A stretch of 35,338 nucleotides of DNA, taken from the IMG/VR virus record IMGVR_UViG_3300023179_006657, positions 1 through 35,338 of that record; one strand, written 5' to 3'. Of the stretch, positions 1 through 35,338 are shown piece after piece. Below the pieces are notes generated by a model, which was not told the DNA's origin, ran no database searches, and worked only from the letters and a program-made list of their open reading frames with translations. The DNA comes from a virus. Each line of letters starts with the position of its first letter. Position 1 is the stretch's first letter. The translations under genes and the position numbers were made by a program.

Positions 1-64
1 CAAAGAGGCTAAACAGTTTTTATATTACCTAACAGGTGAGATTCCCCAGATTATTTCTTATTAA
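1..64 (+). CDS. 3' end of an unidentified gene (truncated by window start)
   Basis: An open frame enters from the left edge (first full codon at base 2) and ends in TAA at 62-64. It encodes 20 residues ending EIPQIISY. The stop lies one base before the next ATG at 66, the close spacing seen throughout this genome, which supports it being the tail of a real upstream gene. Nothing can be said of its function. Confidence 0.5.
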   Translation, partial: KEAKQFLYYLTGEIPQIISY

Positions 65-65
65 G

Positions 66-593
66 ATGAGTAATTATCTAATTGATTATAGTGATTGGAG
101 TGACGAGGGAGGATACTGTCAAGTTTATCCCATTAAAAATAAACAGGGATGGATATTCAAAGAATTTAAGAATAAGAAAAAAGCCCAAGAAAGTCTTAGT
201 TTGCAAAAAAAATTAGCCAAGCATGATCTGGCCCCAAAAATTTATAGCAAACTTTGTAGACTATATTTTATGCCTGAAGATGGATACCATCCCGAAGAAC
301 CTAGTGATTGGGGCTATATTACTGAGAGAGCATATCCGGTAAAACATAATGATAGAACCATGAAAGATATTCAAAATCTTGTTGAAAATATTGAGCATAA
401 AACAAGACTTAAATTTTGGGATTGTCATTGGTATAATGTTGGTTTTGTAAAAAGACATAATACTAAAAAAATAGTTTGTATAGATACTGGCAAAGAAAGT
501 TTTCAAGGCTATTGTAATGCTTGGGGCATGGCAACCCCCGGCCCCAAATGCTGTTATTGTAATAAATTTCAATGTAAATGTAGCGAGGTTTAA
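66..593 (+). CDS. protein-kinase-fold protein with Cys-rich tail
   Basis: 175 residues. Visible are a Gly-containing N-terminal strand region (about 14-22), a lysine in a beta-strand context (FKEF, K32), a hinge-like YITE (about 84-87), a catalytic-loop pattern D-C-H-W-Y-N (D119, H121, N124) and a metal-binding-like I-D-T-G (D140). This order matches the small kinase-like proteins found in many phages. The last 20 residues hold five cysteines in CCYC and CKC, a possible zinc site. I chose ATG at 66: a GTG at 36 is in frame but would overlap the preceding coding tail. Substrate unknown. The kinase fold is inferred from motif order; activity is not established. Confidence 0.6.
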   Translation: MSNYLIDYSDWSDEGGYCQVYPIKNKQGWIFKEFKNKKKAQESLSLQKKLAKHDLAPKIYSKLCRLYFMPEDGYHPEEPSDWGYITERAYPVKHNDRTMKDIQNLVENIEHKTRLKFWDCHWYNVGFVKRHNTKKIVCIDTGKESFQGYCNAWGMATPGPKCCYCNKFQCKCSEV

Positions 594-595
594 TT

Positions 596-907
596 ATGCC
601 ATATATAAATGAAGAAGAAAGAATAGAACTAGATGCTGCTATAGAAAATATGACACAATCTATTAGAGATATACAATGTCATTTAGGAAATCCTCATGAT
701 TTTAGTATTTATTTGGGGCGAATTAATTACTGTTTTTCTCGTGTAATAGCAGGGTTAATGAAAGACGTTTCTTATAAGAAGATTGCCATGATAACTGGTG
801 TATTAGAGAACATCAAGCAAGAGTTTTATAGACGAGTGGCCGAAAATTATGAGAATAATAAAATAGCCCAACACGGAGATATAAAGGAATATAAAAACCT
901 TAAATAA
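596..907 (+). CDS. small conserved phage/bacterial protein (DUF6899-like)
   Basis: 103 residues, starting MPYINEEERIELD and carrying a core in which a GRINYCFSRV segment is followed by GVLENIKQEFYRRV and an NGD-like HGD near the end. I recognise this layout from a widespread small family of unknown function common in phages (I believe DUF6899). A GAGG at 585-588, inside the last codons of the kinase-like gene, sits 7 bases before the ATG and fits a ribosome binding site. The protein looks all-helical and has no membrane segment. Role unknown. Confidence 0.65.
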   Translation: MPYINEEERIELDAAIENMTQSIRDIQCHLGNPHDFSIYLGRINYCFSRVIAGLMKDVSYKKIAMITGVLENIKQEFYRRVAENYENNKIAQHGDIKEYKNLK

Positions 908-908
908 A

Positions 909-1220
909 ATGTCAAGAGATTATAATGATATATCGAAAGAAATCCTAAAAAGCAATAAGCAGCTTAATGATATGGATAAAAACTTATCAAAAGATATAGA
1001 GATTTTGTCCAAAGAAATAGTTAACTTAAAAAAAGATTTTAAAACCCTGCATATAAAAATAGATCATATACTAGATGTACTAAATACATTGACCGTATTT
1101 ATTGTTGATGAGGGAGAGGATTTGGATGATTCTGATAATGAGGAATATCAATCTAATGAAGGATGGTTGCCCGAAGTTAATAATTGGGAAGAAAATCTTG
1201 ATGATGAAGAAGATGAGTGA
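909..1220 (+). CDS. small coiled-coil protein with acidic tail, unknown function
   Basis: 103 residues. Residues about 8-65 form a heptad-like run rich in Lys, Leu and Ile, predicted coiled coil. The last 35 residues are dominated by Asp and Glu (ending in DDEEDE). No catalytic motif or membrane segment is visible. The start follows the previous stop by one base and the stop overlaps the next ATG by one base (TGATG), so it is probably co-translated with its neighbours. Possibly a scaffold or DNA-mimic-like acidic protein, but nothing proves either. Confidence 0.6.
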   Translation: MSRDYNDISKEILKSNKQLNDMDKNLSKDIEILSKEIVNLKKDFKTLHIKIDHILDVLNTLTVFIVDEGEDLDDSDNEEYQSNEGWLPEVNNWEENLDDEEDE

Positions 1221-1468
1221 TGGCTAGTTTGGCCTTGCTAGTATCTTTAATTTTTATTGTTGTTCTAATTATAGGGCCATTAAGTTATTTATTGTCTTTA
1301 TTTGATTGGATGCCTAAATTAATAGTATGGCTATTAGGATTATCTTGTATTTTTGTTGGAGTTTGGTGGTTTCTTTTACCCATCCCAGCAATAAGATACT
1401 ATGGATTAGTTGATGTTTTTATAGGACTTAAGATAGTTCTTGGTAGTGGGAACAAATATGAAAAATAA
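1220..1468 (+). CDS. small integral membrane protein, unknown function
   Basis: 82 residues, almost entirely hydrophobic, with two to three predicted membrane helices (about 3-27, 31-52 and a third, weaker one around 58-74). An in-frame GTG lies one codon earlier at 1217. I prefer the ATG because it gives the one-base TGATG overlap with the previous stop. The short polar C-terminus (GNKYEK) probably faces the cytoplasm. No similarity to a holin with a typical charged tail is evident. Function not recognised. Confidence 0.6.
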   Translation: MASLALLVSLIFIVVLIIGPLSYLLSLFDWMPKLIVWLLGLSCIFVGVWWFLLPIPAIRYYGLVDVFIGLKIVLGSGNKYEK

Positions 1469-2057
1469 AAAATGTTACAGGTGCGAAAAAACTAGGCTTG
1501 TGAAATTTTTTGGTAAAAACAAAACATCTAAAGATGGATTGTACACTTATTGTAAACAATGCAAAAAAGAAGATGATAAAAAATATGCAGCAAAAAATAG
1601 AGAAAAAATCTTAAATCAACATAAAGAATATTATAAACAAAATAAAAAACGCATAGCCAAACAAAAACAAAAATATCAAGAAATAACAAGAGATAAGAGA
1701 AGAATTTATAAGAGAGAATATGAGAGAAATAGAAAAAATATTGATTTAGTATATAGACTTACGCAAAACTATAGGAATAGAGTTTCCAAAGCACTTAAAG
1801 GAGTGGGTAAAAAAAGTAAGACCACCATAGAATTATTAGGCTGTTCGATAGAGGAGTTTTCAATCCATATAGAAAAACAATTTGTAGATGGCATGAATTG
1901 GGACAATTACGGAGAATGGCATATAGATCATATAACCCCTTTATCTTCAGCTAAAACATTAAAAACTATAGAGAAACTTTTTCATTATAGTAATTGTCAG
2001 CCTTTGTGGGCAAAAGATAATCTTAGCAAATCTGATACAATTTTGTCTAACGCTTGA
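1458..2057 (+). CDS. HNH endonuclease (homing type) with N-terminal zinc finger
   Basis: 199 residues. The N-terminus has CxxC...CxxC (CYRC at about 6-9, CKQC at about 33-36), the zinc finger typical of this phage HNH subfamily. A very Lys/Tyr-rich basic middle follows, probably DNA-binding. The C-terminal HNH core reads EWHIDHITPL, then HYSNCQPLWAKDN, with the metal-binding His, the central Asn and the final Asn/Lys intact. It is free-standing, with no intron visible around it. The ATG overlaps the preceding gene by 11 bases; an in-frame TTG 18 bases earlier is less likely. Its TGA stop overlaps the -35 box of the rIIA promoter. Confidence 0.88.
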   Translation: MKNKKCYRCEKTRLVKFFGKNKTSKDGLYTYCKQCKKEDDKKYAAKNREKILNQHKEYYKQNKKRIAKQKQKYQEITRDKRRIYKREYERNRKNIDLVYRLTQNYRNRVSKALKGVGKKSKTTIELLGCSIEEFSIHIEKQFVDGMNWDNYGEWHIDHITPLSSAKTLKTIEKLFHYSNCQPLWAKDNLSKSDTILSNA

Positions 2058-2082
2058 CAGTATCGAAAGCCGATGGTATACT
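2054..2082 (+). promoter_or_regulatory. sigma70-type promoter for rIIA-rIIB
   Basis: TTGACA (2054-2059), a 17-base spacer, then TATACT (2077-2082): a perfect -35 and a 5/6 -10 at the optimal distance. The predicted start near 2089 leaves a leader of about 33 bases with the site TTGGAG before the rIIA ATG. It overlaps the end of the HNH gene. Host RNA polymerase could use it early in infection. Confidence 0.85.
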
Positions 2083-2121
2083 CATAGGATCACAGGTAAA
2101 CTAATTTTTTGGAGAAAACAA

Positions 2122-4773
2122 ATGAAATTGGCAGATAAGACGGTTGAAGTTCATTCAAGAGGGGTCGCGTCATCAAATCAATTTACTATTCAACAAAGTT
2201 CTAAAATGTTTAAATTATTGTCTGATTCTTTATATTCGGACAAGGTTCAAGCAGTCATTAGAGAATTGAGTTGTAATGCTTACGATAGTCATATTGCATC
2301 TAATAACAAAAATCTTTTTAAAGTAACCCTACCTACTCAGGCCAATCCTAATTTTATTGTGCGTGATTACGGCACAGGGTTGAGTCAGGAAGATATGGAG
2401 AATCTGTATACAACATACGGAGCCAGCAATAAGAATGACAGTAATGATTTTGTTGGTTGTCTTGGTCTTGGTAGTAAAAGTCCTTTTGCTTATACCAAGA
2501 GTTTTTCGACTACTTCATACTATAAAAGCAAATCTTATACATATATTGCGGCCATGGATGAGGAAGGTGTACCTAGTCTAAATTTGATTAGTGTTAAGGA
2601 TACTAATGAGCCTAACGGTCTTGAAATTAAGTTTGCTGTTAAGCAACATGACTTTAATGAATTTAGCACTAAGGCCAAACGGGTTTTCCACTATTTCCGA
2701 CTCAAGCCTATTATTGAGGGTGGTGTTTGTGTTACTCTTAATGATAATACTTATTCTAACCACAATGTTGTGATTGAAGGTAAGGGCTGGAAGATCGGTA
2801 GAGTTAGTAGTGATTGGACTAAATATCCTAGTCAGCATAATAGTCCGGGTAGTGGCGTGGTTGCTATCATGGGTAATATTGCATACCCTGTTGATGCTAG
2901 TAAAATTGTTGGAGAAGATCGACCAGATCAGCCAGATCATATTCAGGCATGGAATAGGGCTTTTAGAAAGGCTGACGTTGATAACTGGAAGAATCTTGTA
3001 CGAGAAATCCTTAATCAAGGTCTTTATCTTGAGATCAATTTTAATATTGGAGAACTAGAGATAGATATTAGTCGAGAAGGATTGCAGTATACTAAGCAAG
3101 TAATCAACGCTCTGCGTGACAGAACTCAAGACATTTATCTTCAACTCAAGGAAGATATGACCAATAAACTTGCTGGTGCTAAGAGTCTGGTTGAAGCATA
3201 TCAAACCTACTATAATTTGAGTGATATTGCTGGTGGCTGGACTGCTGGTGCGTCTTGGACTGATTCTAATGGCAAGGTACATGATCTACAGAGCGGCTCA
3301 GACCTTGAGTATAAGTTTAAGAAAAGCAAGCAGTTGTATGTTTTTAACTTTAGAACCGCTGGCTATCGTAGTCGCCGCATGATTTATTTGACAGATAAAG
3401 TCCATTATGAGACTCTTGGTAGCAAGTCATACGGATACTATGGTTCTGCTAAGTCCGGTAAGTTGGTATTTTTCCGATGTGATCTTAAAGGTGCGGAAAC
3501 CGCCAAGAAGATTGTAACTAGGTATTGTAATCAAAATGATTGCTATGCTTATCTGATGGTAGATAGTGATACTCCAGAAGATTCAACCACGGGTTTTGAT
3601 GATATTATCAGAGATATTGGCGGAGAATCTAATATTGTGTTAGTGTCTGAACATAAGTCATTGATTGCTAATACTAATCGTAATAAGAGAACCCGTGATG
3701 CTTTGGGTTCTGTTAGTCGTGATAGTATCTTTTTGATTCATGGAGACATGGATAGTGCAGAAGATATTAAGAGTGAGAATCTTATGAATGATGCTGGTTA
3801 TCTACAAGAGATAACAGATCAGTCAGAAAGAGATAGCGTTTTGGATCAAGAGTCTATTGTGTACATTCCTATTCTGCGATATGCTAGTGTTGGGGATTGT
3901 CCTAGTATCGAAAGCATTAAACAAATGATTGCCGATAAAGATTGTGCTGATCTTGTCAAGAAGTTGTTTGGAGATACAAAGATTTTTGCTATTAAAGACA
4001 GTTATGCTAAGAAACTCATCAAGGATGGATATAATCTAGTTAGTTTCAATGACTTTTTTAAGAAAAGTGTGGCCGAAGTCTATGACAAAGAATTTAAAGG
4101 TTTGTCGGCATATAATGGTTTGATAGAGTATGCTCAAAATGAATATGGTAAACAAGAGAAAAATGATAATAACTATTATTATAATTCGTATTCAATTGAC
4201 AAGAATTTCTTGTGGCATATCTTGAATATGTTTGGGTTGGATTATGGTAAGTATATTAATGATCAAACTATTATTGATCTTGTGGACAAGTGTATGATTA
4301 TGGAATTTTTTGCTGTAACTATTAGTAAGAACACATTTGATCTTATTAAATTTAAGCAGGTAGACTATTTTGCTCATATTACTAAGATACTGCATGGTAT
4401 AGATATCAATGGTATTAACAGTAAGGATATTCGATCTGCTAATATAGCTTATAATAGGTTGTCATACTGGATTACTAAGTTGTATCCGGGGAACAATGAT
4501 ATGCTTAAAACTATTAAGAGCGACGACTCATTGCAGAATAAGTTGTCAAATGTCAATGACCTCCGAAAACAAATTAAAGAGAGTCTTGACAAACAGCCGA
4601 TGCTCAAGTATATTGTGTGTAGCAGCGACAAAGGCAATTTGCGTGAACTAAAAGCAGAAAATCCTTTGAGTGCGTTGAATGATGGTGGTTATTATCGCAG
4701 AAATGGTGGTTGGTCAGCAAAACTGGATGATGTTGAATCATTCAGAAAAGCAGTGAGTGATTCAATTAAGTAA
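2122..4773 (+). CDS. rIIA: rIIA-like protein with GHKL ATPase domain
   Basis: 883 residues, longer than T4 RIIA (725). The N-terminal GHKL ATPase fold is clear: VIRELSCNAYDSH (E48, N52; N-box), DYGTG (82-86; G1 box) and GLGSKSPFAY (115-124; G2 box). The remaining roughly 700 residues are less recognisable, as is usual for this family. In T4, RIIA and RIIB act at the host membrane and protect infected cells from lambda Rex exclusion and early lysis. The gene is followed after 23 bases by rIIB. It has its own strong promoter and a good ribosome binding site (GGAGA, 8 bases before ATG). Its base composition is visibly less A/T-extreme than the glycan region. Confidence 0.92.
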   Translation: MKLADKTVEVHSRGVASSNQFTIQQSSKMFKLLSDSLYSDKVQAVIRELSCNAYDSHIASNNKNLFKVTLPTQANPNFIVRDYGTGLSQEDMENLYTTYGASNKNDSNDFVGCLGLGSKSPFAYTKSFSTTSYYKSKSYTYIAAMDEEGVPSLNLISVKDTNEPNGLEIKFAVKQHDFNEFSTKAKRVFHYFRLKPIIEGGVCVTLNDNTYSNHNVVIEGKGWKIGRVSSDWTKYPSQHNSPGSGVVAIMGNIAYPVDASKIVGEDRPDQPDHIQAWNRAFRKADVDNWKNLVREILNQGLYLEINFNIGELEIDISREGLQYTKQVINALRDRTQDIYLQLKEDMTNKLAGAKSLVEAYQTYYNLSDIAGGWTAGASWTDSNGKVHDLQSGSDLEYKFKKSKQLYVFNFRTAGYRSRRMIYLTDKVHYETLGSKSYGYYGSAKSGKLVFFRCDLKGAETAKKIVTRYCNQNDCYAYLMVDSDTPEDSTTGFDDIIRDIGGESNIVLVSEHKSLIANTNRNKRTRDALGSVSRDSIFLIHGDMDSAEDIKSENLMNDAGYLQEITDQSERDSVLDQESIVYIPILRYASVGDCPSIESIKQMIADKDCADLVKKLFGDTKIFAIKDSYAKKLIKDGYNLVSFNDFFKKSVAEVYDKEFKGLSAYNGLIEYAQNEYGKQEKNDNNYYYNSYSIDKNFLWHILNMFGLDYGKYINDQTIIDLVDKCMIMEFFAVTISKNTFDLIKFKQVDYFAHITKILHGIDINGINSKDIRSANIAYNRLSYWITKLYPGNNDMLKTIKSDDSLQNKLSNVNDLRKQIKESLDKQPMLKYIVCSSDKGNLRELKAENPLSALNDGGYYRRNGGWSAKLDDVESFRKAVSDSIK

Positions 4774-4796
4774 ACTAATTTCACAGGAGATGTAAA

Positions 4797-5654
4797 ATGA
4801 GTGTTCCTTTTATGTGGGTTGATGGTAATCTGACGGTTATCTTGCAGAATAAGGCTTATCAAGTTCTGCCAGATCATCTTAACTATAGACAAATTATGGA
4901 TAGTCTCCATAATGCTAGTGAGGATGAGTTGCTTGAATTAGTTGATATTGAAAAGGCTGTTCAGTCTTTTGGTCAGGGTCTTATCGAGATTAAGAATGGT
5001 AAGGTTTACTATGATGGCGATGAAGTTCATGGTGCTATCAGTAAGCGTATTCTTGAATTTATGAGTAAGGGTCTGCCTTTCCAGCCTCTTGTTAATTTCT
5101 TGGAAAACCTTATGGAAAATCCAAGTATGCAGAGTCAGAAAGAACTATATGATTTTCTTGAGCATCAATATTTACCCGTGACAGAAGATGGGTGCTTTTT
5201 GGCCTACAAGGCTGTTCGTGGAGACTATATGGACAAATATGCCGGGAAGTTTCGCAACAAGGTTGGCGATGTTTGCGAAATGACACGAGCAAAAGTTGAT
5301 GATGATCGTGGGCGTGGATGTTCTAATGGGCTTCATGCTGGAGCATTGAACTATGTTGCCGGTTACGGTAGTGTAGATGCTGGTGATAAGATCGTTATTG
5401 TTAAGATCAATCCGAAAGATGTGGTCAGTGTTCCTAATGATTGTAATTGTGAGAAACTTCGCACTTGTCGATATGAAGTAGTGGGTGAGTACCAGGGTGA
5501 ACTTCTTAAGCCTCTTTATAAGAGTGAGTTTGATGAGGACTCCTACTATGATGAGGAAGAAGAACTTTACAGTGAGTATGATGATGCCTATTGGAATCAA
5601 TATGACACTGACGAAGATGAAGATGATGACGAGGATTATAACGACTATAACTAG
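4797..5654 (+). CDS. rIIB: rIIB-like protein
   Basis: 285 residues. The central segment carries the family's conserved stretch: ISKRILEFMSKGLPFQPL, then NLMENPSMQSQKELYDFLE, then LPVTEDGCFLAYKAV, with CSNGLHAG further on. A hypervariable tail of about 50 residues is almost all Asp, Glu, Tyr and Asn. T4 RIIB is 312 residues and works with RIIA; the gene order here is the same. The ribosome binding site AGGAG is 8 bases before ATG. The gene ends in TAG. Regulation is probably from the promoter upstream of rIIA, as no separate promoter is visible in the 23-base gap. Confidence 0.9.
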   Translation: MSVPFMWVDGNLTVILQNKAYQVLPDHLNYRQIMDSLHNASEDELLELVDIEKAVQSFGQGLIEIKNGKVYYDGDEVHGAISKRILEFMSKGLPFQPLVNFLENLMENPSMQSQKELYDFLEHQYLPVTEDGCFLAYKAVRGDYMDKYAGKFRNKVGDVCEMTRAKVDDDRGRGCSNGLHAGALNYVAGYGSVDAGDKIVIVKINPKDVVSVPNDCNCEKLRTCRYEVVGEYQGELLKPLYKSEFDEDSYYDEEEELYSEYDDAYWNQYDTDEDEDDDEDYNDYN

Positions 5655-5662
5655 TCGTAATT

Positions 5663-5749
5663 AAAGTGGTAGTCTGGTGACTAAGATAATAGCCTCTAGT
5701 ATCAATAATACAAACGCTATTTGAGAGAGTTCGATTCCCTCGCCATCTT
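5663..5749 (+). tRNA. degenerate or unusual tRNA-like structure (possible tRNA pseudogene)
   Basis: In the gap between rIIB and the primase-like gene the sequence can fold like a tRNA. The T arm is GAGAG-TTCGATT-CCCTC (5725-5741, one A-C mismatch). A perfect five-pair anticodon-type stem joins ATAGC (5689-5693) to GCTAT (5716-5720). A D-like stem joins GTCT (5672-5675) to AGAT (5684-5687) after a T-A pair typical of positions 8-9. The acceptor AAAGTGG pairs with CCATCTT in six of seven positions. The anticodon loop is 22 bases instead of 7, containing a small inner hairpin (GTAT/ATAC). No encoded CCA. Either a decayed tRNA, a tRNA with an insertion, or chance. Confidence 0.35.
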
Positions 5750-5823
5750 TTTGATATTGCTAATGATAGTAGAGGTTGCTGTCCCAATATCTAGATAGAT
5801 AACACAGGAAAGTTAGGAACAAT

Positions 5824-6939
5824 ATGTTTAATGATACTCTTGGATTTAATCCGTTTTCAAACGATAATAGCACTTACGCTAATGGTCATGCCGGTGAAAG
5901 AAACCGCTTTTTGAGTTCTTTCAAGCAGAATAATATTTTCTGCTACAATGGTAATCCTCGCAAGAAAATTAGTAATATGAATCATACTAATAATATTAAT
6001 GAAGCACTAGAGGCCAATCTTAATAATAACTCTGATGTTTACTTTTATGTAAATGGTGGTCGTAAATTATACGCTATCAAGGAATTTACTTGTTGTTTTT
6101 GTGATATGGATGCTGGTCGAGACAATGAAGGCAAGTATTTCAAGCCTAGTGTTGTAATGAATAAGAAGAAGCAGTTTCTCAAAAAGATTAACGAGTTTCC
6201 GGTAAAGCCAAGTTGGGTTGTAGATACTCGTAACGGCTATCAATGCTATTGGATTTTTGACGATGCTAGTCGCCAAATGATTGGTGCTAATAAAACTTTC
6301 TGGAATGGTTTGCAAAAGAAACTTGTCAACTATTTTGGTGGTGATCCACGAGCCATTAAACCTAATCAGATTTATCGTGTTCCTTATACTTGGTGGCGTA
6401 AGTGCTGGGAAAAGAAGGCTCCTTACTTTACCAGTTTGCTTCCCGGTAGTACTGGTCAAACAGTTAATGTGGCTGATCTTAAAAGCGCTCTTACTGGTCA
6501 GCCAGCAACACTACAGATCGTTCCCGATAAGTGTAGTGATGAATGGTATAAGGGATATGCTAAGGCTTATAAGCAGGCCGATGAAACCGGTGTTCCAGTA
6601 CCAGCAGATGTTGCATCAAAGATTTTAAATCAACTACAACATAATTCTACTGCTAATATTAACCCAATGTGGCATATTCATAACAATATAGACAATACGA
6701 AGTATACTAAGGTTTATGGGGATCCTAGTCCTGTGGCTCATATAGACGACATGGATGCTATTGTTTCGCCCACAGACGAGGATATAAACCTTGATGGGTC
6801 ACAGACCAAACTTTTAAAAACGGTGGTCGAGTACCTCAACCAAGCGTCTACAGCACTATACTTTAGTAACAATCGGTTTCTTGCTAGTGCGGCAAAAGAC
6901 CTTGCTGCTCAAATTAGTGATAAATTTTGTATAGGATGA
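5824..6939 (+). CDS. RepB/AEP-type primase-like protein
   Basis: 371 residues. The layout matches the RepB-like archaeo-eukaryotic primase superfamily: a D-x-D metal site in CFCDMDAGRD (D94, D96), the nucleotide-binding strand region in WVVDTRNGYQCYWIF (131-145), and the downstream segment GGDPRAIKPNQIYRVPY (172-188). The C-terminal third is unlike any domain I know. It probably synthesises primers for phage DNA replication. No helicase domain is fused to it and none lies next to it in this window. It starts about 20 bases after AGGAAAGTTAGGA, and a hairpin follows its stop. Activity is inferred from motif pattern. Confidence 0.72.
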   Translation: MFNDTLGFNPFSNDNSTYANGHAGERNRFLSSFKQNNIFCYNGNPRKKISNMNHTNNINEALEANLNNNSDVYFYVNGGRKLYAIKEFTCCFCDMDAGRDNEGKYFKPSVVMNKKKQFLKKINEFPVKPSWVVDTRNGYQCYWIFDDASRQMIGANKTFWNGLQKKLVNYFGGDPRAIKPNQIYRVPYTWWRKCWEKKAPYFTSLLPGSTGQTVNVADLKSALTGQPATLQIVPDKCSDEWYKGYAKAYKQADETGVPVPADVASKILNQLQHNSTANINPMWHIHNNIDNTKYTKVYGDPSPVAHIDDMDAIVSPTDEDINLDGSQTKLLKTVVEYLNQASTALYFSNNRFLASAAKDLAAQISDKFCIG

Positions 6940-6940
6940 G

Positions 6941-6987
6941 GGTTCTGTGTCAGTGGTATAGAATATCCTATACCCTTTGACACAACC
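6941..6987 (+). promoter_or_regulatory. long imperfect RNA hairpin in the leader of the next gene
   Basis: Between two genes lies an inverted repeat: GGT-(2)-TGTGTCA-(2)-GGTATAG, a six-base loop, then CTATACC-(3)-TGACACA-ACC. That gives 17 base pairs interrupted by a bulge and a small internal loop. No T-run follows, so it is not a standard terminator. The ribosome binding site AAGGAG begins 5 bases after it, so it may be an mRNA-stability element, a processing site or a binding site for a regulator. Confidence 0.65.
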
Positions 6988-7004
6988 ATATAAGGAGAAA
7001 AATA

Positions 7005-7256
7005 ATGGGTAGACATATTAATCCTCTTTTGCAGTTTTTATTGACTAATGAAGAAGCAAAGAAAAAGTTTATTGAATTAATGGGTGAATTAGGATCTAGA
7101 AAAGGTCTTTACTATTATTTTCAAGAAAATACGTTCTATGGCAAAAAGTACTTTTTAAGTGGACAAACAATCGGTAATATCATAAAGAGACTAGGATTTA
7201 AAGGTAATAGAGGTCGGCCTCGTCATGGAGTTCCTCAAAATAGATTTTATAGGTAA
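7005..7256 (+). CDS. small basic protein, unknown function
   Basis: 83 residues. The N-terminal half looks helical. A segment around SGQTIGNIIKRLGFKGNRGRPR (about 52-73) resembles a recognition helix followed by an AT-hook-like GRPR, so DNA binding is possible. It has a strong ribosome binding site (AAGGAG 7 bases before ATG), and a long hairpin precedes it. Only 5 bases separate it from the next gene. I do not recognise the family; the DNA-binding idea is inference from the basic GNRGRPRHG stretch. Confidence 0.55.
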   Translation: MGRHINPLLQFLLTNEEAKKKFIELMGELGSRKGLYYYFQENTFYGKKYFLSGQTIGNIIKRLGFKGNRGRPRHGVPQNRFYR

Positions 7257-7261
7257 ATTCC

Positions 7262-7654
7262 ATGCACGAAGAATATGACAACTATGATGATGACTATGAT
7301 GATAGTCAGGAAGATTTAGAAAGTCAGTACAAAAAGTATTTTAAGTTTGATCCAGCAGCATGGGATGCTTGGGGTAAGATGCTATATGACGTAGTTGAAA
7401 GTTCTCCAAATGTGTGGTATATTGGGGGCTTCCCCGCAAAAAAGTTTCCTGTGAGTAGTTATTTCCTCAATACTGGTAAGGATAAAACCTTCCAGTATTT
7501 GGGGAGTAACTATCAAAAAAATCCTATTTGGAAAAAGAAATATTTCGCATATGACCCTATTCAATACTATTATATTAATCATATACAATCTCATAGTGTT
7601 TATTTTTTACAACAACCTCATTATTATAAAGGATTATTCGATATATTAAATTGA
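7262..7654 (+). CDS. hypothetical protein with acidic N-terminus
   Basis: 130 residues. The first 22 residues are nearly all Asp, Glu and Tyr. The rest is rich in Tyr, Phe and Trp with predicted mixed secondary structure (WYIGGFPAKKFPVSSYF and similar stretches). No known motif, signal peptide or membrane segment is seen. It follows the preceding gene by 5 bases and is probably co-transcribed. Function not recognised. Confidence 0.55.
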   Translation: MHEEYDNYDDDYDDSQEDLESQYKKYFKFDPAAWDAWGKMLYDVVESSPNVWYIGGFPAKKFPVSSYFLNTGKDKTFQYLGSNYQKNPIWKKKYFAYDPIQYYYINHIQSHSVYFLQQPHYYKGLFDILN

Positions 7655-7664
7655 ATAAAATATT

Positions 7665-8090
7665 ATGTCAAAATATGAAATTCTAGATTTAGAGGAATTC
7701 ACCCAAAATGCTAGAAAATTAGTTTTCGGGGCTTTTGGAAAAGCAAATAAAGAAACACAAGATGAATTTACCGAAATAGTAAATAAATTATCTCCAGAAG
7801 AAGAACAAGAGATGAATGAAACATTAACTCAACAAGAATCACTATTAATAGTTGAATCTTTTATTCATAAACAAACAAACAAGAACACAAAAGAAACCAG
7901 ATTTACCATAAATGAAAAAACTTTTACACAAATGATAGAAGCACTAAATGCTAGATTAGTAAGTAATATATTGTCTAATTTAACCAAAAAAGGTTTGATA
8001 GAATCTGCTTATGATGATGAACTAAATGATTTTGTATTTTGGTGCTCAGAAGATGAAAACAAAAATAATAAAAAACCAAAAACCAATTAG
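7665..8090 (+). CDS. hypothetical helical protein
   Basis: 141 residues, charged and probably helical throughout, with a Lys/Asn-rich tail (ENKNNKKPKTN). A segment around residues 90-117 (EALNARLVSNILSNLTKKGLIES) has the feel of a winged-helix C-terminal helix, but there is no secure match. It overlaps the following zinc-ribbon gene by 38 bases, so it belongs to the same transcription unit as the RuvB helicase. No catalytic residues are evident. Function not recognised. Confidence 0.55.
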   Translation: MSKYEILDLEEFTQNARKLVFGAFGKANKETQDEFTEIVNKLSPEEEQEMNETLTQQESLLIVESFIHKQTNKNTKETRFTINEKTFTQMIEALNARLVSNILSNLTKKGLIESAYDDELNDFVFWCSEDENKNNKKPKTN

Positions 8091-8448
8091 TTTAGATGTT
8101 TCTCTAAAATATGAATGTCCAGAATGTAGAAATAGTCACTATCTCTTTTTAAGAGAGGCGCAAACTAAAAATTTTAAAATAGTCTGTGAATGTGGTTTGG
8201 TTTTTAAGCCTAAATTGATAGATAGTGTTAAATTAAAATACTCAAAGAAAAGCAGAAAAAAAACCATAGATCCTACAAACAATACTAATAATAGTTTTAT
8301 CAAACAAGCAATTCCATATATAATTAATCTTGGATTCACAGAACAAGAAGCTATGGATATGCTTACCAAAGCACATGCTAAACATCCCACAGACGATATT
8401 TCACTTTTGATTAAAAATACCTTATTGGAGTTAAGAAATAATGGCTAA
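8053..8448 (+). CDS. zinc-ribbon protein with RuvA domain-III-like C-terminus
   Basis: 131 residues. An N-terminal zinc ribbon has CPEC (C22, C25) and CECG (C45, C47). After a basic linker (60-80), residues 82-130 read IPYIINLGFTEQEAMDML..., then DISLLIKNTLLELRNN. This matches the three-helix domain III of RuvA, whose pattern is ALGY..QEA.....-LIREAL. In bacteria that domain binds and regulates RuvB. The next gene, overlapping by 8 bases, is RuvB-like, which strongly supports a partner role. The RuvA OB-fold and HhH domains that grip the junction are absent; the zinc ribbon may replace them. I start at ATG 8053; an upstream in-frame start would extend further into the previous gene. Confidence 0.72.
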   Translation: MKTKIIKNQKPISLDVSLKYECPECRNSHYLFLREAQTKNFKIVCECGLVFKPKLIDSVKLKYSKKSRKKTIDPTNNTNNSFIKQAIPYIINLGFTEQEAMDMLTKAHAKHPTDDISLLIKNTLLELRNNG

Positions 8449-9358
8449 TCATCTTAGACCTTCTAGTTTTGATGGAATTATTGGACAATCATCTGTTATT
8501 GATAGGCTAAAGATTATGATTCACGGATGCAATGAATCATCAGGTGTTATGCCTCATGTATTAATTGATGGTCCTCCCGGACTCGGCAAAACAACTATTG
8601 TTCAGGCAATGTCTAATGAACTAAATGTTAATTTATATACTATTAATGCCGCTAATATTCGTAGTATCAAGAATCTATTACCTTATCTTATGGGAATAGC
8701 ACCAAGATCAATCCTATTTATTGATGAGATCCACAGACTTCCTAAAATTGTGGAAGAATTTCTATATCCCGTGATGGAAGATTTTACCATTAATATTACA
8801 GTCAAAGGTGAAGATGATAAAGATCGACCGGAAACCATCGATCTGCCACAATTCACCGTTGCTGGTGCTACTACTAGTGGTGGTAGTTTAAGTCAGCCAT
8901 TTTATGATAGATTTACAATTAAAGAACATTTGTCATATTATAATATCGATGAGTTAGCTAAACTAGCAAGGTTGAATGCAAATAAGCTCGGACTAATGAT
9001 TGAAGACGACCATTTGATCGAAATTGCTAAAAGAAGCAAGGGTACTCCTCGTATTCTTAATGCTAGATTAAATTGGTATAAAAATTATGCTTCTTTCTAT
9101 AAGGATAGGACAGTAGATATAAATGAGGTTTTTACTAATCAGGGTATAGATAGTGATGGTTTAGACTCTTATGATAGGCTCTATTTAGACGCTTTAAAAA
9201 AGTCTAGGGGTCAGCCACTAGGTTTAAAAAGCATCTCTGCAATGACAGGGATCGCTGTCGATACGATAGAAAACAGTGTCGAGCCTTTTCTAGTGCGTAT
9301 GGGGTATGTAGTAAGAACACAAAAGGGAAGAGTCATAGGTAATAAACAAAATGAATGA
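8441..9358 (+). CDS. ruvB: RuvB-like Holliday junction branch-migration helicase
   Basis: 305 residues, slightly shorter than bacterial RuvB (about 335-345). AAA+ features in order: Walker A GPPGLGKTT (44-52), Walker B LFIDEIHRL (92-100), sensor-1 region TVAGATTSGG (139-148), arginine finger in YDRF (R157) and sensor-2 GTPRILNAR (191-199). The C-terminal winged helix (about 230-300) ends with the family pattern EPFLVRMGYVVRTQKGR. It probably drives branch migration or fork remodelling during phage recombination-dependent replication. Clamp loaders are a related alternative, but the winged-helix end and sensor-1 TTS favour RuvB. Translationally coupled to the zinc-ribbon partner upstream and to a membrane protein downstream. 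Confidence 0.93.
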   Translation: MANHLRPSSFDGIIGQSSVIDRLKIMIHGCNESSGVMPHVLIDGPPGLGKTTIVQAMSNELNVNLYTINAANIRSIKNLLPYLMGIAPRSILFIDEIHRLPKIVEEFLYPVMEDFTINITVKGEDDKDRPETIDLPQFTVAGATTSGGSLSQPFYDRFTIKEHLSYYNIDELAKLARLNANKLGLMIEDDHLIEIAKRSKGTPRILNARLNWYKNYASFYKDRTVDINEVFTNQGIDSDGLDSYDRLYLDALKKSRGQPLGLKSISAMTGIAVDTIENSVEPFLVRMGYVVRTQKGRVIGNKQNE

Positions 9359-9677
9359 ATCACTATTAATATCTATTAATTTACCAACACTATTCCTATT
9401 AATTATCACGCTCCTAGCAATAGGGGCGTGTTTTTTTTTAATAGGCTATATTCGTGGCTCTGCAAACCATAATGGTGTATACAGTATTAATAAAAAATCA
9501 TCAAATTCAATAGAAAAGATGCCTAAAACTCATATATCTATTGATGAAACTAAAATAGTAACAAAAATTAATACTGATAATTTGGAAAAAAAATACGATC
9601 ATTTGGGAGAAATCAAACATAGTCAAGAGGATATCTCGTCCTCTGTGAATAAGCTAAAAGCTCTTAAAGGAGAATAA
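9351..9677 (+). CDS. single-pass membrane protein upstream of the actin-like ATPase
   Basis: 108 residues. One strong hydrophobic helix lies at about 10-34 (LPTLFLLIITLLAIGACFFLI), followed by an Arg-containing stretch (YIRGS) and a soluble, charged C-terminal domain of about 70 residues, so the C-terminus is probably cytoplasmic. The start overlaps the RuvB stop (ATGAATGA) and the stop is 2 bases before the actin-like ATG. This tight placement suggests it could anchor the filament protein to the membrane, which is inference. Family not recognised. Confidence 0.6.
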   Translation: MNESLLISINLPTLFLLIITLLAIGACFFLIGYIRGSANHNGVYSINKKSSNSIEKMPKTHISIDETKIVTKINTDNLEKKYDHLGEIKHSQEDISSSVNKLKALKGE

Positions 9678-9679
9678 TC

Positions 9680-10678
9680 ATGATAGGCTTGGATGTCGGA
9701 ACTAGTTTTATTGTTAAGGCCCAAGAAACAAATAATCAAATAGTATATACTGAATTTAGAGATGCTTTTTATATAATTAAACCGTCTACTCCAGTCTCCG
9801 CTAAAATGATAGAAAAGGGCTTATCTGGAAAAACATTCATTAAAGATAGTGATGGGTCTTATATACTTTTAGGTAAAGACGCTATAGAAAAAGCAATAGA
9901 AAGAAATGATAATGCTAAGAGACCAATGAAAAAAGGAGTTATATCCTCCCAAGAAAAAGAAGCTAGAAAAATATTATCATTTATTCTTAAAGAAGTAGTT
10001 GGTCAATCTAAAGAATCTAATACTAAATTAGTATATTGCGTACCAGCACAACCAGTAGATATTGAAGATGATGATTTTGATATTGGCTATCATGAAGATG
10101 TTATTTCTTCTATACTAAAAGAGTGTGGATATCTTCCAAAAGCCATCAATGAAGCAGAGGCTATTTGTTATGCAGAGCTTGAGAGTGACAGTTATACTGG
10201 TGTTGCTATAAGTGCTGGATCGGGTATGCAAAATATATGCGTTATGTTGAATGGAGAAGTTGTTGTTAAATTTAGCACAACAAAAAGTGGAGATTATATA
10301 GATAGAATGGTGGCATTGGCAACTGGAGAAAAAGACACCGTAGTTCAGGCAGAGAAGGAGTATGGGTCTTATGTTATAGGACAACCTAATAATAATCAAA
10401 TATTAGAAGCTATATCTTCTTATTATGAAAGATTAATAGATTATACTACTAAAAATTTAGCTGAAGCATTAAGCCAAAGTAAATCTTTGCCAAAATTTAA
10501 AGAACCATTAACTGTCGTGGTCGCAGGAGGTACATCTTTAGCAAAAGGATACGTTGAAACTTTCGAGCAAAAATTAAAAGAGAATAATTTTCCACTACCA
10601 ATCAAAGTAGTCAGACACGCATCAGATCCCCTTCATTCTGTTGCTAAAGGTTGTCTGATAGCCTCTCAGGTTTTATAG
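9680..10678 (+). CDS. actin/ParM/MreB-superfamily ATPase
   Basis: 332 residues. The three actin-fold signature loops are present: phosphate-1 GLDVGTSF (3-10), phosphate-2 VAISAGSGMQNICVML (175-190) and adenosine VVAGGTSLAKG (290-300). The NEAEA segment (157-161) corresponds to the connect region. The length fits MreB/ParM-like proteins. Family members polymerise with ATP to move or position DNA, or shape cells. In phages such proteins could centre or segregate phage DNA. It has an excellent ribosome binding site (AAAGGAG). Ends in TAG with the next start overlapping (TAGTG). A non-polymerising HSP70-like ATPase is possible but less likely at this length. Confidence 0.85.
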   Translation: MIGLDVGTSFIVKAQETNNQIVYTEFRDAFYIIKPSTPVSAKMIEKGLSGKTFIKDSDGSYILLGKDAIEKAIERNDNAKRPMKKGVISSQEKEARKILSFILKEVVGQSKESNTKLVYCVPAQPVDIEDDDFDIGYHEDVISSILKECGYLPKAINEAEAICYAELESDSYTGVAISAGSGMQNICVMLNGEVVVKFSTTKSGDYIDRMVALATGEKDTVVQAEKEYGSYVIGQPNNNQILEAISSYYERLIDYTTKNLAEALSQSKSLPKFKEPLTVVVAGGTSLAKGYVETFEQKLKENNFPLPIKVVRHASDPLHSVAKGCLIASQVL

Positions 10679-11049
10679 TGTTTAATATACTTACTAGATC
10701 GTCCCATTGGTCATCATTAAGAAAACAGCATCTAATTTTACAAAACTGCTGCAAGGCTTGTGGATCTATAAAAAATCTAGAGGTTCATCATATTATTCCG
10801 GTCTCAATAGATAATTCTAAAGAATTAGAACCCACCAATCTCATTACATTATGTAAATCTTGTCATTTTGTTTTTGGGCATTTTATGGATTATCAAAGTT
10901 GGAATCCTAATGTTACGGAAGATAGTTTGGTGTATTATAATAAGATATTGAATAAACCCTATAAAATAAAAGGGCAAAATTATGATAAAAATCTTATTGG
11001 TCTTTTTCTTGATTTTGTTTGGCAACGATTGTTTTTCTGGTACTATTGA
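10678..11049 (+). CDS. HNH endonuclease
   Basis: 123 residues from a GTG that overlaps the stop of the actin-like gene (TAGTG). An in-frame TTG at 10651 would add nine residues inside the actin gene. The HNH core is clear: CKACG at about 32-36, then LEVHHIIPVS, then the Asn in PTNLITLCKSCH closing the second Cys pair. This is the compact HNH seen in many phage homing or nicking enzymes. The C-terminus (LFLDFVWQRLFFWYY) is oddly aromatic and overlaps the start of the protease gene by 68 bases, so the last residues may be a product of overlap rather than of the ancestral domain. Confidence 0.82.
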   Translation: MFNILTRSSHWSSLRKQHLILQNCCKACGSIKNLEVHHIIPVSIDNSKELEPTNLITLCKSCHFVFGHFMDYQSWNPNVTEDSLVYYNKILNKPYKIKGQNYDKNLIGLFLDFVWQRLFFWYY

Positions 11050-11740
11050 TCCTAATACTCCAGACTCTAAATATATAGAATACGGATCAAAATTTCCATA
11101 TGTAGGAGTAATTATAGGTCAACAACAAGATAATTCTCCTTTTTATGGGTCTTGTGTAGCCTATAAAGATAAAATTATTATCACTGCTGCTCATCTATTT
11201 GAAAACTATAAGGCTTCTATTGTTATTATAAATAATAAAAAAATTAATATTCATAAAGTAAGTATTCATGAAGATTTTCGTAATGATATTTTTGGTAAAT
11301 ACGATATTGCTGTGTGTTTATTAGATGATGTAATAGGTCTGGGCTGGTATCCTGAATTATATGATAAAGATAATGAGGATGGAGCTTTATGCTCTATGTC
11401 TGGTTTTGGATGTACTGGTACTTTTATTACAGGGGTGAATAAATATAAGATAGAAAGAAGAGCAGGATCTAATTTTATAGACTCTGCACAAGGTAGTTTA
11501 ATGCTATGTTCTCCCTCTGTTTCTGCTAATAAGACAGAATTAGAATTTTTAATAGCCCCAGGAGATAGCGGTGGTGGTCTTTTTATAGGAAACAAATTGG
11601 CTGGTATCCATTCTGGACTAATCGAAGATAAGGGATCACAAAAAACAGCTAAATATGGTGCAATCAGTGCTCATACTAGAGTTAGTGTATATAATAAATG
11701 GATTAAAGATAGTATTAATAATCTTACTATTCAAGAATAA
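10982..11740 (+). CDS. secreted trypsin-fold serine protease
   Basis: 252 residues. The N-terminus is a signal peptide (MIKILLVFFLILFG, likely cleaved near residue 18-20). The chymotrypsin-fold triad is intact: H71 in IITAAHLF, D108 in YDIAVCLL and S196 in APGDSGGGLF. The oxyanion Gly-Asp-Ser is normal. Such a protein would be exported to the periplasm or outside. Targets could be host surface proteins, competing phage factors or virion proteins. It sits directly before a subtilisin gene (2-base gap). A TTGGTGTAT motif at about 10929 lies upstream within the HNH gene. No zymogen propeptide is obvious beyond about 20 residues after the signal. Confidence 0.9.
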   Translation: MIKILLVFFLILFGNDCFSGTIDPNTPDSKYIEYGSKFPYVGVIIGQQQDNSPFYGSCVAYKDKIIITAAHLFENYKASIVIINNKKINIHKVSIHEDFRNDIFGKYDIAVCLLDDVIGLGWYPELYDKDNEDGALCSMSGFGCTGTFITGVNKYKIERRAGSNFIDSAQGSLMLCSPSVSANKTELEFLIAPGDSGGGLFIGNKLAGIHSGLIEDKGSQKTAKYGAISAHTRVSVYNKWIKDSINNLTIQE

Positions 11741-11742
11741 AT

Positions 11743-12678
11743 ATGTTTAAAAATCGCTCTAAAAGATCTGACAAGATAGGTCTACTTCCATATATTAGCG
11801 AACCTTTGTATGGATTATCTCCTAATGATCCTCAAATGATGGGATGGGAAATTGTTAAATTTAATATCCCTGAAGCATGGAAAAATAGCGAAGGAGAAGG
11901 AGTAGTTTGTGCTGTATTAGATACTGGTTGTGATTTAGATCATGATGATCTTAGATCTAATTTATTAGATGGTATTAATTTTATTAATAAAAATGAAAGT
12001 CCGTATGATCGAAATGGACATGGAACCCATGTTAGTTCTACAATAGCCGCATGTAATAATAATAAAGGCATGGTTGGAGTCTCCCCAAAAACAAAGATAG
12101 TGCCGGTCAAAGTATTATCGGATAACGGATCAGGCTCATCAGAGTCTATAGTTGATGGTATTTATTGGAGTGCAGATAACAGCAAAATTGATTTTATAAC
12201 TATGAGTTTAGGATCTCCATCTCCTCATCCAGAAATTGCAAAAGCTATAGACTATGCAGCACAAAAAGGTAAAATAATATTTTGTGCAGCTGGAAATAAT
12301 GGCCCATCATCAGATATAATGTATCCTGCTAAATATCCTGAAACTATTGCTATTGGTGCTATTGACGAAAACTTACAAAGAACCAATTTTAGTTGTAGCG
12401 GTGATAGTCTAGACTTTTTAGCACCAGGACATAATATTATGGGATGTGCTCCAAATAATAGTTATGCAAAAATGAGTGGGACTAGCATGAGCAATCCTTT
12501 TGCTGTTGGTATTGCTAGTTTGCTATTAAGTTATAATATAAAAAGAAAACTTTTTAAATTAAGTACTGCTCAAGATTATATTAATATTTTAAAAGATTAT
12601 GCCCAGACTTTGCATGATCCTAATTATAGTTCTAGTAAAAAATATCAAGGGTATGGTATACTATACCCTGTATTATGA
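11743..12678 (+). CDS. subtilisin-like (S8) serine protease
   Basis: 311 residues. The full subtilase triad is present: D60 in AVLDTG, H93 in NGHGTHVSS and S248 in SGTSMSNPFA, plus the oxyanion Asn175 in AAGNNGP. There is no visible signal peptide; the first 33 residues (PYISEPLYGLSPNDP) resemble the short N-terminal segment of mature subtilases rather than a propeptide. This implies cytoplasmic action or release on lysis, unless it is packaged in virions. Its stop overlaps the convergent methyltransferase gene tail by 6 bases. A pro-domain is missing, which is unusual for a secreted S8 enzyme but not for intracellular ones. Confidence 0.93.
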   Translation: MFKNRSKRSDKIGLLPYISEPLYGLSPNDPQMMGWEIVKFNIPEAWKNSEGEGVVCAVLDTGCDLDHDDLRSNLLDGINFINKNESPYDRNGHGTHVSSTIAACNNNKGMVGVSPKTKIVPVKVLSDNGSGSSESIVDGIYWSADNSKIDFITMSLGSPSPHPEIAKAIDYAAQKGKIIFCAAGNNGPSSDIMYPAKYPETIAIGAIDENLQRTNFSCSGDSLDFLAPGHNIMGCAPNNSYAKMSGTSMSNPFAVGIASLLLSYNIKRKLFKLSTAQDYINILKDYAQTLHDPNYSSSKKYQGYGILYPVL

Positions 12679-12684
12679 TTTTTT
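12648..12684. terminator. candidate bidirectional terminator at convergent gene ends
   Basis: AGGGTAT (12648-12654) pairs with ATACCCT (12663-12669) around an eight-base loop that itself contains GTATAC. On the plus strand TTTTTT follows at 12679-12684, after a spacer of 9. On the minus strand TTTTTT (complement of 12637-12642) follows after a short spacer. It lies where the rightward subtilisin and leftward methyltransferase genes meet. Spacing is looser than the ideal intrinsic terminator. Confidence 0.5.
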
Positions 12685-13284
12685 AAAACAGGCCCAGGCT
12701 GCATTTAAAAATTCTTCTCTCATATAGGGTTGTAAATTATGGTTTTGTATACTCTCATTTATGTCCGAGTCTTGAATTTCATGCCAATTCCAAATTTTAT
12801 TATACATATGCTCCTGAAAATATGTTGCGTCTGGAGCATAGTCATGAGCCATAATAACATCACCCTCTTTGATAAGTTCAGCAAATAATTTAAATTCATT
12901 TTTTTTAGAGCCACCATCACATATTACCAGAGTAACCCCTGATTCTTCAATATAAGATTTTAGTTCGTTTTTAGTTGAGATATCTAAAAAATCATTATAT
13001 GAATCATTAAAAATATTTTTATTATAAATATCTAAATTAGGACAGTTTCCTACTATATCTTTCAGAAAAACTTGGTCAACAGTATCATAGGTGCGAAAAT
13101 TATAAGATATTAAATTTTGATCTAAAATATCTTTAATCATTAATGCAAGCCCTCCATGGAAAGTTCCAATCTCTATGATCCTTTTAGGTTTTAAATCTAA
13201 TAATAGAGAACAAAAAACTTGTTCTATATTAGAATGTTGACTTATTGCTAAGCCTTTATAAACAAAATGTCCTGAAATAGTCAT
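12673..13284 (-). CDS. class I SAM-dependent methyltransferase-like protein
   Basis: 203 residues. Motif I is RIIEIGTFHGGLAL (about 35-48). A YDTVDQ segment follows, corresponding to the acidic second strand, then LVICDGGSKK (about 119-128) and GDVIMAHDYA. This arrangement is shared by small methyltransferases and CmcI-like hydroxylases that occur in polysaccharide gene clusters. It probably modifies a sugar or a glycan-carrying substrate. It is the last gene of the leftward run, 5 bases after the preceding gene, and its tail overlaps the convergent subtilisin. The exact acceptor cannot be told. Confidence 0.72.
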   Translation of the reverse strand: MTISGHFVYKGLAISQHSNIEQVFCSLLLDLKPKRIIEIGTFHGGLALMIKDILDQNLISYNFRTYDTVDQVFLKDIVGNCPNLDIYNKNIFNDSYNDFLDISTKNELKSYIEESGVTLVICDGGSKKNEFKLFAELIKEGDVIMAHDYAPDATYFQEHMYNKIWNWHEIQDSDINESIQNHNLQPYMREEFLNAAWACFKKS

Positions 13285-13289
13285 AATAA

Positions 13290-14027
13290 TTATACCTTAT
13301 TAATAAGATCTAAATTAAAACTACCATTATCATGTATTAGATATGGATAAGTATTAAATTTAGTTTTTATTCCATTTAAGTCTATACTATAGTAACTAGA
13401 ATCTAATGAGGATGTACAAAAAAAATATTCACAAATATTATCAGAAATTAGGGTGTCTTCGGTTAAGTGGTAGTATTGCCATACTCCTTGATCATCCCAA
13501 AAATCTATATTAATATTTAATGATAAATTTATAAGCTTAGTTAAATATGAATAAAATATATTGGTTTCTGCTATAATAGCGCCAGAATTAATATAAATAA
13601 ATTCTTTGTCTTCTAGTTTATATGGTATTGATTTTTTAATATTATCTATTGGAGGCCAATAATTTTTTTCTGTTGCTATTATAAACTTTTTATTAGATTT
13701 TTCAAAATGTCTCATCATATCAATAAAACTTTTAACGAATTTAGTATCACTATAATCAATATGGCAAATAAATTTATATTGATTAAGAATATGTTTTTCA
13801 ATAAAAGTTTTTAACAAAAAAATTTTTCCATAAATTAAATCTTTTCTTCTAGACATACCAATATTTAAATGATCCATATGCCATGGATCAAATGAGTTAT
13901 CAAAATTTATGTATAGATCTTCTAATAAACCATCGTATCGTAATTTAGCTTTAATATGTTCATGAGCAGGAGGTCGGACGTTTGATCCATAGCAATAGTA
14001 TGTTGTCACTAAACAATAGGGTTTCAT
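13290..14027 (-). CDS. PLOD-type glycosyltransferase-like protein (paralogue of next gene)
   Basis: 245 residues. Features shared with PLOD/collagen-glucosyltransferase-like GT-A enzymes: an acidic metal-site candidate HIDYSD (about 89-94), YINSGAIIAE (about 145-154), DDQGVWQYYH and a terminal IHDNGS. The same four elements occur in the gene just upstream, so the two are diverged tandem paralogues. It probably adds a hexose to a phage or host acceptor. The start overlaps the previous stop (ATGA). Strongly A/T-rich. The donor sugar cannot be inferred. Confidence 0.7.
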   Translation of the reverse strand: MKPYCLVTTYYCYGSNVRPPAHEHIKAKLRYDGLLEDLYINFDNSFDPWHMDHLNIGMSRRKDLIYGKIFLLKTFIEKHILNQYKFICHIDYSDTKFVKSFIDMMRHFEKSNKKFIIATEKNYWPPIDNIKKSIPYKLEDKEFIYINSGAIIAETNIFYSYLTKLINLSLNINIDFWDDQGVWQYYHLTEDTLISDNICEYFFCTSSLDSSYYSIDLNGIKTKFNTYPYLIHDNGSFNLDLINKV

Positions 14028-14728
14028 ATTAAATTAAAATGTTCTATAAATTTAGGACTACCATAATTCCATCCGTTATCATGTATAAATAATGGCTTAT
14101 TATTATCTCTATCAATAACCCTATTGTCTAGCAAAAAGTAGTCTGATGTTTTTCTACAATATGTACTTAAGAAATATTGATCATCTAGCGTAATTAAATT
14201 AGAGTTAAGATATGCATATGTATATACACCTTGATCTCCTCCAAAATTATGATAATTAAGAGGTAGTATCGATTTGATACAGTAATTAAGCAAGAACATT
14301 AGGGTGTCTCTGTTAGATGCAAAAATTCCAGAATTTAAAAATTTAGCATCAGGTGTTTGATATCTATTCCATTCATTTAAATTAGGGTATTGATGTAGTT
14401 CGCTAGAAAATAATACGGAATTATTAGGTATAGCAATTTCATTAAGACTTCCTAAACAAATAACATCAGTGGTATCTGCAACTATATATATATCATATGT
14501 TAATGATTTTAGTATATTGTTTAGTACTACAATTTTGTAATATATATATTCATATTGATATCTAAATCTATCATAGTACTGTTTTAGAATGTCATAATCA
14601 TTATTTGTATTAAAATGAAAATTTAAAAATAATTCTTTATCATTATATTTAATAAAAGAACGATAAAGAAAACTATCTTGATAGCTAGATAGATCATTAT
14701 TTGACCAAGTAATACTAATTAGTTTCAT
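14024..14728 (-). CDS. PLOD-type glycosyltransferase-like protein
   Basis: 234 residues. GT-A type elements: DIYIVADTTDVICLGS (about 79-94, containing the D-x-x-D metal site), KFLNSGIFASN (about 129-139), GGDQGVYTYAY and FIHDNGWNYGSPKF near the C-terminus. These agree with PLOD-type glycosyltransferases, in which the corresponding residues bind Mn2+ and UDP-sugar. It overlaps the upstream GT25 gene by 14 bases and the downstream paralogue by 4. The two may act successively on the same glycan. Confidence 0.75.
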   Translation of the reverse strand: MKLISITWSNNDLSSYQDSFLYRSFIKYNDKELFLNFHFNTNNDYDILKQYYDRFRYQYEYIYYKIVVLNNILKSLTYDIYIVADTTDVICLGSLNEIAIPNNSVLFSSELHQYPNLNEWNRYQTPDAKFLNSGIFASNRDTLMFLLNYCIKSILPLNYHNFGGDQGVYTYAYLNSNLITLDDQYFLSTYCRKTSDYFLLDNRVIDRDNNKPLFIHDNGWNYGSPKFIEHFNLI

Positions 14729-15431
14729 GAGGAACTACTGGATAAGAAGAAATAATATAGGATTCAACATTAGAGTCAAAATGCCATAGATCACTATATG
14801 AGGAGTATTGTGTGGTTAATGCGCTTTCATAACACAAACTAATAAAATTAGTAGATAGGTTTTCTAACGGATTGTCAAGTTGATAGAAGTCATACTTTTG
14901 AGGATCTCTAGCAACCGACTCACTATATACTAATAAGCATAATAATTCGTCTATAGCTAATCCAAAATCACCATCTTTAGGAAAAGTATTAAGTATATAT
15001 TGACATAATTTTTTATTTATTAGATAGGCTTGTGCATGAGAGACAGATTGAACTTGATAGCAATGATTGCTATATGGCTTAATAGATCTTCTATTCCTAC
15101 ATCCCAACCAGAATAAATCAAATTCTTGAGAAAAAATATTCTTTTGAATAGTCTTTATATTAGCATAAAAATGAGGTAGAAATAAGCAGTCGTCCTCCAA
15201 AACTAATAATAATTCAAATTTTGTATCTAAAAATTTTTCATATACCTCATAATGACTTAATCTACAATTACGTGGTCCAGATGTTGAGGATTGATTGGCT
15301 TGATGTCTTTCAACACCAGTTATACTATATTTAGTGAATTGATCTTCTAGTTTAGATTTTCTATCTGTTCTATAATCTAAATTAATATAAAAACCCATAT
15401 CAGCTATTTTATAGCCATTTATTAATACCAT
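14715..15431 (-). CDS. family 25 (GT25-like) glycosyltransferase
   Basis: 238 residues. The N-terminal pattern FYINLDYRTDRKSKLEDQF is the hallmark of the LPS glycosyltransferase family GT25, followed by CRLSHYEVYEKFL and the acidic LLVLEDDCLFL (the E-D-D metal site, about 75-85). GT25 enzymes in Gram-negative bacteria add galactose to lipooligosaccharide, and relatives act on collagen. Here it could modify host LPS or a phage protein. It sits in the middle of the leftward glycosyltransferase run. Confidence 0.88.
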   Translation of the reverse strand: MVLINGYKIADMGFYINLDYRTDRKSKLEDQFTKYSITGVERHQANQSSTSGPRNCRLSHYEVYEKFLDTKFELLLVLEDDCLFLPHFYANIKTIQKNIFSQEFDLFWLGCRNRRSIKPYSNHCYQVQSVSHAQAYLINKKLCQYILNTFPKDGDFGLAIDELLCLLVYSESVARDPQKYDFYQLDNPLENLSTNFISLCYESALTTQYSSYSDLWHFDSNVESYIISSYPVVPHETN

Positions 15432-15433
15432 AT

Positions 15434-16729
15434 TTATAAAGAACCTATAATTGGATCAGCCCAACCCTTACTAACACTATGAGGCCATACTATCCAGCTA
15501 GTTGGTTTTTTATCTGTTTGAAATTCTCTCCAAACCTTACAGTACCCATCAGGATCATTTTTTATTCGTAATATCTCATCTTTATCAGCATCTTGTCTGT
15601 ATAAATCTTGTCCATTTTCATCCTTAAAGGCAACTGCCCAAAAATCATAGTCATTTTCTGGCACTTGACCATATTGAATATCAATACAGTGCTTAAAAAT
15701 GCTCATTAAATGAGTTTGAAAAGTTTCGTAATCTAAATGACTAGTTTCAGGATCTGGCGGAGATTTATGGTCTTTAACTCTTTTTGTAATAGCTCTTTTA
15801 CCAAAACATAATCCTGAATATAATTCATAATCTTGTAATGTTCTAACTTTTCCGAAGCCATACTCTCCAAAATCTAAATCTCTTTTTTCTCCATCCATCT
15901 CAAAAAGTTTACGATTTCTTAGATGACACTCATTATTTCTTCTAACCCATTCTTTATCATCATCCCACTGTTTGCTTCTTCCTTTGCGTGTATATTCATG
16001 CCAAACAAGAACTTTGTGTGGATGGAAGATATCATAACCATGAGTAAAAGCTCGTACTGCTATGCTAATTTCTTCTCCATGAAAATAGTAATTAGGATCA
16101 TGTGGAACCTCTTTACAAAATTCACCTACAGTAAATGCAAAATGAGCACTATAAAATCGTCCTGGTAATGGCTTATTTTTATCTTCCCAACTATCAAATG
16201 ATGCTGGTAAAAAGAACACCGCTCCCTCTGGTATAAATCTGTCAAAATTCATTTTCCAAGGCTCTTGAACTCTTGCTTGAGGGTCGTTATCAGGATCAAA
16301 ACTAGGAATATATGATGTTATTAAAGGTTTTTTATGTCCCTCTTTTTGTAATGAAACTAACATATCTATTAATTGAGTATCCCAGTCTTGAGCAAACCTG
16401 TGATGACTATCTAATTGCAAAGTATATTTTTCATCAACATATAATGATTGTACTTTGTTACGCGCCCAACAAACTCCCTTACTATCAGTATGTGGAATAT
16501 CTATGATTCTAAATCTATCGTCTTTTAAATAATCATTCAATTGATCCCAAGAGTCTTGATCAGAATGCTGCCAGCTAATTCCTATTCTAAGATTTTGTGG
16601 AAATTTAGCTTTATCCAACATATCTTTGATAGTCGGTAATAATTGCGGATCTCTATAAGAAGCTATTTGTATAAAAATAGTATCCTCTTTTTTGCTCTTT
16701 TTAGCTTTCTTTTCTTTCGCTTGCTTCAT
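15434..16729 (-). CDS. GlcNAc-transferase-family glycosyltransferase (Skp1-type)
   Basis: 431 residues. After a Lys-rich N-terminus (12 of 18 residues Lys or Glu) comes IFIQIASYRDPQLLPTI (19-35), then WARNKVQSLY, the D-x-H metal site LQLDSHHRF and FYSAHFAFTVGEF, and last YYFHGEEISIAVRAFTHGYD with WHEYTR. This order is that of the Pfam GlcNAc glycosyltransferase family typified by Skp1 GlcNAc-transferase, which links GlcNAc to a hydroxyproline in eukaryotes. Phage and bacterial members are known from sequence, with few tested. Its start overlaps the end of the upstream two-domain gene by 29 bases. Confidence 0.85.
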   Translation of the reverse strand: MKQAKEKKAKKSKKEDTIFIQIASYRDPQLLPTIKDMLDKAKFPQNLRIGISWQHSDQDSWDQLNDYLKDDRFRIIDIPHTDSKGVCWARNKVQSLYVDEKYTLQLDSHHRFAQDWDTQLIDMLVSLQKEGHKKPLITSYIPSFDPDNDPQARVQEPWKMNFDRFIPEGAVFFLPASFDSWEDKNKPLPGRFYSAHFAFTVGEFCKEVPHDPNYYFHGEEISIAVRAFTHGYDIFHPHKVLVWHEYTRKGRSKQWDDDKEWVRRNNECHLRNRKLFEMDGEKRDLDFGEYGFGKVRTLQDYELYSGLCFGKRAITKRVKDHKSPPDPETSHLDYETFQTHLMSIFKHCIDIQYGQVPENDYDFWAVAFKDENGQDLYRQDADKDEILRIKNDPDGYCKVWREFQTDKKPTSWIVWPHSVSKGWADPIIGSL

Positions 16730-18362
16730 AAAAATGTACTCTGTTGTGTGTTATAGGACTAGCTAATAGTATTGCTGGTTTAACCCGGTTTTCTAAAACC
16801 AAAGAATAAATATGGCTCATCCATGTTTGTTCAAAAGGATGGGCCCATGTGGTATCTAAAAAACACTTTTGATTACCTTCTTGGTCTATAATATGAGGCC
16901 AATTGCTATAGTAAATCTCTCCCTCAGCATATGGTAATCCATCAATAGTTTTGATATTAGAAAATTTAGTTAGTGGTCTTTTTTGAGTTCTTCCGAAATA
17001 TTTTATTCTTTTTTCACTATTTACATTATGCCAACTCCATTGTTCTCCATTGTGACCGTAAAACTCACTAAAACTAAATTTTAAAAAATCATACTCTTCA
17101 TTTTTCATAATTTTAAGAATTCGATGATATAAATTATTAATATTCTTATTAAATCCAAAATTACAATATCCATTAAAATCTAAAAGCATATCATCTTCAA
17201 AAAATATCATATATTTGGAACCAGAATCAGCAAAATTTTCAGCAGCGAATTGTCGTGATCCACACACCCCCTTATTTCCGTACTTAAAATGTTCTTTAAA
17301 ATTGTATTTTTCACATATATTATCATATGATTCAAACATAGATTCTTTGGTGGAATTATTCAATAAGATCTTGGTAGTTTTATGCAAAAAATCGGTATCG
17401 TATTTTTCAAAGCTGTCCAAAACCATTTGTAGTTGTTCGGGAGAATTAAAAGCATTTATATAAAGAATAGTATCATTATTTTTATAGATTTTTCTTTTAT
17501 TGATTTGTGTTGAAGATTGGGTTATAGTACTGTTATTCTTTAGATTTTCAAAAAAAGTACCGATCAAACCATCATTTTTTATATATTCGCAACTATAAGT
17601 CTCAGGATCTTTATAAGTCATTATAGTAAAAATACTCTCTTCTGTTCCCATTAAATTTTGGCTTAAAGAATCATTTAATAATGAATAGTATAGATTATTA
17701 GTTTGTGAAATATAATCGATATGTCCACCAAAAAATCCACCCCTAGCAACCCTATTAACTTTATCGTCGCAAATATTGTTTATTTTATCAATGTTAAATC
17801 CGTGAATTTCGCTGGTTGTTTCATACGGAAAGCATACGAAAATAAACTTTTTAACAATATTTTCTAGTTTATTTAATACTTTATCATGACTAAAATAACC
17901 AGGATGTACAGTATTGGTTATTCCTCCGTCTAACCAAAATAAATATTCAGTATTAAAAGGATTAAATATCTTAGCATTGTGCAAAAGAAACATTTTACTC
18001 ATAACCATAGGGTTATAGTATTCCATTTTTGCTTGTGTGCTGTCTCTTAGCCAACCTACCTGACTTAGCCATTCCTCTTTAACTCTTATTTCCTGCACTT
18101 TATCATAAAAAGGGAAAAAATTACCCTTAAAGTCTTCTTTTTTGTGCAGATAAAATTTGGTATTTTCTTTAGTTCTATACTCAAAAACTAATTTTTCTAG
18201 ATCCTCTTCGCCAAAAACTATTAGAGGCGTATCTGCTGGGAGTGCTTTGAGTAAATTAGTAAAGTTTTTGATATAGTGATCAAAAGATCTTCCCCAGCCC
18301 TCTCCTAGAGAATCCCTACTAAGATCCCATATACCAGTTACTATAGTAGAGTTAATTAACAT
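16701..18362 (-). CDS. two-domain glycosyltransferase: HtrL/YibB-like plus GT2-like
   Basis: 553 residues. Residues 2-250 match the HtrL/YibB family: STIVTGIWDLSRDSLGEGW, EYYNPMVMSKMFLL, and EYLFWLDGGITN. Residues about 285-545 form a second GT-A domain: ILYINAFNSPEQLQMVLDSF, GNKGVCGSRQFAAENF, and the metal site YMIFFEDDML. Fusion suggests two consecutive sugar additions. I start at ATG 18362, preceded at 5 bases by AGGA; an in-frame ATG 39 bases earlier would place the start inside the promoter region. First gene of the leftward unit, so expression of the whole run probably begins here. Confidence 0.82.
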   Translation of the reverse strand: MLINSTIVTGIWDLSRDSLGEGWGRSFDHYIKNFTNLLKALPADTPLIVFGEEDLEKLVFEYRTKENTKFYLHKKEDFKGNFFPFYDKVQEIRVKEEWLSQVGWLRDSTQAKMEYYNPMVMSKMFLLHNAKIFNPFNTEYLFWLDGGITNTVHPGYFSHDKVLNKLENIVKKFIFVCFPYETTSEIHGFNIDKINNICDDKVNRVARGGFFGGHIDYISQTNNLYYSLLNDSLSQNLMGTEESIFTIMTYKDPETYSCEYIKNDGLIGTFFENLKNNSTITQSSTQINKRKIYKNNDTILYINAFNSPEQLQMVLDSFEKYDTDFLHKTTKILLNNSTKESMFESYDNICEKYNFKEHFKYGNKGVCGSRQFAAENFADSGSKYMIFFEDDMLLDFNGYCNFGFNKNINNLYHRILKIMKNEEYDFLKFSFSEFYGHNGEQWSWHNVNSEKRIKYFGRTQKRPLTKFSNIKTIDGLPYAEGEIYYSNWPHIIDQEGNQKCFLDTTWAHPFEQTWMSHIYSLVLENRVKPAILLASPITHNRVHFYEASERKES

Positions 18363-18400
18363 TATAGTCCTAAGAGATATAATCCACCCCAGCTGCATCA

Positions 18401-18428
18401 ATAATAATTACTATTCAAAAAATGTCAA
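18401..18428 (-). promoter_or_regulatory. leftward sigma70-type promoter of the glycosyltransferase run
   Basis: On the minus strand TTGACA (complement of 18423-18428), a 16-base spacer and TATTAT (complement of 18401-18406) form a near-consensus promoter. The predicted start is about 30 bases upstream of the ATG at 18362. It faces away from a second TTGACA 24 bases further right. Confidence 0.7.
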
Positions 18429-18452
18429 TGCTCTAAACCTGCTATCTGGTAC

Positions 18453-18480
18453 TTGACAAAAAAAATTCACAGAGTACTAT
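18453..18480 (+). promoter_or_regulatory. rightward sigma70-type promoter of the second glycan/nucleotide run
   Basis: TTGACA (18453-18458), a 16-base spacer and TACTAT (18475-18480) lie upstream of the first rightward gene at 18515. The alternative -10 TATAAA overlaps just downstream at 18479-18484. Together with the leftward promoter it forms a compact divergent control region. Confidence 0.65.
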
Positions 18481-18514
18481 AAACCTATATCCTGCTGTTT
18501 ATACATTCCAAAAT

Positions 18515-18715
18515 ATGACCAAGTTCGACAAAGATTTCGATAATCCAAAAAATAAAAGACGAGAAAACTTCGTAAATAAGAAGAATAAATACGAAAAATT
18601 TGATGATAATGATGAGATTAAAAGAAAGAATCTATCTAAAAAAGAATTAAAAAAACTTAAGGAAGATTATCAAGAAGAAGAGTGGGAAGATTGGGACAGA
18701 TATTATAATCACTAA
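18515..18715 (+). CDS. small highly charged protein, unknown function
   Basis: 66 residues, with over half Lys, Asp, Glu, Arg or Asn, so almost certainly disordered or a charged helix (LSKKELKKLKEDYQEEEWED). It is the first gene after the rightward promoter. The start has no clear ribosome binding site. It ends 3 bases before the next ATG. No known family. It may simply be a leader-type small early protein. Confidence 0.5.
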   Translation: MTKFDKDFDNPKNKRRENFVNKKNKYEKFDDNDEIKRKNLSKKELKKLKEDYQEEEWEDWDRYYNH

Positions 18716-18718
18716 AAC

Positions 18719-18970
18719 ATGAAATATTTAGAGGAATTAATAAGTGGGGATTGTTTTAGTTTAGAGGACAATAACTATATTGTTACAACAGATTTTAAGA
18801 AAGACGGTAAAAAACTATGCGTCAATCTTAAAACAGGATTTTCTAATTGGATTAAGCCAGACGAGACAGTAGAGACCATAGATATTTTTAAGTTTGATAA
18901 AGATAGTAATATAATTGCTATTAGAGAAAGAAATAAGGATAATACTAATGACATATCAAAAAACACTTAA
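18719..18970 (+). CDS. small conserved phage-type protein, unknown function
   Basis: 83 residues with a compact beta-rich look: LISGDCFSLEDNNYIVTTDFK followed by LCVNLKTGFSNWIKPDETV. I have a sense of similar small proteins in other phages, but cannot name the family. No active-site pattern is visible. It overlaps the macro-domain gene by 23 bases, consistent with one transcript. Function unknown. Confidence 0.55.
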   Translation: MKYLEELISGDCFSLEDNNYIVTTDFKKDGKKLCVNLKTGFSNWIKPDETVETIDIFKFDKDSNIIAIRERNKDNTNDISKNT

Positions 18971-19499
18971 AAAAGAGCCATATGTAATTTCTAATAAGAA
19001 TATTTTTGAAATTATCAAACAAAGAGTTAATGCACAAGAAAATGGGGCAACGGTTTTTGTTCCTCATGTATGCAATAATATTGATCTTTTTGGAGCGGGA
19101 TTTGCGGCTCAGGTTGCAGAGCATTATCCCAGTGTCAAAACAGACTATCATTTATTAGGAAAAAATTTCTTGGCATCTAATCTTGGATATTCACAAATTA
19201 TTAAAGTTTATGAAGAGCCCAAATATCGACATAAATTATTTTTTGTTAATATGATAGCCCAAAATGGAGTTAGATCTTATAATAATCAAAGATCATTAAA
19301 TTATTTTGCTTTGGGTCAAAGTATGTATAAATTATCTCAATATATTCATATGAATACCGGATTTGCTAATAAAAGCGAAAATATAGAAATTCATTGTCCA
19401 AAGTTTGGTAGTGGTTTAGCTGGAGGAGACTGGCGTTTTATTAGCGAATTAATAAATGATATATGGGGTAAATTTTTTGTTACTGTATATAATTTTTAA
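18948..19499 (+). CDS. macro-domain protein (ADP-ribose binding)
   Basis: 183 residues. Macro-domain features: VPHVCNN as the first loop strand, LFGAGFAAQVAEHYP (the G-x-G-x-A catalytic-loop equivalent), FVNMIAQNG and the phosphate-loop CPKFGSGLAGGDW near the C-terminus. Proteins with GSGLAGGDW, such as the TARG1/ALC1-like group, bind or hydrolyse ADP-ribose linked to proteins or metabolites. In a phage it could undo ADP-ribosylation-based defence or recycle nucleotide by-products. It starts inside the previous gene. An upstream in-frame TTG at 18915 is less likely. Hydrolase activity is inferred. Confidence 0.8.
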   Translation: MTYQKTLKKEPYVISNKNIFEIIKQRVNAQENGATVFVPHVCNNIDLFGAGFAAQVAEHYPSVKTDYHLLGKNFLASNLGYSQIIKVYEEPKYRHKLFFVNMIAQNGVRSYNNQRSLNYFALGQSMYKLSQYIHMNTGFANKSENIEIHCPKFGSGLAGGDWRFISELINDIWGKFFVTVYNF

Positions 19500-19505
19500 T
19501 CCCAA

Positions 19506-20153
19506 ATGAAAAAACTTATAACATTTAGTTTGTGGGGTAATAATCCTAATTACATTATTGGCGCCATCAAGAATGCTATCCTGGCACAAAATATTTATCC
19601 TGATTGGATTTGTAGATTTTATATAGATAATGTTGCTATTAAAAATGACAATATCAAATATTTAAAAAACATAAAAAATACAGAAATTGTTGATTATGAT
19701 ATAGTAGGAGATTGGACATTTAATATAAAAAGATTTCTGCCTTTATATGAGAATATAGACTATATGATTTCTAGAGATTGTGATTCAAGATTATCATTTA
19801 GAGAAAAAATAGCAGTAGATCAATGGATAAAAAGTGGTAAAAAATTTCACATTATAAGAGATCATCCTTTTCAGTTCAATTTTCCTATTTTAGCAGGTAT
19901 GTTTGGCAGCACTAAAATACTGGAAGATGGCTTATGTTTTAATAATACAACAAACGATGGCCATTTTTCTGATCAAATATTTTTAGAAAAATACATATAC
20001 CCATTAATCAAAAATGATTGTATCATACATGATAGTATAGGGCAAACAGGAATACCGTTTTTGACACCAAGAATAAATAAAGAATTTATAGGTGATTCTT
20101 TTGATATTCTAGATAATAGACATCCAGAATATTGGAAATACATTTTATCATAA
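19506..20153 (+). CDS. glycosyltransferase-like protein (GT-A type)
   Basis: 215 residues. Pattern: KLITFSLWGNNPNYIIGAIK, PDWICRFYIDNVA, a RFLP segment, SRDCDSRLSFREKIAVDQW (D-x-D site at about 93-95), HIIRDHPFQ, then GMFGSTKIL and DQIFLEKYIYPL. I recognise this as a family often found inside glycan gene clusters of marine and freshwater microbes and phages. The DCD motif and the final Asp suggest a nucleotide-sugar-dependent enzyme. The fold is inferred and the donor is unknown. Confidence 0.68.
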   Translation: MKKLITFSLWGNNPNYIIGAIKNAILAQNIYPDWICRFYIDNVAIKNDNIKYLKNIKNTEIVDYDIVGDWTFNIKRFLPLYENIDYMISRDCDSRLSFREKIAVDQWIKSGKKFHIIRDHPFQFNFPILAGMFGSTKILEDGLCFNNTTNDGHFSDQIFLEKYIYPLIKNDCIIHDSIGQTGIPFLTPRINKEFIGDSFDILDNRHPEYWKYILS

Positions 20154-20159
20154 ACAATA

Positions 20160-20810
20160 ATGCTTATTCATCACCATTTAGGTCTTGGAGACCACGTAAT
20201 ATGCAATGGCTTGATTAGATTTTTATCAGGAAAAGAAGATATAAAACTATTTTGTAAAACTCAAAATGAATTTAATGTGAAATTAATGTATTCTGATAAT
20301 TCTAATATAAATATTATATCAGTATATAATGATTTTGAGGCTGAACGAATAGTAAATGGTAGTCGGAACTATATTAGACTAGGTGTTGGGCTAAACCATA
20401 ACTATCCAAGAGATATGGAGACTCAGTGGGATAAAGTCTTTTATCATCAAATAGATATAGACTTCTATCATTCTTGGACGTCTTTCAAATATAATAAACC
20501 AATATCACAAAATCCAGTGCCTAGCAAGCCCTATATTTTTCTGTGCAATCAAGGTTCAGATGGTATAGATCGGCTTGATTATACAAAAATAGACCATTCT
20601 TTACAAAAGGTTTACAGTAATAGTGGTAATTTTTTTGACAATATAGATCTTATACAGAACGCAACAGAAATACACTGTATTAATTCTGCTTATATACATT
20701 TGATTGATAGAATAGAAATACCAACCACAATAAAATTATTTTATCATAAAAATTTTCTTAAAAAACCATTCTCTGATTTTACATTAAAAAAAGAATGGAT
20801 ATTGATATGA
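20160..20810 (+). CDS. GT-B-like glycosyltransferase-family protein
   Basis: 216 residues. It opens with MLIHHHLGLGDHVICNGLIRF, the glycine-rich N-terminal loop of small GT-B-like or ADP-heptose-transferase-like (GT9-type) proteins. A second half follows: PYIFLCNQGSDGIDRLDYTKI, then LIQNATEIHCINSAYIHLID, consistent with the donor-binding lobe. At 216 residues it is shorter than full GT9 enzymes, so it may be a minimal version. Stop and next start overlap (ATGA). Function inferred from pattern and context. Confidence 0.6.
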   Translation: MLIHHHLGLGDHVICNGLIRFLSGKEDIKLFCKTQNEFNVKLMYSDNSNINIISVYNDFEAERIVNGSRNYIRLGVGLNHNYPRDMETQWDKVFYHQIDIDFYHSWTSFKYNKPISQNPVPSKPYIFLCNQGSDGIDRLDYTKIDHSLQKVYSNSGNFFDNIDLIQNATEIHCINSAYIHLIDRIEIPTTIKLFYHKNFLKKPFSDFTLKKEWILI

Positions 20811-21181
20811 AAATAGAAATATCTAACGGAGAATTACTTGATAAATTAAGTATTTTAGAATTAAAGATTAAAAATATTCAAGATAAGCATAAATTATTAA
20901 ATATTCAAAAAGAATACAACGAACTATTGCAATGCGCAACAGAATTATTAATTAATAATGAAGTCTTAAAAAAATATAAAAAACTACAGAAAATCAATAT
21001 AAAACTATGGAATATAGAAAATAATATTAGACTTAAAGAAAAAAATAAAACATTCGATCAAGAGTTCATAGATCTTGCTAGGTCTGTATACATAACAAAC
21101 GATAAAAGGGCCAATATAAAAAAAGATATTAATATTCTGAGCGAATCTAGTTTTATTGAAGAAAAATCTTATGAAATATAA
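20807..21181 (+). CDS. DUF6165-like helical protein
   Basis: 124 residues. It opens IEISNGELLDKLSILELKIKNI and later has KINIKLWNIENNIRLKE, FIDLARSVYITNDKRANIKKDIN and a final EEKSY. I recognise this as the small helical family of unknown function (DUF6165) that repeatedly sits next to glycosyltransferase genes. It may be a partner subunit or scaffold for the adjacent enzyme. ATG 20807 gives a 4-base overlap with the upstream stop; an in-frame ATG at 20795 is the alternative. No catalytic residues are evident. Confidence 0.75.
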   Translation: MKIEISNGELLDKLSILELKIKNIQDKHKLLNIQKEYNELLQCATELLINNEVLKKYKKLQKINIKLWNIENNIRLKEKNKTFDQEFIDLARSVYITNDKRANIKKDINILSESSFIEEKSYEI

Positions 21182-21968
21182 TAATTTTTTAGAGCACAAT
21201 AAACTCTCTCATTTGCATGATGAAAAAACAATATTTTTTTGTAAAACTGATTATATTTTACAAGATTTTGAAACTATTGCTAAATTAAATAATACAGTTA
21301 TTTTGATTACTGGTAATTCTGATTATCCCATCACAGATCATATAATATCTTTAGCTCCAAAAAATATAAAAAAATGGTATGCTGTTAATGCTCTCACTCA
21401 TAACCCTATGATAGAACCCATTCCTCTTGGTTTAGAAAATCAATATTTTTCGCTAAGAGATAATCATGGAATAGGATATCCTGAAAGAGCAAGCTTGAAA
21501 GAGACCATACTGCAAAATATAGACAAAAACTATATACCTACTAAATTCTTATATTGTAATTTTAATATCTCTACAAATCCTGATCATAGACAAAAAGTAT
21601 ATAATATTGCTAAAAAATTAAACCATATTACAATAGATCAACCAAATTTAAGTCTACATGATTTTTTTAAAAAAATACAAGATCATAAAATGACTGTTTG
21701 TCCGGCTGGGAACGGAATAGATACCCATAGATTATGGGAAGTTTTATATTGTGGCCGTATTCCTATTACTATAAATTTAGCGAACTATAAAATTTATGAT
21801 TTATATAGTAGATTACCAATAATTATATTGGATAAAATAGAAGACCTATTAAATTATGATCTTATCGAACATAAATATAATACTATAATTAGTACAAAAT
21901 ATAACTTAGATATATTAGATTCTTCATACTGGATAGATAAAATTTTATATGATACCAAATCAAATTAA
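21171..21968 (+). CDS. exostosin-like / small glycosyltransferase
   Basis: 265 residues. Conserved-looking blocks are PMIEPIPLGLENQYF, KFLYCNFNISTNPDHRQKVY, and KMTVCPAGNGIDTHRLWEVLYCGRIPIT. The last resembles the donor-binding end of exostosin-type GT47 enzymes (CP.GNG.D.hR.wE.l.cG..Pi). It probably transfers a sugar to an acceptor in the same glycan pathway. The start overlaps the preceding stop (ATGAAATATAA), and the end overlaps the next gene by 20 bases. Donor and acceptor unknown. Confidence 0.72.
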   Translation: MKYNNFLEHNKLSHLHDEKTIFFCKTDYILQDFETIAKLNNTVILITGNSDYPITDHIISLAPKNIKKWYAVNALTHNPMIEPIPLGLENQYFSLRDNHGIGYPERASLKETILQNIDKNYIPTKFLYCNFNISTNPDHRQKVYNIAKKLNHITIDQPNLSLHDFFKKIQDHKMTVCPAGNGIDTHRLWEVLYCGRIPITINLANYKIYDLYSRLPIIILDKIEDLLNYDLIEHKYNTIISTKYNLDILDSSYWIDKILYDTKSN

Positions 21969-22578
21969 TGGACAAATATTGCCTAATACAAATTTTTGCA
22001 ATAATATTCATTCTATAATAATAGAATATAAACCGAAAAATATTCTGGAAATAGGAACATGGCGTGGTCTTGGATCAACTAAATGTATTATAGATGCTAT
22101 TATAGCGAATGATCTAATCTCTAATTTCATTAGTTTAGAGTCTAATCTGCAATTTTACACAGAAGCTAAATACAATTTAAAAAAATATTTAAGTTATGTA
22201 AATTTGCTTTATGGAAGAATTATAGAAATTGTAGATGTTCTTGAATATATACAAAAAAAAGAAATATCACCAAATAATAAATGGCTTATGAATGACCTAA
22301 ATGATATGAACAATAACAATAATCTAATAAATATGCTGCCAAATAATATAGATTTGTGCTTATTTGATGGAGGAGAGTATTCCACGTACCCCGAATGGAT
22401 CTGCTTAAAAAATAAAACACACCTAATTGCATTAGATGACACAAAAACCGATAAATGTCGTTTAATTAGGCAAGAAATATTACAAAACATAAACAACTAT
22501 AATATAATTATAGATTCTGATGATAGAAATGGCTTTATGATAGTTGAAAATAAAAATTATAAAAATACTGCTAAATAA
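21949..22578 (+). CDS. class I SAM-dependent methyltransferase
   Basis: 209 residues. Motif I is NILEIGTWRGLGSTKCIID (about 30-48), FISLESN gives the acidic strand-2 end, and LCLFDGGEYSTYPEWI (about 137-152) is the post-motif region of the Methyltransf_24-like group. The fold is clear; the target is not. Given its position between glycosyltransferases and a FkbM methyltransferase it probably O-methylates sugars. Similar in layout to the methyltransferase that ends the leftward run, suggesting the two are related. Confidence 0.78.
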   Translation: MIPNQINGQILPNTNFCNNIHSIIIEYKPKNILEIGTWRGLGSTKCIIDAIIANDLISNFISLESNLQFYTEAKYNLKKYLSYVNLLYGRIIEIVDVLEYIQKKEISPNNKWLMNDLNDMNNNNNLINMLPNNIDLCLFDGGEYSTYPEWICLKNKTHLIALDDTKTDKCRLIRQEILQNINNYNIIIDSDDRNGFMIVENKNYKNTAK

Positions 22579-23193
22579 ATGCTAATAACTAATATATCAA
22601 AATTTATTACTAGTCCTATAAAAGGAGTTATACACATAGGAGCACATCATGCCGAAGAATTATCTTGGTATGAATCCAATGGTATAGATACTGTTGTTTG
22701 GATAGAATGTAATAATCAATATGAGTCAATAATTTTAAAAAAAATTCAAAAGCATCCCAAACATCAACTTATCAATAAATGTATATCTAATAAAAAAGGA
22801 ATTAAAGCTTTTAATATATCAAATAATGGTCAGTCGTCATCCTTTTTAGATTTAGGATCACATAGATATCTGCATCCAGAAATACACTATGTAGATAGTA
22901 TCGAAGTTCCGACCTATCGCATGACAGAAGTTATAGATATGCATAATATCAAGATAAATGAATACAATTTTCTAAATTTAGATATTCAAGGATATGAGCT
23001 CGAAGTAATAAAAAGCTTTGACAATATTATTCATAAATTTAAATATATATATACTGAAGTCAATACTAACTATGTATACAAAAATTGTGCTATTATCACA
23101 GAAATAGATGAATATTTAAAAAATTATGGATTTGATAGAAAAGAAACTAAAATGTATAACGAATGGGGAGACGCTTTGTATTTAAGATCATGA
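22579..23193 (+). CDS. FkbM-family methyltransferase
   Basis: 204 residues. Signature blocks: GVIHIGAHHAEELSWYESNG (motif I), VVWIECNNQYE, then EVPTYRMTEVIDMHNI and NFLNLDIQGYELEVIKSF, and YIYTEVNTNYVYKNCAIITEI. This is the classic FkbM layout; members O-methylate sugar or polyketide hydroxyls. It follows the previous stop directly (TAAATG) and its own stop overlaps the next ATG (ATGA). A glycan O-methylation role is inferred from context. Confidence 0.88.
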   Translation: MLITNISKFITSPIKGVIHIGAHHAEELSWYESNGIDTVVWIECNNQYESIILKKIQKHPKHQLINKCISNKKGIKAFNISNNGQSSSFLDLGSHRYLHPEIHYVDSIEVPTYRMTEVIDMHNIKINEYNFLNLDIQGYELEVIKSFDNIIHKFKYIYTEVNTNYVYKNCAIITEIDEYLKNYGFDRKETKMYNEWGDALYLRS

Positions 23194-23930
23194 TAAAAAT
23201 TCATTATCAAGGCAGGCTAGGCAATAATATGATTCAATATTTTGCTGGAAGAATCTTGGCAGAAAAATCTAATTTGTTCTTAGAAAGTAATTCTCGATAC
23301 GATTATTGGCATAAACATTTTAATATTGAACCATTAAACACAAAACAAATAGGCACAGATATAGAATATATTTATGAAGAAAATTTTCTTAATATATTAG
23401 AACAGCAAAATTTGCCAATCAAATGTTATATATTACAAGGATTTTTTCAAACAAAATTTTTTTTACATAAATATCAAAAGTACATTAAAAACATTTTCAA
23501 GATACAGTATAATGATATAGATACCAAACAAGTATTTGTCCATTATAGAATAGGAGATATAGAAAATACTAGATCAATGCTTCCAATAGAGTATTATGAA
23601 ACTGCGTTATCTAGTATAGATTGTAACAGTGGATATATAGCATCTGATTCGATAAATCATCCAAATATCAATCAACTACATAAAAAATTTAATTTAATAC
23701 CTATTAATTTATCTCCAATAGATACTATACATTTTGGGAAAAATTTTAATAATTTAGTACTTAGTGAAGGAACTTTTAGTTGGTGGATCGGTTTTTTAAG
23801 CAAAGCAGACACCGTCGTTTGCAACCAAAGAGATTATAAATGGTTTGGCTCAGATATTTTTGATTTTAACAACTGGCAAAAATTAAACTGGGATTATGAT
23901 ATCAGTAATAAAACAATCCAAAGACCCTGA
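23190..23930 (+). CDS. alpha-1,2-fucosyltransferase-like (GT11) protein
   Basis: 246 residues. It has the N-terminal GRLGNNMIQYFAGRILAEK block, the donor-binding motif VFVHYRIGDIENT (HxRxGD, about 122-134) and NLVLSEGTFSWWIGFLSKAD, the order typical of GT11. Such enzymes add L-fucose from GDP-fucose at the 1,2 position. The start overlaps the FkbM stop (ATGA); an upstream in-frame start at 23163 is less likely. Specificity for fucose is inferred from family; it could use a related GDP-sugar. Confidence 0.8.
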   Translation: MIKIHYQGRLGNNMIQYFAGRILAEKSNLFLESNSRYDYWHKHFNIEPLNTKQIGTDIEYIYEENFLNILEQQNLPIKCYILQGFFQTKFFLHKYQKYIKNIFKIQYNDIDTKQVFVHYRIGDIENTRSMLPIEYYETALSSIDCNSGYIASDSINHPNINQLHKKFNLIPINLSPIDTIHFGKNFNNLVLSEGTFSWWIGFLSKADTVVCNQRDYKWFGSDIFDFNNWQKLNWDYDISNKTIQRP

Positions 23931-23946
23931 TAAGATATATAAAATT

Positions 23947-24678
23947 ATGAGTTATACATGTTCTCTTTTTTGTTCTTTTTACAAAGGAGAAAAATTTATA
24001 GAGCTTTATATAGAAAATATATTAGAACAAAATATTTTTAAAAATATAGAGTTTATATTCTTAAATTGCAACTCCCCAGAAAATGAAGAACAATATATAT
24101 TACCATTAACACAACAATACTCTAATATTAAATATTATCGACTTGATCATGATCCAGGATTATATACTGCTTGGAATATAGCAGTTAAAAAATGCTCTGC
24201 TTCTATTATTGGAAATTGGAATATTGACGACAGGAAAAATAAAGAGGGCTTAGAGGTCTTGCTGCATCAATTCGATAAAGATCCTAATCTAGATATAGCA
24301 TATGGCTTTACATATATTTCTAGAATAGCTAATGAAAAATATCTAGATAACTCTTACAATGAAATATATCCGTATTTACCCCATTCATTTGAAAACCTAT
24401 TAAGGAATAATAGCCCCCATTGTATGCCATTATGGAAAAAGAATTTACATGATAGATTTGGATACTTTGATGAATCCTACAAAACGGCTGCCGATGGAGA
24501 TTTTTGGTTGCGTTGTGCGGTCGGAGGTGCTAAAATAACGATGGTTAACCATCCGGTTGGTCTGTATTATGAAAATCCGTTTGGTCGCTCTACTAACACG
24601 GAAACATTACAGGAAATGATTACAGAAGTTCAAACTATGAGAAAAAAATATTTTGGATATTTAGGTAAAATTTTATGA
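23947..24678 (+). CDS. family 2 glycosyltransferase
   Basis: 243 residues. The N-terminal strand and helix are CSLFCSFYKGEKFIELYIENIL. The metal-site region is IIGNWNIDDRKN (D-D at about 99-100). GYFDESYKTAADGDFWLRCAVGG is the acceptor-binding end typical of GT2 (ADGDFWLR). I place the start at ATG 23947, which avoids overlap; the frame is open upstream to 23896. Probably an inverting transferase acting on a glycan backbone. Next gene overlaps by 4 bases. Confidence 0.82.
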   Translation: MSYTCSLFCSFYKGEKFIELYIENILEQNIFKNIEFIFLNCNSPENEEQYILPLTQQYSNIKYYRLDHDPGLYTAWNIAVKKCSASIIGNWNIDDRKNKEGLEVLLHQFDKDPNLDIAYGFTYISRIANEKYLDNSYNEIYPYLPHSFENLLRNNSPHCMPLWKKNLHDRFGYFDESYKTAADGDFWLRCAVGGAKITMVNHPVGLYYENPFGRSTNTETLQEMITEVQTMRKKYFGYLGKIL

Positions 24679-24827
24679 ATTATATTTTACTATTTTGTAT
24701 TATTCTAAGTATGATTGGCGGAGTCTTAAGAGGACTAAACGATATTATAGAAGTTAGACATAATCCGTCTCTAGGAGTCAAAGAATCAAAAAACTTGTTT
24801 ACTTTCTTATTTACAGATAAATATTAA
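24675..24827 (+). CDS. 50-residue single-pass membrane protein
   Basis: A short gene begins at an ATG that overlaps the previous stop by 4 bases (ATGA) and ends in TAA whose last base is the first of the next ATG (TAATG). The first 20 residues are hydrophobic (MNYILLFCIILSMIGGVL), followed by a short charged tail with SLGVKESKN. Both junctions fit translational coupling, which makes it likely to be real. Function unknown. Confidence 0.62.
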   Translation: MNYILLFCIILSMIGGVLRGLNDIIEVRHNPSLGVKESKNLFTFLFTDKY

Positions 24828-25357
24828 TGAATAGATTAAAAAATCAAAGAGTTTACCTGGCTGGTGCTATGGATAGGGTTGCTGATAGAGGGGCTACATG
24901 GAGAGATAATATTACTCCTTTTTTACAACAAATGAATGTTGTTGTATTCAATCCTATAAAAAAACCAAGCAGCGAAGGATCAGAAGACGCTGATACTCAC
25001 CAAACTAAACTCAAACTTAAAAGTCAACAAAGATATGATGAATTATCTAATATTATGAAAACTATTAGAGCAGTAGACCTGAGACTAGTTGATATTAGCG
25101 ACTTTATGATAGTAAACCTTGATTTGGATCATCATGCTTGCGGCACATACGAGGAAATTAGTTTGGCTAATCGTTCAAAAAAACCAATATTAATCCATAT
25201 AGAGCAAGGAAAACAACAAACGCCAGATTGGCTGTTCGGCACAATTCCTCATCAGTGGTTTTTTTCGGAATGGAATGATTTAAAAAATTATTTGTTACAT
25301 GTAAATAATGATGAAAATATAGAGCATTATAACAGATGGCGTTTTTTTGATATCTAA
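24827..25357 (+). CDS. nucleoside 2-deoxyribosyltransferase-like protein
   Basis: 176 residues. VYLAGAMDR (9-17) is the family's first loop, followed by GATWRDNITPFL, VVFNPIK and DFMIVNLDLDHHACGTYEEISLANRSKKPIL, where the E in GTYEE matches the catalytic glutamate region of the family. Classical members swap bases between deoxyribonucleosides. Other phage relatives act in base salvage or base modification. It is followed by a GMP reductase two genes on, suggesting purine metabolism. Substrate not shown by sequence. Confidence 0.75.
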   Translation: MNRLKNQRVYLAGAMDRVADRGATWRDNITPFLQQMNVVVFNPIKKPSSEGSEDADTHQTKLKLKSQQRYDELSNIMKTIRAVDLRLVDISDFMIVNLDLDHHACGTYEEISLANRSKKPILIHIEQGKQQTPDWLFGTIPHQWFFSEWNDLKNYLLHVNNDENIEHYNRWRFFDI

Positions 25358-25358
25358 T

Positions 25359-25571
25359 ATGCCAAAATATTATATAAAATCTGGAGAAATTAAATATATT
25401 ATTGATTGTAATGATCCAGACTCGGCTATATTATCGGCCTTATATCATTATAAAAATAAAAATGTTATGTGTGGACCTAGAATATGCGTTAGTGAAACAG
25501 GTTTTGAAGATTTTAAGAACTGGAAATGTTACGATACTGAAGATTTTAAGGAGCATAAAGGTGTTAATTAG
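25359..25571 (+). CDS. small conserved phage-type protein
   Basis: 70 residues. It has an ordered beta-type opening YYIKSGEIKYIIDCNDPDSA, then GPRICVSETGFEDFKNW and a final CYDTEDF. This sequence type is familiar from other phages as an unnamed small protein. An in-frame TTG at 25347 would overlap the previous gene; I chose the ATG after its stop. Its last 11 bases overlap the GTG start of GMP reductase, and its coding end carries that gene's AAGGAG site. Confidence 0.6.
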   Translation: MPKYYIKSGEIKYIIDCNDPDSAILSALYHYKNKNVMCGPRICVSETGFEDFKNWKCYDTEDFKEHKGVN

Positions 25572-26682
25572 TCAAGAAATTAAATTGGATTTTGATGATG
25601 TGCTGATTGTTCCACAAAGAACAACTCTTGAAAGCAGGAAAGAGGTTATTCTTGAAAGGAATTTCAAGTTTTATCACTCTCCGAGGGTTTGGACAGGAAT
25701 CCCAATAGTCTGTTCCAATATGGTGCCTCTAACCAGCAAGGCCATGGCGGTTGCATTATCTAAATTTAAAATGATTACGGCTTTACACAAATATTATAGT
25801 AGCGATGAACTATTAGATATTATAAGCGAAGCCGGTATTGATTATGCTTGGGTAAGTATCGGCAAGTCCTATGATGATCTTAATAAATTAAAAAATTTAG
25901 CTGAAAAATTACATAAAAGCCCTAATATTATCATTGATGTTCCTAATGGTTATATGGAAAGTTTTGTAAAGTTCTGTAGAAATGTTAGAACTGCTTTTCC
26001 AGATAGTATTATCTGTGCCGGTAATGTAACAACACCAGAGATTTGTGAAGAACTCATTATTCATGGAGGAGTTGACATTTGCAAGATACAGATTGGTCCC
26101 GGTCAATTTTGTGAAACACGTATCGTCACAGGAGTTGGTTATGGAACATTTAGTTGTGTTAATGAGTGTGGCCATGCGACCCATGGACTTAAAACAGAGA
26201 CCGGCAGACTTGGTTTAATTATGAGTGACGGTGGTTGTAGAACCAGCGGAGATGTTTGCAAAGCAATATGCGGAGGATCAGATTTTGTAATGATAGGAGG
26301 TATGTTTGCTGGAGTAGAAGAATGTGATGGAGAGTGGGAATATGAGTATGAATGTTCTATACATAAAAATAAAAATATAGATAATTATAAACAAATTAGT
26401 TGGTATCAGCCTATTGATCCAGGATATGATACAAACAAAAGGAAAAAATCATTACTCTTTTACGGTATGAGCAGCCATCTTGCTCAACAAAAACACTCTA
26501 CTGGAAAAAAAATATATAGAGCGAGCGAAGGTAAAGTTCAAAAAGTTGATTACAAAGGACCGGTAGCAAATACTGTTCAAGAGATATTAGGAGGTCTTAG
26601 AAGCTGTGGAACATATATAGGAGCTAAGTACTTAAAAGACTTTAATAAGTGTGCAAAATTTGCAAGAGTGAATAGAAAATGA
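25561..26682 (+). CDS. guaC: GMP reductase (GuaC-like, IMPDH/GMPR family)
   Basis: 373 residues from GTG, with AAGGAG at 25548-25553, 7 bases before; the frame is open further left but only this start has a site. IMPDH/GMPR barrel features: DVLIVPQRTTLESR (13-26), CSNMVPLTSKAMA, ICAGNVTTPE, IGPGQFCETR with the catalytic Cys (C184), MSDGGCRTSGDV and FYGMSS, then YRASEGK and GLRSCGTYIGAKYLKD. The order and IGPG.x.CxTR-VGY region favour GMP reductase over IMP dehydrogenase. The reaction is GMP + NADPH to IMP + NH3 + NADP. Odd: about 25 extra residues, rich in charged and aromatic amino acids (about 233-285), before the FYGMSS flap region. Confidence 0.92.
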   Translation: MLISQEIKLDFDDVLIVPQRTTLESRKEVILERNFKFYHSPRVWTGIPIVCSNMVPLTSKAMAVALSKFKMITALHKYYSSDELLDIISEAGIDYAWVSIGKSYDDLNKLKNLAEKLHKSPNIIIDVPNGYMESFVKFCRNVRTAFPDSIICAGNVTTPEICEELIIHGGVDICKIQIGPGQFCETRIVTGVGYGTFSCVNECGHATHGLKTETGRLGLIMSDGGCRTSGDVCKAICGGSDFVMIGGMFAGVEECDGEWEYEYECSIHKNKNIDNYKQISWYQPIDPGYDTNKRKKSLLFYGMSSHLAQQKHSTGKKIYRASEGKVQKVDYKGPVANTVQEILGGLRSCGTYIGAKYLKDFNKCAKFARVNRK

Positions 26683-27746
26683 ACCTAAACTTTTCTTGTC
26701 CAATAAATAATACTGGTTACGGAATAGCTTCTTGGAACATCTTAAAGAATTTATATCTTCTAAATACAAATATATCCTATTTTCCTATTGGTCAACCATC
26801 AGCAAGCTCTCAGGATGATTATAATTTAATAGTACAATTATATAATAATAGCAGAAATTTTGACTATCGTGCTCCTTTTATAAAAATATGGCATCAATTT
26901 GATTTGGCCAACCACATAGGTAAAGGCCCTTATTTTGCATTACCATTTTTTGAACTCGATACTTTTAACACTTTAGAAGTGTCTCATCTAAAAGTACCTG
27001 ATCGAATACTGGTGACCTCACATTGGGCCAAAGAAGTTGTGCAATCTAATGGAATAGATAGTCATGTGAGCGTAGTACCTCTTGGGGTTGATAGAGATAT
27101 TTTTGATGAAAATAAATATATAAAAAATCATACTGATAAATATGTTTTTCTTAATATTGGTAAATGGGAAGTTAGAAAAGGGCATGATATACTCTTAGAA
27201 TTATTTCAAAAGGCTTTTCCAGAAAATAATGATGTTGAACTATGGATTTTGGCCTCCGAAAACACAAATAATTATTCATCAGCTCAAGAGTTAGATCAGT
27301 GGAAAAATATGTATAAGAATGACTCTAGAATAAAACTATTAAAAAGTGCTCAAAATCACTATGAAATAGCTCAAATTATGAATGATGCAAATTGCGGATT
27401 ATTTCCATCTCGTGCGGAGGGTTGGAATTTGGAACTTTTAGAAATGATGAGCATGAACAAACCGGTTATTGCAACAAATTATTCGGCCCACACAGAATTT
27501 TGTAATAAAAACAACTCTTATTTAATAGATATTGATGAAAAAGAAAAAGCATATGACGGTAAAGCATTTATTGGTCAGGGGAATTGGGCCAAGATAGGTA
27601 CTAAACAAAAAGATCAAATAGTAGAAAATATGAGATATTGTTTTAATAATAATATAAAAACTAATAATCAAGGAATTTTAACGGCCAAAAAATATAGTTG
27701 GCTAAATTCTGCCCAAACCTTATTAAGGTGTATAGATAACTCATAG
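26679..27746 (+). CDS. GT4-like (GT-B) glycosyltransferase
   Basis: 355 residues. The two Rossmann lobes are visible. The N-terminal half has GYGIASWNILKNL. The C-terminal half has VSVVPLGVDRDIF, NIGKWEVRKGHDILLELFQKA, LFPSRAEGWNLELLEMMSMN and KPVIATNYSAHTEF, which is the E-x7-E acceptor/nucleotide site of GT4. The start overlaps the GMP reductase stop (ATGA). Last gene of the glycan run; AGGAGA for the next gene overlaps its stop. Probably transfers a hexose to the growing glycan. Confidence 0.87.
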   Translation: MNLNFSCPINNTGYGIASWNILKNLYLLNTNISYFPIGQPSASSQDDYNLIVQLYNNSRNFDYRAPFIKIWHQFDLANHIGKGPYFALPFFELDTFNTLEVSHLKVPDRILVTSHWAKEVVQSNGIDSHVSVVPLGVDRDIFDENKYIKNHTDKYVFLNIGKWEVRKGHDILLELFQKAFPENNDVELWILASENTNNYSSAQELDQWKNMYKNDSRIKLLKSAQNHYEIAQIMNDANCGLFPSRAEGWNLELLEMMSMNKPVIATNYSAHTEFCNKNNSYLIDIDEKEKAYDGKAFIGQGNWAKIGTKQKDQIVENMRYCFNNNIKTNNQGILTAKKYSWLNSAQTLLRCIDNS

Positions 27747-27757
27747 GAGAGTCTATA

Positions 27758-28444
27758 ATGCCAATTCCAAAACCTAAGAAAGATGAATCAAAAAAGGATT
27801 TTATTAGTCGTTGTATGGGTAATCCAACAATGAATGAAGAATATAAAAATCCCAATCAAAGATATGCTATATGTAATAACGCTGCCAGAGGATCTCTTCT
27901 AGAGGAGGCATTAAAAATACTAGCCGCCCAATATAATTGTGGTTGTGACGATAATGAAGATTGTGATTGTGAAGAAGAGGATCAGTATGAGATAGAAGAA
28001 GAACTAACATTTTCAAATTTAGTTATACCAAAAAGTGAGGACTATGTAGATTTTGGTGAACAAACAGAAGAGTATGATATATCATTACTAGCGAACTACA
28101 AATACAGCGACCCGGTTACCAATGAAATATTTTATTTTGATAGAATGAATACATACAAGAAAAATGGTCGTACTCTAGTTTATATGGGAAAAGCTGCTGA
28201 ATATCAAGGACGTAAAGTAACTTTAAATAAACCTTTTAGAACACCGGATGGTCCTAAAAAATTTGCTGTATATACTAAGAATGATAAAGGCAAGGTAGTT
28301 ATTGTGAGGTTTGGCGACAAAAAGATGAAAATCAAGAAGAATATTCCTGAAAGAAGGAAAAGTTTTAGAGCCAGACACGGATGCGACAAAGATCCGGGCC
28401 CAAAATGGAAACCAAAATGGTGGTCTTGTCAGTGGAGTTGGTAA
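27758..28444 (+). CDS. two-module conserved phage protein (virion/maturation-associated candidate)
   Basis: 228 residues. The N-terminal module reads MPIPKPKKDESKKDFISRCM, then a NPNQRYAICNNA element, the short Cys motif seen at the start of many phage head or maturation proteins. A middle acidic linker has CGCDDNEDCDCEEED. The C-terminal module is basic: PFRTPDGPKKFAVY, VRFGDKKMKIKKN, then PERRKSFRARHGCDKDPGPK and a Trp/Cys end. I know this C-terminal type from phage proteins, but not its function. It has a good site (AGGAGA, 8 bases before ATG). Confidence 0.6.
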   Translation: MPIPKPKKDESKKDFISRCMGNPTMNEEYKNPNQRYAICNNAARGSLLEEALKILAAQYNCGCDDNEDCDCEEEDQYEIEEELTFSNLVIPKSEDYVDFGEQTEEYDISLLANYKYSDPVTNEIFYFDRMNTYKKNGRTLVYMGKAAEYQGRKVTLNKPFRTPDGPKKFAVYTKNDKGKVVIVRFGDKKMKIKKNIPERRKSFRARHGCDKDPGPKWKPKWWSCQWSW

Positions 28445-28476
28445 ATTGGTAAAATAAATCCATATTTTGTTCATCC

Positions 28477-28495
28477 TTGGTGTATAATAATACAC
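28477..28495 (+). promoter_or_regulatory. promoter-like TTGGTGTATAAT with a hairpin directly before the endonuclease ribosome site
   Basis: GTGTAT-AATA-ATACAC (28480-28495) is a perfect six-pair hairpin. It contains TATAAT as a -10-like hexamer and is followed after one base by AGGAGG. The same TTGGTGTATAA sequence occurs upstream of the gene at 34010. It could time expression of this homing endonuclease, as hairpin/late-promoter control does for T4 I-TevI. Confidence 0.5.
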
Positions 28496-28507
28496 AGGAG
28501 GAACATT

Positions 28508-29371
28508 ATGAAAATCTATATCTATGGATTATACAAAGAAAATTTTGAATATAAAACAAATAGACTAGATGAGGGTTTATTTTATATAGGAATAACTAAA
28601 GATTTAAAAACCAGGATTAATGGACACAAAAGCAAAGGAAATAATCCTATTAAGAAATCTTATATTGATAAGTATGGACTAATAGTAAAAATACTGTACG
28701 AGTGTGATTCTTACGATGAGGCTCTAGAAAAAGAAAGTTTTTTGATTAGATGGTTTGGTAAAATTATGGACAATACTGGAATATTAACAAATATCCTGAC
28801 AGAATCTCAAGATATTGGTAAATGTAATCTTGGCAAAAAATTTGCATTAGAACATAAACAAAAAATATCAGAAGCTTGTTTGAATCGTAATATAGAATAT
28901 TGGAATAAACAAAGAGATCAAAGATTGGCCTTACCATTAGAAAAAATTTATGATATATTACAGGAATGGCAGGAGTCTTTTCCTATCAACAAGAAAGATA
29001 TTTGTAAGAAATATAATATTAAAAATAATGTATTTAATTGGTGGATTAGAAAATATAGGCCAGATCTAAGAAATTTGATCACTAATAATAGAGTTAAGCA
29101 TATACAAAAAATGGAAAAACTAGGACTGAACCAAACAGATTACGCTCAATTAATAGGTGTGGATAGTAGAACAGTATCATTATGGAAGTGTAGCTATATC
29201 AGAGATAAAAAGCCTATCAAACCTATAGTACGCATTCAAAACCTAGAATATAAAAAACAAAAATACGCTGAATGGATAGAGTCTGGTTTATCAAAAAGAG
29301 AATTTTGCAAAAATCATAACATTAATTACAGTTCTTTTAAAGTCTGGAAAAACTATTATGAGAACTATTAG
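28508..29371 (+). CDS. GIY-YIG homing endonuclease with NUMOD/HTH modules
   Basis: 287 residues. The GIY-YIG core is IYIYGLY (3-9) then LFYIGITKDLKTRINGHKS (about 25-43), with the catalytic Arg in this stretch and a Glu in ALEKESFLI. A NUMOD3-like module follows (GKKFALEHKQKISEACLN). Two helix-turn-helix-like segments come after: NKKDICKKYNI..VFNWW, and NQTDYAQLIGVDSRTVSLWK, with a third similar unit at the C-terminus (SKREFCKNHNINYSSFKVWK). No intron flanks it. Its own promoter-like hairpin lies just upstream. Confidence 0.9.
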   Translation: MKIYIYGLYKENFEYKTNRLDEGLFYIGITKDLKTRINGHKSKGNNPIKKSYIDKYGLIVKILYECDSYDEALEKESFLIRWFGKIMDNTGILTNILTESQDIGKCNLGKKFALEHKQKISEACLNRNIEYWNKQRDQRLALPLEKIYDILQEWQESFPINKKDICKKYNIKNNVFNWWIRKYRPDLRNLITNNRVKHIQKMEKLGLNQTDYAQLIGVDSRTVSLWKCSYIRDKKPIKPIVRIQNLEYKKQKYAEWIESGLSKREFCKNHNINYSSFKVWKNYYENY

Positions 29372-29413
29372 TGTATTAAATATTAATAAGAATTCTAAAA
29401 TTAGGCTAATATT

Positions 29414-29944
29414 ATGAAAACTATAGAACAACTTTTAAAAGAGGAAACCATGAATTCTCAAGCTCAAGAAGTTACTGGATATACCACAGAAACAGTAATA
29501 GAACTACTAAAGAAGTCATTAAATATTCACTGGCAACAAACCACAGCTTTGAGTGCTCAAGCTGTTCATCTTGAAAGATGGGGCTATAAAAAATTAGCAG
29601 CAATAATTAAAGAAGATGCAGAAGAAGAGCATCAGCACGCTATGATAAATTTAGAAAGATTGGAGTTTTTTGATAGTGATTATCAACCACTAGTAGTTTC
29701 TCCACCAGCCTGGACAAGACATGATATGCTAGCTATGATACGTTATAATTTAGCGTCTGTAAAAGAGGCTAGCGAAGCTGAAAGAACCACAATACTAGCA
29801 GCACGAGCTGTTGGAGATGAACTAACAGCAAATATAATGATTCCATTGTTACAAGGCAGCGAGAACGGCATAAAACTATATGAGGGATATCTTAAACTAA
29901 TTGATCAAATGGGTTTAGATAATTTCTTAACATTACAAGTATAG
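29414..29944 (+). CDS. ferritin-like / bacterioferritin-like protein
   Basis: 176 residues, four-helix bundle layout. The second helix has EEEHQHA (70-76), a typical E-x-x-H ferroxidase ligand pair (E72, H75). The first-helix Glu equivalent is replaced (LNIHW), and the fourth helix has ELTAN where bacterioferritins have E-x-x-H, so the second metal site appears incomplete. It could store or buffer iron, protect DNA or be structural. A GAGG before an internal ATG at 29450 makes that an alternative start, giving a 164-residue protein. Confidence 0.75.
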   Translation: MKTIEQLLKEETMNSQAQEVTGYTTETVIELLKKSLNIHWQQTTALSAQAVHLERWGYKKLAAIIKEDAEEEHQHAMINLERLEFFDSDYQPLVVSPPAWTRHDMLAMIRYNLASVKEASEAERTTILAARAVGDELTANIMIPLLQGSENGIKLYEGYLKLIDQMGLDNFLTLQV

Positions 29945-29949
29945 CTTTA

Positions 29950-30591
29950 ATGAATCTTAATAAATATTTAAGAAATAAAGATTTACAAGATCTTAAATTT
30001 GATAGCGTATATACAGAACAGCCAATTTCGGATATTGTACAAATAAACTGGAAAAATATTTTAGATCCACCACCGTCAAATGATAGTACTTTAGCATACA
30101 AGGAGCTGGTTTTCGTTGCAAAGAAAACTTTGAATAGATCACAACGAGATGTTGAATTTGTTCACAAAATAGATCAAGATATAGACTCACAATTTATTGA
30201 TCTTTTAAAAGAATATAAGATAGAATATCCTACTAAAATTATAGACGAAATGTATGCTATAATAAAACCGATACTTATGAATGTTAAGAATCTATATAAT
30301 AGAGCTAGACCATCACAATTAGCCAAATTTTTTGGTATTGAAATAGATACTATTATTACAGATACTATTCATACGGCGTCATATCCTTCTGGACATACGG
30401 TGTATGCTAGTATGGTATCAAGTATTATTCAAGAAATGATTCCTTTGATACCTAAACAAAAACTAAATGATCTTGTGGACCAAACAGCCTTAGCCAGAAT
30501 TCTTCAAGGAGTACATTATCCATCCGATAATGCGGCTTCTATAAAGTTTACAAATATACTATTTAAACACCTTTATCCTAAATTAATTTAA
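29950..30591 (+). CDS. soluble PAP2-superfamily phosphatase
   Basis: 213 residues with the full PAP2 signature: K-x6-RP in KNLYNRARP (113-121), PSGH (146-149) and A-R-x5-H-x3-D in ARILQGVHYPSD (182-193). There are no membrane helices and no signal peptide, so unlike most PAP2 lipid phosphatases it is soluble, as in class A acid phosphatases or vanadium haloperoxidase-like proteins. The substrate is unknown: small phosphoesters, pyrophosphates or lipid-linked phosphates from glycan synthesis. It sits between the ferritin-like and late-type genes. Confidence 0.88.
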   Translation: MNLNKYLRNKDLQDLKFDSVYTEQPISDIVQINWKNILDPPPSNDSTLAYKELVFVAKKTLNRSQRDVEFVHKIDQDIDSQFIDLLKEYKIEYPTKIIDEMYAIIKPILMNVKNLYNRARPSQLAKFFGIEIDTIITDTIHTASYPSGHTVYASMVSSIIQEMIPLIPKQKLNDLVDQTALARILQGVHYPSDNAASIKFTNILFKHLYPKLI

Positions 30592-30600
30592 GAGAGTAAT

Positions 30601-31089
30601 ATGAGCAGATATAAAGATCTTATGAATGCTATTCAAAATAGCATAGTATCAAATGCTGAAGAAAAAGATTTTCTCAAAGTGGAAACTACTGAAAATGAAA
30701 GTCCAGAAACAGAATTAATGGAATATAAAAAAGATTTTTATGAGATGAGTGTTGGTTCTTTAAGAGCAATAGCTAGTCATGCCCAAAACATTCTAAATTC
30801 GCTAGAAAAACCACATGTTAAAGAAAACTTGACAGAAAGCTGGCTACAGGGTAAAATCAGCATCACAGAGGATTATATGCGCACCATCCACGATTTTATC
30901 ATGTATGTTGCTGACGCTACCGATAACATATCAGCTACGGATAAGCCCGGACTATGGGAAAATATCCGTAGAAAGAAAGAACGAGAAGGCAAGAACTACA
31001 AGCCTGCAAAAACAGTAAAACAAGGAAGACCAGATCCTGAAGCATGGAAAAGATTAACTAAAAAAGTTAAAGATTCAAAAAAGAAATAA
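30601..31089 (+). CDS. conserved phage protein with helical core and basic tail
   Basis: 162 residues. The core reads EMSVGSLRAIASHAQNIL, then LTESWLQGKISITEDYMRTI HDF-type, and the tail KPGLWENIRRKKEREG followed by KRLTKKVKDSKKK. Both blocks are familiar from marine and freshwater phages in late or structural regions. It may be a head-associated or scaffold-type protein, but this is inference. The basic C-terminus could contact DNA. Role not established. Confidence 0.6.
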   Translation: MSRYKDLMNAIQNSIVSNAEEKDFLKVETTENESPETELMEYKKDFYEMSVGSLRAIASHAQNILNSLEKPHVKENLTESWLQGKISITEDYMRTIHDFIMYVADATDNISATDKPGLWENIRRKKEREGKNYKPAKTVKQGRPDPEAWKRLTKKVKDSKKK

Positions 31090-31126
31090 GTTAGTTTGGA
31101 CTTTTAAAACCTAAAGGAAAAAGATA

Positions 31127-31696
31127 ATGGAAATTCAATACGAGAGCTTGTCTACATATATAATGCTATCTAAAAAAATCATTAATAGATTTGCGCCTAA
31201 GTTTATAGTTAAACAGATGTTGTGTGATGATGATGCTATAGGAGATGTAGCAGCAGCAATCATGAATGCTGATAAAAACTATGATCCAAACAGAATGGGA
31301 GCTTCTCAGCAAAAAAAGACCCTCTATTCTTATAGAAATCAATGTGGGTTGTGGGCCATTAAAACCTATGTTACAAAAAAATATAAAAATAAAAAATTAA
31401 ATAGTTTAGATTTTGCAATAGATAATGAGTTTAATTTATACTCTAGTGTGCCTGATACAAAAAATATAGATCCTTTGGATATTATTATTAATAATGAAGA
31501 AGATGATAATCTTATTAATGATGTGTCATCAATCCTAGAGTCCAATATGCTCAATGAAAAACAAAAAGATCAGATAAAAATGTATTATTTTGAAGATAAG
31601 AGTTTAGCAGAAATTGGAGAGGTTTATGGAGTAACACGAGAAGCAGTAAGACAAAATATTAAAAGGGCTCTGACAAATATTAAAAATTTAGTATAA
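31127..31696 (+). CDS. phage sigma factor (T4 gp55-type late sigma candidate)
   Basis: 189 residues, close to the 185 of T4 gp55. The region-2-like part is IGDVAAAIMNADKNYDP (about 39-55) then YSYRNQCGLWAIKTYV. Region 4 is a helix-turn-helix: LNEKQKDQIKMYYFEDKSLAE, then EVYGVTREAVRQNIKRA (164-180), the classical sigma70 region-4 recognition pattern. It would direct host polymerase to phage late promoters. It has an AAAGGA ribosome site 8 bases before ATG. Next gene starts in its stop (TAATG). Confidence 0.88.
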   Translation: MEIQYESLSTYIMLSKKIINRFAPKFIVKQMLCDDDAIGDVAAAIMNADKNYDPNRMGASQQKKTLYSYRNQCGLWAIKTYVTKKYKNKKLNSLDFAIDNEFNLYSSVPDTKNIDPLDIIINNEEDDNLINDVSSILESNMLNEKQKDQIKMYYFEDKSLAEIGEVYGVTREAVRQNIKRALTNIKNLV

Positions 31697-32127
31697 TGTT
31701 ATTAAAAATAATAAAATTTATTACAAAATTATTTTATAAACCTAAAATATTGGTGCCGTCTAAAGAACAACTTCTGTCTATAGAAGATAATTATGTTTTT
31801 GAAATTAATTTTAAAGTAACTTATGATCAAAACATAGATATAGAATTTATTCATGCTGGCGTGCAAGAATCTTCAATAGAAGAAATTTCATTATTAGCAG
31901 AAACTTGTGCAAATTTAGTAGTACTATTAAATAATGGATTATTAAAAAAAGACATTTTAACTCTTATTAAAAATCGTAAAAAACAAAATATGAATAATGA
32001 AAAAAATACTCTTTTATTAGATAATATTCTTTTTTTTAGCAATCTTTTACAAGACGAACTTAAGAATGCAAAGACTGCTAACTCTCCTTTAATTAGACCT
32101 TCAGCAGCTTTTAGAGTATCGAATTAA
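31696..32127 (+). CDS. hypothetical protein
   Basis: 143 residues. The first 20 are hydrophobic/basic (MLLKIIKFITKLFYKPKIL), perhaps amphipathic or weakly membrane-associated. The middle is beta-then-helix (IDIEFIHAGVQESSIEEIS). It ends in SPLIRPSAAFRV. It is coupled to the sigma gene by a TAATG overlap, so may be made with it. I do not recognise the family. Confidence 0.55.
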   Translation: MLLKIIKFITKLFYKPKILVPSKEQLLSIEDNYVFEINFKVTYDQNIDIEFIHAGVQESSIEEISLLAETCANLVVLLNNGLLKKDILTLIKNRKKQNMNNEKNTLLLDNILFFSNLLQDELKNAKTANSPLIRPSAAFRVSN

Positions 32128-32206
32128 AGACTTTTCTCAGATTCAAACCGTGTTAATATAACGGTGTATGTTAAGGTGGGATTTTCTATAATAAAAGGGC
32201 CAAATT

Positions 32207-32638
32207 ATGCAAAATGACAATGTTATTATTTGGCAAAAATGGGTAGATCCTTTTGGTAGAGATGAAAATCCTGAACAGGAAGAATTTGGAAATTTTGTAG
32301 AGGATGATGCCGGAGAAGAGGAAGATCAAAAGGCCGAAAGTTTCTTAGCTGGACACTCTATAAAATATGGAGTAAAAGTTATAGCTACTCCTATGGGTGT
32401 TATTCCAGTTAATGATAATACTGCTAGCGGTAAATTATTTAACTTTTGGATGGGTCATACTAATTTTGATATTACTAAAAAAGTTGCTGACACCATAGAA
32501 AAAACAGAAGGGGTTGAAACTCTAGATATTTATACTAGATATAGATTTAGAATTAGTGTTGGCAAAGCTTTTGAAGACTCAGTGGTAATGAGAGAAATCA
32601 ATAAAAACGTATATAAGGAATTAAGATATGCCCATTAA
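32207..32638 (+). CDS. conserved phage protein, unknown function
   Basis: 143 residues. Opening IIWQKWVDPFGRDE, acidic linker (about 25-42), then VIATPMGVIPVND, FNFWMGHTNFDIT, and ETLDIYTRYRFRISVGKAF with DSVVMREI near the end. Similar sequences are familiar from the late regions of aquatic phages. It overlaps the ClpP-like gene by 11 bases. An AGGG site lies 9 bases before ATG. Possibly a structural or maturation-linked protein; no enzyme motif seen. Confidence 0.6.
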   Translation: MQNDNVIIWQKWVDPFGRDENPEQEEFGNFVEDDAGEEEDQKAESFLAGHSIKYGVKVIATPMGVIPVNDNTASGKLFNFWMGHTNFDITKKVADTIEKTEGVETLDIYTRYRFRISVGKAFEDSVVMREINKNVYKELRYAH

Positions 32639-33299
32639 TCATGATATGGGGTTATCCTCAATTCATTCATATAATATTGATCCTAAAAATAGAGAAATTT
32701 TTTTACATTCTTATTTATCAGATAATGAAGAAGAGGCAGGAGTTGATTATAGAAGCTCTGTGTTTTTTGAAAAGAATATAAGATATCTAAATTCTATTTC
32801 TAATGAACCTATACTTGTTCATATGCATTTGCCAGGTGGTGATTGGCAAGATTGTTTAGGCATGTATGATTCTATTATAGCTTCAAAAGCAAAAGTTATT
32901 ATATTAGCTTACGCTAAGGCTGAATCTTCTAGTAGTTTTTTATTGCAGGCCGCTGATCTTAGGATATTAATGCCTAATACCAATGTTATGATTCATTATG
33001 GTTCATTCAGTTTGGATGGAGAGCATAGCAAAGCTGCTGCTGCTGGTATTCAATGGAATGAAAGAGAATGCGAAAAGATGGTTGATGTATTTGCCGAAAG
33101 GTGTATGAATAGTAGCATATGTAAAGAAAAAAATTGGAAAAAAATGATGGCCAAAAAACATATAACATCTCAATTGGCTAATAAATGCGATTGGATTTTA
33201 ACAGCACAAGAGGCTGTTGATTATGGTTTTGCTGATGGTATATTAGGTAGTAAAAAATTTCCACACATAGATTATCTTAAAACATACATCAAAAAATAA
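32628..33299 (+). CDS. ClpP-like serine protease
   Basis: 223 residues. ClpP fold: HLPGGDWQDCLGMYDSI (68-84, oxyanion Gly-Gly), catalytic Ser in AKAESSSSF (S100), catalytic His in NVMIHYGSF (H123) and the Asp in CDWILTAQEAVDYG (D188), which aligns with ClpP's third triad residue. Phage ClpP-like enzymes often act as prohead proteases. Alternatively it could degrade host or phage regulators. No Clp ATPase gene is seen here. The gene follows a coupled start. Confidence 0.88.
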   Translation: MPINHDMGLSSIHSYNIDPKNREIFLHSYLSDNEEEAGVDYRSSVFFEKNIRYLNSISNEPILVHMHLPGGDWQDCLGMYDSIIASKAKVIILAYAKAESSSSFLLQAADLRILMPNTNVMIHYGSFSLDGEHSKAAAAGIQWNERECEKMVDVFAERCMNSSICKEKNWKKMMAKKHITSQLANKCDWILTAQEAVDYGFADGILGSKKFPHIDYLKTYIKK

Positions 33300-33300
33300 A

Positions 33301-33951
33301 ATGCATCTAGAGTTTGCACAGCACGACCACACGTTAAATGAGAACGAAAACAAAGAACTAATCACAGAGGCATTACAATATAAGCCTGATAGTATATCGG
33401 TTTTTTCTTATTATATTAAAAATCTTGTTCAAATTACTAATACCCCTATAATTTGTCCTATAGATTTTCCAGTAGGTATTAGCGATGGTAAAACTCGTCT
33501 AAATATGGCTGAGTTTGCTATAAAAAATGGAGCAAAAGGATTGGACGTGCTGTATCCTGCTCAATTAATAATTAATAGAAAATATGAAAAATTTAGAGAA
33601 GATATCAAAAATTTTAAAGAACTAACTAATGACAAAAATATCAAAATTAGATATACTCTTGAATATAGAAAATATAGCTATGAATTATTATATAAATTAG
33701 TTCAAATTTTATATGATAATGGAGTTTCAACTGTTCTTCTTTCTACAGGATATTTTTTAGACGATATTAATGATAATATTATTGCTGCGGGTATGATAGT
33801 TAAAAAAACCCCGCCAATCAACGTGGTATTAACAGCCAATATTTGGACAAAAGAGCATGTTAATAATATAGTTAAATCTGGACTATATGGTTTTAGGGCG
33901 AATACTATTAATGGTTTAAAATTATTTAATCAAAATTTATCGTCCTTTTAA
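33301..33951 (+). CDS. DeoC-like (deoxyribose-phosphate aldolase fold) protein lacking the Schiff-base lysine
   Basis: 216 residues with the DeoC TIM-barrel layout: ICPIDFPVGISDGKTRLNMA (51-70), then GLDVLYPAQLI (80-90, with the Asp at D82) and IKIRYTLEYR, then the signature strand TVLLSTGYF (144-152). In functional DeoC this last motif is F-I-K-T-S-T-G, the lysine forming the Schiff base with the sugar; here the position is Leu146. So it is probably not a normal aldolase and may have a structural or altered role. It follows the ClpP-like gene by one base. Confidence 0.75.
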   Translation: MHLEFAQHDHTLNENENKELITEALQYKPDSISVFSYYIKNLVQITNTPIICPIDFPVGISDGKTRLNMAEFAIKNGAKGLDVLYPAQLIINRKYEKFREDIKNFKELTNDKNIKIRYTLEYRKYSYELLYKLVQILYDNGVSTVLLSTGYFLDDINDNIIAAGMIVKKTPPINVVLTANIWTKEHVNNIVKSGLYGFRANTINGLKLFNQNLSSF

Positions 33952-33954
33952 TTT

Positions 33955-33968
33955 TTGGTGTATAAAAA
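33955..33968 (+). promoter_or_regulatory. candidate late-type promoter motif TTGGTGTATAAAAA
   Basis: TTGGTGTATAAAAA lies 42 bases before the start of the next gene. It matches the TTGGTGTATAAT upstream of the GIY-YIG gene. A/T-rich TATAAA-type late promoters are used by T4-like phages with their own sigma. The recurrence and position are seen; use by the local sigma factor is inference. Confidence 0.45.
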
Positions 33969-34009
33969 ATCTAAGTAAGCTTATGCACCTATCTTTATGG
34001 AGATAAAAA

Positions 34010-34552
34010 ATGGCCTCAATTCAAACTAATGGTTCCGCTACAACAGGAACATACAGAACTGGAGGTTCCACTAATAACAATCGTGGAACAGCAACTAATG
34101 TTGGAACAGGGTCTTCTGTTCTTAAAAACAATGCTTTAGGTAGAGTTAATGTTAATGTTTTTGGTTCAACAGTTATTGATGGAAACGATACAGATAAGGC
34201 TTTATCTGGTGGTGTTATTGCTCATAATCATGTTAAGCCTATTACAGCAAGAGTAACCACAGAATTAGGCGGGGTTAATAGCACAGCTTTAGCTACTACA
34301 GGTGGAGTACCATCTCAATTAAGATTACTTCATAAAAGAGAGAGCTTTAAAGTTGTAAGAACAGCAACCGCTATCAGAGCTGGCTATTGGAACATTTATA
34401 CTGGTAAATGGACCACTCTTCCAACCAGCACCACAGAAAACCCCGGTGTTGACTATGCTGCCACAGTATCCAGAACATCTCCTGGCAAATTGGTGTATAG
34501 AACAGGATCTAAGCTTCCTGTGAGAGATAACTATAAGAGCAAAACCGGCTGA
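34010..34552 (+). CDS. abundant Thr/Gly/Asn-rich protein, candidate virion protein
   Basis: 180 residues, low in charge for the first 60 and rich in Thr, Gly, Ser and Asn (GSATTGTYRTGGSTNNN), with later segments GGVIAHNHVKPITARVTTELGG and IRAGYWNIYTGKWTTLPTSTT. The expression signals are the strongest in the window: a promoter-like motif, GGAGATA just before ATG and a strong terminator right after. Its codon use is also less A/T-biased than that of its neighbours. A single-gene unit suggests a highly expressed structural or decoration protein. No known fold recognised. Confidence 0.65.
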   Translation: MASIQTNGSATTGTYRTGGSTNNNRGTATNVGTGSSVLKNNALGRVNVNVFGSTVIDGNDTDKALSGGVIAHNHVKPITARVTTELGGVNSTALATTGGVPSQLRLLHKRESFKVVRTATAIRAGYWNIYTGKWTTLPTSTTENPGVDYAATVSRTSPGKLVYRTGSKLPVRDNYKSKTG

Positions 34553-34580
34553 TTATAGTTGCTATAAATTTTATAGACTC

Positions 34581-34617
34581 AATAAGCCAGGGCTTAAAAA
34601 CCTTGGCTTATTTTTTT
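34581..34617 (+). terminator. strong intrinsic terminator
   Basis: AATAAGCCAGGG pairs with CCTTGGCTTATT (12 pairs, one G-T), with an eight-base loop (CTTAAAAA), followed by a run of seven T (34611-34617). It lies 29 bases after the stop of the candidate virion protein gene, which makes that gene a stand-alone unit. Confidence 0.92.
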
Positions 34618-34661
34618 AATATAAAATATGGACTATATTTTACAATATTTAGGAATAATGT

Positions 34662-35338
34662 ATGATTGGGACACAACAAATATTACCATCAGAATGCAGA
34701 GATTCTTGTTGTTATTATGTTTGTGTAGAAAACTATAAAGAACAGAGTAGTTGTATTACTAATAATATAGTAATTAATTTTGAAGGTGGTCTTATACAAA
34801 ATTTTAATAATGATGAATATCAATTATTAATAGAAGGTAACTGTGTTGATCCTTCAGGTAATACAATAGATATTAGATCCTCTAAAAATGATTGTTATGG
34901 ATGTTCAATAACACCAATTATCAACAATCAGAATAATTGTGGTAATGATTTATTTGAAATTAAGATCCCAATAGCTGATCAACAAATTAAATGTTGTCCA
35001 GTAACAAATAAACCCACCCCCACCTCTACAAAAACGCCCACACCCACCCCCAATACTATTACCCCAACTAATAGCGTAACGCCAACAAATACTACGACTC
35101 CATCTATCACTCCAACGAATAGCGTAACACGAACTGTTACCCCAACCAACAGTGTTACTCCCTCAATCACCCCAACTAATAGTGTTACTCCGACAGTTAC
35201 TGCCACCAAAACTGTAACCCCATCAATTACTCCAACTAATAGTGTTACTCCGACAATTACTCCAACATTAACTCCTACAAACAGTGTTACTCCCTCAATC
35301 ACCCCAACTAACAGTGTTACTCCCTCAATCACCCCAAC
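34662..35338 (+). CDS. Cys-rich protein with Thr/Pro/Ser repeats (5' part; runs off the window)
   Basis: At least 225 residues, open at the right edge. Residues 1-117 contain eleven cysteines (e.g. [21 protein letters not shown]), suggesting disulfides or a metal site. From about residue 118 comes a low-complexity region built of variants of [11 protein letters not shown] and PTPT. Such repeats make long extended stalks in phage tail-fibre or spike proteins and are often O-glycosylated. The start ATG has AGGA seven bases upstream. The strand opposite has a long open frame, but that is an artefact of the repeat. Confidence 0.8.
35013..35338 (+). repeat. imperfect tandem repeat encoding [11 protein letters not shown]-type units
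   Basis: From the first CCCACC codons onward the DNA repeats variants of a 30-39 base unit containing CCAACTAATAGTGTTACTCC and related spellings, at least six times before the window ends. Unit borders are imprecise by eye. Repeats of this kind allow slippage or recombination, so the length may vary between isolates. Confidence 0.85.

Follow-up and report, generated by a model that had tools for sequence, protein, structure and literature searches.

In bacterial RuvAB, the core of RuvA holds the four-way junction and the tip of RuvA regulates the RuvB motor. Cryo-EM of the bacterial complex has shown that domain III alone contacts RuvB, serving as tether, nucleotide exchange factor and fulcrum, while the junction is held by the RuvA core (PMC9477746). 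On the motor side, domain III is bound by a RuvB hairpin, L135-L152 (PMC2628435; PMC9477746), and RuvA that carries L167A or L170A still binds junctions but no longer supports RuvB activity in vivo (PMC2628435). RuvB itself contacts DNA through wing arginines, as described in P. aeruginosa (PMC10071043). Phages are known to employ Ruv components of their own, yet phage RuvC, in the 224 jumbo phages of one survey, was reported without coupling to a RuvB-like ATPase (PMC7824862).

The locus that we describe here resembles the RuvC-type resolvases of jumbo phage groups 1 and 3 in that a bacterial Ruv component is in phage use; unlike in jumbo phages with RuvC but no RuvB, however, the component is RuvB, and RuvC is missing. 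It lies in a virus record of 35,338 bases (hereafter the window, that is, the whole stretch of DNA that was analysed), where a RuvB-family motor gene is preceded by the gene of a 131-aa protein for which we use the name ZA (Table 1). In our preferred reading, which we would give a probability of roughly two in three, ZA and the phage RuvB form a branch-migration or fork-remodelling motor, in which the partner keeps the motor-binding tip of RuvA and docks via a basic zinc ribbon.

Table 1. Features at and around the ZA-RuvB locus (positions in the window; domain roles are predictions)
Feature	Position	Strand	Description	Basis
141-aa gene directly upstream	7665..8090	+	overlaps ZA by 38 bases; present in all examined phage loci reaching that far	
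ZA gene	8053..8448	+	131 aa, ATG start; zinc ribbon and RuvA domain III; predicted RuvB partner	ORF, weak RuvA_C and Zn_Ribbon_TF matches, ruvA model, 80-member family
ZA N-terminal basic zinc-ribbon module, residues 1-63	8053..8241	+	putative ligands C22, C25, C45, C47	invariant Cys, charge, AlphaFold2
ZA flexible linker, residues 64-78	8242..8286	+	length varies across the family	family spacing, lower pLDDT in blocks 61-80
ZA RuvA domain III homologue, residues 79-130	8287..8442	+	predicted RuvB-binding domain	profile and structure matches
RuvB-family AAA+ motor	8441..9358	+	305 aa; first 8 bases shared with ZA	Pfam, PRK00080, PDB
RuvB hairpin segment	8789..8845	+	remodelled in the phage clade	alignments; hairpin strands predicted in relative L104
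108-aa gene	9351..9677	+	shares bases with the end of RuvB; N-terminus is hydrophobic; conserved after RuvB in many loci	

Like bacterial RuvAB (models TIGR00084 and TIGR00635/PRK00080), the locus combines a full RuvB motor with an adjacent partner gene whose predicted domain III sits behind a flexible linker; unlike bacterial RuvAB, the partner has a basic zinc ribbon in place of RuvA domains I (OB) and II (HhH). The original prediction had described a RuvB-like helicase overlapped by 8 bases by a preceding gene that bears a CxxC...CxC pattern and is devoid of the RuvA OB and HhH domains, and each of these points was borne out. The two genes do share 8 bases; the cysteine pattern and the helicase assignment are taken up below; and RuvA_N (domain I, OB) was found neither in ZA nor in any of 18 long related contigs (113-229 kb), while a profile of domains I and II (OB and HhH) had no match with E<2.8 in either the window or the fetched phage loci. 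RuvC was likewise found in 0 of the 18 contigs; these contigs are fragments or of uncertain completeness, so that such absences are not proof. With T4-type junction processing (UvsX, UvsW, endonuclease VII) the related phages share a RecA-family protein, present in 17 of the 18 contigs, and an endonuclease VII domain, present in 12, the two genes lying ~9-16 kb from RuvB where positions were compared. Unlike T4-type phages, they possess a RuvB motor, and neither a T4-type DNA polymerase B nor a separate gp44-like loader was detected in the 18 contigs.

The N-terminal half of ZA carries the difference from RuvA. C22, C25, C45 and C47, arranged in the window as C22-x2-C25 ... C45-x-C47, are invariant in all members of our alignment of 80 non-redundant ZA proteins, with spacings of C-x4-C-x19-C-x-C in 41 and C-x2-C-x19-C-x-C in 35 (together 76/80). 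The four putative ligands fall on two knuckles, as in a zinc ribbon, AlphaFold2 gives the module beta structure at a pLDDT of 86-98, and ZA presumably binds zinc. The distance from C47 to G94 ranges between 42 and 94 residues across the family, so the length of the linker is variable. TFIIB/TFIIE/S27e-type ribbons have in common with ZA a CxxC...C-x-C pattern over ~40 residues, but the C-x-C of the second knuckle and a family-specific conserved motif (K-P ... H-W ... K-N-x-K-x-V-C-x-C) distinguish ZA from them, and no family assignment passes its cut-off. Nor does the window ZA match any PHROG v4 family, and among the 80 members two match a single unnamed one.

What such a ribbon might read has to be weighed with the absence of the RuvA core in mind. 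One possibility, which we offer tentatively, is that RuvB is run here by a non-RuvA targeting module, the ribbon and not a junction-holding tetramer choosing the target; this would be a new RuvB machine, such as a branch migrator with a monomeric adaptor, a fork remodeller or a remodeller coupled to transcription, and domain III alone, on any anchor, would then be enough to run RuvB. We consider it doubtful, though worth retaining, that ZA binds RuvB via domain III while its ribbon targets a protein such as RNA polymerase, a resolvase or a replisome part, which would make the pair a transcription- or replication-coupled remodeller and not a branch-migration enzyme. The ribbon's sole Pfam match in the window ZA, a weak one, is to Zn_Ribbon_TF (TFIIB; E=0.0045), its fold neighbours in Foldseek are ribosomal S27e-type ribbons (probability 0.66), and TFIIE-type ribbons, with no role assigned, occur in jumbo phages (PMC7824862); moreover, with the tetrameric grip of RuvA gone, a four-way junction would have no obvious holder. 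Against a protein target, Zn_Ribbon_TF is matched at E<0.01 by only one of the 80 members, the net charge of the module (residues 1-63) is positive in 80/80 with a median of +7, which fits nucleic acid, and the RecA and endonuclease VII genes of the same genomes favour recombination. DNA thus seems the likelier target of the ribbon, charge being its sole link to DNA. We nevertheless keep a protein-targeting or fork-specific reading in play, because without the tetrameric core something else would have to provide rotation and guide the strands where four arms meet.

To judge from its domains and motifs, the motor is a genuine RuvB with the complete domain set. In Pfam, RuvB_N (154.6 bits, E=2.4e-45), AAA_lid_4 (39.6 bits) and the RuvB_C winged helix (66.6 bits) are all matched above cut-off and at full length; PRK00080 is matched at 303.7 bits, over its cut-off of 282, and TIGR00635 at 277.7, just under 299; and almost the entire protein aligns with solved RuvBs in the PDB (E=2.7e-63). 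The 87 non-redundant phage RuvBs show hardly any variation in Walker A and B, sensors 1 and 2, the arginine finger, the trans-acting E-D or the wing R-T-x-K-G-R. The phage RuvB may carry out branch migration. It is most unlikely, in our view, that the phage RuvB was repurposed as a sliding-clamp or helicase loader, with ZA as its small subunit, and is not a DNA-translocating motor. The clamp-loader profile phrog_168 (T4 gp44-like) does find one protein per contig in the 18 contigs, which is RuvB itself where compared, and none of these contigs, which reach 229 kb, yielded a DNA polymerase of family A or B, despite the presence of RecA and endonuclease VII. However, the phage protein conserves the lid, wing and DNA-contact residues typical of RuvB, a domain III partner is a feature of RuvB and not of clamp loaders, and the match of the window protein to the RuvB model (E=1e-90) is so far above that to phrog_168 (E=2e-18) that a clamp loader was rejected as its identity.

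The pairing of the two genes is widespread. Four scans of IMG/VR yielded loci that include many near-copies, with ZA directly before RuvB in 156 of 158; the two exceptions (L033 and L095) are cut by contig ends. Relatives of ZA are thus found at RuvB and not away from it, and a large group of uncultured phages has its own RuvB, nearly always beside ZA. De-duplication at 95% left 87 RuvBs, 73 with ZA and 14 without, and an overlap of exactly 8 nt is the commonest arrangement (33 of 72 de-duplicated pairs). In the ZA-less contigs, which reach 229 kb, no ZA was found elsewhere, and RuvB follows the 141-aa gene with no gap or a very small one. In a RuvB tree for which 29 Bacteroidota sequences served as outgroup, those of the phages form one clade with the ZA-less ones scattered through it; the presence of ZA requires 11 changes, at least 5 of them forced by starred branches. 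This pattern fits an ancestral ZA followed by repeated independent losses, as read from the sequences at hand, and since 14 of the 87 non-redundant RuvBs do without it, the ZA partner is not essential to the RuvB lineage. Among ~85,000 bacterial and archaeal genomes, ZA occurred in one contig only, from a Chitinophagia MAG, in the same phage gene order, and this contig makes for a weak host assignment. Phage reference records contained no ZA, and their RuvB matches were at most 41% identical; at least some of these look like host contigs. The 141-aa protein itself has weak matches to HTH, Abi_alpha and phrog_2232 families and may be the operon's third component. In L011, whose contig is also without ZA, this upstream gene is split across two reading frames (4084-4448), either by decay or by an assembly error.

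The C-terminal half of ZA had been predicted to match RuvA domain III over residues 82-130, and both profile and structure searches recovered that relationship. Single-protein scores are low: the window ZA reaches 18.7 bits against Pfam RuvA_C (E=0.0025; cut-off 24 bits) and 21.9 bits against the curated RuvA model TIGR00084 (cut-off 85 bits), with NCBIfam ruvA matched at E=1e-4 over residues 63-124, and among the 80 members RuvA_C is matched by 7 and ruvA by 13. A profile of the family, in contrast, when run against all PDB chains, scores best with RuvA domain III of 1ixs_A (E=1.4e-4), a co-crystal of RuvA and RuvB, followed by 1ixr, and of the best 9 matches 7 are RuvA chains. Aligned by HHalign with 15 Bacteroidota RuvAs (those with a usable ORF among 30 fetched RuvA loci, all Bacteroidota), the family scored a probability of 90.3% (E=1.5e-6) on RuvA residues 164-215, compared with 0.3% for the reversed alignment and no more than 1.5% in 100 column shuffles; the signal came from the domain III half (94.0%) and not from the zinc half (0.1%). 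In the reciprocal direction, a profile of cellular RuvA domain III run against 22,491 six-frame phage DNA pieces gave 63 matches, 62 of which, including the first 52, were ZA. AlphaFold2 places helices at 79-91, 97-110 and 116-130 (mean pLDDT 87.9), and the highest Foldseek probabilities for ZA are to RuvA (2ztd_A, 0.89, 1.6 A over 47 columns; 1ixs_A, 0.77, target TM 0.70), at E-values above 1 for a domain this small. The homology is therefore weak for a single protein and well above chance for the family, and on these comparisons ZA is best classed as a domain III homologue and not as a RuvA. That residues 79-130 form a generic three-helix domain of the UBA type with an origin separate from that of RuvA, its adjoining RuvB being an operon-order coincidence or an unrelated functional link, is scarcely credible: the fold is small, its key motif G-F/Y-x3-E-A is common to UBA-like domains generally, and the single-protein scores and Foldseek E-values are as modest as stated, but no UBA family was matched in Pfam at E<0.01 by any of the 80 members and no UBA chain came up in the PDB profile search, both of which return RuvA instead and led us to reject a generic UBA domain, while 62 of 63 reciprocal matches were ZA and its near-constant position before RuvB would be an extreme coincidence.

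I148 and I150 of E. coli RuvB are, we assume, RuvA contact residues. Unlike in bacterial RuvAB, the equivalent of I148 is Glu or Asp in 85 of the 87 phage RuvBs; the MAFFT alignment gapped the hairpin, and the I148 position was fixed by the conserved I-x-L/P motif, taken as an ungapped anchor. The equivalent of I150 is Ile in 85/87, and the Bacteroidota RuvBs inspected have A-R-S/T-V/I-x-I in this region. The hairpin is retained but 4 residues shorter in 64/87, and a presensor-1 beta-hairpin is predicted in relative L104. On the other side of the contact, I90 and L93 of the window ZA are the equivalents of RuvA L167 and L170; across the family the L167 equivalent is Leu in 71/80, whereas the L170 equivalent is Tyr in 68/80, where nearly all of the Bacteroidota RuvAs inspected have Leu. 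Both sides of the known RuvA-RuvB contact have changed, which we read as a probable co-adapted interface; we go no further because the ZA-less RuvBs carry the same hairpin. Decay of the hairpin in ZA-less lineages, expected had it served ZA only, was not observed, hairpins being alike in lineages with and without ZA. ZA probably binds RuvB, and if it does, the interface would be a re-tuned one. Covariation over 75 ZA-RuvB pairs (mutual information with average-product correction) showed no enrichment at the hairpin, whose columns account for 10-14% of the top pairs, against 9.5% expected. A fold of L104 in which the stop between ZA and RuvB was read through as Gly (AlphaFold2) had a pTM of 0.59 and a domain III pLDDT of 71-86; this model is consistent with an undocked domain III, although with a linker of only ~10 residues and a domain III depth of 4 rows it says little about the interface. 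The broader claim that ZA is a RuvA-like partner of RuvB is supported. The make-up of both proteins, the missing OB/HhH core and the near-obligate adjacency speak well for it on the side of identity; the 14 of 87 lineages without ZA and the remodelled hairpin qualify it and count against the motor that we favour, and branch migration or fork loading is its inferred function.

The branch-migration or fork-remodelling motor that we favour could work as follows. As an adaptor dedicated to the phage-encoded RuvB and as its regulator, ZA would dock on the RuvB large ATPase domain through its domain III, which sits on a flexible linker. By analogy with bacteria, the docked domain may recruit RuvB, stimulate nucleotide exchange and act as fulcrum. 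The basic zinc ribbon would replace the tetrameric OB/HhH core of RuvA and bring RuvB to its substrate, most likely DNA, and the RuvB hexamer would then pull duplex DNA. The pair would come into action after the phage RecA/UvsX-like recombinase and before the endonuclease VII-type resolvase, a motor working between strand exchange and resolution being the simplest account.

In the open-access literature we found neither a RuvA domain III joined to a different N-terminal module nor a phage RuvB with a dedicated partner described, in keeping with the original prediction that the complex is of a kind not known to be described. It is a variant of RuvAB and not a new category, because both of the interacting halves are recognisable Ruv parts. 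These phages appear to split the two jobs of RuvA, keeping the tip and exchanging the junction-holding core for a zinc ribbon, which suggests a new manner of directing RuvB to DNA. They may also offer a natural experiment on domain III as nucleotide-exchange factor and fulcrum (PMC9477746): does RuvB translocate usefully when domain III is carried on another anchor? For phage recombination, where RuvC had been reported without a RuvB-like ATPase, the locus adds RuvB itself.

Several other genes of the window deserve mention. Directly after the RuvB operon, 9680-10678 encodes an actin-like protein (Pfam Volactin, E=3e-61) with 63-76% identity in related phages; Volactin is an actin family that takes its name from a haloarchaeon. 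Adjoining rIIA (883 aa) and rIIB (285 aa) homologues occupy 2122-5654, and ~2,850 phage records matched the window rIIA, with identity below 60% and no match spanning 80% of its length. Trypsin-like and subtilisin-like protease genes adjoin at 10982-12678, and both are kept in relatives L010 and L011. Further along are a ferritin-like protein (29414-29944, E=2.5e-13), a PAP2-family phosphatase (29950-30591), a small sigma-70-type factor with region 4 (31127-31696) and a ClpP-like protease (32628-33299). An ORF that runs off the end of the window (34662-35336) contains a long Pro/Thr/Ser-rich tandem repeat and possibly encodes a surface or fibre protein.
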